Of a stretch of DNA of 64,000 nucleotides, positions 1-64,000 are shown one piece after another. The stretch spans positions 1 through 64,000 of the forward strand of contig JAGHSY010000031.1 of NCBI GenBank assembly GCA_018065615.1, given 5' to 3'. Every line of letters starts with the position of its first letter. Position 1 is the stretch's first letter. Below the pieces are notes generated by a model, which worked only from the letters and a program-made list of their open reading frames with translations, searched no databases and was not told where the DNA came from. A program made the translations under genes and the position numbers. The DNA comes from Candidatus Colenecus caballi (lineage in GTDB: Bacteria > Bacteroidota > Bacteroidia > Bacteroidales > Bacteroidaceae).

Positions 1-1462
1 CATCGAAACCGTTCTTGGCCATGTCACCTGCGAATGACAGGCCTGAAGGACCTGAACCGATGACTGCAACCTTTATTCCGTTGGGGGCAGCGCACTGCGG
101 AACCGAAATGTTTCCGCTTTCACGCTCATAGTCTGCAGCGAAACGCTCCAGGTAACCTATGGCAACGGGCTTCTTGCCCATCTTAAGGTGAATGCACTTG
201 CTTTCGCACTGCTTTTCCTGCGGGCATACGCGGCCGCAGACGGCTGGCAGGGCGCTGGTCTTCTTCAGGACCTTGGCGGCTGCAAGGTAGTTGCCGCGTT
301 CTATGTTCTTTATGAATGAAGGTATTTCAATGTTCACGGGGCAGCCCTCCATGCAGGTGTGGTTGGCGCAGTCAAGGCAGCGCTTTGCCTCAAGCAGTGC
401 CTGTTCTTCAGTCAGGCCCTGGTTGACTTCCTCCTTGCGGCTGTGGCGGCGGTAGTCGGGGGCAAGTTCGTTCATGACGCAGCGGTCAATGTTTGTGCGG
501 TCCTTGGGCTTCATTGTGGCACGCAGGTCTGCACGCCACTGGGCGTTACGGTCACAGAGCACCTCCAGCGGCTCAATTTCCATTGCGGCAGCCTTAACGG
601 CGGGCTTTTCTGGGGCCGATGCAGACTCTCCGGCCTGGGCAACAGACTCTTCAAGCTTCTTCATCTCCTCACGCTCAATATCCCTGAACGCGCCCATGCG
701 CTTCATCATGCCGTCCCAGTCAACCTTGTGGCCGTCAAATTCAGGACCGTCAACGCAGACGAAACGTGTCTTTCCGTCAACCGTAACACGGCAGGCACCG
801 CACATGCCGGTACCGTCAACCATGATGGTGTTCAGTGAAACATCGGTCGGGATGTCATATTTCTGCGTGAGCAGGCAGCAGAACTTCATCATGATGGCCG
901 GGCCTATGGCAATGCACTTGTCAACCTTCTCTCTCTTTATGGCCTCTTCAATGCCTACGGTGACCACGCCTTTGTTGCCGTATGAACCGTCATCGGTCAT
1001 TATGATCACGTCATCGGACACCTTGCGGACATCGTCCTCAAGAATGATGAGCTCCTTTGTACGTCCTGCAAGCACTGCAATTACGCGGTTGCCTGCTTCC
1101 TTCAGGGCCTTCATGATGGGCAGCATGGGAGCTGTGCCCACACCGCCGCATGCGCATACCACAGTGCCGAACTTTTCAATATGTGTGGCCTGGCCCAGAG
1201 GACCTACCACATCTGTAATATAATCTCCAACCTCAAGTCTGCAGAGCCTGTTCGATGAAAGTCCGATGCGCTGTACTACAAGTGTGATGGTGCCGCGCTT
1301 TACATCGGAATCTGCAATGGTCAGAGGCATGCGTTCGCCTTTTTCACCAATGCGGAGTATTACGAAATGGCCGGCCTTGCGTGATTTTGCAATGAGCGGA
1401 GCCTCAACTTCGAACTTGAAAACGTTCTCTGAAAACTGCTGTTTGGATACTATCCTGTTCAT
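1..1462 (-). CDS. NfnAB / glutamate-synthase-small-subunit-like fused flavoprotein (3' end outside window)
   Basis: The gene starts at 1462 (MNRIVSKQQFSEN) and runs off the left edge, so about 487 N-terminal residues are visible. Residues 1 to about 250 form a ferredoxin-NADP reductase-like unit with a Cys cluster (CGACRVTV region) typical of SudB/NfnA/PyrK-type subunits. After an Ala-rich linker follow an alpha-helical 4Fe-4S module (RCLDCANHTCMEGCP, then CGRVCPQEKQCESKC) and the start of a Rossmann FAD site (VIGSGPSGLSFAG), as in GltD/NfnB. Fusions of these two subunits are common in Bacteroidales and are usually annotated as DHODB-like subunit/NADPH-dependent glutamate synthase. The likely role is flavin-based electron transfer between NAD(P)H and ferredoxin, or glutamate synthesis; the sequence does not decide. 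A promoter sits just upstream, divergent from the glycogen operon. Confidence 0.85.
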   Translation of the reverse strand, partial: MNRIVSKQQFSENVFKFEVEAPLIAKSRKAGHFVILRIGEKGERMPLTIADSDVKRGTITLVVQRIGLSSNRLCRLEVGDYITDVVGPLGQATHIEKFGTVVCACGGVGTAPMLPIMKALKEAGNRVIAVLAGRTKELIILEDDVRKVSDDVIIMTDDGSYGNKGVVTVGIEEAIKREKVDKCIAIGPAIMMKFCCLLTQKYDIPTDVSLNTIMVDGTGMCGACRVTVDGKTRFVCVDGPEFDGHKVDWDGMMKRMGAFRDIEREEMKKLEESVAQAGESASAPEKPAVKAAAMEIEPLEVLCDRNAQWRADLRATMKPKDRTNIDRCVMNELAPDYRRHSRKEEVNQGLTEEQALLEAKRCLDCANHTCMEGCPVNIEIPSFIKNIERGNYLAAAKVLKKTSALPAVCGRVCPQEKQCESKCIHLKMGKKPVAIGYLERFAADYERESGNISVPQCAAPNGIKVAVIGSGPSGLSFAGDMAKNGFD

Positions 1463-1501
1463 ATTGATTGATTTTTCTGGTGCAATTCATTTTTTTGCGG
1501 T

Positions 1502-1510
1502 GCAAATGTA
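1502..1510 (-). promoter_or_regulatory. Bacteroidetes -7 box for the NfnAB-like gene
   Basis: Read on the minus strand the site is TACATTTGC, matching the TAnnTTTG -7 consensus, about 40 bases upstream of the start codon at 1462. No clear TTTG -33 box was found at the ideal distance. Confidence 0.5.
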
Positions 1511-1566
1511 CTCAATTAATGCCTTTTGTGAGTATATTTGTATAACCGTTTTTCAAAAAAAGGCTG

Positions 1567-1574
1567 TATTTTTG
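1567..1574 (+). promoter_or_regulatory. Candidate -7 box for the glycogen operon
   Basis: TATTTTTG matches TAnnTTTG and lies 50 bases before the start codon at 1624. A second match, TATATTTG at 1533-1540, lies further upstream. The region 1463-1623 is AT-rich and divergent, so it must hold promoters for both flanking genes. Confidence 0.45.
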
Positions 1575-1623
1575 CATTTTTTTCAAAAACACGGGTTTAA
1601 TATACGGAAAATATACAAATTCC

Positions 1624-3561
1624 ATGAGTTATCTGAGATTTGAAAAGACATTCATGACCAACCTTGAGGAGACGCTCCCAAGGGAGATACTGCGTACCAA
1701 CCGTTCAGGTGCATACCACTGCACCACGATAGTTGACTGCAATACCCGCAAGTATCACGGACTGCTGGTGGTCCCGCTGCCTGAACTGGACGGTGAAAAC
1801 CACGTCCTGCTGTCTTCTCTTGACGAAACTGTCATACAGCACGGTGCGCAGTTCAACCTTGGCGTACACCAGTACTGGGGGTACAATTTCAGTCCGAAAG
1901 GCCACAAGTACATACGTGAATTCAACTGTGACAAGGTACCTACAACAATCTATCGCGTAGGCGGCGTCCTGCTCAAGAAGGAGAAACTTTTCGAACATAA
2001 CGAAAGCCGTATACTTATACGTTATACTCTGCTTGACGCCCATTCGGAAACAACGCTCCGCCTGCAGCCTTTCCTGGCATTCCGCAGCGTGCGCCAGTTC
2101 ACGCATGAGAACAGTCACGCCAGCCGTGAATACCAGCCTGTGGAGAACGGAATCAAGACCCGCATGTATCCGGGTTACCCTGAACTTCACATGCAGCTGA
2201 GCAAGGAGAACAACTTTGTCTTTGCTCCGGACTGGTACCGCCGGTTCGAATATTCAAAGGAACTGGAACGCGGTTATGAATTCAATGAAGACCTGTATGT
2301 TCCCGGCTATTTCGAATTCAATATTAAAAAAGGAGAAAGCGTAGTCTTTTCAGCCGGCCTGTCCGAAGTCAGGACCAAGGGCCTGAAACGCACGTTCACC
2401 CTTGAGGCCAACGAACGCACTCCGCGTGACAATTTCTACAACTGCCTGAAGAATGCCGCCCACCAGTTCCACAACAGGATAGGCGGGCACCGTTACATTC
2501 TGGCCGGATATCCGTGGTTCAAGTGCCGCGCCCGTGACATGTTCGTGTCACTTCCGGGACTTACACTCTCACTTGGTGAGTTTGACCGCTTTGAATCGGC
2601 CATGGAAACCGCTCAGGAGTCAATCCGATGCTTCATCAAGGGCGTGCCGTCAAAACTTCAGATTTATGAGATGGAGCACCCTGACGTGCTGCTTTGGGCC
2701 GTATGGACCATACAGCAGTATGCAAAGAGCACAAGCCGCAGCCAGGCTTGGGAGAAATACGGCAGGCTGCTTATGGAAATCATGGATTTCCTGCGCCATA
2801 ACCGCCATTACAATTTCTTTGTCCACAGCAACGGACTGGTCCACATAAACGGCAGGGAAAGGGCCGAAACCTGGATGAATTCGACCGCCAACGGCGTGCC
2901 TGTGATTCCGCGCACAGGTTATGTGGTTGAAATCAACGCCTTGTGGTACAATGCCCTTATGTTCACATCGGACATGACAAGGGAATTCTTCAAGCCCGAT
3001 TATGCCAAGCGCCTGGAAACGCTGGCTGCCACAACTGCAAAGTCTTTCGTGAAGGTGTTCCTGAACGGGTACGGCTATCTGTATGATTTCGTGGATGGTG
3101 ACACACCGGACTGGAGCGTACGTCCCAACCAGATATTTGCTGTGGCGCTGGACTATTCTCCACTGGACCTGAAACAGAAGAAGGCTGTGGTCGATATTGT
3201 CACAAGGGAACTGCTTACGCCCAAGGGACTGCGTTCGCTCAGCCCCAAGAGCCTGGGCTACAATCCGAATTATGTCGGACCGCAGCGTGAGCGTGACTAT
3301 GCCTACCATCAGGGAACGGCATGGCCGTGGCTGGCAGGCTTCTACTTTGAGGCCTATCTGAAAGTCTTCAAAATGAGCGGCCTGTCATTTGTGGAACGCC
3401 AGATGATTGGTTATGAGGATGAAATGACTTCACATTGCGTGGGTTCGCTTCCTGAACTCTTTGACGGCAATCCGCCGTTCAAGGGCAGGGGAGCCGTTTC
3501 ATTTGCCATGAATGTGGCCGAAATACTTAGATCCATCAAACTGATAAATGATTTCGAGTAA
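1624..3561 (+). CDS. Glycogen debranching enzyme (amylo-alpha-1,6-glucosidase family)
   Basis: A 645-residue cytoplasmic protein without signal peptide. The N-terminal part (about 15-240: NRSGAYHCTTIVDCNTRKYHGLL) matches the GDE_N domain of bacterial/archaeal debranching enzymes. The C-terminal (alpha/alpha)6 part (about 290-640) carries family signatures such as TPDWSVRPNQIFA and YHQGTAWPWLAGFYFEAY. Such enzymes remove alpha-1,6 branches from glycogen. It is the first gene of a three-gene operon; its stop codon at 3559-3561 lies two bases before the likely start of the GT4 gene, and a GH57 amylase follows. The same order is familiar from Bacteroides genomes. Confident in family; exact specificity (glucosidase versus transferase plus glucosidase) is not shown. 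Confidence 0.92.
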   Translation: MSYLRFEKTFMTNLEETLPREILRTNRSGAYHCTTIVDCNTRKYHGLLVVPLPELDGENHVLLSSLDETVIQHGAQFNLGVHQYWGYNFSPKGHKYIREFNCDKVPTTIYRVGGVLLKKEKLFEHNESRILIRYTLLDAHSETTLRLQPFLAFRSVRQFTHENSHASREYQPVENGIKTRMYPGYPELHMQLSKENNFVFAPDWYRRFEYSKELERGYEFNEDLYVPGYFEFNIKKGESVVFSAGLSEVRTKGLKRTFTLEANERTPRDNFYNCLKNAAHQFHNRIGGHRYILAGYPWFKCRARDMFVSLPGLTLSLGEFDRFESAMETAQESIRCFIKGVPSKLQIYEMEHPDVLLWAVWTIQQYAKSTSRSQAWEKYGRLLMEIMDFLRHNRHYNFFVHSNGLVHINGRERAETWMNSTANGVPVIPRTGYVVEINALWYNALMFTSDMTREFFKPDYAKRLETLAATTAKSFVKVFLNGYGYLYDFVDGDTPDWSVRPNQIFAVALDYSPLDLKQKKAVVDIVTRELLTPKGLRSLSPKSLGYNPNYVGPQRERDYAYHQGTAWPWLAGFYFEAYLKVFKMSGLSFVERQMIGYEDEMTSHCVGSLPELFDGNPPFKGRGAVSFAMNVAEILRSIKLINDFE

Positions 3562-3562
3562 T

Positions 3563-4825
3563 ATGAAGGTACTGATGTTCGGCTGGGAATTCCCTCCACA
3601 TATCCTTGGAGGACTGGGGACCGCCAGCTTCGGATTGACAAGGGGACTGGCCCACCAGGGGAATGTTGAAATAACGTTCTGCCTGCCAAGACCATGGGGT
3701 GATGAGGACCAGAGCTTCATGAAGATCATCGGAATGAATACCGTTCCGGTAGTCTGGCGCAACCCGTCAGAAGATGTCCTGAAATCACGCTATCCCTGGA
3801 TGGACAGTCAGGACTATTACCGTTTCCGTGACCATATCTATTCAGACTTTGGCCGCATGTACACCAATGACCTTGGCTGCATTGAGTTTTCAGGCCGATA
3901 CCCGGACAACCTGCATGAGGAAATTAACAACTATTCCATTGTTGCCGGTGTGGTGGCACGTTCACAGGAGTTCGATATAATCCATTCGCATGACTGGCTG
4001 ACATATCCGGCAGGCATTCATGCCAAGCAGGTCAGCGGCAAGCCTCTGGTCATTCATGTCCATGCAACGGACTTTGACCGCAGCCGCGGCAATGTGAATC
4101 CTACAGTCTATGCCATTGAAAAGAACGGCATGGATTATGCCGACCACATAATGTGCGTCAGTGAACTGACCCGCCAGACCGTCATCAACAAATACCATCA
4201 GGATCCGCGCAAGGTTTCGACCATGCACAACGCGGTAGAACCCCTGCCTCAGGAAATTCAGGACATTGTCCCGCAGAAGAAACCTAATGAGAAGGTGGTC
4301 ACATTCCTTGGCCGCATAACCATGCAGAAAGGCCCCGAATACTTTGTCGAGGCTGCCGCTCTGGTTCTCAAACGCACACATGACATACGTTTCTGCATGG
4401 CCGGAAGCGGTGACATGATGAACGCCATGATTACCCTGGCAGCCGAGCGCGGCATAGCAGACCGCTTCCATTTTCCCGGTTTCATGAAAGGAAAGCAGGT
4501 ATATGAATGTCTCAAGGCAAGTGATGTGTACATAATGCCGTCCGTATCGGAACCCTTCGGCATATCGCCCCTGGAAGCCATGCAGTGTGAAGTTCCAACC
4601 ATCATATCCAAGCAGTCAGGCTGTGCCGAGATTCTGGACAAATGCATAAAGGTTGACTATTGGGACATACATGCCATGGCCGATGCCATCTATTCCATCT
4701 GCAGCAACCAGTCCCTGTATGAATATCTCAAGACCGAGGGCAAGAAGGAGGTCGATGCAATCACCTGGGACAAGGTGGGTGAACGTATTCTGGCACGCTA
4801 CAAAAGGCTGCTGGGCATGAAATGA
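3563..4825 (+). CDS. GT4 glycosyltransferase (glycogen synthase-like)
   Basis: About 420 residues with GT-B fold signatures: an N-terminal loop MKVLMFGWEFPPHILGGLG that binds donor/acceptor, HSHDWLTYPAG in the first domain, and the EX7E motif (E-PFGISPL-E, near residues 330-338) in the second domain. I place the start at 3563, where the protein begins MKVLMFGWEF; an upstream in-frame ATG at 3548 overlaps the previous gene by 14 bases and would add only five residues. The gene sits between a glycogen debranching enzyme and a GH57 amylase, so an alpha-glucan synthase role is the natural inference, especially as the glycogen synthase homologue at 10187 lacks its second half. Confidence 0.88.
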   Translation: MKVLMFGWEFPPHILGGLGTASFGLTRGLAHQGNVEITFCLPRPWGDEDQSFMKIIGMNTVPVVWRNPSEDVLKSRYPWMDSQDYYRFRDHIYSDFGRMYTNDLGCIEFSGRYPDNLHEEINNYSIVAGVVARSQEFDIIHSHDWLTYPAGIHAKQVSGKPLVIHVHATDFDRSRGNVNPTVYAIEKNGMDYADHIMCVSELTRQTVINKYHQDPRKVSTMHNAVEPLPQEIQDIVPQKKPNEKVVTFLGRITMQKGPEYFVEAAALVLKRTHDIRFCMAGSGDMMNAMITLAAERGIADRFHFPGFMKGKQVYECLKASDVYIMPSVSEPFGISPLEAMQCEVPTIISKQSGCAEILDKCIKVDYWDIHAMADAIYSICSNQSLYEYLKTEGKKEVDAITWDKVGERILARYKRLLGMK

Positions 4826-4850
4826 AGTTGAAAAATAAAGAAAACAGGAT

Positions 4851-6158
4851 ATGAAAACAATCTGTCTGTATTTTGAGATCCATCAGATTACGCATTTGAA
4901 GAGATACCGTTTCTTTGACATAGGCACGGACCATTATTATTATGATGACTATGCCAATGAGACCAGTATTACGAACATTGCTGAAAATTCCTACATCCCG
5001 GCACTGAGGACGCTCATAGCCATGGCCCGTGAAAGTGAAGGCGCTTTCAAGGTGGCACTGTCTCTGTCAGGAGTCGGCCTGGAACAGCTGGAACGTTATG
5101 CCCCGCAGGTCATAGATCTGCTGCAGGAACTTGCCGCCACAGGCTGTTGCGAATTTCTGGCCGAGCCTTATTCACACGGACTTTCTTCGCTGGCCGATAA
5201 CGGCGGGAAGTTCTTCCGTGAGGAGACAAAACGTCAGGTCGAGAAGATCAACCAGCTGTTCGGACAGCGTCCCAAGGTGTTCCGCAACTCAAGTCTGATA
5301 TATGATGATGAGATTGGCGGCCTGGTTGCAGACATGGGCTTCAAGGGCATTCTGACTGAAGGTGCCGAACACATTCTTGGCTGGAAGAGTCCCCATTATC
5401 TGTACCACTGCTCTCAGGACCCCAATCTGAAGGTGCTGACACGTGACTTCAAACTGTCCGATGACATCAGTCTCAGGTTCTCCAATCCGTCATGGGAGTC
5501 ATATCCTCTCATGGCTGACAAATACATGGACTGGATTGCCGAAAGTCCGGAAGAAGACGGCGTGTTCAATATCTTCATGGAACTGTGCGCTCTTGGTATC
5601 TACCAGCCGCTAAGTTCGCATATCCTTGACTTCATAAGGAATCTTCCCATCGAGGCCGGTAAACGCGGAATAGGTTTCCAGACCCCATCGGAAGTCATAA
5701 AGACCCGCAAGTCCGTATCGGCCGTTGAAGTGCCTTACCCGATGTCCTGGACCGATGAGGAACGTGACATAAGCTGCTGGCTGGGCAATGTCATGCAGCG
5801 TGAGGCCTTTGACAAGCTGTACTCGATAGGTGAACGTGTCCTGCTTAGCGGAGACCGTCATCTGCGTCAGGACTGGGACTACCTGCAGGCCAGCAACAAT
5901 TTCAGGTTCATGACCACCAAGAACAATGCCGTTTCCATGGACCGCGGAATTTACGAATCACCCTATGATGCATTCACCAACTACATGAACATTCTGGGTG
6001 ATTTCATGCAGCGCGTCAACTGGGCACTGCCACAGGACATGGACATTGAGGAACTGAATGCCTTCCAGACCACAATCCAGAATCAGGACAAGAAAATCCA
6101 GTCTTTGGAAAAACAGGTTGCCAGGCTGAAATCAGCTCAGAAACCAAAGAAGAAGTGA
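4851..6158 (+). CDS. GH57 family glycoside hydrolase (alpha-amylase / branching type)
   Basis: A 435-residue protein beginning KTICLYFEIHQITHLKRY; the EIHQ motif near the N-terminus is the typical first conserved region of GH57 enzymes, and LAEPYSHGLSSLAD near residue 103 fits the family's TIM-barrel-like fold. The C-terminus (about 400-435) is a short lysine-rich coiled coil. There is no signal peptide, so it acts in the cytoplasm on glycogen or maltodextrins along with the two upstream genes, from which it is separated by only 25 bases. A stem-loop follows at 6181-6228. GH57 includes amylases, 4-alpha-glucanotransferases and branching enzymes; I cannot choose from sequence. Confidence 0.87.
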   Translation: MKTICLYFEIHQITHLKRYRFFDIGTDHYYYDDYANETSITNIAENSYIPALRTLIAMARESEGAFKVALSLSGVGLEQLERYAPQVIDLLQELAATGCCEFLAEPYSHGLSSLADNGGKFFREETKRQVEKINQLFGQRPKVFRNSSLIYDDEIGGLVADMGFKGILTEGAEHILGWKSPHYLYHCSQDPNLKVLTRDFKLSDDISLRFSNPSWESYPLMADKYMDWIAESPEEDGVFNIFMELCALGIYQPLSSHILDFIRNLPIEAGKRGIGFQTPSEVIKTRKSVSAVEVPYPMSWTDEERDISCWLGNVMQREAFDKLYSIGERVLLSGDRHLRQDWDYLQASNNFRFMTTKNNAVSMDRGIYESPYDAFTNYMNILGDFMQRVNWALPQDMDIEELNAFQTTIQNQDKKIQSLEKQVARLKSAQKPKKK

Positions 6159-6180
6159 CAGTAAAACCTTAAAAATCAAT

Positions 6181-6228
6181 ATCAGGACGGCATTTTTGCA
6201 TATTTTATGACATAAATGCCGTCCTGAT
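6181..6228 (+). terminator. Long stem-loop after the glycogen operon
   Basis: A perfect 15-bp stem (ATCAGGACGGCATTT / AAATGCCGTCCTGAT) with an 18-base AT-rich loop lies 22 bases after the GH57 stop. There is no strong T-tract after it, so it is either a weak intrinsic terminator or a protective 3' hairpin. Confidence 0.6.
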
Positions 6229-6241
6229 TAATTAATAAGCA

Positions 6242-6249
6242 TATATTTG
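6242..6249 (+). promoter_or_regulatory. -7 box for the 6276 lipoprotein gene
   Basis: TATATTTG fits TAnnTTTG and ends 26 bases before the start codon at 6276, between the upstream stem-loop and the gene. Confidence 0.5.
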
Positions 6250-6275
6250 CAAAACTAAAATATTAAATTATACGT

Positions 6276-7937
6276 ATGAAATCAAAATCTTTAATTGAAA
6301 CCTTGTTCCTATGCTCGGTTCTTCTGTTTTCAACATTGTCCTGCAGCAAGGAGGAAGATATGGCGCCAGATGCAACCGTCAGTGTCACCACCCTGTCAGC
6401 CAATCCGACTCTCATGTCTGCAACAGTCAGCGTGCAGATTTCCGCTCCCGGATTGTCATTCAAAGATTTTGATGAAATCGGAGTCTTCTATTCCACAAAT
6501 TCCAAGGTTACATCAAAGGACAGCAAGGCCAAGGCCAATTCTGACAATTTGGATTCAATCACCGTCAGAATTCCCTATCTGAGCCCGAACACCAAATATT
6601 ATTACAAGGCATACGTCATAAAGGGCGGTGTCATGACAATGGGAAACACCAGAGACTTCACCACATTGAACCCGGACAATATCATCATCACCGGTTCTTA
6701 TGACAAGGATACCCATCATGCAACCGCCACACTCAACTGCCAGGGCTTTGAAGATGAGATAACCGAGGTCGGTTTCTGCTACACATACAAGAGTGGTACG
6801 GATCCAAAGGAGGATACAGATTCCAAGGTCGTAGATTCACTGTATTCAAAGGGCACAAGCATTGACATAGAGATTCTCAATGTTCCGTTCAACAAGATTT
6901 ACTACCGTTCATTTGTCAAGGTCAACGGATATGCAATATACGGCCAGACCAAGTCAGGTGACGGCAACCACATGATTTCATCAGGTGACATTGATACGGA
7001 AACCTACAGCATGTCCGGATGCCTTGCATTCTCAACCGGCTACACCGGACTCAAGACCGGCATCTGCTACAGCAAGTCGAACAGGGAACCCAACATAAAA
7101 GATGACAGAATCACATACAATTCCGTTCTTGATTCACTGAACGGCAGTTTCGTGGCAACCTTCCCGCAGGTACCTTTCGGAACGGTCTATTGCCGTCCGT
7201 TTGCCCAGCTGGGAGAACAGGTTCTGTATGGTGACGTCAAGTCATTCTTCCGTCGGATGCCTGTAGGCAAACCCGTAGATCTTGGCCTGTCAGTGCTTTG
7301 GGCCGATATGAACCTTGGTGCTGAAAAGCCCGAAGACAACGGCCTGTATTACGACTGGGGCGGAACTGAAGACAAGGACAGATATACTGAACAGACCATG
7401 AGTTATGTCACCTCATCGCCTGATTATCCTGGTTCTCTTTTCATAACCAAATATACTCATAATGAAGATTATATGATTCCTGGCAGCACACCGGACGGAA
7501 AGACTGTCCTTGAGCCTGAAGATGATGCTGCCACATTCAATTGGCAGGGAACCTGGCGTACGCCGACAATGGAGGAATATCAGGAACTGATAGATTCCTG
7601 CAAGCTGGAGTGGGTTGCGGAAAGCTACTGCTTCAAGATGACAGGCCCGAACGGCAATTTCATCCTGCTGCCCGGCTCAGGTTATGCTTATGACTACCAT
7701 TTCTATCAGAATAGAAGTTATGCATATTATCAGACCAGTACGCGTTATCCTTCGTATGACGTAGCATGCTGGGCAGCTTATTTGAGCTCGACAAACACAT
7801 CAACTACTTATGTGGTCGATGGCAGCGGAAACATAATCCAAACAATAACGACCGGTTCTTCCGAGCCCTATATCCAACTGATTGAGGACGGCAGATATTA
7901 TGGCCGTACCGTCCGTCCGGTATGCCCAAAGGAGTAA
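6276..7937 (+). CDS. Surface lipoprotein with Ig/FN3-like repeats and a Bacteroidetes paralogous C-terminal domain
   Basis: A 553-residue protein with a type II signal peptide (hydrophobic stretch LFLCSVLLFSTLSC, lipobox Cys about residue 23 followed by SKEED). Residues about 35-330 appear to be three related beta-sandwich repeats, each ending with phrases such as NTKYYYKAYV and NKIYYRSFVKV. The C-terminal part starts VDLGLSVLWADMNLGAEKPEDNG, a signature of a domain common in large paralogous families of secreted Bacteroidetes/Fibrobacter proteins, with WRTPTMEEYQELID downstream. Probably exported to the outer membrane surface. No enzymatic residues are recognisable and I do not assign a function. 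It has its own promoter and a strong terminator. Confidence 0.8.
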   Translation: MKSKSLIETLFLCSVLLFSTLSCSKEEDMAPDATVSVTTLSANPTLMSATVSVQISAPGLSFKDFDEIGVFYSTNSKVTSKDSKAKANSDNLDSITVRIPYLSPNTKYYYKAYVIKGGVMTMGNTRDFTTLNPDNIIITGSYDKDTHHATATLNCQGFEDEITEVGFCYTYKSGTDPKEDTDSKVVDSLYSKGTSIDIEILNVPFNKIYYRSFVKVNGYAIYGQTKSGDGNHMISSGDIDTETYSMSGCLAFSTGYTGLKTGICYSKSNREPNIKDDRITYNSVLDSLNGSFVATFPQVPFGTVYCRPFAQLGEQVLYGDVKSFFRRMPVGKPVDLGLSVLWADMNLGAEKPEDNGLYYDWGGTEDKDRYTEQTMSYVTSSPDYPGSLFITKYTHNEDYMIPGSTPDGKTVLEPEDDAATFNWQGTWRTPTMEEYQELIDSCKLEWVAESYCFKMTGPNGNFILLPGSGYAYDYHFYQNRSYAYYQTSTRYPSYDVACWAAYLSSTNTSTTYVVDGSGNIIQTITTGSSEPYIQLIEDGRYYGRTVRPVCPKE

Positions 7938-7959
7938 GCGGACTGAACATCTGACATAC

Positions 7960-7993
7960 AAGCCCTCAGGAACAATCCTGGGGGCTTTCTTTT
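7960..7993 (+). terminator. Rho-independent terminator
   Basis: Stem AAGCCCTCAGGA / TCCTGGGGGCTT (12 bp with one T-G wobble), loop ACAA, followed by TCTTTTTC. It lies 22 bases after the lipoprotein stop. Confidence 0.9.
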
Positions 7994-8139
7994 TCTCACC
8001 CGAAAAAGCATGGGGGGAGGCAAATTTGCTCAGTGGAAATTCAGAGGTGAGAATTGGGAACGCATTCCGCAAAAGAAATAATGCAGTCTGACCATCTTTC
8101 AGGTCCAGTAACTCCGTTGCCGGAGTGCGGTTGTAATTC

Positions 8140-8170
8140 TCGGCGCAGGTTTCAGCGTATTCTGCGCCGA
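8140..8170. repeat. Perfect inverted repeat
   Basis: TCGGCGCAG and CTGCGCCGA are perfect 9-bp complements separated by 13 bases. A smaller hairpin (CTCCG-ttgc-CGGAG) sits just upstream at about 8112-8125. Confidence 0.6.
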
Positions 8171-8200
8171 CGGATTGACGGCTCATCCCCCTATGCTGTT

Positions 8201-8545
8201 CAGAAGCCCTGTGGATAGAGCTGCATTTCCCAAGTCCAGTGTCCATGAGCAATCCATGAACAAAAAGGTATCGTTATTTGTTCAAGGAATACGGTTACGC
8301 AGAAGCCATGTGCCTCAGAAGCCTTGTGAGCGGGGTGTCATTTCCAAAGTCTGTGTCCCCAAAGCAATCCTTGAACAAAATAGAGCCGTTATTTGTTCAA
8401 GGAATACGGTCACGCAGATACTATATGCCTCAGAAGCCTTGTGGACAGGGTGCCATTTCGGAAACTGGAATATTGGAACAAAATACGGGCACTTTGTGTT
8501 CCATGAATTCTTTAACTGGGTGGGCAAACGCCTGTGTGGCAAGGC
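8201..8545. repeat. Tandem 115-bp palindromic repeat, three units (GAGGCAC family)
   Basis: The phrase CAGAAGCCYTGTG recurs at 8201, 8316 and 8431, an exact period of 115 bp; units 1 and 2 are the most alike and unit 3 is degraded. Each unit contains a hairpin: unit 2 has CCTTGAACAAA / TTTGTTCAAGG (perfect 11 bp), unit 1 has CCATGAACAAA / TTTGTTCAAGG, and unit 3 has TGGAAC / GTTCCA. Read on the minus strand, each unit also contains a block resembling ACACCCCGCTCACA followed by CTTCTGAGGCAC, which recurs at 47.0 kb. Confidence 0.8.
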
Positions 8546-8574
8546 GGATACATATGGTATCCATGGTCTAAATA

Positions 8575-8599
8575 GTGCCTCGGGCAAATCCCGAGGCAC
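8575..8599. repeat. Perfect GTGCCTCGGG palindrome (GAGGCAC family)
   Basis: GTGCCTCGGG-caaat-CCCGAGGCAC is a perfect 10-bp stem with a 5-base loop. The right arm plus following bases (CCCGAGGCACAAATG) is repeated at 47402-47416. Confidence 0.75.
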
Positions 8600-8656
8600 A
8601 AATGTAACGGACCTGCGTATCATACTCTGCTCCAGCTTGCAGAGTTGCATCCGCAA

Positions 8657-8691
8657 ACAATCCCCTGAAAGACCGGCCTTCAGGGGATTGT
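8657..8691 (-). terminator. Terminator-like hairpin after the DUF4270 gene
   Basis: A perfect 13-bp stem ACAATCCCCTGAA / TTCAGGGGATTGT with a 9-base loop lies 25 bases past the stop of the minus-strand gene at 8716. The T-tract is short. Confidence 0.7.
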
Positions 8692-8715
8692 GTATTTCCT
8701 GTTACGCGTTAGGAA

Positions 8716-10170
8716 TCAGAACTGGGAACTGATGGTCTTGATCTTGATTGAGTCCGATGCGCCTCCAATCAGTTTGAGCTGATGCATGCTCATGTCAGGC
8801 TGGTAGCTTGAAACCGTGCCGGTTGATGAGAGCTTTGATCTGACAGGAATGAGTACAGCCTTGTCCCAGTTGGGGTGTTCGGCTGCATATGCCTGTCTGC
8901 CTGCTTCATCGGCCTCCATACCTTTTTCTTCAAGCCACTTGTCACGGTCGCTGTAGGCCCTTTCTACCAGTGCGGCTATGTTGCTGAACGTATAGGTTCC
9001 AAGTTTTGATGAATATGCAGAAACGTATGATTCTGTATTGTCAACGTTGTTGTTGCCGGTAAAGAAGTCACGGACGCAGTCCTTTCTTATAAGAGCAAGG
9101 ACAGCCGGAACTGAAGGCTTGTAAGTGGCCGATGGCGTATTCGCACTTGACAGGCACAGGAATGCCTCATTGAGAAGAGTGCTTTCCTTCTTCATCTTGT
9201 CCATTGGCAGTGTGATTTCTGTAACCAGTCCGAAGGGGGACCTTATCCATGTGCCGCTGGCATCGGCCAACTGGCTTTCAAGGCCGGTCCATGAAATGCT
9301 GTTCAGCTGCATGACTGCTGAATTTCCGTTGAATTCGGCAAGAACGGAACAGTATTCGGGATCACCGTCATCGTCCGTCATAATGGTCTTGATATTCACT
9401 TCAAGAGTGATTCTGTTTATGTACAGGACTGTTCCGTCACCATGGGTGCACCTTATATAAAAGCCTTTGTAGAAGTGTTCCATGAATGTGGCGGCATCGG
9501 CAAAATACTGCTTGCCGTCAGGACTGTAGTATGTCTCAAGAATTTTTGTGGCAACAGAGTCAGGCAGGCGCAGCTGAATGTCGGGGTAGCGGTTCACAAT
9601 TGCAAGAACTGAGTCCGAGTTCTGATAGTTGCGGGCCGATACTGTCATGGTGGCCAATGGCTTGGCACTGAGGTCGCAGTATTCTGCAGGGTCAATGCTC
9701 GGATAGTATCTGCTGCCAGCGTCAATCATCCTGGCAAGAGGGAAGACTTCAAGCTTTATGTCGTTTTCAGGATCACCAAAATAACCGGAATAATACAATC
9801 TGAGGTTTGCGTAATAGGGATCTGCCGAACCGACCTTGTCAATGAACCACTGCGGGAAATGGAACTGCTCCAATCCGTAAACGGAGTCGGGCAGGGTGTA
9901 GTTTTCAGGACAGTTGATCTGTGTGATGATTCCGGATTGGTATGTGGCACCGCTGTACTGTTCCGTGTAACGCCCCAGATTGTACTGCGGGGTCATTATC
10001 AGGATGGAATCATCGGCCAGAATGGTTCTTGAAGTGGCAAAACAGGAATCGGAGATGACGGTAATCCTGTCACTTTCCGGGGTGATGGAACCGCCAAGGC
10101 TTGATGTGTCTTCGTCACAAGATATCATAAACAATACTGCAAGACTGCAGATGGCAGTTCTGATATTCAT
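8716..10170 (-). CDS. DUF4270 family lipoprotein
   Basis: About 484 residues. I place the start at 10170, giving MNIRTAICSLAVLFMISCDED: a short lysine-poor signal with lipobox ISC and Asp at +2. Upstream in-frame starts (to 10302) would overlap the glycogen synthase gene. The body is beta-rich with no catalytic motif I recognise and matches the DUF4270 family, found next to glgA and panC in many Bacteroidales. It lies 16 bases downstream of the glycogen synthase homologue on the same strand, so both are probably co-transcribed. Function unknown; the location outside the cytoplasm is inferred from the signal. Confidence 0.82.
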   Translation of the reverse strand: MNIRTAICSLAVLFMISCDEDTSSLGGSITPESDRITVISDSCFATSRTILADDSILIMTPQYNLGRYTEQYSGATYQSGIITQINCPENYTLPDSVYGLEQFHFPQWFIDKVGSADPYYANLRLYYSGYFGDPENDIKLEVFPLARMIDAGSRYYPSIDPAEYCDLSAKPLATMTVSARNYQNSDSVLAIVNRYPDIQLRLPDSVATKILETYYSPDGKQYFADAATFMEHFYKGFYIRCTHGDGTVLYINRITLEVNIKTIMTDDDGDPEYCSVLAEFNGNSAVMQLNSISWTGLESQLADASGTWIRSPFGLVTEITLPMDKMKKESTLLNEAFLCLSSANTPSATYKPSVPAVLALIRKDCVRDFFTGNNNVDNTESYVSAYSSKLGTYTFSNIAALVERAYSDRDKWLEEKGMEADEAGRQAYAAEHPNWDKAVLIPVRSKLSSTGTVSSYQPDMSMHQLKLIGGASDSIKIKTISSQF

Positions 10171-10186
10171 AGGACAGAAATGCATG

Positions 10187-10987
10187 TCAGATTTTGTTGT
10201 AGAATTCGTTAACGGCTTCCGGTTCGGGACATCCGGAACCTTCAAGGACCTGAATGCCTTTTTCCTTGGCGTATGCGGGCAGAACAGGGTCAACACCTGC
10301 ACTGTTGCAGATTATTCCGTCTGAAAAGTCAATGGCTTTCATCATGATGGAATTGAAGTCTATCGGGGTGCGGAATGTGCCGGCATCGGACTTTGTCATG
10401 TCTTTGGTGAGCACCAGTTCCGGCATGTTGTCACGGAACCTGCCTTCAAAAGCCTTGTCGTAGAGTGAATACACGACCTTTGAGTCACGGAATGCGGGTT
10501 CTTCCCTGTACGCTGTCTTTATGTACATGGGAATGAGTGATGAAAGCCAGCCGTGACAATGTATGATGTCAGGATTCCAGCGCAGTTTCTTGACGGTCTC
10601 AAGCACGCCGCGTGCAAAGAATATTGTACGTTCGTCATTGTCCTGATATTCAAGGCCTTCCTTGTCCGAAACCATAAGACGGTTCTGGAAGTAGTCATCA
10701 TTGTCAATGAAATAGACCTGAATGCGGGCGGACTGGAGTGATGCCACCTTGATAATAAGCGGATGGTCCGTATCATCAATAATCAGATTCATGCCGGAAA
10801 GACGGATCACTTCATGCAGCTGGTTGCGGCGTTCGTTTATGGGACCCCACTTTGGCATGAATGTGCGAATGTCATTTCCCAGTTCCTGAATGCTCTGGGG
10901 CAGTTGTCTGCAGTAGTCTGCCATTGGTGACTGCCCGACAAACGGGAAGATCTGGTCTGAAATGAATAGAATTCTCTTGTCGCTCAT
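10187..10987 (-). CDS. Glycogen/starch synthase N-terminal (GT5) domain protein
   Basis: A 266-residue protein starting MSDKRILFISDQIFPFVG at 10987; a longer frame to 11074 runs through the promoter and is rejected. It matches the first Rossmann domain of GT5 glycogen synthases (IIHCHGWLSSLIPMYIK, FRTPIDFNSIMMKAIDFSDGIICNS) and ends where the second GT-B domain should begin, about half the usual 480 residues. The N-terminal KxGG loop typical of ADP-glucose binding is replaced by QIFPFVG. Such half-length homologues occur in Bacteroidales beside DUF4270 and panC. Without the donor-binding second domain it may be regulatory, a subunit, or inactive; the GT4 protein at 3563 could supply synthesis. 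Confidence 0.85.
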   Translation of the reverse strand: MSDKRILFISDQIFPFVGQSPMADYCRQLPQSIQELGNDIRTFMPKWGPINERRNQLHEVIRLSGMNLIIDDTDHPLIIKVASLQSARIQVYFIDNDDYFQNRLMVSDKEGLEYQDNDERTIFFARGVLETVKKLRWNPDIIHCHGWLSSLIPMYIKTAYREEPAFRDSKVVYSLYDKAFEGRFRDNMPELVLTKDMTKSDAGTFRTPIDFNSIMMKAIDFSDGIICNSAGVDPVLPAYAKEKGIQVLEGSGCPEPEAVNEFYNKI

Positions 10988-11010
10988 AAGGCCTGATAGT
11001 CTTTTGTCTT

Positions 11011-11019
11011 GCAAAGATA
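11011..11019 (-). promoter_or_regulatory. -7 box for the glycogen synthase-like gene
   Basis: On the minus strand TATCTTTGC matches TAnnTTTG, 24 bases upstream of the start codon at 10987, and would lie inside the coding sequence if the longer start were used. Confidence 0.6.
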
Positions 11020-11113
11020 TAGAAAAAAAACATGAAAAAGGCAAGCAGTTTGACCGAATCTTTTGAAATGCCACAAATTATAACTTATTTTGCGGACTTT
11101 TCGATGTCAGGTA

Positions 11114-11962
11114 ATGATTAAGGTAATCACTTCAATCGCAGAGCTGAAACAGGCTCTTGAGGCTGACCGCAAGGCCGGCAGAACAATCGGACTTGTACCG
11201 ACAATGGGTGCCCTTCATGAAGGTCATGCATCACTGGTACGCCGCAGTGTGAAAGAGAACGATGTTACTGTTGTCAGTGACTTTGTGAACCCCACACAGT
11301 TCAATGACAAGAATGATCTGAAGAACTATCCGCGTACAATGGAGGCCGACTGCAAGCTTCTTGACAAGGAAGGCGCGCAGTTCGTGTTTGCTCCCACTGT
11401 AGAGGAAATGTATCCGGAGCCCGATACCCGCCAGTTCGATTTCACCCCGCTGGACAAGGTAATGGAAGGTCCCAGCCGTCCCGGCCATTTCAACGGCGTT
11501 GCCCAGATTGTAAGCAAACTGTTCTATGCTGTTGAGCCCGATAAGGCGTATTTCGGTGAAAAGGACTTCCAGCAGCTTGCCATTATCCGTGAAATGGTGC
11601 GTCAGCTTGACCTGAACATTGAGATTGTGGGCTGCCCGATAGTTCGTGAAGAGGACGGCATGGCACTGAGCTCACGCAATATGCTGCTGTCAAAGGCGGA
11701 ACGCAAGCTGGCCGCAAACATTTCACGCACTCTGTTCGAGAGCCGCCGCTATGCAAGACAGCACACACTGGCATCTACACGCAAGTATGTCATTGACACC
11801 ATCAATTCATTTGACGGTCTGGAAATCGAGTATTACGAGATAGTTGACGGAAACACCCTGCAGCCGGTTGACAACTGGGATGCCTCATCTTACATTGTTG
11901 GCTGTGTGACAGTCCGCTGCGGCAGGGTCCGCCTTATTGACAACATAAAATACAAGGAATAA
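11114..11962 (+). CDS. panC: Pantothenate synthetase
   Basis: A 282-residue cytoplasmic enzyme joining pantoate and beta-alanine with ATP. The start [15 protein letters not shown] at 11114 is preferred to one at 11090. Signatures: [17 protein letters not shown] (HIGH-type nucleotide motif), [16 protein letters not shown], and the KMSKS-like segment [11 protein letters not shown]. Its stop overlaps the panD start by one base (TAATG), so translation is probably coupled; together they provide the two last steps before coenzyme A synthesis. The gene is divergent from the glycogen synthase homologue. Confidence 0.96.
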
Positions 11963-12288
11963 TGCTGCTTACCGTACTCAAATCAAAACTTCACCGCGTA
12001 AAGGTGACTGATGCCAATATCAACTACATTGGCAGCATTACCATTGACGGCAACTGGATGGATGCCGCAGGTATCATTGACGGTGAGCAGGTCCACGTGG
12101 TTGACGTGACCAACGGCGCCCGTCTGGTGACTTACGTGATCCGAGGCGAACGCGGCAGCAAGTGCATCTGCCTGAACGGCGCCGCCGCCCGTCTGGTCTC
12201 AATAGGCGACACCGTTATTATAATCGCGTACGCACAGGTGACCCCTGAGGAGGCAAAGACTTTCAAGCCTACGGTGGTAATTCCGTGA
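11962..12288 (+). CDS. panD: Aspartate 1-decarboxylase
   Basis: A 108-residue pyruvoyl enzyme making beta-alanine from aspartate. The self-processing site Gly24-Ser25 is visible in [11 protein letters not shown], followed by INGEQV-like and [21 protein letters not shown] signatures. It starts inside the panC stop codon, so both products are made in step. A rho-independent terminator follows. Confidence 0.96.
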
Positions 12289-12313
12289 TTTTCCTGTCGC
12301 AGGCGTAAAATAA

Positions 12314-12346
12314 ATCGGATCCGATTGGTGTCGGGTCCGATTTTTT
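12314..12346 (+). terminator. Terminator of panC-panD
   Basis: Stem ATCGGATCCGA / TCGGGTCCGAT (one wobble), six-base loop, then TTTTTTC. Confidence 0.88.
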
Positions 12347-12362
12347 CGTTCCGCAGGTCCTT

Positions 12363-12483
12363 GCCATTTCTTGGTGCCGCCAATCTGCGTTTTGAGGTTT
12401 CCAGTGGTACCAACCCCGCCAAAACAAGGGGGTTGGTGCCACCAGACGTTTCCAACCCCACTTTCCTGGTACCAGGAAATGGC
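12363..12483. repeat. Nested palindromic element
   Basis: The outer arms are GCCATTTCTTGGTGCC (12363-12378) and GGTACCAGGAAATGGC (12468-12483), complementary at 14 of 16 positions. Inside lie GGTACCAACCCC (12406-12417) and GGGGTTGGTGCC (12429-12440), complementary at 11 of 12. The right outer arm itself forms an 18-bp perfect palindrome, TTTCCTGGTACCAGGAAA (12462-12479). The word ACCAACCCC or a close variant occurs repeatedly. It looks like a small non-autonomous or REP-type element between two terminators; no other copy was seen in the window. Confidence 0.6.
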
Positions 12484-12513
12484 GAAGAGAATGCCATGCT
12501 AGTGCGTAACATG

Positions 12514-12549
12514 AAAACAGAACAGGCGGCCCGGACGGGTCGCCTGTTC
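12514..12549 (-). terminator. Terminator of the mce-mmd operon
   Basis: A 14-bp stem with one wobble, GAACAGGCGGCCCG / CGGGTCGCCTGTTC with a two-base tip, sits 20 bases past the oadB-type stop; read on the minus strand it runs into TGTTTTC. Confidence 0.85.
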
Positions 12550-12568
12550 AACGTATGTGCGGATATGA

Positions 12569-13747
12569 TTAGCCAAGCATTGTGAGCAGGATACCTGCTG
12601 CAACGGCTGAACCGATAACGCCGGCAACGTTCGGACCCATGGCGTGCATGAGCAGGAAGTTGCTGGGGTTCTCCTCCTGACCTACGGTCTGCGATACGCG
12701 TGCAGCCATAGGAACGGCACTTACGCCTGCTGAACCGATAAGCGGGTTGATCTTCTCCTTTGAGAACACGTTCATGAGCTTTGCAAGCAGGATTCCGCCG
12801 GCGGTACCCATGCTGAATGCCACGATACCCATTGCGAGAATCATCAGTGTCTTGATGTTCAGGAAAGTGTCAGCGGTTGCTGTGGCACCTACTGTCAGTC
12901 CCAGGAAAATCACGACAATGTTCATCAGTTCGTTCTGCATGGTCTTGCTCAGACGGTCAACAACACCGCATTCCTTTGCAAGGTTACCCAGCATGAGGCA
13001 GCCGATAAGAGGTGCTGCATCGGGCAGAATGAGTGAAACAATGGCTGTGATGGCAATCGGGAAGATGATCTTCTCGGTCTTGCTGACAGGACGAAGCTGG
13101 CTCATCTTGATGGCGCGTTCCTTCTTTGTTGTCAGAGCGCGCATGATAGGCGGCCGGATGACCGGAACAAGTGCCATGTAGGAATATGCCGCAATGGCAA
13201 TGGGGCCAAGCAGATGTGGGGCCAGTTTCGATGTCAGGAAGATCGATGTGGGACCGTCAGCACCGCCGATGATACCGATAGAACCGGCTTCAGCGGGTGT
13301 GAAGCCCATAGCGTTTGCGCAGAGGAAGGTAATGAAGATACCCAGCTGTGCAGCAGCGCCCAGAAGAAGGCTCTTGGGGTTGGCAATCAGGGGACCGAAG
13401 TCCGTCATGGCACCTACGCCCATGAAGATAAGGCACGGATAGATGCCGGCCTTAACGCCTATGTAGAGTATGTCAAGCAGACCGCCTTCCTTCATGATGG
13501 TACCATAGCTGTGGTAGGCGGGGCTGTTTGCGTCAAGGAAAGCGACCCAGAGGTCGTTATGGAACATGCCGGCCTGCGGCAGGTTCGTCAGGAGCATACC
13601 GAAAGCTATGGGCAGGAGCAGCAGCGGTTCGTACTGCTTCTTGATGGCCAGGTAGAGCAGGAAGAAACTGAGAATGATCATCAGTCCCTGCTGCCAGGTC
13701 ATGTTCATGAAGCCCATGCTTCCAAAAAATCTGATAATATCTTCCAT
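12569..13747 (-). CDS. Sodium-pumping decarboxylase beta subunit
   Basis: A 392-residue, very hydrophobic membrane protein with about ten predicted helices. Family motifs are clear: [32 protein letters not shown] (the Na+-site GGADGPT loop) and [19 protein letters not shown]. It decarboxylates carboxybiotin on the carrier protein and exports Na+. It is the last gene of the operon and is 14 bases downstream of the biotin carrier. Given the methylmalonyl-CoA epimerase and CT subunit upstream, it is the MmdB-type pump; the family also serves oxaloacetate and glutaconyl-CoA decarboxylases. Confidence 0.95.
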
Positions 13748-13761
13748 GTTATATTATCTGA

Positions 13762-14481
13762 TTATCCGAGAACCATGAGAACGTCCTCCTGCATGACTGA
13801 CTGTCCTGCGCTTACGACGATCTTTGTTACCTTTCCGTCCTGTTCTGCCTTGATGGCGTTCTCCATCTTCATGCTTTCAAGAGTAAGCAGGGTGTCACCC
13901 TTCTTCACGTCCTGGCCTTCAGAAACCATAACCTTGATCACTGAACCGGGCAGCGGGCTTACAACCTTGAAACCGCCGGCGGGAACTTCGGCCTTGGCAG
14001 CTGCCTTGGGAGCAGGAGCGGCGGCGGGAGCTGCCTTGGGAGCGGGTGCTGCTGCGGGAGCGGCTGCAACTGCTACGGTTTCAATCTCAAGAAGCTTGTC
14101 GTCCTGCATGACGTTCTTTCCGGGCTCTACGAAGACTGCCTTTACGGTACCGTCGGCTTCGGCGCAGACGTTGTTCTCCATCTTCATTGATTCCATGGTC
14201 AGAAGGACATCGCCCTTCTTGACAGCCTTGCCGGCTGCTACAAGAACCTTCATGATTGAGCCGGGCAGCGGTGACTTGACGGTCATCAGACCTGCAGGCT
14301 GTGCGGCTGTCGGAGCGGCTGCTGCAGGACGGCGTACTGCTGCTGCAACTGGAGCTTCTTCTTTCTCGATTTCGACCTTGTAGGACTTGCCGTCAATGGT
14401 GACTTCGGCAAAGTTGTCCTCAAGTTCATTGACAGCTGCAGTGTACTGCTTGCCGTCTATTGTGAATTTGAATTCTTTCAT
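13762..14481 (-). CDS. Biotin carrier protein with two tandem biotinyl domains
   Basis: A 239-residue protein. An N-terminal MmdC/PycB-like cap (MKEFKFTIDGKQYTAAVNEL, to about 45) and Ala/Pro linker precede a first biotinyl domain (about 66-135, ESMKMEN with biotin Lys100). A second Pro/Ala linker (137-167) and a second complete biotinyl domain follow (about 171-239, ESMKMEN with Lys205). Both domains keep the PLPGS entry and KKGD turn, and differ enough in sequence that the duplication is not recent. The usual carriers of this complex have one domain and about 130-170 residues. It shuttles CO2 from the CT subunit to the beta pump; neighbours are the gamma subunit and the beta pump. Confidence 0.93.
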   Translation of the reverse strand: MKEFKFTIDGKQYTAAVNELEDNFAEVTIDGKSYKVEIEKEEAPVAAAVRRPAAAAPTAAQPAGLMTVKSPLPGSIMKVLVAAGKAVKKGDVLLTMESMKMENNVCAEADGTVKAVFVEPGKNVMQDDKLLEIETVAVAAAPAAAPAPKAAPAAAPAPKAAAKAEVPAGGFKVVSPLPGSVIKVMVSEGQDVKKGDTLLTLESMKMENAIKAEQDGKVTKIVVSAGQSVMQEDVLMVLG

Positions 14482-14493
14482 TTGCTTGATAAT

Positions 14494-14859
14494 TTAACGA
14501 TGCAGGTTATTCATACCGTAGAGCTTTGAATTCCATGGGGAATAGCTGCGCTCCACATTCTTGATGGTGATCTGTGTGGGTTCTTCATCATGAACTCCAT
14601 TGAAATACAGGTGCAGAGCCATGGCAATGGCAGCGACCGGCATTTCATCGGACTCCTTGCCCTGGACCGGTGCGGCAGATGCCTGAACTGCGGGTGCAGC
14701 CTTGGCAGCGGCCTTCGGGGCCTTGGGGGCGCTGATGCGGCTTACAATTGCACCAAGTCCCATAAGGATGAAGATGAGCACGATGAGCAGGACAATGACC
14801 ATGCCGAATCCCACTCCGGTGACCAGCCATGTGAATCCATTAACTGTTAATGTAGTCAT
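14494..14859 (-). CDS. Sodium pump decarboxylase gamma subunit (OadG/MmdD type)
   Basis: A 121-residue protein with one N-terminal membrane helix (about 10-38, VTGVGFGMVIVLLIVLIFILMGLG), an Ala/Pro-rich linker (about 48-66), and a short cytoplasmic tail. That is the standard layout of gamma/delta subunits that tie the CT subunit and biotin carrier to the membrane pump. It lies between the CT subunit (12 bases away) and the carrier (12 bases away). Confidence 0.88.
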   Translation of the reverse strand: MTTLTVNGFTWLVTGVGFGMVIVLLIVLIFILMGLGAIVSRISAPKAPKAAAKAAPAVQASAAPVQGKESDEMPVAAIAMALHLYFNGVHDEEPTQITIKNVERSYSPWNSKLYGMNNLHR

Positions 14860-14871
14860 AGCTGATAGTGT

Positions 14872-16428
14872 TTAGAGTGGAATGTTGCTGTGCTTCTTGA
14901 GCGGGTTGGTCAGACGCTTGGTCTGCAGCTGCTCGAATGCGCGGACAACGCGTGCACGGGTGAAGCGCGGCTCAATGACATCATCAATATAACCGCGGTT
15001 GGCAGCCTGATAAGGTGAAGCGAACTTGTCCTTGTACTCGGCCTCCTTCTCGGCAATGAACTTCTTCTTCTCTTCGGGATCCTCGATGGCCTTGAGAGCC
15101 TTGGCTTCGAGAACGCCTACTGCACCGCTGGCACCCATGACTGCAATTTCTGCATTTGGCCATGCGTAGCACAGGTCACCGCGAAGCTGCTTGCAGCTCA
15201 TTACGATGTGGCTGCCGCCGTATGACTTGCGGACAGTTACGGTTACCTTTGGAACGGTAGCCTCGCCGTAAGCGAACATGAGCTTTGCGCCGTGGTCGAT
15301 GATACCTGCGTATTCCTGACCTGTTCCGCAAAGGAATCCCGGAACGTCAACCAGAGTGAGGATCTGGATGTTGAAAGCGTCGCAGAAACGTACAAAGCGT
15401 GCGGCCTTGCGTGATGCGTCGCAGTCAAGAACACCTGCAAGCCAGTTGGGCTGGTTGGCGATGATACCGGTTGAGCGGCCGTTGAAACGTGCAAAGCCGC
15501 AGATTATGTTCTTTGCGAAATCCTTCTGGACCTCCATGAAGTCACCGTTGTCCACAATGGAGTAGATGATGTTCTTCATGTCGTAAGGCTTGTTGGGGTC
15601 TGCCGGAACCATTTCGTTCAGGGCGTCCTCAAGACGTGCGGGGTCATCGGTGCAATCAATCTTTGGTGCCTCCTCCATGTTGTTCTGGGGGATGAAGCTG
15701 ATGAGACGGCGTATTTCAGCAACGGCCTCCTCTTCAGTGGCTGCCACGAAATGGGTCACACCTGACTTGGTTGCGTGAACGCGGGCGCCGCCCAGCTGTT
15801 CAACGGTAACGTCCTCGCCGGTAACGCTCTTGACAACCTTCGGACCGGTAATGAACATGTATGAGTTCTGTTCGGTCATCATGATGAAGTCGGTCAGGGC
15901 AGGGCTATAGACTGCACCGCCGGCGCAGGGGCCGAATATGACTGAAATCTGGGGAACCACGCCCGATGCAAGGATGTTGCGCTCAAAAATCTCAGCGTAG
16001 CCTGCAAGTGCGCAAGCACCTTCCTGAATACGTGCACCGCCTGAATCGTTCAGTCCGATGATGGGTGCGCCCAGCTTCATGGCCATGTCCATGACCTTGC
16101 ATATCTTCTGGGCCATTGTCTCTGACAGAGAACCGCCTATTACGGTAGCATCCTGAGCGAATACGAATACCAGACGGCCGTCAATGGTACCTGAACCTAC
16201 GGCAACGCCGTCACCCAGGAACACCTTCTTCTCCATACCGAAGTCATTGCAACGGTGTGTCAGGAACATGTCAATCTCTTCAAACGATCCCTCGTCAAGA
16301 AGCATGTTGATGCGCTCACGGGCAGTGAAACTGCCTTTTGCGTGATGCTTCTCAATTGCCTTTTCGCCGCCGCCGGCAAGAGCCTGGGCGCGCTTTTCTA
16401 CCAGCTTCTGAAGCTTGCTGTTTTCCAT
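14872..16428 (-). CDS. mmdA: Methylmalonyl-CoA decarboxylase / propionyl-CoA carboxylase CT subunit
   Basis: A 518-residue carboxyltransferase of the acyl-CoA type. Visible signatures: RERINMLLDEGSFEE, NDSGGARIQEG (first oxyanion loop), GPCAGGAVYSPALTDF, and the C-terminal half DVPGFLCGTGQEYAGIIDHGAKL (second oxyanion loop) and SYGGSHIVMSCK. It transfers the carboxyl of methylmalonyl-CoA to carrier biotin, giving propionyl-CoA. It follows mce by 11 bases and precedes the gamma subunit, which supports the decarboxylase rather than a catabolic carboxylase role. Confidence 0.94.
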   Translation of the reverse strand: MENSKLQKLVEKRAQALAGGGEKAIEKHHAKGSFTARERINMLLDEGSFEEIDMFLTHRCNDFGMEKKVFLGDGVAVGSGTIDGRLVFVFAQDATVIGGSLSETMAQKICKVMDMAMKLGAPIIGLNDSGGARIQEGACALAGYAEIFERNILASGVVPQISVIFGPCAGGAVYSPALTDFIMMTEQNSYMFITGPKVVKSVTGEDVTVEQLGGARVHATKSGVTHFVAATEEEAVAEIRRLISFIPQNNMEEAPKIDCTDDPARLEDALNEMVPADPNKPYDMKNIIYSIVDNGDFMEVQKDFAKNIICGFARFNGRSTGIIANQPNWLAGVLDCDASRKAARFVRFCDAFNIQILTLVDVPGFLCGTGQEYAGIIDHGAKLMFAYGEATVPKVTVTVRKSYGGSHIVMSCKQLRGDLCYAWPNAEIAVMGASGAVGVLEAKALKAIEDPEEKKKFIAEKEAEYKDKFASPYQAANRGYIDDVIEPRFTRARVVRAFEQLQTKRLTNPLKKHSNIPL

Positions 16429-16439
16429 TTCCTATATGC

Positions 16440-16853
16440 TTATTTGGGTTGTTCGCAAAGTTCTGTCAGCACGCCGCAGGTGTTTTTGGGATGCAGGAAA
16501 CCGATCATAAGGTTTTCAGCGCCCTTTCTGGGCTGGACGTCGATGAGACGGATACCGGCTGCCTCGGCCTCCTTCAGAGCGTCAGCTACGTTCTCTACGT
16601 TGAATGCCACGTGGTGGATTCCGCCCTTACCGCCGTTCTTCTCAATGAACTTGGCGATGGTTGATTCGGGGCAGGTGGGTTCAAGAAGTTCAATCTTGGT
16701 CTGGCCAACCTTGAAGAATGCGGTCTTGACCTTCTGGTCAGCCACTTCCTCAATGCTGTAGCACTTGCTGCCGGTTAAAAACTCGAAGAAAGGCATGGTC
16801 TCCTCAAGTGAGGTGACGGCTATGCCCAGATGCTCAATGTGTGAAGGTTTCAT
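16440..16853 (-). CDS. mce: Methylmalonyl-CoA epimerase
   Basis: A 137-residue VOC-fold enzyme starting MKPSHIEHLGIAVTSLEET, with metal-ligand His in IEHLGIAV and GGIHHVAFNV and Glu near the C-terminus (CGVLTELCEQ). It interconverts the R and S forms of methylmalonyl-CoA, feeding the decarboxylase encoded immediately downstream. First gene of the operon, with its own -7 box. Confidence 0.95.
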   Translation of the reverse strand: MKPSHIEHLGIAVTSLEETMPFFEFLTGSKCYSIEEVADQKVKTAFFKVGQTKIELLEPTCPESTIAKFIEKNGGKGGIHHVAFNVENVADALKEAEAAGIRLIDVQPRKGAENLMIGFLHPKNTCGVLTELCEQPK

Positions 16854-16898
16854 AAAGCTATTTTTTAGTGTTAGTGATTAATTTTGCATTAAAGGTCC

Positions 16899-16907
16899 GC
16901 AAAGGTA
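16899..16907 (-). promoter_or_regulatory. -7 box of the mce-mmd operon
   Basis: On the minus strand TACCTTTGC matches TAnnTTTG exactly, 46 bases upstream of the mce start. No other promoter-like site is seen inside the five-gene operon. Confidence 0.65.
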
Positions 16908-16969
16908 CTCTTTATACCTTAAAATAAAAAGGAAAAGCTGTGGCACTTTTCAACAGATGACACTAAAAA

Positions 16970-19369
16970 TCACTTGCCCAGACTGGCAATGATGCGGACG
17001 TTGAGCTGGCGGCCGGTCAGATAGTTGGGAACGGCGTACTGTGTACCCGTGACGTCTGTTATCCAGTAGTAGGAATTCACGTTGTTGATTCCAAGCAGGT
17101 TGGAACAGTCCACACCGAGCCATGCGTCCTTGAAAAATCCTGACTTGCCATATACGTGCGGATGATTCCGCCAGTCCCAGATCTTATATGACAGTCCGAT
17201 GTCAACGCGCTTGTAGGCCGGTGCCCTGAAGGTCTCCTTCTCGCGACCGCTGTGTGTGGGGCCGAACGGCAGTCCGTCAGCCAGAGTGCAGCGCAATGAC
17301 ATCTTCCAGTATTCCCTGCGCGGAAAGAAGTCAGTGAAATACAGTGAGAAGTTGTACAGCTGGTCTGTGGGGCGCGGCAGCCACCGGCCTGCAATCTTTT
17401 CTTCGGTCTTCATGAGAGAGAACGTGATCCATGACGGCGTGCCGGGAACAAACTCTCCGTACAGTTTCATGTCGATGCCGGCCGCATATCCGTGCGCGCA
17501 GTTTTCGCCGTAGTAAACTATCCTTACATTGTCAAGGTTGTACGGAATCAGCCGGTCAAGTTTCTTGTAATAGATTTCGGTGGTGAACTTGAACGGGCGG
17601 CCATAGACGCGGAAGTCATAGTCGCCGCCCAGCACGAACTGCAGCGACTGCTGTGAGCGTATGCTGCGGTTCAGCTGCACGCGGTATGCGCCATCGGACC
17701 TGACGGTGTCCTTGATTTCCTTATAGAAAGGTGTCTGGTAATACAGGCCTGTCGAAAACCTGAAAGTGAAGTTTTCATTCCAGTCGGGCGAATAGGCGGC
17801 AATGAGTCTGGGGCTGATTGTGAGTTCGTCATTCCAGCTCCACCAGGTGCCGCGGACGCCGGCGTTGAGTGACAGCAGACCGCCGGGTATCATGAAACGC
17901 CATGTGTCCTGAAGGTAGGCCGATGCGCGGTCATTGCCAATTCTCTGGTCCGACTTGAGCGAGTATATCATCTCCATCGGTCCGGTCTGGGTGTAGGGCA
18001 GGGTGTAGCCGGCCGAATCACGCATTTCCCATTCGCTCATGCGGTCCGATACCTTTTCGTGCCGGTATTCAAGGCCCCAGCCAATGGTTCCGGCTGATTC
18101 TGTGGAATGTGTGCCGCGCAGCGATGCCTGGATGACATCGGACTTGAGGCGGTTGCGGGCGTGCTGCATGAATGTGCCGACTGCCATGGCACTGCCGTCG
18201 TTGCTGCTTTCGTCCAGCCAGTACTGGCTTATTATGTCAAATGATTCGCTCTCGTGGCTTTCAAACGCTGCCAGGTTGAAACGCAGGGTGTGGGCATCGG
18301 ACTTGCGCTGTATGTCCAGCGCCCCGAACAGCGTGTTGAAACGGTCTGTCTCCCAGCCTTCATAATAGACCTTGAAGTTGTGCGGGTTCTCTGACGTTCC
18401 GAAACTGGTGCTGCGGTCTGACGGCTTGAAGCTGTAGCGGTTCACGGCTGCGTTGCCAATCAGACCTATTTCCCATTTTTCATTCGGGGTCCAGCTCATG
18501 TATGTCTGGTAGTCCAGGAATGACGGGTCGTATTCCCCTTTGGTGTCAAGGGTGCCCAGCAGGTAGCCTGTGGTCTTGTAGCGGACGCTGCCTGAAAAGC
18601 TGAACTTGTCATTGCCTGCGCCTATGAATGCGCTGGCGCCCAGCAGGCTGGCGCTAAGGACTGATTCGAACCCTTTGGGCTTGCGGTAGGTTATGTCCAG
18701 GACCGATGACATACGGTCGCCGTATGAGACACTGAATCCGCCGGTCGAGAAGCTTATGGATTCGACCATGTCCGGGTTGATGAAACTCAGGCCTTCCTGC
18801 TGTCCTGCGCGTACCAGCAGCGGACGCAGCACTTCGGTGCCGTTCACATAGACGCTGTTCTCGTCAAAGTTTCCGCCGCGCACGCTGTACTGGCTGCTAA
18901 GCTCGTTGTGGCTGCTCACGCCGGCCTGGGTCGATATTATGGATTCCACTGAACCGCCGTTCGGGTCCGCGTTGAAGCGCAGTCCGCTGGCGTTGATGTT
19001 CTGCATGCCGTCTGTCTGACGGCGCGTGTCGCTGACTTCCACGTCCTGGAACATGTAGTTGACGGACTGCATCATGATGTCAAGCCTGACCGTGTCGGAC
19101 GGGCGGACCAGGGTCCGGCGGCGCGTTTCGTATCCTATCATGCGGAAGACCAGACTCACGGTGTCGCCGGGAGCGCTGACCCGGATTTCATATTCGCCCT
19201 TCAGGTTGCTCATGGCGGACTGGAAGGTGTGCTCCTCATTGACGGTGGCCAGTTCGACAGGCTTGCCGTTCTCATCGGATATGCGTCCGTAAACCACAAT
19301 GCGTCTGGCCTGCACGGACACCGCCATGCAGACTGCAAGAAACAGGAATATGGTCCTGAGCATTTTCAT
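16970..19369 (-). CDS. TonB-dependent outer-membrane receptor with N-terminal carboxypeptidase-regulatory-like domain
   Basis: A 799-residue protein: signal peptide (1-21, ends SVQA), CarboxypepD_reg-like beta domain (about 24-110, GRISDENGKPVELATV), plug (about 125-240, SVRGGNFDENSVYVNGTEV) and a beta-barrel to a C-terminal aromatic-poor strand (LNVRIIASLGK). It is shorter than SusC-type receptors and has no SusD beside it, so it more likely imports a small ligand or ion-chelate than a glycan. The substrate cannot be read from the sequence. It is divergent from the nitroreductase gene 63 bases away. Confidence 0.88.
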   Translation of the reverse strand: MKMLRTIFLFLAVCMAVSVQARRIVVYGRISDENGKPVELATVNEEHTFQSAMSNLKGEYEIRVSAPGDTVSLVFRMIGYETRRRTLVRPSDTVRLDIMMQSVNYMFQDVEVSDTRRQTDGMQNINASGLRFNADPNGGSVESIISTQAGVSSHNELSSQYSVRGGNFDENSVYVNGTEVLRPLLVRAGQQEGLSFINPDMVESISFSTGGFSVSYGDRMSSVLDITYRKPKGFESVLSASLLGASAFIGAGNDKFSFSGSVRYKTTGYLLGTLDTKGEYDPSFLDYQTYMSWTPNEKWEIGLIGNAAVNRYSFKPSDRSTSFGTSENPHNFKVYYEGWETDRFNTLFGALDIQRKSDAHTLRFNLAAFESHESESFDIISQYWLDESSNDGSAMAVGTFMQHARNRLKSDVIQASLRGTHSTESAGTIGWGLEYRHEKVSDRMSEWEMRDSAGYTLPYTQTGPMEMIYSLKSDQRIGNDRASAYLQDTWRFMIPGGLLSLNAGVRGTWWSWNDELTISPRLIAAYSPDWNENFTFRFSTGLYYQTPFYKEIKDTVRSDGAYRVQLNRSIRSQQSLQFVLGGDYDFRVYGRPFKFTTEIYYKKLDRLIPYNLDNVRIVYYGENCAHGYAAGIDMKLYGEFVPGTPSWITFSLMKTEEKIAGRWLPRPTDQLYNFSLYFTDFFPRREYWKMSLRCTLADGLPFGPTHSGREKETFRAPAYKRVDIGLSYKIWDWRNHPHVYGKSGFFKDAWLGVDCSNLLGINNVNSYYWITDVTGTQYAVPNYLTGRQLNVRIIASLGK

Positions 19370-19432
19370 TTGACTTATTAACGCGGAAAACCATGTTTTA
19401 TTTTTAAATTCGCGGAATAAAAGGAAAAGAAG

Positions 19433-19960
19433 ATGGAACAGTTCAGCAAACTTATACAGACGCGCCGCAGCATGCGCAAGTTTACAGAAGAGAAACTCAC
19501 TGAGAATGAAAAGAAAATGCTGCTCAGGGCAGCCCTGATCTCACCCACTTCAAAGAACACCCGCGGCTGGGAGTTCATTGCGGTCGATGACGCGGAAACC
19601 CTCCGGAAACTGTCAGTGTGCCGCGAAATGGGGTCCGGATTCCTGGCCGAGGCCGCTTTCGCAGTAGTGGTTCTGGGTGACCCTACCAAAAGCGATGCCT
19701 GGATAGAGGACTGCTCCATTGCCGCCATCACCATGCAGCTTCAGGCCGAGGACCTTGGACTGGGCAGCTGCTGGTCACACATGCGCAACCGTTTCAGCGC
19801 TGACGGCATATCGACCAAGGAGACCATTCAGAAACTCTTTGGCGTTCCCGAACCGTACGAACCGCTCTGCATAATCGGATTCGGCCACAAGGGCATGGAC
19901 CGCAAGCCATACGAGGACGACAGGATGCAGTGGGAGAAAGTACACACAAACAGGTTCTGA
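19433..19960 (+). CDS. Nitroreductase family FMN oxidoreductase
   Basis: A 175-residue protein starting MEQFSKLIQTRRSMRKFTEEKL, where RRSMRKF is the FMN-phosphate binding motif. ALISPTSKNTRGWEF and DLGLGSCWSHMR follow, also typical. These small homodimeric flavoenzymes reduce quinones, nitro compounds or related electrophiles with NAD(P)H. It heads a run of seven closely packed plus-strand genes; its stop overlaps the next start (TGATG). Confidence 0.9.
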   Translation: MEQFSKLIQTRRSMRKFTEEKLTENEKKMLLRAALISPTSKNTRGWEFIAVDDAETLRKLSVCREMGSGFLAEAAFAVVVLGDPTKSDAWIEDCSIAAITMQLQAEDLGLGSCWSHMRNRFSADGISTKETIQKLFGVPEPYEPLCIIGFGHKGMDRKPYEDDRMQWEKVHTNRF

Positions 19961-20712
19961 TGAAGATTGCGCTGGTAGGGGCTGGCAACGTTGCCACATG
20001 TATGGGACCGCGGCTCAAGGCTGCAGGCCATGACATTGTGTGCGTCTACAGCCGCACCATTCAGTCGGCAAGCGTGCTGGCTGAAAGGCTTGGCGCCGTT
20101 GCCGTCACAGACCTTGCCGCCATGCCTCAGGCCGATGTGTACCTGACCATGCTGAAAGATGACGCCCTGCTGGCGCTGGCACCTGAAATCGTGAAAGGCC
20201 GTGACGGACTTTTCCTGCATACCGCCGGCAGCATACCCCTGTCTGTCTGGTCCGATGCAGGCGCCCGGAACTGCGGCGTGCTGTACGTCATGCAGACATT
20301 CTCCAAGACAAGTGTGATTGAATGGGACAAGGTGACCGCCTTCATCGAGGGGGCATCGGACTCAATCAGGGAACTGGCATCGGACCTGACTCCGAATGTG
20401 GTCAGCCTGAGTTCGGAAGGACGGCGCAGACTGCACCTGGCAGCGGTTTTTGCCAACAATTTCTCAAACCACATGTTCGCTGTAAGCCAGCGTCTGCTGG
20501 AGAAGGAGGGCGTGCCGTTCAGCGTCATGCTTCCGCTCATCAGGGAGGGCGTACGCAAGCTGGATACGATGAACCCGTCAGACGCCCAGACCGGTCCTGC
20601 CGTACGCGGTGACCGCAAAGTGGTGGACGAACACCTGTCACTGTTGGCCGACGAGCCGCGGTGGGCTCGGCTTTATGAACTGATTTCCAAAGACATAAAC
20701 CACGAATTATGA
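19960..20712 (+). CDS. Rossmann-fold and DUF2520 domain protein
   Basis: A 250-residue protein starting [20 protein letters not shown] with an N-terminal NAD(P)-binding Rossmann fold (GAGNVA, residues 7-12) and a C-terminal all-helical DUF2520 domain (about 125-245, [22 protein letters not shown]). The layout resembles ketopantoate or pyrroline-5-carboxylate reductases, but the substrate of this family is not established. The start at 19960 overlaps the nitroreductase stop; a longer start at 19930 would overlap by 31 bases. The next gene starts four bases inside its end. Confidence 0.85.
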
Positions 20713-21227
20713 TAAACTACGACCTTTCAAGAATCAAGGCAATGGTGTTTGACGTTGACGGCGTTCTGAGTTGTGACGTCATGAACCTGTCACCGGAAGG
20801 GGACCCCGTGCGTACGGTGAACGTGAAGGACGGCTACGCCCTGCAGCTGGCTGTAAAGATGGGACTGAACCTGTGCATCATTACCGGTGCACGCGTAGAA
20901 TCTGTACGCAAGCGTTTTGAAGGTCTGGGGATAAAGGATGTTTACATTGCATCGAGCGTGAAGATACGTGACTATGAGGAGTTTGTGGCCAAATACGGCC
21001 TTAAGTCCGATGAGGTCCTGTACATGGGCGACGACATTCCCGACTATCAGATAATGCAGCTGGTTGGATTGCCCTGCTGTCCCGCTGACGCATGCCCGGA
21101 GATACAGTCGCTGAGCAAGTATGTGTCACCGCTGGCCGGCGGCCGCGGCTGCGTGCGTGACGTGGTGGAGCAGGTGCTCAAGGTGCAGGGAAAGTGGCTC
21201 AGTAATGAAAAGGCTTTTGGTTGGTAA
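20709..21227 (+). CDS. KdsC-like HAD phosphatase (3-deoxy-D-manno-octulosonate 8-phosphate phosphatase family)
   Basis: A 172-residue C0-type HAD hydrolase without cap domain. Motif I is [11 protein letters not shown] (Asp16, Asp18), motif II CIITGA, and motif IV MGDDIPD; these match KdsC, which frees KDO from KDO-8-phosphate for lipopolysaccharide. It starts by overlapping the previous stop by four bases and precedes maf. Family is confident; the exact sugar phosphate is inferred. Confidence 0.87.
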
Positions 21228-21231
21228 TAAT

Positions 21232-21813
21232 ATGAATTTTCCGTACAGAATAGTTCTGGCATCCAATTCGCCCCGCCGCCGCGAACTGCTTGGCGGTCTG
21301 GGCATACCATTCACCACCCGTGTCCTGGACGGCATTGACGAGTCATGGCCATCGGACCTGAAGGGTGAGGACATCCCGCTTTACATATCCCGTGAGAAAG
21401 CATCGGCCTACAAGAGTTCAATTGCGCCCGATGAGCTTGTAATCACCGCAGACACAATAGTTTACGTTGACGGTCAGGTCCTTGGCAAACCGGTGGACGG
21501 GTCCGATGCCAAACGCATGCTCCGCCAGATTTCAGGCCGATGGCATGAGGTGATTACCGGTGTCACGCTGATGACCGCCGACCGCGAGCGCAGCTTTGCA
21601 GTGACCACCCGCGTGCGTTTCTGCGACCTGTCTGATGAAGAGATTGACCACTACGTCTCCGAATTTGCGCCCATGGACAAGGCCGGTGCCTACGGAATCC
21701 AGGAATGGATAGGCTACATAGGTGTCGAGCGTATTGAGGGCAGCTATTTCAACGTTGTCGGACTCCCGGTCCAGCGGCTTTACAGAGAACTAACCGATTT
21801 TTACAAAATATGA
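21232..21813 (+). CDS. maf: Maf family nucleoside triphosphate pyrophosphatase
   Basis: A 193-residue protein starting MNFPYRIVLASNSPRRREL, the Maf phosphate-binding motif SNSPRRREL; ITADTIVYVDGQVLGKP and DKAGAYGIQEW are the other conserved blocks. Maf proteins hydrolyse non-canonical or dTTP/UTP-type nucleotides. The start at 21232 sits five bases after the kdsC-like stop; earlier in-frame starts lie inside that gene. Its stop overlaps the GH43 start (ATGA). Confidence 0.93.
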   Translation: MNFPYRIVLASNSPRRRELLGGLGIPFTTRVLDGIDESWPSDLKGEDIPLYISREKASAYKSSIAPDELVITADTIVYVDGQVLGKPVDGSDAKRMLRQISGRWHEVITGVTLMTADRERSFAVTTRVRFCDLSDEEIDHYVSEFAPMDKAGAYGIQEWIGYIGVERIEGSYFNVVGLPVQRLYRELTDFYKI

Positions 21814-23663
21814 AAACCAAATCAATTCTAACCTTGGCGGCTGTCTGTGCCGCAATTTGCGCAAACGCGCAGAATCCGATAATCAGTACGATATTCACCC
21901 CGGACCCGGCACCGTTCGTGTATGGGGATAAGGTGTATCTGTTTGCAGACCATGACGAGGACGGACGCAACCGTGACTTCAACATGAAGGACTGGCTGCT
22001 GTTCAGCACTGAGGATATGGTGAACTGGACCTATGAAGGAACCCAGGTAACTACCGCCACATTCCCGTGGGCACGTCAGGGGCAGCGTGCGTGGGCGTCA
22101 CAGGGCGTTGAACGTGGCGGCAAGTGGTACTGGTATGTATGCTGCAACAAGGCGGGCGGCGGTGACGTTCTGGCTGTAGCTACAGCTGACAGTCCCACCG
22201 GTCCGTGGAGGGATGCCATAGGCGGCCCGCTGTGTGAGGGCTTCGGATTCATCGACCCCACCGTGTTCATTGACGACAACGGCAAGGCATATCTGTTCTG
22301 GGGCAACAAGGGCCTGTGGTACGGTGAACTGAATGATGACATGATTTCGTTCAAGGACGGTTTCAAGGAGGTTCCCGGTTACCATGACCCCGCCTGTTTC
22401 GGCCAGCTGCAGTCCAAGATGAACTGGGCGCACGGCAAGGAGGAGATGATGACCCAGTATGAGGAAGGTCCGTGGCTCATGAAGCGGAACGGCACATATT
22501 ACCTTTCATATCCCGCAGGCGGCGTTCCGGAACACATGGCATATTCCACTGCTCCCACCATTGACGGCCCGTGGACATACCGCGGCCGCATAATGGATGA
22601 GGCCAGCAGCTTTACAATCCACGGCGGCAACATAGAGTTCAAGGGCCGCAGCTTCATGTTCTACCACACCGGTGACCTGCCGGGCGGCGGAGGCTACAAC
22701 CGTTCCGCAGCTGTCGAGGAATTCAAGTGGAACGATGACGGCTCATTCCCGTTCATCCCCCAGACCAAAGAAGGTGTGAAGACTCCAATAAAGAACCTTG
22801 ACCCGTACAGCCGCGTCGAGGCCGAAACGCAGGCGCAGGCATCGGGCCTGAAGGTTGACCATAACGCCGGTACGGACCATTTCGTGACTGACATCCACAA
22901 CGGTGACTGGATCCGCGTACGCTCTGTCGATTTCAAGGACTGCGGCCAGAAGGTGGTGACGGTGGTGGTGGGCAGTCAGAAGGGCAGCGGCACCATAGAA
23001 TTCCACATTGATGGCATGGACGGCGAACCGTTCTGCAAGGTGCCCGTCAACACTGACAACGCCGGTTTCCCCACGGCGTCATTCACATATCTCATTGACA
23101 CCAATGTGACAGGAGTACATGACGTGTATCTTGTCTTCAGGACCGATGTGGCCGAACCCTTCACCCTTGACTGGTGGAAGTTTGGAAGCCACGCAAACAT
23201 GCCGCTTGTTCAGACACGTTTCACAGCAGACCCGGCTCCGGTGGTCATTGACGGCAAGGTGTTCCTCTATACACCCATGATGAGGACGGTGCCCGCGGCT
23301 TCCAGATGTTTGACTGGCTGCTTTATACATCGGACGATATGGTCAACTGGCAGGACCACGGTGCGGTGGCTTCACTTGACGACTTCAAGTACTACGACGG
23401 CAAGAACGGAGCCTGGGCGGAACAGGTGGTTGCCGCAAACGGCTGCTATTATATGTACTGTCCCATTCACGGACACGGCATTGGCGTGCTGGAGTCCATG
23501 TCGCCGTACGGCCCGTTCACCGACCCGCTGGGCGAGCCTCTGGTATGGCAGAAAGAGCACTGGGATGACATTGACCCTACTGTCTGGGTCGATGATGACG
23601 GCCAGGCATACATGTACTGGGGTAACCCGAACCTGTATTCCGTCAAGCTGGGCAAGGACATGA
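21810..23663 (+). CDS. GH43 glycoside hydrolase, N-terminal half of a frameshifted double enzyme
   Basis: The first ~480 residues are authentic: signal peptide (1-20, ends CANA), a GH43 five-blade propeller with catalytic base Asp32 (PDPAPF), pKa modulator Asp149 (FIDPTVF) and acid Glu219 (YEEGPW), then a CBM6-like module (about 345-470, EAETQAQASGLKVD, TLDWWKFG). A second GH43 domain begins (TADPAPVVIDGKVFLYT) but at about 23270-23275 one base is missing and translation continues out of frame to 23663 as nonsense. The correct continuation lies in the next frame (see 23306-24481). GH43 enzymes act on arabinan, xylan or galactan side chains; here the substrate is unknown. The gene ends an operon of housekeeping genes and has no SusCD nearby. 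Confidence 0.85.
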   Translation: MKTKSILTLAAVCAAICANAQNPIISTIFTPDPAPFVYGDKVYLFADHDEDGRNRDFNMKDWLLFSTEDMVNWTYEGTQVTTATFPWARQGQRAWASQGVERGGKWYWYVCCNKAGGGDVLAVATADSPTGPWRDAIGGPLCEGFGFIDPTVFIDDNGKAYLFWGNKGLWYGELNDDMISFKDGFKEVPGYHDPACFGQLQSKMNWAHGKEEMMTQYEEGPWLMKRNGTYYLSYPAGGVPEHMAYSTAPTIDGPWTYRGRIMDEASSFTIHGGNIEFKGRSFMFYHTGDLPGGGGYNRSAAVEEFKWNDDGSFPFIPQTKEGVKTPIKNLDPYSRVEAETQAQASGLKVDHNAGTDHFVTDIHNGDWIRVRSVDFKDCGQKVVTVVVGSQKGSGTIEFHIDGMDGEPFCKVPVNTDNAGFPTASFTYLIDTNVTGVHDVYLVFRTDVAEPFTLDWWKFGSHANMPLVQTRFTADPAPVVIDGKVFLYTPMMRTVPAASRCLTGCFIHRTIWSTGRTTVRWLHLTTSSTTTARTEPGRNRWLPQTAAIICTVPFTDTALACWSPCRRTARSPTRWASLWYGRKSTGMTLTLLSGSMMTARHTCTGVTRTCIPSSWART

Positions 23664-24481
23664 CATCGCTTGCCGGTCCCATTGTCAAGCATCCCAAGAT
23701 TCAGGACTATCAGGAAGGCCCCTGGTTCTGGAAGCATGACGGACACTACTACATGGCGTTTGCATCGACCTGCTGTCCTGAGGGAATAGGCTACGCAATG
23801 AGTGACGGCCCGGAAGGTCCGTGGGAGTACAAGGGTCACATCATGGACCACACAGTCCGTACGCGCGGCAACCATCCCGGCATTATCGAATATAAAGGCA
23901 AGAGCTATGTCTTCGGACTGAATTATGACATCATGCACCTGAAGACTTTCGCCCATGCCGAGCAGCGTTCGGTTTCCTGTGCTGAGATGCATTACAATGA
24001 GGACGGCACCATTCGGGAAGTGCCATATTTCATAGACAATGTGGTTGAACAGGTCAAACCTTTCAATCCGTACCGTCGTGTCGAGGCCGAGACCATGGCT
24101 TGGGGCTACGGGCTCAAGACCGACCGCTATGTTCCCGGTGATGAAAGCCAGCTGGATTACAATCCTACAAACATGTACGTACATGGCATTGACAACGGCG
24201 AGGTCCTGATTGTCCGCGGAGTGGATTTCGGCAAGAAGGGCGCCAGGACAATGTACGCTTCGATAGGCTCTGACGGCTATGGCTGCGTTGAGATTCATCT
24301 TGATTCCGAAGACGGTCCTCTGGCTGCCGTCATTCCCGTAAGCCCGACAGGCGGTGAAAAGGTGTTCAACACGTTTGTGGCCAAATTCAAGCCGCGCATA
24401 AAAGGCACCCATGACCTGGTCTTCAAGTTCACAGGTGTGGGCAAGGATCTGTTCACGTTTGACTGGTGGCGCTGCAAGTGA
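23306..24481 (+). CDS. GH43 glycoside hydrolase, C-terminal half (after frameshift)
   Basis: A 391-residue frame that picks up the second GH43-CBM6 unit of the upstream gene. It contains the second Asp (DIDPTVWVDDDGQAYMYWG) and the catalytic Glu (YQEGPWFWKHDG) plus a second CBM6-like module ending TFDWWRCK, which mirrors the end of the first module. It lacks the catalytic base DPAP, which is encoded before the frameshift in the other frame. So neither fragment of the second catalytic domain is complete. Homologous segments 60-75 aa in the first half (HDEDG, DWLLFSTEDMVNW) match HDEDG and DWLLYTSDDMVNW here, fixing the break to within about three bases of 23272. A sequencing or assembly error is possible. 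Confidence 0.82.
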   Translation: MFDWLLYTSDDMVNWQDHGAVASLDDFKYYDGKNGAWAEQVVAANGCYYMYCPIHGHGIGVLESMSPYGPFTDPLGEPLVWQKEHWDDIDPTVWVDDDGQAYMYWGNPNLYSVKLGKDMTSLAGPIVKHPKIQDYQEGPWFWKHDGHYYMAFASTCCPEGIGYAMSDGPEGPWEYKGHIMDHTVRTRGNHPGIIEYKGKSYVFGLNYDIMHLKTFAHAEQRSVSCAEMHYNEDGTIREVPYFIDNVVEQVKPFNPYRRVEAETMAWGYGLKTDRYVPGDESQLDYNPTNMYVHGIDNGEVLIVRGVDFGKKGARTMYASIGSDGYGCVEIHLDSEDGPLAAVIPVSPTGGEKVFNTFVAKFKPRIKGTHDLVFKFTGVGKDLFTFDWWRCK

Positions 24482-24482
24482 C

Positions 24483-25010
24483 ATGAAGGTAAGGCTGTTC
24501 AGAGTAAGGATATCAAGGTTGTGGAGCAGGATGCTCTGCACCGTTTCCGCTTTGCTCCTGCCTGTCCTGGTGTCGGGACAGAACATCCGGGAATATAGGG
24601 TCGCATACGGTTCTCCATATCCTGATTTTTCGAATTCATGGATAAGAACCGATACCTTCAACACCAGAATAATGGCAATGTACGGCGTGCCTGTTCCTGG
24701 TCCGGTTTTCAATGTCAGTGATTTTCCTTCAATGACAGAACCGGAACCGGCTGTGCCCCTGTTGGAGGTCGATGGTAACGAATGGATTGTCAGCCGTGAC
24801 AGGTTGGAATCCTTTGACTGGAATAACGATTATGGCAATTTTGAGAAACTGGCCGCTCTGCTTGGTATCAGAAAACGTCAGATCAGGAGCGTCAATGTGC
24901 TGAAGGATGCCGATGCAACTGCCCTGTGGGGAGCCAAAGGCATGAATGGAGTCCTGCAGGTGACAACTAAAAGGTCCCGTTACAGGAAGGGCCAGCCGGC
25001 TGGAAAATGA
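24483..25010 (+). CDS. Secreted TonB plug-like domain protein without barrel
   Basis: A 175-residue protein starting at 24483, one base after the GH43 stop, with an N-terminal signal (LCTVSALLLPVLVSGQ). The C-terminal half contains SVNVLKDADATALWGAKGMNGVLQVTTKR, which is the hallmark of the plug domain of SusC-like receptors (compare ITVLKGASATALYGSR in the SusC at 56629). There is no barrel. Free plug-like proteins occur in Bacteroidota, but their role is not established; a TonB-interaction or remnant role is possible. It overlaps the next start by four bases. Confidence 0.72.
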   Translation: MKVRLFRVRISRLWSRMLCTVSALLLPVLVSGQNIREYRVAYGSPYPDFSNSWIRTDTFNTRIMAMYGVPVPGPVFNVSDFPSMTEPEPAVPLLEVDGNEWIVSRDRLESFDWNNDYGNFEKLAALLGIRKRQIRSVNVLKDADATALWGAKGMNGVLQVTTKRSRYRKGQPAGK

Positions 25011-25504
25011 ACATAAGGAAAGCATCGGAAAAAGACATCCCCATAATCCGTGCGCTGGCGGACGTGTGTTTCCGCCATACTTATCGGACTATATTGTCAT
25101 CGGACCAGATGGAGTACATGATGGAGTGGATGTACTCGGAACGCAGCCTGCACGAACAGATTTGTACGCAGGGACATGTGTATTATCTGTGTTATGACAA
25201 AGATAGTCCGATAGGCTACGTGTCCGTCAGCCGTGAAGGTCCGGACCTGTTCCATCTGCAGAAAATATACATTCTGCCCGACCGTCAGGGTGGCGGAGTG
25301 GGGCGCATCCTTTTTCAGACCGCCGTGGACCATGTGCACCGTGAGCATCCCGCCCCGTGCACCATGGAACTGAATGTCAACCGCAGCAACCCCGCCGTCA
25401 CGTTCTACGAGCACATGGGCATGACCAGAGCCCGCCAAGGCGATTTTCCAATAGGATGCGGCTATTTCATGAATGACTACATCATGTCAATTCAGGTGTG
25501 TTGA
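25007..25504 (+). CDS. GNAT family N-acetyltransferase
   Basis: A 165-residue protein with the acetyl-CoA binding motif DRQGGGVGRILFQTAV (RxxGxG type, residues about 93-108) and the C-terminal NRSNPAVTFYEHMGM helix-strand unit. The N-terminus MNIRKASEKDIPIIRALAD is typical of GNAT folds. The substrate cannot be told. Last gene of the plus-strand run; the RAYT-associated repeat begins 15 bases after its stop. Confidence 0.87.
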   Translation: MNIRKASEKDIPIIRALADVCFRHTYRTILSSDQMEYMMEWMYSERSLHEQICTQGHVYYLCYDKDSPIGYVSVSREGPDLFHLQKIYILPDRQGGGVGRILFQTAVDHVHREHPAPCTMELNVNRSNPAVTFYEHMGMTRARQGDFPIGCGYFMNDYIMSIQVC

Positions 25505-25518
25505 CATCGGACTTGATT

Positions 25519-25661
25519 CCGCCAAACAGTGACACACGCATCGCTGTTGTGGGGCTCCTGGCTGCGGTCCGTGAGTCTGACTACCCTGAAAACGGCGTGT
25601 CAGACTCAGGAAGGCAAGCTGCAGGGCTTGTGAATATGGTGGATGAGTCGCTGTTTGGCGG
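25519..25661. repeat. Structured repeat, left copy
   Basis: Ends are perfect 11-bp inverted repeats CCGCCAAACAG / CTGTTTGGCGG, and pairing continues to 17 positions with one wobble and one mismatch. A second inverted pair, GAGTCTGAC / GTCAGACTC, sits inside. Bases 25566-25664 are identical (99 of 99) to 26775-26873. Weaker similarity continues to about 25700. Confidence 0.85.
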
Positions 25662-25707
25662 AAAACGTTACGCGTGAAAATACCGCTGCACCTGCGTGTC
25701 CGGCAAG

Positions 25708-26613
25708 TCAGTTCGTGCTTTTCCTGATTTCACTTTCCGGCAGCCGTGAAATGATGGCAATCTGGCGGAATGTCATTTGTCTTGTCCGTCTCAAATTTTG
25801 TGCAAATACCAGACGTTGTGCCGGCGTAAGGTGTCTGGCGCTCTTTTTCTCAAACAGAGCATAGCATACTTCTTCGGCAATTTTCCTTGCTTCAAGGTCG
25901 TCCAATGATATTCCATGCACTTTTGCCATTTTATTTGAAATGGTATCGCATTTCCGGTTGCCGTTTCCCATGAATACCCTGAATGCGTTGGCGGTTACGA
26001 AAATGTCTTCAAATTTTCTGATGTCAATGTAGTTGGACGGAAGAAGTATCCCATTTGAGACAAGCCATTCGTCCGGTACTTGTCGTCTGCATGCAAGTAC
26101 TTTGCGCCTTTCACGTTCAGTCAGAGAACCGATTGTAACGGGGGCGGCTACGGTCAAATCGGACCTGATGAGCCAGATTGGAATGACGTTTCCTTTCCTG
26201 AAATACAGTGAAGCTGTGCCCCACAGGTAGTCTGACGGCAATATCCCTTTTCCGTCTTTTGTTGGTTGGATAATTGTGTAGACCGCGACATTCTGCAGGT
26301 AATCCTTGTCAGTAATGTGATACAGATCGCACTCAAGACGTACATTGTCAATGTCACCGCGTGTTCTGACTATATGGTGGCAGAGTGATGTTTCATACAT
26401 GAGTTTGAAACGGACACATTCTTCCTTGCGGCCAAACAGCAGCATGTGCGGGTGTGTGTCTTCGATTGAAAATGACAGGACTGACACGTTGGTGTTTGCG
26501 GCACAGACGCCAACCATATTGAATGCCGCTTTGAAGTCCGATTCTGAAGTGATGAAATTGTGTGCGTCATTACCATTGCCAAAAAGATGATAATACTTCT
26601 CTTCTGTTTCCAT
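25708..26613 (-). CDS. RAYT / IS200-like Y1 transposase-related protein
   Basis: A 301-residue protein. Residues 1-145 look like a Y1 HUH nuclease domain: HUH-type motif His54-Pro-His56 in EDTHPHMLLFG (a Pro in place of the usual hydrophobic residue) and candidate catalytic Tyr112 in VAVYTIIQPTKDGKGILPSDYLWG, the same order as RAYT proteins (YxxxNPVKAG...DYxWSS). Residues about 150-301 form an extra domain ending in an HTH-like segment (LTPAQRLVFAQNLRR ... SRLPESEIRK), a layout also seen in some RAYT proteins. It may process hairpin repeats such as those flanking it. No IS partner gene (TnpB) is present. Confidence 0.75.
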   Translation of the reverse strand: METEEKYYHLFGNGNDAHNFITSESDFKAAFNMVGVCAANTNVSVLSFSIEDTHPHMLLFGRKEECVRFKLMYETSLCHHIVRTRGDIDNVRLECDLYHITDKDYLQNVAVYTIIQPTKDGKGILPSDYLWGTASLYFRKGNVIPIWLIRSDLTVAAPVTIGSLTERERRKVLACRRQVPDEWLVSNGILLPSNYIDIRKFEDIFVTANAFRVFMGNGNRKCDTISNKMAKVHGISLDDLEARKIAEEVCYALFEKKSARHLTPAQRLVFAQNLRRTRQMTFRQIAIISRLPESEIRKSTN

Positions 26614-26658
26614 AGTTAATTTGTTTGTCGGTTTCAGATTTTTTCAAATCATGGTATT

Positions 26659-26691
26659 CAAAGGTAATGCTATTTTGGGACAATAACCAAA
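26659..26691 (-). promoter_or_regulatory. Promoter of the RAYT-like gene
   Basis: On the minus strand a TTTG (26688-26691) is followed after 21 bases by TACCTTTG (26659-26666), the Bacteroidetes -33/-7 pair. It lies between the right repeat and the gene, so the gene does not depend on host transcription. Confidence 0.65.
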
Positions 26692-26727
26692 TGTTGTACA
26701 TGCTGTTTTTCATGTGACGTTGGTCAC

Positions 26728-26870
26728 CGGCCAAACAGTGACACACGTACTGCGGTCAGGAGGCCCCAAACTGAGGTCCGTGAGTCTGACTACCCTGAAA
26801 ACGGCGTGTCAGACTCAGGAAGGCAAGCTGCAGGGCTTGTGAATATGGTGGATGAGTCGCTGTTTGGCGG
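26728..26870. repeat. Structured repeat, right copy
   Basis: Same layout as the left copy. The left arm has one change (GGCCAAACAG) while the right arm is intact. The ~22-bp block near 26751-26772 (CAGGAGGCCCCA) is close to the reverse complement of the block at the same place in the left copy (TGGGGCTCCTG-type), whereas the bases on both sides match directly. Confidence 0.85.
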
Positions 26871-26914
26871 AAAGAGGTGCGCGGAAAATACCGTTGCACC
26901 TGCGTGACGGGGGA

Positions 26915-27685
26915 TTAGCGGGAGACGTGTCTGACAATGCCGATGCTGACCTCGTACAGCAGGTAGATGGGGACGGAGACAACCATCAGCGTGAAGATGT
27001 CCGTGGTGGGGGTGATTATGGCGGCAATGATGAGAATTATTACCACGGCGTGGCGGCGGTACTTTTTCATGAACGTGGAATCAATGACGCCAAGCTTTCC
27101 AAGGAACCAGGACAGGACGGGGAGTTCGAAGAGTATGCCCATCATGAGGGTCAGCGTTACCAGCGTGTCTGTGTATGATGCCAGCGTAATCATGTTGGGG
27201 ACGTCTGTACTGACCTGGTAGGTGCCTAAGAAACGGAATGCCAGCGGGAAGATTATCAGGTAGTCAAGCACTACTCCCATCATGAACAGTACGTATGACC
27301 AGACTACGACTTTGGTGGAGCTTTTGCGTTCTTCAGCGTGCAATGCAGGTGACACGAAACCGTACAGCAGATAAAGAGTGTAAGGAAGAATTATTATCAG
27401 ACTGACAAGGAACGCCATCTTCATGTGGATCATGAACTGGGCGGTCAGCGCGCTGCTGAACAGATCGACCTGGAAGTTCCGGATTCCGCCGGTGAGCGGA
27501 GCAATCCAGCGGTACAGTATGAAATCAGGATGGCTGGGGGCCAGAATAAGTCTGAACAGGGGTTCCTTGAAGCAGAATGCGGCAATGAAACCGGCCAGGG
27601 CGACTGCGAGAATGCGGAATATGACGTGACGCAGGGCTTCCAGGTGGTCCCAGAATGTCATCGGCTTGTCTTCAGGGACGGCCAT
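26915..27685 (-). CDS. tatC: Sec-independent protein translocase TatC
   Basis: A 256-residue membrane protein with six predicted helices. The cytoplasmic N-terminus MTFWDHLEALRHVIFRI matches the TatC signature (F-x-H-L-x-E-L-R-x-R type), and FELPVLSWFLGKLGVI is the conserved segment of helix 4. It recognises twin-arginine signal peptides and works with TatA, encoded 9 bases upstream. Its stop lies 45 bases from the end of the RAYT right repeat. Confidence 0.94.
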   Translation of the reverse strand: MAVPEDKPMTFWDHLEALRHVIFRILAVALAGFIAAFCFKEPLFRLILAPSHPDFILYRWIAPLTGGIRNFQVDLFSSALTAQFMIHMKMAFLVSLIIILPYTLYLLYGFVSPALHAEERKSSTKVVVWSYVLFMMGVVLDYLIIFPLAFRFLGTYQVSTDVPNMITLASYTDTLVTLTLMMGILFELPVLSWFLGKLGVIDSTFMKKYRRHAVVIILIIAAIITPTTDIFTLMVVSVPIYLLYEVSIGIVRHVSR

Positions 27686-27694
27686 AGGCGTGGA

Positions 27695-27895
27695 TCATTC
27701 CTTCTTTTCGGGTGCGGAGTCATCGGCCTTGATTTCGTCCTCGACCTCCTTCATGCCCTCCTTGAAACTCTTCACGCCTTTGCCCATGCTCTTCATGAGT
27801 TCGGGAATGCGCTTGGCTCCGAACAGAAGCAGTATGACTAAGACAATGAGAATGACCTCTGGAGCACCCAATGCGAAAAGCGGAGTAAGTATCAT
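27695..27895 (-). CDS. tatA: Twin-arginine translocase subunit TatA/E
   Basis: A 66-residue protein starting MILTPLFALGAPEVILIVL at 27895: short membrane helix, FGAKRIPELMKSMGKGVKSFKEGM amphipathic helix, charged tail. The start at 27895 is chosen because an upstream TTG (27916) would lie inside the -7 box. Together with TatC it forms the Tat pore; no TatB is seen, as is common in this phylum. Confidence 0.94.
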   Translation of the reverse strand: MILTPLFALGAPEVILIVLVILLLFGAKRIPELMKSMGKGVKSFKEGMKEVEDEIKADDSAPEKKE

Positions 27896-27912
27896 AATGG
27901 CGAATGTTTTCT

Positions 27913-27921
27913 GCAAAAATA
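27913..27921 (-). promoter_or_regulatory. -7 box of tatA-tatC
   Basis: On the minus strand TATTTTTGC matches TAnnTTTG, 18 bases upstream of the ATG at 27895. Confidence 0.55.
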
Positions 27922-28038
27922 AGCCAATATGTGACAGAAGCCGAATTTTCGGACCTTTTTTTCATCTCCACGCGCGCGTGCGTTGGAAATGCCGTCCGAA
28001 TTTTGTAACATTGCACTTCAAAACAAATCAATAGTTAC

Positions 28039-29115
28039 ATGCAACCCGATAATTTCTTCATTACAGGCATTCAGCAGATATGTGTAGGCACTACATCGGT
28101 CTATAATTCATGGAAGTGGTTCGCAGACATGTTCGGCGTGGATATCCGTGTCCTTGAGGACGATACCGTGGCCGAACGCATGCTTCCCTATACAGGCGGC
28201 CATCCCCGCAAGCGTCACGCAGCCATTGCCCTGAACCTTCAGGGGGGCGGCGGTTTTGAAATATGGCAGTATTCGGAGCGCAAGCCCAAACCGGCCGCGT
28301 TCGAGATTCAGGCCGGAGACCTTGGCATATTCTGCGCAAAGGTCAAGTGCCGCAACGTGGATACCGCGCACAAGTTTGCATCGGACCGCTGGGACAAGGT
28401 AAGCCCCATTGTGACCGCACCGGACGGAAGCCGCACTTTCTACATTGCCGACCTTGAGGGCAACTGGTTCCAGGCTGTTCAGGATGACTACATTCTGATT
28501 GATGAGGGCAAGGAGTTCGGCGGCATGATAGGCTGCATGATTGGTGTGACGGACATGGACAAGGCCCGCGTTGTCTATTCGGACATTCTGGGCTACAACA
28601 AGGTCATTTACAACGAATACGGCCATTTTGACGATCTGAAGCCCCTGCCCGGCGGTGACGGTGAGTTCCGCCGCACGCTGCTGACCTGGTCCGAAAAGAA
28701 CAAGGGCGCGTTTTCTCCATTGTGCCCGACCGGTTACATTGAACTGGTCCAGTGTCGTGACCGTGAGCCGCGCAAGATATTTGAAGGCCGATATTGGGGC
28801 GACCCCGGCTTCATACAGATATGTTTCGATGTCACAAACATGGACGCCTTTGGCAAGTGGTGCGCCCGGCACGGGCATCCGTTCACCGTTGACAGCTGCC
28901 CTGACGGCAAGCAGTTCAACATGGGTGACGCATCGGGCCGTTTCACATACATTGAGGACCAGGACGGCTCTCTGATTGAGTTTGTGGAGACCTACCGCGT
29001 GTCCATAGCCAAGAAACTGGGCTGGTACATCAATCTGCTGTACCGCAAACGTGAAAGGCCGCTGCCAAAACTGCTTTTCCGTGCAATGAAATTCAACCGC
29101 AAGAAATTTGACTGA
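28039..29115 (+). CDS. VOC superfamily protein (two glyoxalase-like modules), first gene of the Hdr-like operon
   Basis: A 358-residue cytoplasmic protein with two VOC repeats: residues about 8-160 (ITGIQQICVGTTSVYNSWKWFADMFG) and about 165-325 (IGCMIGVTDMDKARVVYSDILGYNKV). The two-repeat size is that of dioxygenase/lyase types such as HPPD, but the usual His-His-Glu triad of HPPD cannot be confirmed; His269/Glu-like residues remain candidates. Its stop shares a base with the start of the next gene (TGATG), so it is translationally coupled to the HdrC-like subunit. Substrate unknown; the conserved coupling suggests it makes or consumes the small molecule handled by the redox complex. Confidence 0.8.
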   Translation: MQPDNFFITGIQQICVGTTSVYNSWKWFADMFGVDIRVLEDDTVAERMLPYTGGHPRKRHAAIALNLQGGGGFEIWQYSERKPKPAAFEIQAGDLGIFCAKVKCRNVDTAHKFASDRWDKVSPIVTAPDGSRTFYIADLEGNWFQAVQDDYILIDEGKEFGGMIGCMIGVTDMDKARVVYSDILGYNKVIYNEYGHFDDLKPLPGGDGEFRRTLLTWSEKNKGAFSPLCPTGYIELVQCRDREPRKIFEGRYWGDPGFIQICFDVTNMDAFGKWCARHGHPFTVDSCPDGKQFNMGDASGRFTYIEDQDGSLIEFVETYRVSIAKKLGWYINLLYRKRERPLPKLLFRAMKFNRKKFD

Positions 29116-29723
29116 TGGGCAATCTTGTTGACCTTATCAAGTCCGATGTCCGATATGCCGGCGCATTGAAAGCCTGCATGAACTGCGGCATCTGTACTGC
29201 AATATGTCCGGCTGCAGAATTCTATGACTATGATCCGCGCCGTATATGTGATACCGTCCAGCGTGGCGATGAACAGCAGATAGAAAAGCTTCTTCGTTCG
29301 GAAACAATCTGGTACTGCGGACAGTGCCTGTCATGCAAGCCACGTTGTCCGCGCGGAAACATTCCCGGAGAAGTAATAACCATTCTGCGCAAGGTGTCCC
29401 AGGAAATGGGCTACTACAAGGAAAATGAAATGGGCCGCCAGCAGATTGAGATAATGGAAGGGGTGGGACAGAACATCCTTGACATGGGTTACTGCGTCCA
29501 TCCTGACCGCGTTAATCCCAAGAAACATCCTGAACAGGGACCTGTCTGGGAATGGTATGTGAAGAACATTAAGGAGGTGGCTCCAAAGCTTGGGGCCAAC
29601 TATCATGGCAAGGGGCCGGGTGCACTGCGTGAGATAGAGCCCGAGACCATGGATGAACTCCGCAGAATTTTTGAGGTCACCGGAGGCATGGAACTCCATG
29701 ACAACATTTTGAAAGACAAATAA
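29115..29723 (+). CDS. HdrC-like 4Fe-4S dicluster protein
   Basis: A 202-residue protein with two CxxCxxCxxxC motifs: Cys21/24/27/31 (CMNCGICTAICP) and Cys68/71/74/78 (CGQCLSCKPRCP). The Cys positions and spacing match HdrC of heterodisulfide reductases, which wires electrons between HdrA and HdrB. The C-terminal 100 residues are longer than in methanogen HdrC. Overlaps both neighbours by one base, so subunits are likely made in fixed ratio. Confidence 0.87.
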   Translation: MGNLVDLIKSDVRYAGALKACMNCGICTAICPAAEFYDYDPRRICDTVQRGDEQQIEKLLRSETIWYCGQCLSCKPRCPRGNIPGEVITILRKVSQEMGYYKENEMGRQQIEIMEGVGQNILDMGYCVHPDRVNPKKHPEQGPVWEWYVKNIKEVAPKLGANYHGKGPGALREIEPETMDELRRIFEVTGGMELHDNILKDK

Positions 29724-30085
29724 TGCCAGATTTCGGATTCAGCATAAAGAAGTCCCGCGGTGAGGACCTTGACAAGGTCTCTCTGGAGAAATACCGCCAT
29801 CTGCTGGAGCGTGAGCCGTCGTTCAAGCGCTGCTTCCAGTGCGGCTGCTGCAGCGCCACCTGCTCGGCACGCCAGTTCACAGATTTCAGCATACGCCATA
29901 TCCATACCGCTTTCCGTCGCGGAGACTACGAACCCCTTGAAGAGGAACTCAAGAAATGCATGCTTTGCGGAAAGTGCACGCTGGTCTGCCCGCGCGGCGT
30001 GAACCTGCGTTCACTCATAATCAACATGCGCCAGCTTCTTGACGAAACGCCGGTCGAAATCAAAAGGAGGAGAAGACAGAAATGA
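29723..30085 (+). CDS. Second HdrC-like 4Fe-4S dicluster protein
   Basis: A 120-residue protein with Cys37/40/43/47 (CFQCGCCSATC, with an extra Cys42) and Cys79/82/85/89 (CMLCGKCTLVCP). It is shorter than the preceding HdrC-like subunit. The C-terminus is strongly basic (KRRRRQK). It overlaps the start of the next gene by four bases. Confidence 0.85.
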   Translation: MPDFGFSIKKSRGEDLDKVSLEKYRHLLEREPSFKRCFQCGCCSATCSARQFTDFSIRHIHTAFRRGDYEPLEEELKKCMLCGKCTLVCPRGVNLRSLIINMRQLLDETPVEIKRRRRQK

Positions 30086-32037
30086 AGATACAGGCTTTTC
30101 CATACAATGATTTTGTGCTGCCGTTCCTGATAGGCACCATATTGATGTTCTCGATAATCATCTTCAAGTACATCAAATGGATAAGACGTTTCAGTGAAGA
30201 ACAGCGTAAGGTGATCCGCGGCAACTGGTATTCCTGGAAAATATTCCCGGCAATCTGGGAAATGATCCGTGAAGGTCTGCTGCACGTGCGCATACTCAAA
30301 AAGAATCTGGTACTGGGCATAATGCACCAGGCTTTTGCTCTGGGCTGGTTCCTGCTGATTGTTGTGGGGGCCATTGAAAGCCGTGACGCATTCATCAGCC
30401 TGAACCATGAGCAGGACATTGAGACTGTCCGCGGACTTGAAGACCAGACCGGCTGGATTGTCACGGAAAAGGGGCTGGACAAGGATCCTGAAGATTTGAA
30501 CGTGAAACGTTACCGTGTCGAGACCGAGTCCGGCATGGCCCGTATCCATTACAGACGTCCGTTCTATGTGGGCATATTCTACCGCTATTTTGTGCATGAG
30601 GCCCCGGCATCGTTCCGCCTGCACAGGAATTATGCCAACACGATGGACGCACTGCTCCTGTATGTGTTCCTCGGTCTTACTCTGGCCTTCATCAAGATAT
30701 TCTATTCCCGCATGATGGGCATGCGCCGGACCACGAAACATACCATTGTGGACCGTTTTGCCAAGTTCTCCCTCTGGATGATCTTTCCGCTCAGGCTGCT
30801 GGCCGAATCAGTCACGGCATGTCTGTACGGCAACGGCGGGTTCTTCACGCAGGCCGTAGGCAATCTTTTTGATCCGATGATTGTGCGCGGTCTGGAGACA
30901 TCGCTCTGGATGTTCTATTCGCTCATGCTGGGCGTGTTCTTTGTTACCATGCCGTTCACCCGTTACATGCATATCTTCACGGAACTGCTGCTTATTTATT
31001 TCCGAAAGATAGGTGTGAAGGAGGATGTAAAAAAGTCCGGTTACACATACATAGAACTGAACGCATGCTCACGTTGCGGCGTATGCATTCAGGGCTGTCC
31101 CATGGACAAGGTCCTTGGCAACCATGAAGTCCAGTCCGTATATCTGGTGCGCAGTATAAGGAATCAGGATTTCGGACGCCGGCTGAAGATGATTGCGGAC
31201 AACTGCCTTATGTGTGACCGCTGCAGCGTGGACTGTCCGGTGGGCATAGACCTGAGCGCACTGAGACGTCAGACGCGTGACAAGGGACCAATAGATACGG
31301 TCGGCAACTATTCATATCTGAATGACGGCAAGCATCCGTTCAATGCCATAGGACGTGTAGCGTATTTCGGCGGCTGCATGTCACATCTCACTCCTGGAAT
31401 AACAGAGTCAATGGAACGCATATTCCAGGCATCGGGCCAGCGTTACTGGTATATGGACAAGGACGCTTCAATCTGCTGCGGCCGTCCTCTACAGCAGCAG
31501 GGCTTCACGAACCAGGCCGCCGAACTCAGGCAGAAGAACAGGGAGATGATTGAAAAGTCCGGCGCCACAATGCTTGTCACATCATGCCCAATCTGCTATC
31601 AGTCCTTCAAGAAGGATTACAACCTTGATATTCCGGTCCTGCACCACACAGAATACATTGACATGCTTATCAGTGCCGGCAAGCTGAAAGTACGTCATGA
31701 TGACCGCAAGGTGTCATATCATGATCCCTGTGAGCTTGGGCGCGGCTGTGGCATTTATGACGAGCCCCGTAATGTGCTGAGTACGGTCACCAACCTGCAG
31801 AAGACAAAATATCAGAGAGAAAAGAGTGTATGCTGCGGCTTCAACCTTGGCAATACAAAACTGAGCGTTGAAGAGCAGACTAAGATTAGGAACGCATCAC
31901 TTGAGAATCTGACTTCAAAGCCAATCGATGCCATTGCTACGGCTTGCCCCATGTGCAAGAAGGCCTTCCAGCGTTCCACAACCCAGTACACAGTCCGTGA
32001 CATTGCTGAGATTGTGGCTGAAAACATTATAGACTGA
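30082..32037 (+). CDS. Membrane HdrE-HdrD-like fusion: transmembrane domain, 4Fe-4S dicluster, two CCG domains
   Basis: A 651-residue protein. About five membrane helices (roughly 12-30, 76-98, 188-208, 228-248, 274-294) make up the N-terminal half and contain His82 and His297 as possible heme ligands. Then come Cys329/332/335/339 and Cys375/378/381/385, two 4Fe-4S clusters, and two CCG domains: Cys432, Cys465-Cys466, Cys502/505 and Cys550, Cys584-Cys585, Cys622/625. This is the HdrE+HdrD/DsrMK-like plan: quinone or b-heme side linked to a noncubane-type thiol/disulfide site. It is expected at the cytoplasmic membrane. Confidence 0.87.
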   Translation: MKIQAFPYNDFVLPFLIGTILMFSIIIFKYIKWIRRFSEEQRKVIRGNWYSWKIFPAIWEMIREGLLHVRILKKNLVLGIMHQAFALGWFLLIVVGAIESRDAFISLNHEQDIETVRGLEDQTGWIVTEKGLDKDPEDLNVKRYRVETESGMARIHYRRPFYVGIFYRYFVHEAPASFRLHRNYANTMDALLLYVFLGLTLAFIKIFYSRMMGMRRTTKHTIVDRFAKFSLWMIFPLRLLAESVTACLYGNGGFFTQAVGNLFDPMIVRGLETSLWMFYSLMLGVFFVTMPFTRYMHIFTELLLIYFRKIGVKEDVKKSGYTYIELNACSRCGVCIQGCPMDKVLGNHEVQSVYLVRSIRNQDFGRRLKMIADNCLMCDRCSVDCPVGIDLSALRRQTRDKGPIDTVGNYSYLNDGKHPFNAIGRVAYFGGCMSHLTPGITESMERIFQASGQRYWYMDKDASICCGRPLQQQGFTNQAAELRQKNREMIEKSGATMLVTSCPICYQSFKKDYNLDIPVLHHTEYIDMLISAGKLKVRHDDRKVSYHDPCELGRGCGIYDEPRNVLSTVTNLQKTKYQREKSVCCGFNLGNTKLSVEEQTKIRNASLENLTSKPIDAIATACPMCKKAFQRSTTQYTVRDIAEIVAENIID

Positions 32038-32042
32038 AGACT

Positions 32043-33095
32043 ATGAACCGATATTGGAACGAATATCAGAAGGCAATAGCCGATGACCGCTTCTTCTACG
32101 AGAGGAGCTGCATACGCCAGACCTTTTTCCCAGGGTCCGAGACTGCCTTCCTGAGAATAATGAGAGAGGAACTGGGCAAGGATGTGTATGATGATTTCCG
32201 TCAGCACACCTGCACCGGAATTGGTTATCATGCCGATGTGGTGCCCCTGGAGACCACAATGACCGTGGTGGCGCGTCTGTTCTCACTCATGACGGAACAC
32301 GGATATGAGAATTACGTGCCTTCATGCGTGACATCGTTCGGCGTGTTCACGGAAATGATCCACATGTGGCAGGAACATCCCGAACTGCTGGAGAAGACCC
32401 GTGAAAACCTTCTCAAGGCAACGGGGCGTGAGTTCAACATTCCAAAGAACCTGGTCCATCCGTCAGATCTGGTTTACAAGTTCCGCTTTGAACTGGCCGG
32501 CAGGATGAAGTACCGTCTGGTGAACCGTTTCACAGGCAAGCCGCTGCGTGTCGTGGAGCACATAGGCTGCCATTATGCAAAGATATTCCCGGACAAGGGA
32601 GTGGGCAAGGCCGAATTTCCGTATGTGCTGGCCGGCATGATTGAGGCCTGGGGCGGTGAGGTCGTTGATTATCCGGAGCGCCGTCACTGCTGCGGATTCG
32701 GATTCCGCCAGTATCTGGTGCAGGAGAACCGCGGCTACAGCATATCGAACACCAAGAAGAAACTGGAATCGATGGAACCGTATGAACCGGATTTCATTGT
32801 CACAAACTGTCCCGGATGCACTCTGTTCCTGGACAGGTGGCAGTACACCATTGCTGAAATGGAACACAAGACATACGACCGTGAAGGCTACGGCATTCCG
32901 GTTCTGACGTATGAGGAAATGACAGGCCTGCTGTTGGGATACAATCCCTGGGAACTGGGTCTGCAGATTCACCAGGTGCAGTGCGAACGCCTGCTTGACA
33001 AGATAGGCATACCTTATGATCCCAAGCAGAAGTACAATGCTGCCAGTGGAAAAATTTTGCGTGCACCTGAAAAACCTGAAAATCTGTTGGTATGA
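32043..33095 (+). CDS. HdrB-like CCG domain protein
   Basis: A 350-residue protein. The C-terminal CCG set is complete: GCHYAK, RHCCGFG and NCPGC (about residues 179, 221, 258). The N-terminal set (FFPGSETAF, TCTGIGYHAD, PSCVTSFG) has lost some cysteines. HdrB subunits bind noncubane 4Fe-4S clusters for disulfide reduction. It starts six bases after the fusion protein and overlaps the HdrA-like gene by four. Confidence 0.84.
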   Translation: MNRYWNEYQKAIADDRFFYERSCIRQTFFPGSETAFLRIMREELGKDVYDDFRQHTCTGIGYHADVVPLETTMTVVARLFSLMTEHGYENYVPSCVTSFGVFTEMIHMWQEHPELLEKTRENLLKATGREFNIPKNLVHPSDLVYKFRFELAGRMKYRLVNRFTGKPLRVVEHIGCHYAKIFPDKGVGKAEFPYVLAGMIEAWGGEVVDYPERRHCCGFGFRQYLVQENRGYSISNTKKKLESMEPYEPDFIVTNCPGCTLFLDRWQYTIAEMEHKTYDREGYGIPVLTYEEMTGLLLGYNPWELGLQIHQVQCERLLDKIGIPYDPKQKYNAASGKILRAPEKPENLLV

Positions 33096-34111
33096 AGAAA
33101 GTTGCTATCATAGGAGCCGGACCTGCCGGCATTGAAGCTGCCGCCGCACTGGCAAAGATGGGTGTGGCAGTGGTGCTGTATGAAAAATCTGAAACTCCGC
33201 TCAAGAATCTTCAGGACAAGGCCTTCCTTTTCCCGAACTTCCAGCCAGCTCAGGAGATTGCCGATGACCTGGCCGGCAAGCTGCTGACCGATGGAATTAC
33301 TGCGGTCTTCGGTACCGATATAACCGATGTAAAGTGGCTTGGAACAGAGTGGAAACTGTTTGATGCCAAAGGACAGACATACGTGGCCGATGCTGTGCTC
33401 ATTGCATCGGGCTATCAGGTCTTTGACGCTCACCGCAAGGAGGAACTTGGCTACGGCATTTACAAGGGTGTCATAACTTCACTTGAAATGGAGTCTATGA
33501 TAAGACACCAGAAAATTCTGAATGCATCGGGTGACGAGCCCAGGAACATCACATTCCTGCAGTGCGTGGGCTCACGTGATGAAAAGTCAGGCAACAACTA
33601 CTGCTCCAAACTATGCTGTGTCACGGCCGTCAAGCAGGCCATTGAGGTACGCAAGCAGCTGCCCAAGTGTGAACTGTCAGTGTTCTATATGGACCTGAGA
33701 ATGTGGGGACAGGGTTTTGAGGAGATGTACCGTACTGCCCAGGAGAAATATGGCGTGAACTTTATCCGTGGCCGCATATCCGAGGCTGCCGCCACTTTTG
33801 ACAGTCGTATCCAGTTGAAGAGTGAGGACACCCTGATGGGCCTGCCGCTCAAGATGACATCGGACCTGCTGGTTCTCATGGTCGGCATGGAGCCTTCATG
33901 CGGAACGCGTGCCATTGGTCAGTCCTGTGACATTTGCGGAGACTACGGTTTCATACGCACAGTCAGTCCGCACCTGTATGACAATGCCACAGACCGTCCC
34001 GGACTGTTTGCAGCCGGTACCTGCAAGCGCCCCATGAGCGTGTGGGATTCAATCAACGATGCCCGTTCTGCAGCAGTAGCAATTAAGGACTATCTGGACA
34101 CGCTCTCCTAA
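33092..34111 (+). CDS. Small HdrA-like FAD protein
   Basis: A 339-residue flavoprotein with N-terminal FAD motif (VAIIGAGPAGIEAA, residues 4-17) and the HdrA signature CVGSRD...YCSKLCC (cysteines about 151, 167, 171, 172), plus FAAGTCKRPMS near the C-terminus. It lacks the C-terminal ferredoxin domains of methanogen HdrA and is closer in size to QmoA. As the last gene of the operon it would supply or take electrons to the Hdr-like core. The genes overlap or nearly touch across the operon. Confidence 0.86.
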   Translation: MKKVAIIGAGPAGIEAAAALAKMGVAVVLYEKSETPLKNLQDKAFLFPNFQPAQEIADDLAGKLLTDGITAVFGTDITDVKWLGTEWKLFDAKGQTYVADAVLIASGYQVFDAHRKEELGYGIYKGVITSLEMESMIRHQKILNASGDEPRNITFLQCVGSRDEKSGNNYCSKLCCVTAVKQAIEVRKQLPKCELSVFYMDLRMWGQGFEEMYRTAQEKYGVNFIRGRISEAAATFDSRIQLKSEDTLMGLPLKMTSDLLVLMVGMEPSCGTRAIGQSCDICGDYGFIRTVSPHLYDNATDRPGLFAAGTCKRPMSVWDSINDARSAAVAIKDYLDTLS

Positions 34112-34160
34112 TGCACAACAGGGACTGTCCCCGTTGTGCAGGGACTGTCCCCGTTGTGCA
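34112..34160. repeat. GGGACTGTCCC palindrome with tandem copy
   Basis: TGCACAAC-aGGGACtGTCCCc-GTTGTGCA at 34112-34140 is an almost perfect 29-bp palindrome. The 20-bp word GGGACTGTCCCCGTTGTGCA occurs twice in direct tandem (34121-34140 and 34141-34160). The first base of the element follows the hdrA-like stop directly. It may also act as a transcription barrier; no T-tract follows. Confidence 0.75.
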
Positions 34161-34174
34161 CTTTCTGACTGAAG

Positions 34175-35971
34175 ATGAAGATAAAGATAAAGGCATTCTT
34201 ATTTGTCCTGTTGCTTGCGCAGCCCATCCGGGCGGAACGTCAGGCCGAAAAGCTTGACCATGGAATGACAGTGGCTGTGGTTGACGGCGGAATGCTGGTC
34301 AGCTGGCGCAGTCTGGATACTGACAGACCGGAAAATAAAGTTTCAATTTTCAGGGATGGAAAACGTGTGGCTGAATTCAAAAGTGACGAACCCACCTGCT
34401 GGCTGGATAAAGAAGGTACGGCAACATCGGACTATGTGCTGTCAACAGGAAGAAGAAAAGTCAAAGAAAAGCCTTTTCTGGTATTTGCAGATACTGTCCG
34501 CGACCTCAGTTCGGGGGTGCTATGCCCATACAGGAAACTGACATTGAGGCTTCCAGCAGACGGCAGTACTCCTGACAATGCACATGTAAGGTACAACGTC
34601 AATGACATGAACGTGGGTGACCTTGACGGTGACGGCCGATATGAACTTGTGGTCAAGTGGGATCCTGACAATTCCAAAGACAATGCCCATTCAGGTTACA
34701 CGGGAAATGTGCTTATAGACGCATACCGCATGAATGGAGATTTCATGTGGCGCATTGACTTGGGCCGGAACATTCGTGCCGGTGCACATTATACCCAGTT
34801 CATGGTGTTTGATTTCGATGGAGACGGTAAGGCCGAAGTTGCCATGAAGACATCGGACGGAACGGTTGACGGACAGGGGACTGTCATTGGTGACTCAAAG
34901 GCCGACTACCGCAATCAGGAAGGACGCATTCTTACCGGAAACGAATATCTGACTGTGTTTGAGGGTGAAACCGGACGTGCGCTGACAACCATAGACTATT
35001 ATCCGCCACGTACCATAACAGACAGGTGGGGTGACAATTACGGTAACCGTTCGGAACGCATGCTGGCCTGTGTGGGCTTCTTTGACGGTGAACACCCAAG
35101 CCTGGTCATGTGCCGCGGCTATTACACCAATGCTTATGTTGTCGCATACGACTTTGACGGAAAGAATCTCTGTCAGCGCTGGGTGTGCAAGGCCGAATCG
35201 AAGTCCGATGCCCTGTACGGTCAGGGTAATCACAACATATTTGCGGGTGATGTCGATCTTGACGGAAAGGATGAGATAATATACGGCGGTGCAGCCATTG
35301 ATGATGACGGCACTGTATTGTATTCAACAGGTCTGGGGCATGGCGATGCCGGACATCTTGGCGACCTTGATCCTGATGTTCCGGGACTGGAGTTCTGGGA
35401 TGTGCATGAGGACAAGAATGTACCATACAGCGATGAACTGCGTGCTGCAGACGGCCGCATATTGTGGGGTAGTCCGCAACGGGGGAAGGACAACGGCCGC
35501 GGTCTGGCTGCAGACATTGATCCACGTTATCCGGGCTATGAGATGTGGAGCAATGCCAGCGGCGGCATCCACAGCTGCAAGGGTGAACTCATATCGACGG
35601 TTAAGCCATCGGTCAATTTCCGCATCTATTGGGACGGAGACCTGCTTGACGAACTGTTTGATCACACCATAGAAAAATGGAATTGGGAGACAGGACGCAT
35701 GGATTGTCTCTTCTCGTTCGAAACAGATGGAAGATTGCTCAATAACGGAACAAAAGCCAATCCATGCCTGCTTGCCGATCTGGCCGGTGACTGGCGTGAA
35801 GAATTCATAGTACGCCGGAATAATGGAGAAATCTGTATTTTTACAACACCATATCAGACAGAACACCGTGTGACCTGTCTCATGCAGGACCCGGTGTACC
35901 GCTTGTCCGTGGCAACCCAGAACGTGGCATACAACCAGCCGCCACATCTTGGCTATCTTTTGAACAGATGA
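34175..35971 (+). CDS. Rhamnogalacturonan lyase (PL11 family)
   Basis: A 598-residue secreted enzyme with signal peptide (1-20, LLAQPIRA), an N-terminal FN3-like module (about 25-110), and an eight-bladed propeller rich in calcium-binding motifs such as VGDLDGDGRYELV, DFDGDGKAEV and AGDVDLDGKDEII. GGIHSCKGEL and LADLAGDWREEFIVR are typical PL11 segments. It cleaves the rhamnogalacturonan-I backbone of pectin by beta-elimination. No other pectin genes sit beside it. Confidence 0.92.
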   Translation: MKIKIKAFLFVLLLAQPIRAERQAEKLDHGMTVAVVDGGMLVSWRSLDTDRPENKVSIFRDGKRVAEFKSDEPTCWLDKEGTATSDYVLSTGRRKVKEKPFLVFADTVRDLSSGVLCPYRKLTLRLPADGSTPDNAHVRYNVNDMNVGDLDGDGRYELVVKWDPDNSKDNAHSGYTGNVLIDAYRMNGDFMWRIDLGRNIRAGAHYTQFMVFDFDGDGKAEVAMKTSDGTVDGQGTVIGDSKADYRNQEGRILTGNEYLTVFEGETGRALTTIDYYPPRTITDRWGDNYGNRSERMLACVGFFDGEHPSLVMCRGYYTNAYVVAYDFDGKNLCQRWVCKAESKSDALYGQGNHNIFAGDVDLDGKDEIIYGGAAIDDDGTVLYSTGLGHGDAGHLGDLDPDVPGLEFWDVHEDKNVPYSDELRAADGRILWGSPQRGKDNGRGLAADIDPRYPGYEMWSNASGGIHSCKGELISTVKPSVNFRIYWDGDLLDELFDHTIEKWNWETGRMDCLFSFETDGRLLNNGTKANPCLLADLAGDWREEFIVRRNNGEICIFTTPYQTEHRVTCLMQDPVYRLSVATQNVAYNQPPHLGYLLNR

Positions 35972-35975
35972 GAAA

Positions 35976-36008
35976 AAAGAGGATGACTTTTTTCAGTCAC
36001 CCTCTTTC
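35976..36008. terminator. Bidirectional terminator between convergent genes
   Basis: AAGAGGATGAC / GTCACCCTCTTT with a short loop and one mismatch, followed by TCTTTTATTTTC on the plus strand. It lies between the stop of the lyase and the stop of the fimbrillin-like gene at 36017. Confidence 0.8.
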
Positions 36009-36016
36009 TTTTATTT

Positions 36017-38599
36017 TCAATAGTATGTGTTCCTTGCTGTTTCCTGAATCAGTTCCGGTTTCAGCGGACCGGCAGCAGACCGCAGGGGTGCTCTGGTCTG
36101 CGCATTCCCATTGTATTCATAACCAGGCAGACAGATTATTACAACTTCTGACTGATCATAATAACTGAAACAGTAATTGGTTCCACTGATTCTTATCATT
36201 GGAGCAATTTGAAAAACGCCGGCCGATATCTGTTTGTTGAGATAGGAGTAAGAATAATACTCAGGGTTGTCATAAATGTCACCGCTTCCATGATGGTATA
36301 TCAGAGGATTACCTTCCTGCGTGAATCCCAGATATGATGCACCGTTGTAGAAATCCTTGAAGAACACATAAGTTCCGTCAGAAAAGTCCTTTGTGTAGAA
36401 TTCTATATAATCGGACTCAAGGCCATTGTAGCAATATGCCCAGTAATAATTGTTCCACCAATCCCTGTATGGGTTCGATACGCGATATATGGGTCTCCCT
36501 GTCTTTTCCTGAAGAATTTCCACGGTTGAACTGTATGAAACATAGCCGCTGTTAAGGGTGAAAGCGCTGATTATGTTGTCATGGAATGTACCAGATCCGA
36601 TGCTGGTAAATTCGTATTCACCTCCGGTTGCGGCATATCCTCTTGTAAATCCTTCCTGTCCGTAAAGGTTTTTGGCATACAATAATATCGTATAACGGGT
36701 GTCAGGCTGGAGACCTGTAATCTGAACTTTTTTGCCTGAAGCCAACGATGAGATGTCTCCTCCTGTGCTGATGCCATTATTGATGGTATATGACATGCAA
36801 GAATCCGGATTCAAGGCGGATATTTGAGCTTCATCAAGTATGACATATCTTACAATTTCTGCTGCTTCCACTTTCACAGTCATATCTATTTCCAGAGGAT
36901 TGTTTTCATTCACTGTGGCTGACAAGATGACCGGTTCGCAGTAAGGTGCTTCATCGCCGGGTGCAACATATCCTATCATCCGGTAACTGTATCCGTAGTA
37001 GTACTCTCCGTCAGCGTAGTTGCAGTCTCCTGCGGCAAGTACAGTGTAAAGACCCGTACTCCTGCCATTCATTGAATATGAGTAGTGATTGTCTCCATAG
37101 TTCTCATTTGTGAAAAAGTATTGGCTTGCGTGTGTGCCGGCCATTGTCTGGTATATGTCATCCATATAAATGTCGGTACCTTCCAATATTGATATACCGA
37201 AATTCCTGTTGTCCATAGCTGCCTGTACAGAATTCCATTCGTATTCCGGAATGTAATCGATACCTCCGGGATAGTAATACACGGGGTATCTTACGTGTCC
37301 GGGAAGAGTCAGGGAAGATCTGCCGTAATAATTTGTGGTCCAGCGGTTGCCGTCGCTCCATTTCAGATAGAGTATGGAACCGAATTGCCAGCATCCTTCA
37401 TAATCTGAATATCCGTAAATGTCAAAATCGTATCCATTTTCGTAGCATGTAGATTCCGGCCTGATTTCTCCATAAGAACTGATTATACCTGTTGAACTGC
37501 CACTTTCAATATAGGCTTTCTGGTCATCCGATGCATTCACAATGATAGCTGCACCTTCTGAGTAACTTAACTGATAATTGACCAGTTCCTGACGGATAGG
37601 CAGGTTCTTGTAGGGATTCATGATCATGTAGCGTCCCGGTACAGATTCATCTTCATATACATCTACATCCATCTCATAGTGTGGAATTCCAAAAGTGGAT
37701 GCCAGAATGTCATCCAGCCATTTGCCCGTTCCAAGGTATCTCCAACCGTCCATCTGGCCGCCGTTGGTGAACTGCAGGTCGTTGTCAGGAAGCCAGTCGT
37801 TTATTGTGGCTGAGAAATCTGTGAATATGTTTTCATTTGTCAGGGTGACTCTGGCGTTTGCCTGATATCCGGCCTTGAAATTGAATGCAGATGGCAGGGT
37901 GTATGTAATCTGTTCCCCGTTTTCTGTCGTTACAATGAGCTGCGGCTGTGAAGTCTGAGGCGGCAGAATCAGAATCCAGGACTGGGTGCCATCGGCACTG
38001 ACCGGACATGCTTTGATTGTCCCGCGTGTCCCGCATGGTGAAGTCTGGTCTCCGGATATGGTGCACTTGCCATACACGTCTGAAAAATAGACATCCTTTA
38101 TGGTCTTGTCAGAATTGTTGGTAATGTTAATCTGTACTTTGCTCAGCATGTGGTTGACATTGAACCTGACCACGTTGTTCGGAGCGGCAGTTGTACCGGC
38201 CATCATCAGGTCCGATGCGGTGTATAGCTGGTGGGTGGTCTGGTCTGCGTTGACCGTGAACTCATAATTGCTCATATCCTGCGTCATGTCTGCCTTGTAC
38301 GGATAATACAGACGGAAATCCGTACTCTGACTCTGACCGTCGGCCCAGCTTATCGGATTGTCCGATGTCAGTGAACCGTTGGAATATACATATTTCCTGA
38401 CACCAGAGTTTATCGGACTCATGGCAATGATGGCAACCTGATCGCCATTTTCAAAGTTTGTGTCTGTAGCTCTTACAGAATATGTGCCGATGGTGGCCTG
38501 AAAATCAACTGCATTGTCTTTGGCCGGCAACTGCATTTCCTGCTGGCTGCATGATACAACAGCCAGTATACATACTGATAGAGAAAGTATTTTCTTCAT
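36017..38599 (-). CDS. Fimbrillin-like lipoprotein with long C-terminal extension
   Basis: An 860-residue lipoprotein: signal MKKILSLSVCILAVVSCSQQE (lipobox Cys17). Residues about 30-270 match the fimbrillin (Mfa-like_1) family, with FRLYYPYKADMTQ and a strand segment ending NVNHMLSKVQINI. The rest (about 275-860) holds two repeated beta-rich segments (WRYLGTGKWLDDILASTFG, and FTSIGSGTFHDNIISAFTL) with an FN3-like module between them (about 585-700). Likely a surface pilus-tip or adhesin-type protein. It is 12 bases downstream of a second fimbrillin-like gene. Confidence 0.82.
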   Translation of the reverse strand: MKKILSLSVCILAVVSCSQQEMQLPAKDNAVDFQATIGTYSVRATDTNFENGDQVAIIAMSPINSGVRKYVYSNGSLTSDNPISWADGQSQSTDFRLYYPYKADMTQDMSNYEFTVNADQTTHQLYTASDLMMAGTTAAPNNVVRFNVNHMLSKVQINITNNSDKTIKDVYFSDVYGKCTISGDQTSPCGTRGTIKACPVSADGTQSWILILPPQTSQPQLIVTTENGEQITYTLPSAFNFKAGYQANARVTLTNENIFTDFSATINDWLPDNDLQFTNGGQMDGWRYLGTGKWLDDILASTFGIPHYEMDVDVYEDESVPGRYMIMNPYKNLPIRQELVNYQLSYSEGAAIIVNASDDQKAYIESGSSTGIISSYGEIRPESTCYENGYDFDIYGYSDYEGCWQFGSILYLKWSDGNRWTTNYYGRSSLTLPGHVRYPVYYYPGGIDYIPEYEWNSVQAAMDNRNFGISILEGTDIYMDDIYQTMAGTHASQYFFTNENYGDNHYSYSMNGRSTGLYTVLAAGDCNYADGEYYYGYSYRMIGYVAPGDEAPYCEPVILSATVNENNPLEIDMTVKVEAAEIVRYVILDEAQISALNPDSCMSYTINNGISTGGDISSLASGKKVQITGLQPDTRYTILLYAKNLYGQEGFTRGYAATGGEYEFTSIGSGTFHDNIISAFTLNSGYVSYSSTVEILQEKTGRPIYRVSNPYRDWWNNYYWAYCYNGLESDYIEFYTKDFSDGTYVFFKDFYNGASYLGFTQEGNPLIYHHGSGDIYDNPEYYSYSYLNKQISAGVFQIAPMIRISGTNYCFSYYDQSEVVIICLPGYEYNGNAQTRAPLRSAAGPLKPELIQETARNTYY

Positions 38600-38611
38600 T
38601 TCAGAAAATGA

Positions 38612-39505
38612 TTATTGTTTGACAAAATCCATAGAACCACCGTTGTTCCAGTCATTGATGCTCAAGGAGAATTCAACAGGTTCCTCTTTCCCAGGGTCCG
38701 ATGTGGTGTCGATTACCAGAGGGTCATTCTCATTATCCCACTGGTTGCCGGCATCGAACGTAATTTGAGAATCAAGGACAAACGTCTTGTAAGTGCCGTC
38801 CTTCATATTGACCCTAATTGATGGTCTGGCTTTCTGCGGTGCTATGAGGACTGAATAATATGTTTCTGATTCCGATGAAACATACTGCCCTGCCTTTATT
38901 GATGTGGTGACGGATGTTGAGAGAGAAACCTCTCCTTTGGCCAGATTCACTGACGTGCTGGCGCTTACACCGCTGACGGTGACAGATTCAATGTCAGATC
39001 CGCTGCGGTTTTCGAAATACAGTGCAAGCCGTACCATTTTGTGGGAGAAGCTGAATGTAATCTGATTCTCCCTTGAAGTCAGTCTCAATGAGGCAACAAC
39101 AAGGTCCGATGCCTTGACAGCAGCTTCCGTACTCTGGTCTTCCATTACAGTGAATGTGCCGGATCCGGTCTGGTATGCACCTGAATATGGGGAATATGCG
39201 GCAAATGTGATGCTTGACACCTTCTTTGCAAGGTCCCATCTTACCGGCTGGGAACACTGCAGTGTGCCATCCTGACTGACTGAAGCCAGGAGGTTGTCTG
39301 CATTGACGGGGCTGCCGGCAAAAATACCGGCCTTATCTCCCGGCTCAAGCATCCTTTCTGTTTTCCACAAGTTCACATCGTACTTGAATGTGATGGAGGA
39401 CAACTCCTCCTGCTGTTCTTCAGACAGGTCGCTCAGGTTTCCCACCTGGTCACATGAACACAGGCAAAGCAGTATGGCGGCAATGTGCAAACATGTATTC
39501 TTCAT
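38612..39505 (-). CDS. Fimbrillin family lipoprotein
   Basis: A 297-residue protein starting MKNTCLHIAAILLCLCSCDQ at 39505 (lipobox CSC, Cys18); an upstream start at 39616 lies before the signal peptide and is rejected. The body (KAGIFAGSPVNADNLL, FAAYSPYSGAYQTG, FSFSHKMVRLALYF) is typical of Mfa-like_1 fimbrillin proteins, with the conserved SHKMVRL segment. Probably assembled on the cell surface with the downstream 860-residue relative. The C-terminus LSINDWNNGGSMDFVKQ ends close to where the tail of the larger protein's fimbrillin part ends. Confidence 0.84.
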   Translation of the reverse strand: MKNTCLHIAAILLCLCSCDQVGNLSDLSEEQQEELSSITFKYDVNLWKTERMLEPGDKAGIFAGSPVNADNLLASVSQDGTLQCSQPVRWDLAKKVSSITFAAYSPYSGAYQTGSGTFTVMEDQSTEAAVKASDLVVASLRLTSRENQITFSFSHKMVRLALYFENRSGSDIESVTVSGVSASTSVNLAKGEVSLSTSVTTSIKAGQYVSSESETYYSVLIAPQKARPSIRVNMKDGTYKTFVLDSQITFDAGNQWDNENDPLVIDTTSDPGKEEPVEFSLSINDWNNGGSMDFVKQ

Positions 39506-39551
39506 GTCACAAAAATAACCAATTATTATGGTCTGTAGGACGTTAGATGAA

Positions 39552-39587
39552 AAAAGACAGGAAAGCCGGCCGGCTTTCCTGTCTTTT
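39552..39587 (-). terminator. 36-bp perfect palindrome terminator
   Basis: AAAAGACAGGAAAGCCGG is followed at once by its exact reverse complement: 18-bp arms with no spacer, 10 bases after the OadA-like stop. T-runs flank both sides, so it can work in either direction. Confidence 0.88.
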
Positions 39588-39596
39588 CCATAGAAC

Positions 39597-41378
39597 TTAT
39601 TTTTCAATCCAGCCAATCACTTCACCCTTTGCAACAAGAGCTCCGTGTTCCTTTTCGACTGCTGCAATGTGGCAGTCTTCTGCTGCTGTTATGTTCTCTA
39701 TGAAACTTGCACCTGTTTCCTGAATGGCGCACATCCAGTCGCCCTTCTTGAACTGCTTGCCGTAAGGCGGATTGCAGGACTGGTCAACATAGTCAAGATC
39801 CCAGATTACGCGGCCCTTGACCGGAGCTTCAATGGCTTCGGCGTCCGGATGCAGAATGGCGCGCTTGTCAGCGGCAGTAAAGTGCTTGACGGGTGCGCCT
39901 GCAGTACCGGCCTGAGCCTTTTCCATGCGTGCCATGAGGTCCTTGTTGAACTGGTCCTTTGCCTGACCTGACTTGTATTCGCGGTACTGTTTTTCGTGCA
40001 TTGCGAATTCGAACAGTTCTTCATCGTCCTGACCGCGGTCCCAGCCGTTTTCGGCCATTTCCTTCTCAAAGCGGGGAAGTTCGTCGGGGTAGAGTACCTG
40101 AGGATCATCGGTGTAGAATTCCTTGCCCTGCTCCTTGGCAAGAGCAATGATTTCAGGAGCCAGTTCGCCGGGCAGCTTGCCTGACTTGCCCAGTACCATG
40201 CCCCACATGGCGGGATCCATGCGTGTGAAAGGCTTCTCGTCCATTGACTTTGAGTACAGGTTCATAAGGGCTGCGTTCTTTACGTACTGGCTGAACGGGG
40301 TAACCAGACACGGTGTTCCCAACATTGGCCATATGCGCTGGACCTCATCGAACAGTTCGACCAGAAGTTCGTCTTCGGACAGTTCCTTTTCACCTTTCTT
40401 CTTAAGGTTGGTGTTGATGGCTGCGTGCATGCCTTTCAGGTCTGCCATGAGTGAACCCATCATGCCGCCGGGAAGGCCGCAGCCCACCAGCAGTGAACTC
40501 ATCAGTGAGTTCTTGGGGTCAATCCAGTAGCCCAGGAAGTCGTCCATGAAGCTCTGTGTAAGGCTGCGTGCCTCCATGTAAGCCTTCATGTTGATGTCCT
40601 TGACCAGGAAACCGGCATCCTTCAGCATGGACTGTATGGTAATTACATCGGGATGGACCTTGCCCCATGACAGCGGTTCCATGGCAACGTCAAGAACGTC
40701 ACCTCCGGCCTTTGCAACCTCAAGCATGTTGGCTACTGCAAAACCCGGACCGTTGTGGCCGTGGTACTGTATGATGATGTCCGGGTGCTGTGACTTGATT
40801 GCGCTGACAATCTTGCCCAGCATTGCGGGACGGCCAATTCCGGCCATGTCCTTCAGACAGATTTCCTGTGCGCCGCCTTCAATGAGCTGTTCGGCCAGAT
40901 TGATGTAATATTCTGCGGTATGTACCTTTGAATATGTGATGCACATGGTGGCCTGAGCCGTCATGCCTGCCTGCTTTGCCCACTTGATTGAAGGTATGAT
41001 GTTGCGCGGGTCATTCAGTCCGCAGAAAATGCGTGTGATGTCAACGCCCTGGGCATGCTTCACCTTGTACATGAGCTGGCGTACATCGGCGGGAACGGGG
41101 TTCATGCGCAGTGCGTTAAGGCCGCGGTCCAGCATGTGGGTCTTGATTCCTGCTTCGTTGAAAGGTTTCGTGAAAGTGCGTACGGCCTGATTCGGATTCT
41201 CACCGTACAGAAGATTGACCTGCTCCATGGCACCGCCGTTGGTTTCAACGCGGTCAAAGCAGCCCATGTCAATGATTACCGGAGCAATCTTTGCAAGCTG
41301 GTCCTTGCGGGGTACATACTTGCCTGATGACTGCCACATGTCACGGTAAACAAGACTGAATTGGATTTCTTTTTTCAT
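39597..41378 (-). CDS. Oxaloacetate decarboxylase alpha / pyruvate carboxylase CT-like subunit with degenerate biotinyl domain
   Basis: A 593-residue protein. The first ~470 residues are a carboxyltransferase TIM barrel of the OadA/PycB/HMG-CoA lyase type (QFSLVYRDMWQS, GLNDPRNIIPSIKWAKQAG, CLKDMAGIGRPAMLG, QYHGHNGPG metal site). The C-terminal ~75 residues resemble a biotinyl domain (KKGDWMCAIQ, GEVIGWIE) but the MKM site is replaced by GASF, so no lysine can be biotinylated here. It would need a separate carrier; the two-domain carrier at 13762 is a candidate. It follows the SDR gene by 24 bases on the same strand. Confidence 0.88.
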   Translation of the reverse strand: MKKEIQFSLVYRDMWQSSGKYVPRKDQLAKIAPVIIDMGCFDRVETNGGAMEQVNLLYGENPNQAVRTFTKPFNEAGIKTHMLDRGLNALRMNPVPADVRQLMYKVKHAQGVDITRIFCGLNDPRNIIPSIKWAKQAGMTAQATMCITYSKVHTAEYYINLAEQLIEGGAQEICLKDMAGIGRPAMLGKIVSAIKSQHPDIIIQYHGHNGPGFAVANMLEVAKAGGDVLDVAMEPLSWGKVHPDVITIQSMLKDAGFLVKDINMKAYMEARSLTQSFMDDFLGYWIDPKNSLMSSLLVGCGLPGGMMGSLMADLKGMHAAINTNLKKKGEKELSEDELLVELFDEVQRIWPMLGTPCLVTPFSQYVKNAALMNLYSKSMDEKPFTRMDPAMWGMVLGKSGKLPGELAPEIIALAKEQGKEFYTDDPQVLYPDELPRFEKEMAENGWDRGQDDEELFEFAMHEKQYREYKSGQAKDQFNKDLMARMEKAQAGTAGAPVKHFTAADKRAILHPDAEAIEAPVKGRVIWDLDYVDQSCNPPYGKQFKKGDWMCAIQETGASFIENITAAEDCHIAAVEKEHGALVAKGEVIGWIEK

Positions 41379-41402
41379 AATGATATGTTTTTCTAAACTC
41401 TT

Positions 41403-42203
41403 TTACATTGGGTTGATGGAACGTGCAATCCTTGCGCACAGTCCGGGGAAAAAGCGCTTTATATAGACCATGAGCAGTTCCTTGCGGCCTACCAGCACTT
41501 CACGCTTCCGGCGGTAAACGGCGCGGACAATCCTGCGTCCGGCTTCATCGGGGGTACACCCTCCGGCCTGTCCGGCGTCCATCTTTGCATGCTGCTTTCC
41601 GTCCTTTTCAAGCGCATAGAACGAAATGCGTGTCTGGACACGTCCGGGACAGACAATTGTCACACGGATGCCAGCCTTGTAGTATTCGGCCTGAACGGTC
41701 TCGAAAAATCCGTACAGGGCGTGCTTGGATGATGAGTATGCGCAGCGCAGAGGGAATCCGAACCTTCCGTTTATGCTTGTGGTGACAACCAGCTGGCCTC
41801 CGCCGCGCTCAATCATGCGCGGAAGAATGACCTTGGTCATGAGCACCGGAGCAAAATAGTTTATGTCCATCACCTTGTTGATGACACGCATTTCGGTGTC
41901 ACATGTGGTGCCGCGCTGGCTTATGCCCGCGTTGTTGTAGAACACGTCAATGGAACCGAACACGTTCCAGGCCTTGTCGGCAAGTTCTTCAACCTGATCT
42001 TTCCTTGACAGGTCGAAGGGCAGGGCGACAGCCTTGGGCGAACCAAGTTCCATGCATCGGTCTGCAACTTTCTTGAGCAGATCATCTTCAAGTGCGGTAA
42101 GGACAAGCTTTGCACCTTCCTTGGCAAAACTGTAAGCGGTGGCCTCACCTATGCCCGATGAGGAACCGGTTATCCAGACTACCTTATCCTGAAACTTATT
42201 CAT
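41403..42203 (-). CDS. Short-chain dehydrogenase/reductase
   Basis: A 266-residue classical SDR: TGSSSGIGEA cofactor motif (residues 12-21), NNAGIS, catalytic Ser (TTSINGRFG) and YSSSKHAL (YxxxK). The C-terminal 50 residues are basic and hydrophobic (RRKREVLVGRKELLMVYIKRFFPGLC), suggesting a membrane-associated tail as in sphingolipid/steroid-type SDRs. Its start overlaps the true stop (42200-42202) of the threonine-synthase-like frame. With an alpha-oxoamine synthase two genes upstream, a 3-ketosphinganine-type reduction is one possible role, but not proven. Confidence 0.85.
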   Translation of the reverse strand: MNKFQDKVVWITGSSSGIGEATAYSFAKEGAKLVLTALEDDLLKKVADRCMELGSPKAVALPFDLSRKDQVEELADKAWNVFGSIDVFYNNAGISQRGTTCDTEMRVINKVMDINYFAPVLMTKVILPRMIERGGGQLVVTTSINGRFGFPLRCAYSSSKHALYGFFETVQAEYYKAGIRVTIVCPGRVQTRISFYALEKDGKQHAKMDAGQAGGCTPDEAGRRIVRAVYRRKREVLVGRKELLMVYIKRFFPGLCARIARSINPM

Positions 42204-42412
42204 TTGTCAATTGCCTGTTTGAACCAAAGTGCGCGCTCTGAACCTTCACCGGTGTTGAGCATAACCAGATCTCCGTCCTTGAATCTGCCTTCCTCCAGAG
42301 CCTTGAAGAATCCGGCAATGCACACGGCCGATGCCGGGCCCATATATACTCCTGCGTTTTCCTTTACGAAACGTCCTACCGTCTCAAGGCCTTCTTCCTG
42401 TATGCGCAGGAA
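42200..42412 (-). pseudogene. Cut-off C-terminal tail of the threonine-synthase-like gene
   Basis: After the TGA at 42413-42415 the same frame stays open for 70 codons (FLRIQEEGLETVGRF, YMGPASAVCIAGFFKALEEG, LVMLNTGEGSER) and ends at a TGA that overlaps the SDR start (ATGA). These are the normal C-terminal features of this fold II PLP family, so the tail belongs to the upstream frame. Confidence 0.85.
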
Positions 42413-43417
42413 TCAACCGCCGCTGTTCCTGACAATGGGACCTACAAGCGGATACATGCCCGGCGTGCCGGCTGTCAGAATGGAAATGCGCGTATGCGGG
42501 GTGACTGACGGGAACTTCCTGTTCCAGCCTTCCGGGAATCCGTTCTCAACAGCCCATTCCCATGCCTGTACCATAGGGTCACAGGTGTCCTGCTGGACAA
42601 GCAGCATACGCGGCATCTTATACTCGGGATAGGCCGATGCAATCTCACGCATGCCCTTTTCAAATGCGATGGGGCTTGTGCCGCCGGCTACGGCCTGCAT
42701 ATAGACATCGGGTATCCTGCCCAGCTGGCGCAAGCATTCAAATACAAGTGTCTTCTTGGCTTCAACGCGGATGGGGTCTATGTTTCCGGCCGATATCATG
42801 ACGTTATGCGTCTTGTGGAATTCGGCAGCCTCGGCCTTTGCCTGACCGTATCCGCCATCGGACACGACCAGATTCTGGCCTGTGGCGCGTATGGCGTCCT
42901 GCGATTCCTGATACATGTCATGCGGGGCGAATATGTCAAACTTCACTCCGGCCTTTGCCAGATATGTGGCGTATGCGGTTGCTGCGTTTCCGGTCGATGC
43001 AAGGCAGTATTCCTTGACGCCGTGCTTTTTGAACAGGGTGGCTGCAAGTGATGCGGCTATGTCCTTGAATGTGCCTGTACCCCCGTTAAGGTCATTGCGG
43101 CAGACGACAACTTTGATGTCCTTGTCGTAGTTGTCCTTTGCGTAGTCGCTCAGAAACTTCCATTCTTCAATTGGGACTGCACCTTCACCGCAGGACACGG
43201 TCTCATCGGACTCTTCAAGCGGAAGGAAGGGCAGGTAATGGTAAAGGTTGCTGACGTCCTGACCGGGGGCGCAAAGGGTGTCAAGCAGACGGTAATCCCG
43301 GTCATAGACCACCTCTGCATGATTGCTTCCGCATTCACACAGCTGGTCCTGACTGAACCACGCGGCAAAGTCGCCGATGACCTTTCCGCACTTTTTGCAG
43401 ACTAACCTGTAACCCAT
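42413..43417 (-). CDS. Threonine synthase-like PLP enzyme, truncated by an in-frame TGA
   Basis: 334 residues are translated before an in-frame TGA. The N-terminus has a four-Cys zinc-ribbon-like start (Cys7, Cys10, Cys27, Cys29), then fold type II PLP signatures: NGGTGTFKDIAASLA with PLP Lys118, and STGNAATAYATYLAKAG. It stops right after SGG in the active-site region near the end of the family (VRNSGG). The same frame continues to 42200, giving 405 residues if the stop were sense. Start overlaps the oxoamine synthase stop (TAATG). Threonine synthase, or a related lyase acting on an amino acid product of its neighbour, is possible. Confidence 0.83.
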   Translation of the reverse strand: MGYRLVCKKCGKVIGDFAAWFSQDQLCECGSNHAEVVYDRDYRLLDTLCAPGQDVSNLYHYLPFLPLEESDETVSCGEGAVPIEEWKFLSDYAKDNYDKDIKVVVCRNDLNGGTGTFKDIAASLAATLFKKHGVKEYCLASTGNAATAYATYLAKAGVKFDIFAPHDMYQESQDAIRATGQNLVVSDGGYGQAKAEAAEFHKTHNVMISAGNIDPIRVEAKKTLVFECLRQLGRIPDVYMQAVAGGTSPIAFEKGMREIASAYPEYKMPRMLLVQQDTCDPMVQAWEWAVENGFPEGWNRKFPSVTPHTRISILTAGTPGMYPLVGPIVRNSGG

Positions 43418-44691
43418 TACTTTGATTCGTGGAGACGCTTGAATACGTTCATGTCCTGGATTCCGCCCTCGTAGTAGCCGCTGTCAAGTTTCTTCTTGAC
43501 TTCCTTGAATACCTCTATGGTACGTGAAACGTGGTCAAGAGTATGTGCGGCTGTCGGGATTATGCGCAGCATGAGCTGGCCCTTGGGGATGACAGGATAT
43601 GTTACGATTGAGCAGAATATGCCGTAGTTCTCACGCAGGTCAACAACTACATTGGTGCCTTCGTTCACGCCGCCTTCAAAGAATACGGGTGTTACAGGTG
43701 ATTCTGTCACGCCGATGTTGAAGCCTTCGGCCTTGAGACCGCCCTGCAGGGCATTGACAATCTCCCAAAGGTGTTCGCGGTATTCCGGATGGGCCTTGAT
43801 AAGGTCAAGACGCTTCTGGTTTCCGATGACCAGTGGCAGAGGCAGTGACTTTGCATAAATCTGTGAACGCATGTTGCATTTCAGGTGGTCAATTATTTCA
43901 GGCTCTGAACTTACAACACCGCCAATAGAAGCCATGGACTTTGCGAATGCGTCAAAGATGACATCAATCTGGTCAATGACTCCGTAGTGTTCTGCTGTAC
44001 CGCGGCCGTTTGCACCCATGGTACCGAAACCGTGGGCATCATCAATCAGTATGCGGAACGGATATTTCTGCTTGAGTTCCACAATGTCGGCAAGATGTCC
44101 GCAGTCACCGGCCATGCCGAACACACCTTCTGTGATGACCAGAACGCCGCCGCCCTGTTCGTCAGCCAGCTTGCAGGCGTTGTTCAGCTGCTTTTCAAGG
44201 CTTTCCATGTTGTTGTGCTGGAAAGCGAAGCGCTTGGCAAGACTCAGGCGCATGCCGTCCAGGATGCATGCGTGTGATTCGGAATCATATACAATCACGT
44301 CGCGACGGCTTGTCAGAACGTCGATTATTGAAATCATTCCCTGGTAACCGAAGTTGAGGCACAGGCCTGCGGGTTTTCCTACGAATGCTGAAAAGTCATT
44401 TTCGAACTTGATGTGGTAGTCTGTGTTGCCGGACATCATGCGTGCGCCCATAGGTGCACCCAGGCCGAACTGTGCGGCGGCATCGGCATCGGCCTTGCGT
44501 ACTTCCGGATGGTTTGCAAGTCCAAGGTAGTTGTTGAGGCTCCAGTTCAGGACCGGTTTGCCGTTGAATTCCATTTCGGGACCTATTTCTCCGACAAGGC
44601 GGGGAAACATGAAATAACCGTCACCAATACCCTGATACTGTCCGAGAGGGCCGGGGGTAGCCTTAATTCTCTCAAAAATGTCTTTGATCAT
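43417..44691 (-). CDS. Alpha-oxoamine synthase family PLP enzyme (glycine C-acetyltransferase / serine palmitoyltransferase-like)
   Basis: A 424-residue fold type I PLP enzyme. Signatures: NWSLNNYLGLANHPEVRKA, ILIDDAHGFGTMGANGRG (Asp218-Ala-His220), and PLP lysine 251 in DAFAKSMASIGG. The family joins amino acids with acyl-CoA, losing CO2: Kbl, BioF, HemA, Spt. The KSMASIGG loop and SQIYAKSLP segment look nearer to Spt/BioF than to E. coli Kbl. It heads an operon with a threonine-synthase-like enzyme and an SDR, so a sphingoid-type or unusual amino-ketone product are both open. Confidence 0.82.
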   Translation of the reverse strand: MIKDIFERIKATPGPLGQYQGIGDGYFMFPRLVGEIGPEMEFNGKPVLNWSLNNYLGLANHPEVRKADADAAAQFGLGAPMGARMMSGNTDYHIKFENDFSAFVGKPAGLCLNFGYQGMISIIDVLTSRRDVIVYDSESHACILDGMRLSLAKRFAFQHNNMESLEKQLNNACKLADEQGGGVLVITEGVFGMAGDCGHLADIVELKQKYPFRILIDDAHGFGTMGANGRGTAEHYGVIDQIDVIFDAFAKSMASIGGVVSSEPEIIDHLKCNMRSQIYAKSLPLPLVIGNQKRLDLIKAHPEYREHLWEIVNALQGGLKAEGFNIGVTESPVTPVFFEGGVNEGTNVVVDLRENYGIFCSIVTYPVIPKGQLMLRIIPTAAHTLDHVSRTIEVFKEVKKKLDSGYYEGGIQDMNVFKRLHESK

Positions 44692-44735
44692 ACTGTAAGG
44701 AATCTATTGTTTGTATTTTGCTTATTCTCAATAAT

Positions 44736-44752
44736 TTGTGAATCGGTCACAA
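44736..44752. promoter_or_regulatory. Possible operator upstream of the oxoamine synthase operon
   Basis: TTGTGAATCGGTCACAA is a palindrome with perfect 6-bp arms and a 5-bp centre, resembling CRP/FNR-family half sites (TGTGA/TCACA). A further pair, GTGAATC (44738-44744) and GATTCAC (44756-44762), overlaps it. It lies between the -7 box and the start codon, where a bound repressor would block transcription. Confidence 0.45.
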
Positions 44753-44772
44753 TTTGATTCACGAAAATTTGT

Positions 44773-44781
44773 GCAAATATA
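44773..44781 (-). promoter_or_regulatory. -7 box of the oxoamine synthase operon
   Basis: On the minus strand TATATTTGC matches TAnnTTTG, about 82 bases upstream of the start at 44691. The surrounding 180-bp gap is very AT-rich. Confidence 0.5.
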
Positions 44782-44871
44782 CAAAAATGCGAATCAAAAC
44801 CTATTTAAAAAAGGTTATAATTAGGGCCTTAATGATGATTTTTGTGAATAAATATTCAGTGTTTCCGAATA

Positions 44872-45771
44872 TTATTGCATGGATCCTATAAGCAGGAATA
44901 CAAGTCCGATGAGAACAAGCACCAGATCGACGGCTTTGCTCCTGAGATTCTTCTCCTTGAAAAGAAGTGCGCCGCAAAGGAATGAGACGATGACACTGCT
45001 GCGGCGTATCATTGAAACGATTGAAATCATGGAGCGGCCCGATGTGAGCGAATAGAAGTAGGCGTAATCGGCAAGGGTCAGGAAGACCGAAATGAGAATG
45101 ATGCTCCATTTCCACTGGAACGGGGTGGTGTTCTTCCTTGTGGGCCACCACAGGGCAAACAGGATTACGGTCATTAGCAGCAGCTGGTAGAAATTGCTCC
45201 ATGACTGGACGAACATGTTGTTGAAACGTCCAAGCAGGTATTTGTCAAACAGGGCGCTGACGGCTCCAAGCAGGGTTGCCATGACAACGCAGAACACCCA
45301 CCGGTTGCGTACAAAGTTTATACCTTCCTTCTTTCCGCTCACGGAGAGCAGGTAGAATGAGAAGATGGCAATCAGGACGCCAATCCACTGGTACACGTTC
45401 AGTCTTTCACCGAACAGCAACAGTCCGCCCAACAGCACTATGATGGGGCGTGTGGCATTGATGGGGCCGAAGAGTGTGATGGGCAGGTGCTTCATGCCAA
45501 AGTACCCGAACACCCAGGAACCCAGCACAATGGCGGCTTTAAGAAATATGAGTTTGTGCAGTTCCCAACCGGCACTGGGAACATAGAACATGCTGCCGTC
45601 CAGCACGCCTGTCCTGGCTGACAGCAGTGTGAACGGCAGCATGAAAAGACTGCAGAAAAGGGTGTGGAGCCACAGGACAGGAATTACCGCATTGTCCTTG
45701 AGAGACTGTTTCTTCGCTACGTCATAAAACCCCAGAAACAGGGCGGAGAAGAGCGCGAAACCTAACCACAT
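44872..45771 (-). CDS. EamA/DMT family transporter
   Basis: A 299-residue protein with ten predicted membrane helices in two EamA repeats; LPITLFGPINATRPIIVLLGGLLLFGE matches the end of the first repeat and MISIVSMIRRSSVIVSFLCGALLFKEKNL the second. Such transporters export or exchange amino acids and other metabolites; the cargo is unknown. It lies 17 bases downstream of the DUF3078 gene on the same strand. Confidence 0.86.
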   Translation of the reverse strand: MWLGFALFSALFLGFYDVAKKQSLKDNAVIPVLWLHTLFCSLFMLPFTLLSARTGVLDGSMFYVPSAGWELHKLIFLKAAIVLGSWVFGYFGMKHLPITLFGPINATRPIIVLLGGLLLFGERLNVYQWIGVLIAIFSFYLLSVSGKKEGINFVRNRWVFCVVMATLLGAVSALFDKYLLGRFNNMFVQSWSNFYQLLLMTVILFALWWPTRKNTTPFQWKWSIILISVFLTLADYAYFYSLTSGRSMISIVSMIRRSSVIVSFLCGALLFKEKNLRSKAVDLVLVLIGLVFLLIGSMQ

Positions 45772-45788
45772 TTCCCTGTTGTGCTATA

Positions 45789-46652
45789 TCAGAACTTGTA
45801 GCTCAGACCTACACCCAGGATTTCCTTGAACTGGACGCGTGCGCCATGGATTCCGCCGTCTTCATCAATGTACTTGATGTCATCGTCATACTTGAGTGAG
45901 GACTGGAATGTGACTGTTATCAGTTTTGACACGTTAAGACCCAGCAGAAGGTCCCAGTTCACGTCAATGTTGCCGAAAGAGTCGTCATAGGCGGTGAAGA
46001 GGTCCAGGGTGGACTTCAGTGTCAGCTTGCCGTTCATCAGATTGTCATAGTTGGCTGTTGCCTTGACTGTGGAACCCAGCTGCGGACGTACCTTCACGCC
46101 GGCATCAATGCCGTAACGTTCAGAGAACAGGGTGTCAGCCACCATTGTCAGCTTTCCGGCAACCGGTGAATAGTATATTGCAATGTTTGCGTTGGGCTTG
46201 TAGTCAATACCGACTGATACGTTGAGGTATGCCGGGGTCCAGAACTTTGAAATCAGGTCCTTGCCGTCAGTCTTGTACTGGAAGCCGTTGGCCATCTGTG
46301 TCTTGAAGTCCAGAAGTGCCGCATAATAAACCTTCTCTGTAATCTGATGGCCGAACTTTGAGGCAAAATTCAGTTTGTCCACATTCTTGCGCAGTCCGTT
46401 CTCTGTCGTGTGGTAAAGGCCGTAGTTGGCATCCAGGTCATTGGTCCATGACACCTTGCCCTTGTTGTAGTTCATTGATGCGTTGAAATAAACGTTTCCT
46501 GCAATTGAATTCTCACCGCCCTCACTCCAGTTGGTGAATGATGTCTGTGAAAAGTTCACGCCGGTCAGGCCGCTGTGGGTCCATGCAGATTCTTCCTGAG
46601 CTGATACGGCAACAGGCAGAAGTGCTGCAAGAATGAAAAGTCTTGTCTTCAT
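45789..46652 (-). CDS. DUF3078 family outer-membrane-type protein
   Basis: A 287-residue protein starting MKTRLFILAALLPVAVSAQE at 46652 (signal peptide ends VSAQ); the frame upstream to 46877 is not expected to be coding. The mature part opens WTHSGLTGVNFSQTSFTNWSEGGENS, the DUF3078 signature, and is full of alternating beta strands ending in Phe (VGLSYKF), consistent with an outer-membrane barrel. Function unknown. Confidence 0.85.
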   Translation of the reverse strand: MKTRLFILAALLPVAVSAQEESAWTHSGLTGVNFSQTSFTNWSEGGENSIAGNVYFNASMNYNKGKVSWTNDLDANYGLYHTTENGLRKNVDKLNFASKFGHQITEKVYYAALLDFKTQMANGFQYKTDGKDLISKFWTPAYLNVSVGIDYKPNANIAIYYSPVAGKLTMVADTLFSERYGIDAGVKVRPQLGSTVKATANYDNLMNGKLTLKSTLDLFTAYDDSFGNIDVNWDLLLGLNVSKLITVTFQSSLKYDDDIKYIDEDGGIHGARVQFKEILGVGLSYKF

Positions 46653-46680
46653 AAATATCGTGTTTTGTTGTTTCTTGGCC

Positions 46681-46689
46681 GCAAAGATA
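46681..46689 (-). promoter_or_regulatory. -7 box of the DUF3078 gene
   Basis: On the minus strand TATCTTTGC matches TAnnTTTG, 28 bases upstream of the ATG at 46652. This supports the start at 46652 over the upstream frame. Confidence 0.6.
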
Positions 46690-46952
46690 ATCATTTTTTC
46701 TCTATTGCACGTCTGATTAAACAGCATGCTGTGGCCACTATTCAATTCTTTCCAAAACAAAGGAAGTAGATACCGATGTTTTATACATCTGTGAATAAAG
46801 TATTGGGATGTACTGCTTGCGAAAAGTAGGCTGATTCTGCGTGCAAATGCGTCCATCTGTTCCGATGCCGTATTCATATTACGGTTAAATAATCTAATTC
46901 ACATGGCGGTGTATGCTGTTCCGGAAGCGCTCAGACAAGGTGAGGTGCTGTA

Positions 46953-47220
46953 ATCTCAATGCACGAAACGGGTGAAAAGTGCATCGAAATGTCGGGTCCG
47001 GAGAACGGCACCCCGCTCACAGGGTTCCTGGGGCACTTTGGCTGCGAGACGCTGAAATCTCAATGCACGAAACGGGTGAAAAGTGCATCGAAATGTCTGG
47101 TCCGGAGAACGACACCCCGCTCATAGGGCTCCTGTGGCACATTGGCTGTGAGACACTGAAATCTCAATGCACGAAACGGACGAAAAGTGCATTGAAATGC
47201 CGGGTCCGGAGAACGGCACT
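46953..47220. repeat. Tandem 104-bp palindromic repeat (GAGGCAC family)
   Basis: ATCTCAATGCACGAAACGG begins at 46953, 47057 and 47161, an exact period of 104. Each unit has a hairpin CAATGCAC / GTGCATYG (perfect, GTGCATTG, in unit 3), then GGTCCGGAGAACGGCAC, CCCGCTCA-AGGG and TGGGGCAC or TGTGGCAC. The last part resembles, in reverse orientation, the block in the 115-bp units at 8201-8545. A decayed leading copy lies at about 46916-46952. Confidence 0.85.
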
Positions 47221-47283
47221 TTACAATACCATCGCTGACGGCGCAGTTCCCCATTTTATGCGCCGGGACTGAGCCAATTCTCT

Positions 47284-47470
47284 GCCTCGGGAAATAACCG
47301 AGGCACAACGCTGTTTATACGTAGAAATGGCTTCTGGCTCGGGCATTTCCTGAGGCACAGAAGCAATAACACCACAAAACACTGTCTGATTCGGGAAATA
47401 CCCGAGGCACAAATGGAACGAACATGAGCACAGGCTCCCCCACTAAATTTCCACTGAGGCATTTTCTGTC
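47284..47470. repeat. 52-bp-spaced GAGGCAC repeats, four copies
   Basis: AGGCAC (the last copy AGGCAT) occurs at 47301, 47353, 47405 and 47457, a period of exactly 52, which is half of 104. Each is preceded by a palindromic half such as CTCGGGAAATAACCG or TTCGGGAAATACCCG. The ~32 bp between copies differ. Copy 3 (CCCGAGGCACAAATG) equals the palindrome arm at 8590-8604. Confidence 0.8.
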
Positions 47471-47485
47471 ATTGCACATCGGACA

Positions 47486-48571
47486 TCAGTAACACACCTG
47501 CAGGCCGAAAAATGCGCCGTCAAGGTTGCCGTATCCCAGACGGGCGGCAATGCGGAAATGATAATCGGACAAGGTCATTTCCTTCAGCATTATGTCGCTG
47601 AATATGCGGTAGCCGAATCGGACACCGGACATCTGCTGCTTGTAGTACAGTTCTCCTTCTTCAAAATATCCGCCCAGACTCTTGCAGTTGCGTACGGTGT
47701 TTTCAAGGCCGAATCCCAATGCTGTGCCTATCCCTATATGCCTGCTGTGGAGCTCAAATTCGGCAAACATGTGGAACATGGTGTAATCCTTTTCCATGTA
47801 CTGCTCTTCTGGAAGCTGGTTCCAGCCCACAAGCACAGTCCTTTCACCGGTTTCCTCATCAGTAACTGCAGCCAGCTGTCCTTTGCCGTGTCTGCCGGTG
47901 CTGAATCCAATTGAAAAACCCGCCAGGAAATGCGGAGAACATTCAAAGTCAAAATTGAAGGACAGATTGCTTTCCGTTGAGTACATCACACCAAACAGGA
48001 ATTCCTGAGGTTCATCTTCTGTTTCATACTCCTGCTCAAGCTGACCGCTAATGACAGGATTGCCGTCATCATCGGTCTCATAGACAAAACGGTCGTTGTG
48101 GAACAGCCCTTTGTACAGGGTGTTGGACCTTGCGTCATAGAATATGCCGATGCCTTCCTTCACGTCATTCACCCAGATGCCTGTGAAAGTGCTTCCGTCC
48201 GCATAGTCAAAGGTTCCGGCGCCGTTGAACATGCTCTCATTCCAGTAGCCGTCATATCTGGCTCCATTATGGTACCGGTACACGCCGTATCCGTTGAACT
48301 CATGATCCAGAAAATGGCCGGTGTAGCTGTCCCCGTCAGGGTAGGTCAGGGTGCCCTGGCCGTTCCAGAGACCGGCTTTCCATTCTCCAGTGTATATGGT
48401 GCTGTCGCTGTAGAACATGGTTCCCCGGCCGTCAAACAGGCTGTCTGCAATCTCACCGCAGTACCATGACCCGTCATCGAAGAAAATGGTGTCAGCCGGC
48501 AGAGTGTCTGAAAGAGCCCTGATGACAGAAAAACACAATAATACCGATGTCAGAATGCGTTTGATTGGCAT
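47486..48571 (-). CDS. MORN-repeat protein, secreted
   Basis: A 361-residue protein starting MPIKRILTSVLLCFSVIRALSD at 48571, a signal-like N-terminus; an alternative start at 48589 would lie within the -7 box. Residues about 35-165 hold six to seven MORN repeats (GEWKAGLWNGQGTLTYPDG, GHFLDHEFNGYGVYRYHNG, GYWNESMFNGAGTFDYADG). The remainder (about 200-361) is beta-rich (FNFDFECSPHFLAGFSIGF) and may be an outer-membrane barrel. Function unknown. Confidence 0.8.
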   Translation of the reverse strand: MPIKRILTSVLLCFSVIRALSDTLPADTIFFDDGSWYCGEIADSLFDGRGTMFYSDSTIYTGEWKAGLWNGQGTLTYPDGDSYTGHFLDHEFNGYGVYRYHNGARYDGYWNESMFNGAGTFDYADGSTFTGIWVNDVKEGIGIFYDARSNTLYKGLFHNDRFVYETDDDGNPVISGQLEQEYETEDEPQEFLFGVMYSTESNLSFNFDFECSPHFLAGFSIGFSTGRHGKGQLAAVTDEETGERTVLVGWNQLPEEQYMEKDYTMFHMFAEFELHSRHIGIGTALGFGLENTVRNCKSLGGYFEEGELYYKQQMSGVRFGYRIFSDIMLKEMTLSDYHFRIAARLGYGNLDGAFFGLQVCY

Positions 48572-48578
48572 AGTGTCA

Positions 48579-48606
48579 CAAAGGTACATATTTTTATTTA
48601 ACTTTG
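48579..48606. promoter_or_regulatory. Divergent -7 boxes for the MORN and DUF2007 genes
   Basis: TACCTTTG on the minus strand (48579-48586) faces TAACTTTGC on the plus strand (48599-48607). Twelve bases separate them, so polymerases for both genes must compete. The minus-strand site leaves almost no leader before the ATG at 48571. Confidence 0.55.
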
Positions 48607-48644
48607 CAGGTCAGACAAAAGTCCTCCAAATACCTATTTGTACT

Positions 48645-48863
48645 ATGAACGAAAAGCAGGATCTGGTTTGCGTCTTCAAGGGTCAGGCCTTTGAAGCGGA
48701 AGTTGTGAAAGCCCGTCTGGAATCGGAAGACATTCCGGCAATGATAATGAACAATTCCCTCAGTGCCGTGATGTCACTCTATTCCTGTATGGCCGGTCAG
48801 ATTTCAGTAATGGTCAACCCGCAGGACGAAATCCGCGCAAGACAAATACTTGAAGAGCAATGA
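48645..48863 (+). CDS. DUF2007 family small protein
   Basis: A 72-residue protein starting MNEKQDLVCVFKGQAFEAEVV. It has the DUF2007 pattern (EAEVVKARLESEDIPAMIMNN, then [18 protein letters not shown]), which resembles a short ferredoxin-like regulatory fold. Its stop overlaps the proB start by four bases. Role unknown, but the coupling to proB is tight. Confidence 0.85.
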   Translation: MNEKQDLVCVFKGQAFEAEVVKARLESEDIPAMIMNNSLSAVMSLYSCMAGQISVMVNPQDEIRARQILEEQ

Positions 48864-49633
48864 ACAGTCCCAAACGAATAGCAGTCAAGGTCGGCAGCAA
48901 TGTGCTGACCCGTCCGGACGGCCGTCTGGACATTTCACGCATGGCCGCACTGGTCGATCAGATAGCAGAACTGCACCACCGCGGTATGGAGATCATGCTT
49001 GTGTCATCGGGTGCTGTGGCTTCAGGACGTGGCGCGCTGCCACATCTGAAGGATGAAAGCGTGGCAGGCCGTCAGCTCTTTGCAGCTGTGGGCCAGGCCA
49101 AACTGATTGAACATTACTGTGACCTTTTTCAGGAATATGGCATTACAGTAGGCCAGATACTTACCACAAAGGAGAATTTCGTCAACGAATCACTGAAGGC
49201 CAACCAGATGCGCTGCATGACCGCAATGCTTGACAATGGCGTGATACCTGTCATCAATGAGAATGACACCGTTTCGGTTGAAGAGCTCATGTTCACTGAC
49301 AATGATGAGCTTTCTGGTCTGGTTGCACGTATGATGAAGGCCCAGGTCCTTGTCATATTGAGCAATGTTGACGGTGTGTTCACCGGTAATCCCGATGACC
49401 CCGCATCGGAACTCATTCATGATGTCCGTCCGGGTGATGACTATTCATCATGTGTGGGCAGCAGCAAGTCACAGTTCGGACGCGGAGGAATGATGACAAA
49501 AATGAAGACTGCTCTTGGGGTCGCAGCTGACGGAATTGAGGTCCGCATAGCTAATGGCCGCCGTCAGGATGTACTGCTGAATGTGCTGACTGACCCTGAA
49601 AAGGCAGTATGTACCCGTTTCCATGCAAAATGA
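48860..49633 (+). CDS. proB: Glutamate 5-kinase
   Basis: A 257-residue amino-acid kinase: [11 protein letters not shown] (phosphate-binding), [20 protein letters not shown] and [14 protein letters not shown]. It lacks the C-terminal PUA domain found in E. coli ProB (367 residues), as in many short bacterial ProB. It phosphorylates glutamate in proline synthesis. The proA start overlaps its stop (ATGA). Confidence 0.95.
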
Positions 49634-50883
49634 CAGATATGACAGACATTATTCTGGATAATCTTAAAGCCGCCTCATACAGTCTTCCTCTCATTGAAGA
49701 GTCAAAGATTGTTTCAGTATTGGATTCCGTGGCCGATGCCATTGGTGCCGAATCCGAATCCCTTCTGGCCGCCAATGCCCGTGATCTGGCAAAAATGGAC
49801 CGTGACAATCCCATGTACGACCGTCTCATGCTGACCCGTGAACGTCTTGACGGCATAGCTCAGGACATGCGCAAGGTCGCCGGGCTTCAGAACCCTGTAG
49901 GCGCAGTCATAGACCGCCGCACACGTCCCAACGGAATGGAACTGACACGTGTCCGCGTCCCGTTCGGAGTCATCGGAGTAATTTATGAGGCCCGACCCAA
50001 TGTCAGTTTTGACGTGTTCTCCCTTTGTCTCAAGTCTAGAAATGCCTGCGCCTTGAAGGGTGGCAGTGACGCCTATGAGTCGAACAGGGCCATTGTAGAC
50101 CTTATCCATGCCGTTTTGAGACAGCAGGGCATTGATGAGCATGTGGTGGAACTGCTGCCGGCAGGCCATGAGGCTGCAGCAGAACTGATGCGTGCAGTCG
50201 GCAAGGTGGACCTGCTCATTCCGCGTGGAAGTGCACGGCTCATCAGGTCCGTCCGCGAACAGGCTCTTGTGCCTGTCATTGAAACGGGTGCGGGCGTATG
50301 CCACACATATTTTGATAGTGAAGGTGATCTGAAGAAGGGTGCAGACATCATATTCAATGCCAAGACACGTAGGGTGAGCGTGTGCAATGCCCTGGATTCG
50401 CTGGTAATACACAAGGACCGTCTGCCGGACCTGCCCGAACTGTGTATCAGAATGGCCGGAAAGAATGTCGTCATTGAGGCCGATGAACAGGCGTATGCGG
50501 CATTGGAAGGCAGCTACCCGTCAGAACTGCTTGAACATGCTACTGATGATAGTTTCGGCAAGGAGTATCTTGCGTACCGCATGTCAGTCAAAACGGTCGC
50601 TTCATTTGATGAGGCTCTCATGCATGTGCGTCGCTTCACATCACATCACAGCGAATGCATCGTGACTGAAAATGAAGAGAAGGCACGTGTGTTCCAGCAG
50701 TGCACTGATGCGGCCTGCGTCTATGTGAATGTATCGACCGCATTCACTGACGGCGCCCAGTTCGGACTTGGAGCAGAGATAGGAATCAGTACCCAGAAGC
50801 TGCATGCGCGCGGTCCTATGGGACTGGAGGAACTGACCACATACAAGTGGCTGGTTAACGGAAACGGACAGACAAGAAGTTGA
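49630..50883 (+). CDS. proA: Glutamate-5-semialdehyde dehydrogenase
   Basis: A 417-residue ALDH-fold enzyme: [24 protein letters not shown] and the catalytic Cys in [14 protein letters not shown], with [28 protein letters not shown] at the C-terminus. It reduces glutamyl 5-phosphate to the semialdehyde. The start at 49630 overlaps the proB stop; a second ATG at 49639 is the other option. Confidence 0.95.
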
Positions 50884-50890
50884 TAAGGAT

Positions 50891-51850
50891 ATGAGACATT
50901 TTACAGGCGTTAAGGATTTGGGAGACCTGCATGAAGCATTGCAGGAGGCCCTTGAGATAAAGAAGGACCGTTTCAAGTATGTTGAACTGGGCCGTAACAA
51001 GACACTGCTCATGGTGTTCTTCAATTCAAGTCTGAGAACCAGACTCAGCACACAGAAAGCTGCCATGAATCTTGGAATGAACGTCATCGTACTTGACGTG
51101 AACCAGGGCGCTTGGAAACTGGAAACGGAACGTGGTGTGGTTATGGACGGTGACAAGTCAGAACATCTGCTTGAAGCTGTTCCGGTTATGGGCTGCTACT
51201 GCGATATAATCGGCGTACGTTCCTTCGCTCGTTTTGAAAGCCGCAAGGATGACTATGAGGAGAAGATCCTGAACCAGTTCATTCAGTATTCCGGCCGTCC
51301 GGTGTTCTCTATGGAGGCCGCCACCGGACATCCTCTCCAGAGCTTTGCTGACTGGATTACAATTGAAGAGCACAAGACCGTTGAACGTCCCAAGGTGGTC
51401 ATGAGCTGGGCTCCGCACCCCAAGGCTCTGCCGCAGGCTGTACCCAACTCATTCGCTCAGTGGATGGTGGCTGCCGGATATGATGTGGTCATAACTCATC
51501 CCAAGGGCTATGAACTGGATGAGAGGTTTACCCAAGGCGCCCGAATAGAATATGACCAGATGAAGGCTTTTGAGGGTGCGGACTTTGTCTATGGCAAGAA
51601 CTGGTCATCGGCCTGCCCTGAAACTTACGGACAGATTCTCAACACAGACCGCAGCTGGACAATCGGTGAAAGACAGATGGCTGTAACGAACAATGCGTAT
51701 TTCATGCATTGTCTTCCAGTTCGCCGCAACATGATTGTAACCGATGACGTCATAGAAGGCCCGCGCTCACTGGTAATCCCGGAAGCCGCCAACCGCGAAA
51801 TTTCGGCAACTGTAGTCCTGAAGAAAATACTTGAAGGACTGAAGGACTGA
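50891..51850 (+). CDS. argF': N-succinylornithine-type carbamoyltransferase
   Basis: A 319-residue transcarbamylase: carbamoyl-phosphate motif SSLRTRLST (Ser46/Ser47-Arg49-Thr50 region), MHCLPVRRN, NREISATVV. It closely follows the Bacteroides fragilis argF' type, whose substrate is N-succinyl-L-ornithine. Residue 90, which by memory of published work sets succinyl (Pro, Ser, Ala, Val) versus acetyl (Glu) specificity, is Ser here (MDGDKS-EHLLEA). It is eight bases after proA, joining proline and arginine pathways, which share glutamate semialdehyde chemistry. Confidence 0.9.
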   Translation: MRHFTGVKDLGDLHEALQEALEIKKDRFKYVELGRNKTLLMVFFNSSLRTRLSTQKAAMNLGMNVIVLDVNQGAWKLETERGVVMDGDKSEHLLEAVPVMGCYCDIIGVRSFARFESRKDDYEEKILNQFIQYSGRPVFSMEAATGHPLQSFADWITIEEHKTVERPKVVMSWAPHPKALPQAVPNSFAQWMVAAGYDVVITHPKGYELDERFTQGARIEYDQMKAFEGADFVYGKNWSSACPETYGQILNTDRSWTIGERQMAVTNNAYFMHCLPVRRNMIVTDDVIEGPRSLVIPEAANREISATVVLKKILEGLKD

Positions 51851-51852
51851 CC

Positions 51853-52485
51853 TTATCTGTAGATCAGTTTCATATTGCAGTCTTCCTGATAGCCTTTGCA
51901 CTTCAGGAAGACTGTGTCGTTCCTGCTGATTCCGTAATCCTTTAAAGGTATGGACAGATATGCGTACATGGTGTACATGGGAGTGTCGCCATGCGCATCG
52001 TGATAGACGGTGAATGTCAGTTGGTCTTCATCGGACATGCGTGCATACAGAAGACTGTGCATTTTGGAGTCCTGCTGTATTTTTATCCCCATGGTTATAT
52101 TCAGGAACCCGCCGCCTATGTATGCGGCATTGATCTGAACTGGATCCTGCTTCTTGAGCGTGTCCGGCAAGATGGACGTTTCAGGCGCCTTGACCGCTCC
52201 ATAGAGTGGGGTGACCTTCTGAATGATATGAGCCGTGCTGTTCTCATCCAATCCCATGGATACTACGTAGCGGTAGATTGTGTCCGGAATCAAGACATCG
52301 GAACAGCCGGTAATGGCGTATTCGTTCCCCATGTCATCCTTGACCATGCTGATGAGCCCGTTGCCGTCTGTGTATGCGGTGACAAAGCCTGAGAACATGG
52401 ATCCGACACTTTCTTCGTCCTTGCTGTTGCAGGATACCATGCTTAATATCAGTGCAATGAATGCGGGAATAAAGTATTTCTTCAT
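51853..52485 (-). CDS. NigD-like lipoprotein
   Basis: A 210-residue lipoprotein with signal MKKYFIPAFIALILSMVSCNSKDEE (lipobox Cys19). It has an OB-like N-terminal part (FSGFVTAYTDGNGLISMVKDDMGNEYAITG) and a beta-sandwich C-terminal part (INAAYIGGGFLNITMGIKI), matching the NigD family first described near nigerythrin-type loci. It abuts argF' convergently (two-base gap) and overlaps the acyltransferase gene by four bases. Function unknown. Confidence 0.82.
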   Translation of the reverse strand: MKKYFIPAFIALILSMVSCNSKDEESVGSMFSGFVTAYTDGNGLISMVKDDMGNEYAITGCSDVLIPDTIYRYVVSMGLDENSTAHIIQKVTPLYGAVKAPETSILPDTLKKQDPVQINAAYIGGGFLNITMGIKIQQDSKMHSLLYARMSDEDQLTFTVYHDAHGDTPMYTMYAYLSIPLKDYGISRNDTVFLKCKGYQEDCNMKLIYR

Positions 52486-53636
52486 GATGGGAGTGAACTG
52501 TAGTGGTTTATGAGCGGATTGGCATACATTGTCAGAATTCGTTCCTTCAGGAAATCCCAGTCAGGATTTGGAATGTCAATTTTGGCAAGCTGACCGTCCA
52601 GATAGGTCTGGAAACCGGCTTTTTCCTGTGCCGTGTAGTTCTTTGATTCGGCATTGTCGCCCCTGAGCATGTCCAGAGCAATGCGGTTGCAGGGATATAT
52701 GCGGTAGTTCCTGAAAATGTGCGTGTCAATGATTTCAGCCACCTGTTCAAGAAAGCGGTTGCGCGGAACTGACGGATCCAGATTACGGATCTCATCATCA
52801 ACGGGCGCTGCAACCTGACAGTGGATGCGGCCCTTATATCCGAACAGACCGGTTTTCATGTTGTCAAGATCGGCCTGACCGCTCTTGACATAGTCCGGAT
52901 TGTCGCGCTTGAGCTGGAATTCGGCGGCTTTCAGATAATCACACGGATCATATTCATAACTGATGGTCAGGGGTGTGATGTGCAGTGACTGCAACTTTTC
53001 CGAAATGCTGTCGTCACCGTCCATTGCAAGCATTTTGAGCACGCTCTTCTGCGTGCGGTCATTCGAGTCCTTTGCACGTCCTTCACGTTGCGCCAGCCAG
53101 ACGGGGCTGTTCTTCTCAGTTATGACAAAACGAATATATGACGAAAGTGTTTTTGATGATTCAAGCAGTTCTGCGGCTGTTGCCGAACGGTTGACAATGA
53201 AACTGCGGTTCAGCCGGACCAGTGTCTTGATCCAGGGGTATATGAGCAGATTGTTTCCAATTCCTATTTCCACGGATTTTTTTCCTTCATCAAGCAGGAT
53301 GATGTCAAGAAGTGCGGAATCAATGATTATGTCCCTGTGATTTGACAAGTAAACAAGATTTGTCCTGTCTTGCGGCAGTGCTGAAAAGTCATAAGTATAT
53401 CCTTTGCTGTTCTTTTTCAACAGGTGCTTGAATATGGGGACAACCATTCCGGACTGGAAGCTGTTCACAGTCTTGAAACGCCTGGTGTACAGCCTGTGGA
53501 CCCAAATCGGGACACCTTTGAGAATGCCTTTCAGTACCTTCTGGAAATCTTTGTCATCCAGCAGGCTCTTTATGGCATCTCCAATCTCGCTGTCCTCAAG
53601 GGACCGCATGTCTTCAAATCGGGCCGGAATTTCCAT
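52482..53636 (-). CDS. Glycerol-3-phosphate / lysophospholipid acyltransferase family protein
   Basis: A 384-residue protein (start MEIPARFEDM at 53636, one base past the ddl stop; MKTVL at 53657 would overlap). LSNHRDIIIDSALL is the acyltransferase H-D motif, here His-x5-Asp, and VWLAQREGRAKDSNDRTQKSVL is the acceptor-phosphate loop. It is longer than PlsC and shorter than PlsB, the size of cytosolic 1-acyl-type transferases. Probably in membrane-lipid synthesis; exact substrate open. Confidence 0.82.
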   Translation of the reverse strand: MEIPARFEDMRSLEDSEIGDAIKSLLDDKDFQKVLKGILKGVPIWVHRLYTRRFKTVNSFQSGMVVPIFKHLLKKNSKGYTYDFSALPQDRTNLVYLSNHRDIIIDSALLDIILLDEGKKSVEIGIGNNLLIYPWIKTLVRLNRSFIVNRSATAAELLESSKTLSSYIRFVITEKNSPVWLAQREGRAKDSNDRTQKSVLKMLAMDGDDSISEKLQSLHITPLTISYEYDPCDYLKAAEFQLKRDNPDYVKSGQADLDNMKTGLFGYKGRIHCQVAAPVDDEIRNLDPSVPRNRFLEQVAEIIDTHIFRNYRIYPCNRIALDMLRGDNAESKNYTAQEKAGFQTYLDGQLAKIDIPNPDWDFLKERILTMYANPLINHYSSLPS

Positions 53637-53637
53637 G

Positions 53638-54615
53638 TCATTCAAAACTGTCTTCAATGATTTCTGTCAGGACATCAGTCAGGTTCAGGCCGGCTGCTCT
53701 GATCTGCTGGGGTATGAAACTGGTTGCGGTCATGCCCGGAGTCGTATTGACTTCAAGCAGGTTGATCTTGTCACCGTCAGTGATTATATAGTCATTCCTT
53801 ATAATGCCATGGCAGCCTATCAGATCATATATCTTTGCAGTCAGGTCCTGTATGCGGTCACGCAGTTCGTCTGAAATGCGGGCTGGCGTTATCTCTTCGA
53901 CCTTGCCGTTGTATTTTGCATCGTAATCAAAGAAATCGGACTTGGGAACGACCTCTGTGACAGGAAGTTTCACCTCACGCTTCTTTGTCCTGTAATAGCC
54001 GTTGGTCACTTCTGTGCCCTGCATGAATGATTCGATCATGATTTCACTGTTCTCCTTGAAAGCTTCTTCAACTGCTTTGGCAATCTGCTCTCTTGACTTG
54101 ACTTTGGTCGTGCCGAAACTTGAACCGCCGTCAGTGGGCTTGATGAAGCATGGCAGTCCCACCTTACGGATGATTCTGTCTTCATCGACCTTGTCCCCTT
54201 TTCTCAGACGCACTGAATTGGAAACGTTGACCTTGCAGCTCTTCATGGTCTTGTTCAGCACGAACTTGTTGAAAGTCAAGGCCGATGCAAGCACGTCACA
54301 TGTCGAGAACGGTATGCGCAGAAGTCTGAGATAACCTTCAAACACACCGTTCTCACCGGGAGTGCCGTGGATGATGATATAAGCGTAGTCAAAAACCTTC
54401 TTTTTGCCTTCAAATGTGAAACTGAAGTCATTGCGGTCTATGGCCGCGCGCCTGTCACCGGGAAGATGGGCTTCCCATTTCTTGCCTTCAATCTCAACAA
54501 TGTACGGTTCGTACCTGTCCTTGTCCATGAATTCATAGACTGTTGCGGCACTTCTCAGGGAAACGGGATTCTCACTGGAATCACCTCCTGCTACTATTGC
54601 AATGATGCGTTTCAT
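53638..54615 (-). CDS. ddl: D-alanine--D-alanine ligase
   Basis: A 325-residue ATP-grasp ligase: AYIIIHGTPGENGVFEGYLRLLRIPFSTCDV, FIKPTDGGSSFGTTKV (ATP loop) and LEVNTTPGMTATSFIPQQIRAAG (metal and second substrate). It makes the D-Ala-D-Ala end of the peptidoglycan stem peptide. It sits between an RluA-type synthase (six bases) and the acyltransferase. Confidence 0.95.
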   Translation of the reverse strand: MKRIIAIVAGGDSSENPVSLRSAATVYEFMDKDRYEPYIVEIEGKKWEAHLPGDRRAAIDRNDFSFTFEGKKKVFDYAYIIIHGTPGENGVFEGYLRLLRIPFSTCDVLASALTFNKFVLNKTMKSCKVNVSNSVRLRKGDKVDEDRIIRKVGLPCFIKPTDGGSSFGTTKVKSREQIAKAVEEAFKENSEIMIESFMQGTEVTNGYYRTKKREVKLPVTEVVPKSDFFDYDAKYNGKVEEITPARISDELRDRIQDLTAKIYDLIGCHGIIRNDYIITDGDKINLLEVNTTPGMTATSFIPQQIRAAGLNLTDVLTEIIEDSFE

Positions 54616-54621
54616 ATATGC

Positions 54622-55683
54622 TTACAAATAAGAATTTACATATTCTCTCCACATGTCCAGAAGTTTTGTCATATCTGCAGGAAGTTCTGAAGTGAAGAAC
54701 ATTTCCTTTCCCGATACCGGGTGGACAAAACCCAGAGTTTTGGCATGAAGTGCCTGACGCGGGCAGACTTCAAAGCATTTCTGTATGAACTGGCGGTAAT
54801 GGCTTGCTGTAGTACCCTTTAGAATCTGGTCTCCGCCATAACGTTCGTCACTGAACAGCGGGTGACCGATATGTTTCATGTGTACTCTTATCTGATGGGT
54901 GCGTCCGGTTTCAAGCCTGCACTCCACCAGTGATGTGTAACCGAACCGTTCCAGAACGGTGTAATGTGTAACTGCGTGTTTGCCCACCTCAGGGTCAAAT
55001 GACACGGCCATCTGCAACCTGTCCTTGGGGTTCCGTGTTATCTGGCTTTCAACTGTCCCTTCCGATGAATCCGGAATGCCCCAGACAAGTGCCTGATATG
55101 CGCGTTTGGTGGTCTTGTTGAAGAACTGTTTCCCCAGACATGTCTTTGCATCGGGCGTCTTGGCTACAACAAGCAGTCCTGACGTATCTTTATCAATCCT
55201 ATGAACCAGACCTACCTGGGGGCTGTTGGGGTCATAATCGGGATTGTCTCTGAGATGCCATGCGACAGCGTTCACCAGTGTGCCGTGAAAGTTTCCGCAG
55301 CCAGGGTGTACGACCAGACCGGCGGGCTTGTTGACAACCATCAGGCAGTCATCTTCATAAACCACATCAAGAGGAATGTCTTCGGCCTCAATCTCACTGC
55401 TGTAACGTGGTCTGTCCATCATTACAGTGATGACATCCAGAGGCTTGACCTTATAGTTGCTTTTGACCGGATGTCCGTTGCACATTACCATTCCGGCTTC
55501 GGCCGCCTTCTGTATGCGGTTGCGGGATGAATGCTCAAGGTGGTCAAAAAGGAATTTGTCAACTCTGAGAAGACTCTGGCCTTTGTCAGCCACAACCCTG
55601 AAGTGCTCGAACAGTTCCGCACGGTCCGATAACGGTTCAAGATCGTCAAGCGACTCTTCTATTTCATCTTCCAGATCACGCAT
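54622..55683 (-). CDS. RluA-family pseudouridine synthase
   Basis: A 353-residue protein: S4 RNA-binding domain (about 38-95, LLRVDKFLFDHLEHSSRNRIQKAAEAGMVMCNG), then the synthase domain with catalytic Asp164 in LVHRIDKDTSGLLVVAKT and ALVWG..GRTHQIRVHMKHIGHPL. It is probably the RluD-type enzyme acting on 23S rRNA (helix 69). It is three bases after the PASTA gene and six before ddl. Confidence 0.91.
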   Translation of the reverse strand: MRDLEDEIEESLDDLEPLSDRAELFEHFRVVADKGQSLLRVDKFLFDHLEHSSRNRIQKAAEAGMVMCNGHPVKSNYKVKPLDVITVMMDRPRYSSEIEAEDIPLDVVYEDDCLMVVNKPAGLVVHPGCGNFHGTLVNAVAWHLRDNPDYDPNSPQVGLVHRIDKDTSGLLVVAKTPDAKTCLGKQFFNKTTKRAYQALVWGIPDSSEGTVESQITRNPKDRLQMAVSFDPEVGKHAVTHYTVLERFGYTSLVECRLETGRTHQIRVHMKHIGHPLFSDERYGGDQILKGTTASHYRQFIQKCFEVCPRQALHAKTLGFVHPVSGKEMFFTSELPADMTKLLDMWREYVNSYL

Positions 55684-55685
55684 GG

Positions 55686-56303
55686 TCAGTCTCCAAAGAA
55701 ATCGGTGTCAACAAGTCCTGTCGAATCAGCCTTTTCTATAGTATCGACATGTCTTCCGTTGCCGGCCACTATGGTAAGTGTCGATCCTTCCGGGATTTCT
55801 GTTCCAGCTTCAACCTTCTTGTCCTGATACCTGATTTCATATACCCAGTCAAGGTCTCCGTCAATGTAAATGGTCGTGCCCAATTTGAATCCTGCCCCCC
55901 ATATCTGTGATTCTGCTGCTCTCAGGGAACTGTTGTCTGCCAGATCAGGAATTGCCCTCATGGGTTCCTTGCCCGAATTCAGAGTAAGGAAGACTGTCCT
56001 GTCCTGTTTGACATTGGCTCCGGCTTTCGGTGTCTGTTCAATGATGCCGCCTTCCACAACTTCCTTGTCATACTTGTAACTGGCTATTTCGTATCGGAGT
56101 CCGTTGGCGGCCAGAATGTCACCGGCTTCTGATTCAAACATGCCGGAAACGTCAGGCACTGAAATGTACTGGCCGTGCCTTGTGTATGACTTCATCCATT
56201 TGAAGACACATATTATAATTAAAAGGGTAAGGACAATCATGCAGGCAATGTGAATGAGAATCCTTGCAATGTTTCCTGTTTTTTTGGAAGAGTCGTCAGC
56301 CAT
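55686..56303 (-). CDS. PASTA domain membrane protein
   Basis: A 205-residue protein: one N-terminal membrane helix (about 11-33, ILIHIACMIVLTLLIIICVF), then two PASTA domains (about 42-110, ISVPDVSGMFESEAGDILAANG; and about 112-185, AIPDLADNSSLRAAESQIWGAGFKLG). PASTA domains bind peptidoglycan fragments. Fits the neighbouring ddl in cell-wall metabolism. There is no kinase domain. Confidence 0.9.
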   Translation of the reverse strand: MADDSSKKTGNIARILIHIACMIVLTLLIIICVFKWMKSYTRHGQYISVPDVSGMFESEAGDILAANGLRYEIASYKYDKEVVEGGIIEQTPKAGANVKQDRTVFLTLNSGKEPMRAIPDLADNSSLRAAESQIWGAGFKLGTTIYIDGDLDWVYEIRYQDKKVEAGTEIPEGSTLTIVAGNGRHVDTIEKADSTGLVDTDFFGD

Positions 56304-56628
56304 GTTCCGGAGCGTTTATTTAAAGTACAAAGTTAGTTATTATCGGACAATATAAATAATGTGTTGGGAATAATGTTTGCGAATTTATAAATATACATTG
56401 TATATACAGCATGCTTTGCCTGTCTATTCGGGCTCGTAAGCATGACAGGTCGCGAATTGTCTTTTTTATGTGAATTTTTTGCATTATTATTGAATAAACA
56501 CTAATTTTGCCATTTGTAGTAATGTGCATTGCTGGCGAAAGGACTAAGGTGCGTCGCATGCTTTACTCTTTTTGCAATGACAGTGGATTGACTAACTTAT
56601 CAATATTGTTCAACAAAAATTCTTTTTT
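56304..56628. other. 325-bp divergent intergenic region
   Basis: No gene seen. It holds a TAACTTTG -7 box for the PASTA operon (minus strand, 56328-56335), a promoter for the SusC gene (below), and AT-rich sequence with no convincing hairpin. Confidence 0.7.
56489..56519 (+). promoter_or_regulatory. Promoter of the SusC gene
   Basis: TAATTTTG (56512-56519) fits the -7 consensus, and ATTG (56489-56492), a near match to TTTG, lies exactly 19 bases upstream. It leaves a leader of about 105 bases before the ATG at 56629. A leader this long is usual for SusC genes under post-transcriptional control. Confidence 0.5.
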
Positions 56629-59600
56629 ATGAGAAAAATTCTCTTAATGATGGCTGCAGTTTTGAGCGCAGGTTTTGCATACGCTCAGAACCTGACAGTT
56701 ACAGGAATTGCAACGTCGGCCGATGACGGAAGTCCCATGCCGGCTGTGGCAGTTGCAGTGCAGGGAAGTGGAAGGGGTACGACCACAGACATTGATGGAG
56801 CCTATTCAATTGACGTTCCATCAAACGGAACTCTGGTGTTCTCTTTCATGGGTTATGATGATGCAGTGATTCCCGTTAACGGAAGAAAGGTAATTAACGT
56901 TTCTCTGGTTCCGGGTTCAATTGAAATCGATGACGTGGTCATTACCGCTACCGGTTTGAAGCGTTCAGAGAAGGCCCTTGGCTACGCTTCAACAACAGTA
57001 AAGGCCGATGAGATCATTCGTGGCCATGCTGCTGATGCAATGTCCGGTCTGACCGGCAAGGTTGCAGGTCTGCAGATTTCATCATCAGGATCAACAGGTA
57101 CTTCACAGAAGGTTATCATCCGTGGTTATTCATCCCTTAGTGGTAGTAACCAGCCTCTGTATGTGATTGACGGTGTGCCAATGTCAAATGGCATAAGCGG
57201 CACCCAGGATTTGAACAACTCAATTGACTTTGGTAATGCGGCAGCTGATATTAACCCTGAAGACATTGAATCAATTACCGTTCTTAAGGGTGCTTCTGCT
57301 ACTGCTCTTTACGGTTCACGTGCCGGCAACGGTGCCATTCTCATCACCACTAAACGCGGTGTTCAGAATGAAAAGACCATTGTCACTTATGACGGTTCAT
57401 TCCAGGCAATGAATGTTCTCCGTATTCCGAATATTCAGAACAAGTTCGGTCAAGGCTGGTATTATTCATACGACGGCAATTATTTTGAGAACTACTCTCC
57501 TACAGAGAACGGTTCATGGGGTAATGAACTTGATGGCCGTCAGGTCGAATGGAGACCAGGTGCAGCGTGGGCAGGTGTTGCAGATCCTTCCTACACGGAT
57601 TTCTCATATAAGAAGAACTCTCTTAAGAACTTCTACGAGACAGGTTTCGAAGCTAACAACAATGTTACTGTTCAGGGTGGAACAAAGAACACTTCATTCT
57701 TTGTGTCATACGGTAATGTAAACTCGGACGGCATTCTTCCGGGCAATGATGACTATTTCAAGCGCAACACATTCTCTTTCCGCGGCAACACCAAGATGTT
57801 GAACGACAGGGCATGGCTCAATTACAGTGCGAATTACGTCAACAAGAAGGTCCGCAATGCAATGACCGGTCAGGGCGGTAACGGTTCTGTCATTTATCAG
57901 GACATTCTCCAGTATCCAGTCAATCTTGATTATGCAGACATGAAGGATTACAGTGATGTACGTAACAACGCTGATAATTTCTATACTCCTTATGCACAGA
58001 ACCCATGGTGGATTCTTGACCATAACTATGCTACATATGAAGACGACAGATTTTATGCAAATGCAGAATTTGGAATAGATCTGTTCAAGGGCCTTCAGTT
58101 CATTACAAGAGGCGGTATGGATATCTCCAACTACAGGGAATCATACTACAATGATATCTGGAACTTCTCAGCAGGTTCATATACAGACAGTGAAGGCGGT
58201 TCAACAGAAATAGGTTCATTTGACCAGACAGCCGGAGTTTCAAGACAGTATGATTTCAATGCCCTTCTCAATGCAGATTACAAGTTTGCTGCTGATTTCT
58301 CAGTTCATGCAGTTGCGGGTTTCAACGCCAACGAACGTTCCGGTTATGCAATCGGCGGCGCTGTTCAGGGTCTTGCTGTTGAAAATTGGGCTAATTTCAG
58401 CAATACAAATGCTGCAACCCCAAGGGCCAGCTCATCAAAGAGCTTGCGTCGTCTCATGGGTCTGTACGGTCAGGCTGATTTTGGCTGGAAGGATGCCGCT
58501 TATCTGACTTTGTCTGCTCGTAATGACTGGTCATCGACACTTCCCAAGGAGAACAATTCATTCTTCTACTGGGGTGCCAATGCATCTCTCATTCTTACCG
58601 AACTCTTTGATATTGATAACGATATCATGAATTTTGCAAAAATCCGTGCTGGTTATGGCATGACAGGTAATGATGCATCCACATATCTGACCTCAGGTTA
58701 TTATTCACCTGCAAGTGCAACAGGCGGATTCGGTTCCCTTACATTCCCGCTGGATGGCTATCTTGGCCTTACGCGCCGTTCAGTTGTTCCTTCAACTGAT
58801 TTGAAGCCTGAAATTTCAACTGAAAAGGAAATCGGTGTTGACATGCGCTTCTTTGACAGCCGTCTGACTGTTGATTTGGCTTTCTATGACAAGATTACAA
58901 CCAACCAGATCATTTCAGCTTCAGTTGCTCCTGAATCAGGTTACACATCAAAGATCCGCAATGTTGGAGAAATTTCAAACAAGGGTATCGAACTTGCAGT
59001 AGGAGTTACTCCTATCAGAACCAAGGATTGGGAATGGAATGTCATGTACACCTTCACAAAGAACAACAATGAAGTCAAGGAACTTTGGGACGGTGCAGAA
59101 GAATCTGGCATATACGGCCTTTCATCAGGACCTCAGCTTGTTGCTAAGGTAGGTGAACCTCTTGGTACATGGGTTGACTACAAGATCAAGACTGTTGAGG
59201 ACAAGAACAGTGAGTTCTATGGCATGACAATTGTCAACTCCAACACAGGTTATCCGGAGTATGATACATCTGAAACTGAAGTTATCGGACATGCGGATTA
59301 TGACTTTTCAATGGGTCTGTCAAACTCACTTCGCTGGAAGAACCTGACTCTCGGATTCAGTTTTGACTGGCGTCAGGGCGGTCTGATGTACTCAGCAACT
59401 CAAAGTATCGTATTGTTCAACGGTAATGCTGAAGAGACCATGTACAACATGCGTGATCCGTTCGTTTGGCAGAACGCTGTATATCAGAATGGCACCGATG
59501 CTCAGGGCAACCCGATTTATGTTGAGAACAACACCCCGGTTGACCAGTACTATACTATGAATGGTGTGTGGTATTCAAATTACAATTATGTACGTTATCG

Positions 59601-59868
59601 TGATGAACTGCTTGACAAGACATACATCAAGCTGCGTGATCTTAGCCTTACATATGAATTTCCTAAATCACTCATGAGCAAGGTTAAGTGGATTCAGTCT
59701 GCACAGTTGTCAGTTGTCGGTCGTAATCTTCTCATGTGGACTCCCAAGCAGGGTCTCATTGATCCCGATATGACCAACTATGGTAACGATCTTACTTCAC
59801 AGTATGGTGAATATTATTCATCTCCTTCCACACGTTCAATCGGTGGCGGTATAAAGGTTGTTTTCTAA
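56629..59868 (+). CDS. SusC/RagA-type TonB-linked outer membrane protein
   Basis: A 1079-residue receptor: signal peptide (1-19, FAYAQ), CarboxypepD_reg beta domain (about 22-100), plug (about 110-240, GYSSLSGSNQPLYVIDGVPMSNG and ITVLKGASATALYGSRAGNGAILITTK) and a barrel to VGGGIKVVF. It imports large ligands, normally oligosaccharides or peptides, with its SusD. It reads T/A-rich at third codon positions compared with neighbours. No glycan hydrolase is in the operon. Confidence 0.93.
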   Translation: MRKILLMMAAVLSAGFAYAQNLTVTGIATSADDGSPMPAVAVAVQGSGRGTTTDIDGAYSIDVPSNGTLVFSFMGYDDAVIPVNGRKVINVSLVPGSIEIDDVVITATGLKRSEKALGYASTTVKADEIIRGHAADAMSGLTGKVAGLQISSSGSTGTSQKVIIRGYSSLSGSNQPLYVIDGVPMSNGISGTQDLNNSIDFGNAAADINPEDIESITVLKGASATALYGSRAGNGAILITTKRGVQNEKTIVTYDGSFQAMNVLRIPNIQNKFGQGWYYSYDGNYFENYSPTENGSWGNELDGRQVEWRPGAAWAGVADPSYTDFSYKKNSLKNFYETGFEANNNVTVQGGTKNTSFFVSYGNVNSDGILPGNDDYFKRNTFSFRGNTKMLNDRAWLNYSANYVNKKVRNAMTGQGGNGSVIYQDILQYPVNLDYADMKDYSDVRNNADNFYTPYAQNPWWILDHNYATYEDDRFYANAEFGIDLFKGLQFITRGGMDISNYRESYYNDIWNFSAGSYTDSEGGSTEIGSFDQTAGVSRQYDFNALLNADYKFAADFSVHAVAGFNANERSGYAIGGAVQGLAVENWANFSNTNAATPRASSSKSLRRLMGLYGQADFGWKDAAYLTLSARNDWSSTLPKENNSFFYWGANASLILTELFDIDNDIMNFAKIRAGYGMTGNDASTYLTSGYYSPASATGGFGSLTFPLDGYLGLTRRSVVPSTDLKPEISTEKEIGVDMRFFDSRLTVDLAFYDKITTNQIISASVAPESGYTSKIRNVGEISNKGIELAVGVTPIRTKDWEWNVMYTFTKNNNEVKELWDGAEESGIYGLSSGPQLVAKVGEPLGTWVDYKIKTVEDKNSEFYGMTIVNSNTGYPEYDTSETEVIGHADYDFSMGLSNSLRWKNLTLGFSFDWRQGGLMYSATQSIVLFNGNAEETMYNMRDPFVWQNAVYQNGTDAQGNPIYVENNTPVDQYYTMNGVWYSNYNYVRYRDELLDKTYIKLRDLSLTYEFPKSLMSKVKWIQSAQLSVVGRNLLMWTPKQGLIDPDMTNYGNDLTSQYGEYYSSPSTRSIGGGIKVVF

Positions 59869-59881
59869 ATAACGCATGTAT

Positions 59882-61279
59882 ATGAAAAAGATATCAACAA
59901 TAGTTTTGGCTGCAGCATTCATGTTTGCCGGTTGTCAGGATTGGTTGGATGTAAATACAAACCCCAACTATCTTGCCACCACTGACTACAGTCTCCTTCT
60001 GCCCAGCGCAGAACTTCGCCTTGCTGATAAGGTTGGCTATGATATAGCATTGTATGGCCATTTCTGGAGCCAGTATGTAAATCAGAACGCAAGTACAAAC
60101 CAGTATTACACTGTTTCAACATTTGATGTGACCAATTCAACATTCAACAGTGTCTGGTCGTATTTTTATGCCAGTATTCTTCCCGGCGTAAGGGAGGTTA
60201 AGGAAGAAGCTGTCAAAGATCCCAACGGTTTGGAATATCTGTTCCAGGCTAAGATTCTTGAAGCATATTCATTCTATATGCTGACCAGTCTGTTTGATTC
60301 AGTAGCTTATTCTGAAGGTTATCTGGCAGAATCTTTCGAGCCTCATTTCAATTCAGGTGAGGAGATGCAGGATTCTCTGATCTCAATACTTGAGAGTGTA
60401 AGAGCTATGGATTTCACTGCTGTTTCTGCATCGGCCGATATGCATGCATCTGCAGCAACTGACATGATTTTCGATCATGATGCTGACGCTTGGCTTCAGT
60501 TTGCCAATACACTTTATCTGAAGATTCTTATGCGTGATTTCGATGCAAACAAGGCTAAGATCCAGACTCTTCTTGCTGAGGACAACTTCCTTATTGAAGA
60601 TGCTTGCTTTGACCATTTTTCTGATGAGGCTGACAAGTCGAACCCCTTCTATGAGAGCGACCGTCGCCAGTTGAATACAGCATTGAACATCCGTGCCTGT
60701 TCAGATATACTGAATGTCCTGGATGAATCCGATGAACGTATTGAATATTATTATGAGAACAGCCATGGAGCTTCTGCTTTCGGTACTCCTTATGGCGTAA
60801 CCGTCAAGCCGGCCGTATCATGGAGGCTCAATTTGGAACCGACCACTCCTGTTTATTTCTCAACAGTAGACGAGGCTGAATTCCTGAAGGCTGAATGTTA
60901 TGCCCGCCTTAATGATGCTGCCAATGCGGAAACTGCCTACAATGCAGGTCTAGCTGCTGCCTTTGCTCGCGTAGAGTGTGATCCGGGAACACTGATTACC
61001 AATGAATACAAGTTCGTTGCCGGTACCACTGAAAGCATGGTTGAACAGATTATCAACCAAAAATGGGCTTCGAATATTAAGGCTTTGGCTATTGAGTCGT
61101 GGTTTGATCTCAGCCGTACCGGTTATCCTACAAGAGGTACAACAATCACTGACTTCTCTGGTGTTCTCGGTTCTGGCAAGTATCCTTACCGTTTCATCAA
61201 TTCCAAAACATCAGCTGACTATAATGTGAATTCGCCAATGGCAGTTGAGGTGTATGAAAAGATGTGGTGGCAGAAATGA
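59882..61279 (+). CDS. SusD/RagB family lipoprotein
   Basis: A 465-residue lipoprotein starting MKKISTIVLAAAFMFAGCQD (lipobox AGC) at 59882, 13 bases after the SusC stop; a start at 59876 would add two residues. The helical repeat core has LFQAKILEAYSFYMLTSLFDSVAYSEGY and EFLKAECYARLNDAANAETAYNAG, in the SusD-like_2 style. It caps SusC and binds its ligand at the surface. Confidence 0.91.
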   Translation: MKKISTIVLAAAFMFAGCQDWLDVNTNPNYLATTDYSLLLPSAELRLADKVGYDIALYGHFWSQYVNQNASTNQYYTVSTFDVTNSTFNSVWSYFYASILPGVREVKEEAVKDPNGLEYLFQAKILEAYSFYMLTSLFDSVAYSEGYLAESFEPHFNSGEEMQDSLISILESVRAMDFTAVSASADMHASAATDMIFDHDADAWLQFANTLYLKILMRDFDANKAKIQTLLAEDNFLIEDACFDHFSDEADKSNPFYESDRRQLNTALNIRACSDILNVLDESDERIEYYYENSHGASAFGTPYGVTVKPAVSWRLNLEPTTPVYFSTVDEAEFLKAECYARLNDAANAETAYNAGLAAAFARVECDPGTLITNEYKFVAGTTESMVEQIINQKWASNIKALAIESWFDLSRTGYPTRGTTITDFSGVLGSGKYPYRFINSKTSADYNVNSPMAVEVYEKMWWQK

Positions 61280-61314
61280 TGCCATGTCATTCATTAACTG
61301 AAAATACAACAGAT

Positions 61315-61965
61315 ATGAAAAGAATAAAATTTTTAGCATTGACTGCCATTTTCGTACTGGCAGGACTTGTTTCTTGCGAAACATACAAGGTACAGGATCC
61401 GGAAATGTCAGCAGTTTCTGAATTCGATGGAAAATGGATATGCTTTGGCGTTGACCCTTCAACAGGTGACACTGCGGTCTATTTTATTGAAATCACCAAT
61501 GACACATTTGATTCAAGTGATAAGATATGGTTGACTGTTGTAAACAATGATCCTGTCTTTCCAGCAATGGTAGCAGGCCCATCAGCCGCTTACTATTATC
61601 TGGATGCAATCCGTTTCAAGGCAAACTGTAACAACAGTAATCTGTCATTCCAGTGTGATACTGCTCAGACAACAGCTCCATATCTCGTTAATAACGAATA
61701 TCTTGGTCAGACGTATTATTCATTGGGCTATGCAATGTTCGGAAAGAATGCTGTTATGGGACAGGCTACTATTGAAAACGGCCTGATCACCAGGAATGCC
61801 GTTCCAACCGGTGGTAACAAGATGGCTTCTGCTATCGAGTTCACTCTGAAACGTTCAGACGCATTAGTAGGCACAGACGCTGTCGTCAATTTCAAAGGTA
61901 TGAAGATGACCGGTTGGTATGAAGACGAGGCAGAATACGTTGATTTTATGTATGAATACTATTGA
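61315..61965 (+). CDS. Small lipoprotein of the SusCD operon (lipid-binding-protein-like)
   Basis: A 216-residue lipoprotein starting MKRIKFLALTAIFVLAGLVSCE (lipobox Cys21) at 61315, 35 bases after the SusD stop. The body is beta-rich (EFDGKWICFGVD, YFIEITNDTFDSSDKIWLTV, GQATIENGLITRNAV) and looks like the calycin-type proteins that often follow SusD-like_2 genes. The function and ligand are unknown. A terminator ends the operon. Confidence 0.75.
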   Translation: MKRIKFLALTAIFVLAGLVSCETYKVQDPEMSAVSEFDGKWICFGVDPSTGDTAVYFIEITNDTFDSSDKIWLTVVNNDPVFPAMVAGPSAAYYYLDAIRFKANCNNSNLSFQCDTAQTTAPYLVNNEYLGQTYYSLGYAMFGKNAVMGQATIENGLITRNAVPTGGNKMASAIEFTLKRSDALVGTDAVVNFKGMKMTGWYEDEAEYVDFMYEYY

Positions 61966-61998
61966 TTAATAGCAATATTTTTCAATAATAAGGAACGA

Positions 61999-62033
61999 GT
62001 GGGACGGCTGAATATTGGCCGTCCCACTTTTTG
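61999..62033 (+). terminator. Terminator of the SusCD operon
   Basis: Perfect 10-bp stem GTGGGACGGC / GCCGTCCCAC, 9-base loop, then TTTTTG. Confidence 0.9.
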
Positions 62034-62084
62034 TCTCATTTGCCGGAATTGATTATTCTGAAAGTGTGTGAGAATCAGATATAT

Positions 62085-62117
62085 AATAAAAAAGGATGAC
62101 TGCTTTCCAGTCATCCT
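62085..62117 (-). terminator. Terminator of rpmH
   Basis: Perfect 10-bp stem AGGATGACTG / CAGTCATCCT with a 5-base loop. On the minus strand it is followed by TTTTTTATTAT. It lies 24 bases past the rpmH stop. Confidence 0.9.
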
Positions 62118-62141
62118 CCTTATTTCCAATGCTTGCGGAAA

Positions 62142-62303
62142 TTACTTCTTGGTTCCGCAGTATTCGTCAGAAACTGTCAGTTTCTTGCGGCCTTTTGCTC
62201 TGCGTGATGCAAGTACGCGACGGCCGTTTGCTGTGGCCATTCTCTCACGGAAACCGTGCTTGTTTTTTCTCTTCCTGTTGGAAGGCTGGAATGTTCTTTT
62301 CAT
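62142..62303 (-). CDS. rpmH: 50S ribosomal protein L34
   Basis: A 53-residue basic protein starting [19 protein letters not shown], the L34 signature, with [21 protein letters not shown] and a short C-terminal extension ([11 protein letters not shown]) seen in Bacteroidota. It is a structural part of the large subunit. It has its own promoter and terminator. Confidence 0.97.
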
Positions 62304-62347
62304 CGTTATATATTTTTATATTGTTCTTCTGTTTTCGGAATCGGTGG

Positions 62348-62356
62348 GCAAAGGTA
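62348..62356 (-). promoter_or_regulatory. -7 box of rpmH
   Basis: On the minus strand TACCTTTGC, 44 bases upstream of the rpmH start; exact match to TAnnTTTG. Confidence 0.6.
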
Positions 62357-62405
62357 CTTTCTTTTTTCTTAATATGCAAGAGCACTTTCTTTTTTTACGT
62401 AAAGT

Positions 62406-62436
62406 TTTGTCCATTTGTTCTATTACACTAATTTTG
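62406..62436 (+). promoter_or_regulatory. Promoter of efp
   Basis: TTTG (62406-62409), 19 bases, TAATTTTG (62429-62436): a textbook Bacteroidetes -33/-7 promoter, about 44 bases upstream of the efp start. Confidence 0.75.
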
Positions 62437-62479
62437 CATTTAGAAAACTGATTTATTAATAAATACACAAAAGCAATTT

Positions 62480-63046
62480 ATGATTCTTTGTCAAGACATT
62501 AAAATCGGTACCTGCATCAATCTGGAGGGCCAGCTTTATTTCTGCATCGACTTTCTTCATGTAAAACCGGGTAAAGGCAACACATTCGTCCGTACCAAAC
62601 TGAAGAATGTCGTCAACGGCCGCGTACTTGAACGCACATTCCAGATTGGCTTCAAACTTGAAGATGTTCGTGTAGAACGTCGCCCTTACCAGTATCTGTA
62701 TCAGGATGAGATGGGCTATGTTTTCATGAACCAGGAAGACTTTGAGCAGATTACCATTATCAAGGACCTTATCAATGGCGTTGATTTCCTTAAGGAAGGT
62801 GAGGTCGTTGATGTTGTAACAAACGCAACTACCGGTGAAATCCTTTACGCAGATCTGCCTGTAAAGGTTGTTCTTAAGGTGATTTATACTGAACCCGGTC
62901 TCAAGGGTGATACAGCAACCAACACAACCAAGCCCGCAAAGGTTGAAACCGGAAATGAGGTGCGCGTTCCTCTGTTCATCAATGAAGGCGAACTCATTGA
63001 GGTCGATACGCGTGACGGTTCATACCAGGGCCGTGTAAAGGCATAA
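62480..63046 (+). CDS. efp: Elongation factor P
   Basis: A 188-residue three-domain protein. The tip loop [16 protein letters not shown] carries the conserved Lys32 (E. coli Lys34). Bacteroidota lack an obvious modification gene in this window. EF-P relieves ribosome stalling at polyproline. It precedes radC by seven bases. Confidence 0.96.
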
Positions 63047-63053
63047 ACATTTA

Positions 63054-63749
63054 ATGCAGAAGCCGGACAAGCTGAATCTTAAACAGTGGGCCATAGAGGA
63101 TCGCCCCCGCGAAAAGATGAAGCAAATGGGCGCGAAAGCGCTGACAAACGCTGAGTTACTGGCGATTCTGATACATACGGGAAACACTGAAGATTCGGTG
63201 GTGGCTTTGACGCAAAAAGTAATGGCTTCCTGCCGCAACAGTCTTTCCGAACTTGGAAAACTTAGCGTCGGGGAGCTTTGCTCTTTTAAGGGAATAGGTG
63301 AGGCTAAGGCCATATCCATTCTTGCAGCCTGCGAACTTGGCAGGCGCCGCAAGGAAGAGGAACCGGTCAAAAGGCTTCAAATAAGGACGTCGCGTGACAT
63401 CTTTGACTATTTCTATCCTGTTATGGCGGACCTGCAGGTTGAAGAATGCCATGTGCTTTTTGTAAACCAGTCCGCTAAAGTTCTGGACAGCATGCGCATC
63501 AGTCAGGGTGGGCTGTCCAGCGCTCCTGTGGATATAAGGTGCGTCCTGCGTGCCGGACTGGAACATCGGGCTACTGCAATGGCCCTGTGTCACAACCATC
63601 CGTCAGGAACGGCATTGCCAAGCCGTCAGGATGATGAACTGACGCGCTCAATGGCGCAGGCTTGCAGAATAGTTGACATTCCGCTTTTGGATCATGTCAT
63701 CTTTACAGAAAACGGATATTACAGTTACGCAGACAAAGGCAGACTATAA
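63054..63749 (+). CDS. radC: RadC-like JAB domain protein
   Basis: A 231-residue protein with an N-terminal HhH-like part (about 20-95, LTNAELLAILIHTG, FKGIGEAKAISILAA) and a C-terminal JAB/MPN domain with the metal motif HxH-x7-S-x2-D (His180, His182, Ser190, Asp193; HNHPSGTALPSRQDD). Once called a DNA repair gene, its true role is unsettled. It follows efp directly and is four bases before the DUF59 gene. Confidence 0.94.
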   Translation: MQKPDKLNLKQWAIEDRPREKMKQMGAKALTNAELLAILIHTGNTEDSVVALTQKVMASCRNSLSELGKLSVGELCSFKGIGEAKAISILAACELGRRRKEEEPVKRLQIRTSRDIFDYFYPVMADLQVEECHVLFVNQSAKVLDSMRISQGGLSSAPVDIRCVLRAGLEHRATAMALCHNHPSGTALPSRQDDELTRSMAQACRIVDIPLLDHVIFTENGYYSYADKGRL

Positions 63750-63752
63750 GCA

Positions 63753-64000
63753 ATGAGTGACAAGTTCGAAATAGAGGAACGTGTGGTCGAGGTCCTGAAA
63801 ACCGTTTATGACCCGGAAATTCCGGTTGACATTTACAGTCTGGGCCTGATTTATAAGATTGATGTTGACGATCAGGGCGGTGTCTCAATTGACATGACTC
63901 TGACTGCTCCGGGCTGTTCTCTGGCGGACTTCATTGTTGAAGACGTGCGCATGCGTGTGGAAGGGTTGGAATGCGTGACTTCTGCAACTGTGAATCTGGT
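63753..64000 (+). CDS. DUF59/MIP18-family (SufT-like) iron-sulfur assembly protein, 3' end outside window
   Basis: 82 residues are visible from MSDKFEIEERVVEVLKTVYDPEIPVDIYSLGLIY, with LTAPGCSLADFI (the conserved TxPGC segment with its cysteine). Such proteins act late in iron-sulfur cluster delivery. It starts four bases after the radC stop. Confidence 0.88.
   Translation, partial: MSDKFEIEERVVEVLKTVYDPEIPVDIYSLGLIYKIDVDDQGGVSIDMTLTAPGCSLADFIVEDVRMRVEGLECVTSATVNL

Follow-up and report, generated by a model that had tools for sequence, protein, structure and literature searches.

What kind of system is formed by a gene for a putative nuclease and the long palindromic repeats on either side of it? 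The question arises from the stretch of 64,000 nt of the Candidatus Colenecus caballi genome that was analyzed here (the window), in which two 143-nt elements, A and B, flank a minus-strand gene encoding a protein of 301 aa. A first-pass annotation made from the sequence had proposed a RAYT-like nuclease with its own promoter and with large, two-stem repeats as its cognates. The features of the window are as follows.

25708 to 26613, minus strand: candidate gene for a divergent RAYT-like Y1 nuclease, 301 aa (open reading frame, invariant motifs and profile link to RAYTs).
25519 to 25661, no strand assigned: element A, 143 nt, downstream of the gene (repeat comparison).
26728 to 26870, no strand assigned: element B, 143 nt, upstream of the gene and of the promoter-like sequence (repeat comparison).
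25566 to 25664, no strand assigned: 99-nt identical stretch, in A plus 3 nt past A (exact match).
26775 to 26873, no strand assigned: 99-nt identical stretch, in B plus 3 nt past B (exact match).
25531 to 25536, plus strand: tag slot 1 of A, GACACA, a degenerate GACTCA (slot analysis).
25572 to 25577, minus strand: tag slot 2 of A, GACTCA (slot analysis and pairing).
25603 to 25608, plus strand: tag slot 3 of A, GACTCA (slot analysis and pairing).
25644 to 25649, minus strand: tag slot 4 of A, GACTCA (slot analysis and pairing).
26659 to 26691, minus strand: promoter-like TTTG-N21-TACCTTTG (motif match).
12361 to 12485, no strand assigned: third element of the window, a solitary 125-nt GGTACC copy, whose cognate paralogue (C23) lies at another site in the genome.

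Elements A and B are 90% identical over 143 nt each. The two ~143-bp copies with a 99-bp identical core on which the first-pass annotation was built were reproduced exactly, and the match between 25566-25664 and 26775-26873 allows no further extension. The 11-bp ends described for both copies are found in copy A (CCGCCAAACAG and CTGTTTGGCGG), but the left end of copy B deviates (CGGCCAAACAG, with CGGCC in place of CCGCC). The inner 9-bp inverted pair is also present, joining element columns 54-62 with 82-90. The A/B pair is not due to chance, since the element recurs across the whole genome. The promoter-like sequence TTTG-N21-TACCTTTG, likewise noticed earlier, was located at 26691-26659 and resembles the Bacteroidales-type promoter consensus; the motif also occurs upstream of L032 and L035 and is absent upstream of the remaining homologues. 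In four of 11 gene units (the A/B pair, L032, L049, and L055), only one half of the bracketing elements is near-identical between the two copies, and the other half has clearly diverged; separate exchange or conversion of the halves would give such a pattern.

The window protein contains H54-P55-H56, Y112, Q116, and W131. Clade alignment A2 contains this protein and 12 others from 37 genus genomes (38-78% identical), and all 13 have H54, P55, H56, Y112, Q116, T118-K119-D120, and W131 without variation, including the His54-Pro-His56 and Tyr112 that had first drawn attention to the gene. The proline within the HUH motif had been thought unusual; it is present, but HPH is conserved throughout the clade and is no oddity of the window protein. 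The C-terminal part comprises ~150 aa and possibly ends in a helix-turn-helix, with a weak match to Sigma70_r4 at residues 261-297 that is not significant (E 0.38). An AlphaFold model based on two sequences only (the window protein and L035) had a pLDDT of 38.7, too low for a reliable fold.

Neither the window protein nor A2 had a useful match in Pfam, NCBIfam, PDB, or PHROGs, and the comparison with Y1 profiles suggested by the first-pass annotation brought no direct match of the window protein in Pfam (Y1_Tnp, PF01797) or NCBIfam. The connection runs instead through eight remote relatives found in the genus genomes (alignment A3), and intermediates of this type match Y1_Tnp PF01797 below the cut-off (E 0.002-0.04). 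Aligned with hhalign, A2 and A3 match over their full length with 99.9% probability (E 7e-32), so that HPH falls on NHxH and Y112 coincides with the tyrosine of RAYTs (YxxxN motif). A3 in turn matches the canonical subclass-2.6-like RAYTs of the genus (A4, with NHVH and YIHQNP) at 99.6% (E 1.5e-23). Against PDB, the A3 profile gave six matches, Y1 transposases without exception (E 0.012-0.14), and the A4 profile also matched Y1 transposases only, with TnpA-REP 4er8 at E 0.002. Homology between the clade and RAYTs rests on the intermediates, because the direct comparison of A2 with A4 was not significant (12%). Through them, profile comparison supports the original proposal, and the assignment of the window protein as a divergent RAYT-like Y1-type (HUH) nuclease appears largely right.

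Was the nuclease also single-copy, as had been stated of RAYT nucleases? The genome instead contains three paralogues, each with a separate repeat family. Those on contigs C10 and C23 are 58% and 50% identical to the window protein, and there are no identical copies of the gene in the genome. The THPH gene was detected in 11 of the 37 genus genomes, and in a family sample of 399 genomes matches at E 1e-10 were confined to one of 30 genera. The viral contigs, plasmids, and phages searched gave no match. In a tree, 14 clade members group apart from four remote outgroups (support 99/97), with long branches and seven open forks that limit reading inside the clade. A description of the clade was not found in the literature searched, in which coverage of subscription journals was poor. 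The proteins add an HUH-type clade that has been missed by family libraries.

The first-pass annotation proposed a genome search for solitary repeat copies as the mark of a RAYT-REP system, and this search found ~40 related elements in the 2.25-Mb MAG, mostly solitary and intergenic. Nine clear copies were found by DNA search with the window element, and a covariance model of the scaffold detected 29 places in the same genome (E up to 0.1). The C10 and C23 paralogues are each bracketed by a different repeat with its own dispersed copies, seven for the C10 family and twelve places for the C23 family. These families, bracketing each paralogue, support the proposal of large two-stem cognate repeats. 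Most elements lie between genes with no nuclease gene adjoining, and overlaps are mainly with doubtful short ORFs or the ends of longer ones. Complete solitary elements are much commoner than gene units, and elements of TGTCCC[AG]C type are present in this genome without a resident gene of that type. Single elements without a resident gene were also found at L042:8866-8992 and L209:1465-1588, with the words GGGTGC and AAGGTCCC. Separately, four GACTCA-type copies (L153, L127, L193, and L004) share ~93 bp before the element, which indicates that a larger stretch was duplicated together with it.

Across the genus, the scaffold model detects elements in 26 of 37 genomes. In 16 genomes elements are present and the gene was not detected, so elements can be present without it; MAG incompleteness would explain part of these cases. 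Every genome looked at in which the gene was not detected has TGTCCCAC elements, as expected if an older system had been lost in many lineages, with MAG incompleteness as the alternative for some of them.

At least seven repeat families occur in this one genus, and their length is near-fixed at 143-145 or 124-127 nt, with common ends GCCA(A)...(T)TGGC. Among sequences whose GCCA/TGGC arms match, lengths of 143, 144, 145, and 125 prevail, and 150 shuffled loci gave one chance match. A set of 23 elements from six families can be aligned without gaps over 143 columns, in which GCCAA and TTGGC near the ends and a single C/G at the symmetric positions 17, 55, 89, and 127 are invariant. Around these four columns, at fixed places, each element carries a family-specific word four times. 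The words are GACTCA in the window, GTAACA for C10, GGTACC for C23, GAGAAAC for G019, AAGGAAAC for G014, and GGGTGC for G017, along with TGTCCCAC, which occurs in eight genomes with the gene (the gene being broken in one of them). Slots 1 and 3 are read forward and slots 2 and 4 in reverse, giving two nested inverted pairs. Agreement between slots is 5.25 of 6 inside an element and 2.1-2.4 at loop positions (both computed without the 144-nt class), and 1.65 between families.

The two-stem folding proposed for the window copies is borne out by nested pairing with covariation. When slot 1 is paired with 4 and slot 2 with 3, 89% of cells are paired, and 95 cells show double changes compared with 35 in shuffles and 12-25 in slid controls, although these counts are not independent events, because words within a family are shared by descent. 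For the same reason, the independent evidence consists of ~7 different words, each kept four-fold. An arrangement of side-by-side hairpins was rejected: it pairs 81% of cells and fails just outside the word, where columns 11-12 and 60-61 decide for nesting. The terminal inverted repeats of the element are ~16-18 nt. The GTAG guide shows no enrichment (53 elements contain it 35 times, counting both strands), and at 124-145 nt the elements fall outside the canonical REP definition (a hairpin of 20-65 nt after GT[AG]G). As in REPINs, they are inverted repeats that form one hairpin and are mostly intergenic.

How closely are repeat and gene tied together? Every THPH gene with enough flanking sequence has elements of one word nearby. 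In the usual layout, one element starts 220-293 nt before the start codon and another lies downstream; for L050 the nearest full downstream copy is ~660 bp away, for L054 the upstream copy is ~660 bp away, and in L051 and L052 the bracketing copies are inverted. The word differs between protein clades and matches the clade of the adjacent gene at every locus examined. Close protein relatives share a word, as in eight TGTCCC[AG]C genes, and members with short elements (C23 and G017) branch apart from those with 143-145-nt elements, at weakly supported forks. Since there are only ~7 independent tags, common descent rather than recognition could give rise to the match between tag and gene.

Several known systems offer points of comparison. 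REPINs, which accompany RAYTs, are inverted doublets that form a hairpin in single-stranded DNA and are intergenic and dispersed (Bertels & Rainey 2011, PMC3116915); in SBW25, several RAYT-repeat pairs (GI-GIII) are found in one genome (PMC3116915). The present system shares with them a nuclease gene beside its own repeat family, several such pairs per genome, and dispersed intergenic hairpins. Unlike REPINs, its elements have a near-fixed length of 143 or ~125 nt, constant GCCAA/TTGGC ends, a four-fold word, no enrichment of GTAG, and tens rather than hundreds of copies, and its nuclease differs from REPIN RAYTs in HPH, YxxxQ, and the C-terminal domain. In the TnpA-Y1 subclass 2.6 of Bacteroidetes, the Y1 proteins have 'atypical secondary structures' at their flanks, and these are copied elsewhere in the genome (Quentin et al. 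2018, PMC6006769). A Bacteroidetes Y1-type gene with flanking structures that recur in the genome is found here too, but the subclass motifs are NH[LIV]H, WQ, and YIH[QN]NP (PMC6006769), whereas the present clade has THPH, Y[TCI][IV]xQ, and ~300 aa. Genes resembling subclass 2.6 do occur in the genus (L098-L126) and pass Pfam Y1_Tnp; when their profile was compared directly with that of the clade, the match was not significant. With E. coli TnpA-REP (4er8), the system shares repeats beside the gene and, through the intermediates, weak but specific profile matches. REPs measure 20-50 nt and carry a GTAG guide, and those of E. coli also have a bulge in the stem (PMC8266576); the present elements differ from E. 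coli REP/BIME in their 124-145 nt and in GTAG, which is not enriched. The system lacks the subclass 2.6 motifs and lies outside the canonical REP definition but shares the gene-repeat association, and it is therefore placed with the RAYT-REPIN kind as a variant. What is new is how the repeats are built: the scaffold is constant and carries, in four places, a word that is specific to the family.

Relatives of the genome show how the elements differ between sites. In the horse-faeces MAG of L035 (G019), the region is largely collinear and the gene unit lies between other genes; a GH gene there adjoins tatC, where the present genome has the unit and two other genes. Two candidate empty sites were rejected. 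The segment missing at the GH-tatC junction in many relatives also includes a plug-like ORF and a GNAT gene, and beside the solitary C93 copy, conservation in most relatives extends to the left flank alone. A 2.7-kb segment in G032 and G001 has an inverted pair of 144-nt elements at its borders; G029 has the same flanks with the segment inverted, neither element present, and an unrelated palindrome at one of the two junctions. These differences indicate gain and loss of elements at orthologous sites, and the sequences suggest that elements may take part in inversions. The empty-site comparison proposed at the outset therefore gave differences in presence and absence but no clean insertion point: no single-element insertion with a defined cut was seen among the relatives compared. 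The 2.7-kb segment between inverted 144-nt elements, which is inverted relative to G029, is seen at L231:1543-4564 compared with L302, and the GGTACC-type element at 12361-12485 sits at the breakpoint of 9678-12286, a segment inverted relative to G019.

Could the elements be the left and right ends of a gene-carrying insertion sequence like IS200/IS605, with solitary copies as its remnants? Direct copies bracket most genes, the unit occupies a different locus in G019, and this HUH-type nuclease has the YxxxQ spacing of IS200 TnpA, not YxxxN (motifs in PMC6006769). However, near-identical or multi-copy gene units were not found here and paralogues 50-58% identical carry different words; complete solitary elements far exceed gene units; each bracketing copy is a full palindromic element with no asymmetric LE/RE; and the copies in L051 and L052 are inverted. 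We consider this explanation unlikely. Similarly improbable is that the host uses a domesticated, scarcely mobile nuclease to bind or process regulatory, terminator, or chromosome-structure sites. Intergenic placement, low gene copy number, elements that persist where the gene was not detected, and a C-terminal domain with a possible HTH end (its match not significant) would suit it, but several repeat families with separate words per genome, their presence and absence at orthologous sites, and detection of the THPH gene in just 11 of 37 genomes are more suggestive of invasion and loss than of a function conserved in the host. The ~16-18-nt terminal inverted repeats might suggest MITEs of an unrelated DDE transposon with the RAYT merely adjoining, which is very improbable given that each paralogue has a different bracketing family, the word tracks protein clade and is found again in the inner stem, and no target-site duplication is evident by eye. 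Least probable of all is a transcribed structured RNA whose folding is reflected in the strong nested covariation, since G.T mismatches (52 cells, 27 distinct types) are about as frequent as A.C mismatches (35 cells, 20 distinct types), which gives neither strand a clear preference, and Rfam has no match for the element.

The nuclease family, its cognate repeats, and the hairpin are supported by the data. The locus is probably part of a RAYT-REPIN-like system, a divergent nuclease clade together with tag-coded palindromic elements, for which we infer cleavage, mobility, and reading of the tag. In the model for TnpA-REP and IS608, a single-stranded element folds, stem features beside a constant foot are read, and a tyrosine cuts (PMC8266576, PMC6006769). 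By analogy, the constant GCCAA/TTGGC foot could take the role of GTAG, and the variable stem word could serve as the address. A single-stranded element, for example on the lagging strand template, would fold into one long hairpin, and the nuclease would bind the words of the outer and inner stems. Tyr112 would cut near the foot with a metal held by H54/H56, and the cut element would be joined to other single-stranded intergenic DNA. Non-autonomous copies could spread in this way, while the gene would stay low-copy beside two copies of its substrate. Gene duplication followed by a change of word could lead to separate, non-interfering families in one genome.

Tentatively, and with somewhat less than even confidence, we suggest that each paralogue reads the four-fold word of its own family as an address, and that this address can be exchanged. 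Mutually exclusive words on one constant scaffold would then coexist in a genome, and a gene duplication would be followed by a joint change of repeat identity and nuclease specificity. If so, the genus offers a natural series of nuclease-word pairs that could reveal a recognition code. How RAYTs recognize their repeats, how these spread, and how new repeat families originate are still open questions. Here, the element is otherwise fixed, and at least seven related nucleases, several per cell, are told apart by a short word set off within it. Specificity, cross-talk, and the way in which a new repeat family is born thereby become open to direct tests.

Some sequences in the genus depart from the common element. 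In the remote relatives L057, L058, and L064, the place of the flanking 143-nt element is taken by tandem arrays of 50-84-bp repeats. A half-length element of 71 nt (L301:416-486) is consistent with deletion between direct word copies 72 nt apart. In L099, a canonical RAYT is bracketed by two 72-nt hairpins (1024-1095 and 1965-2036) whose ends also carry GCCAAA and TTTGGC, a hint of wider sharing of the GCCAA foot.
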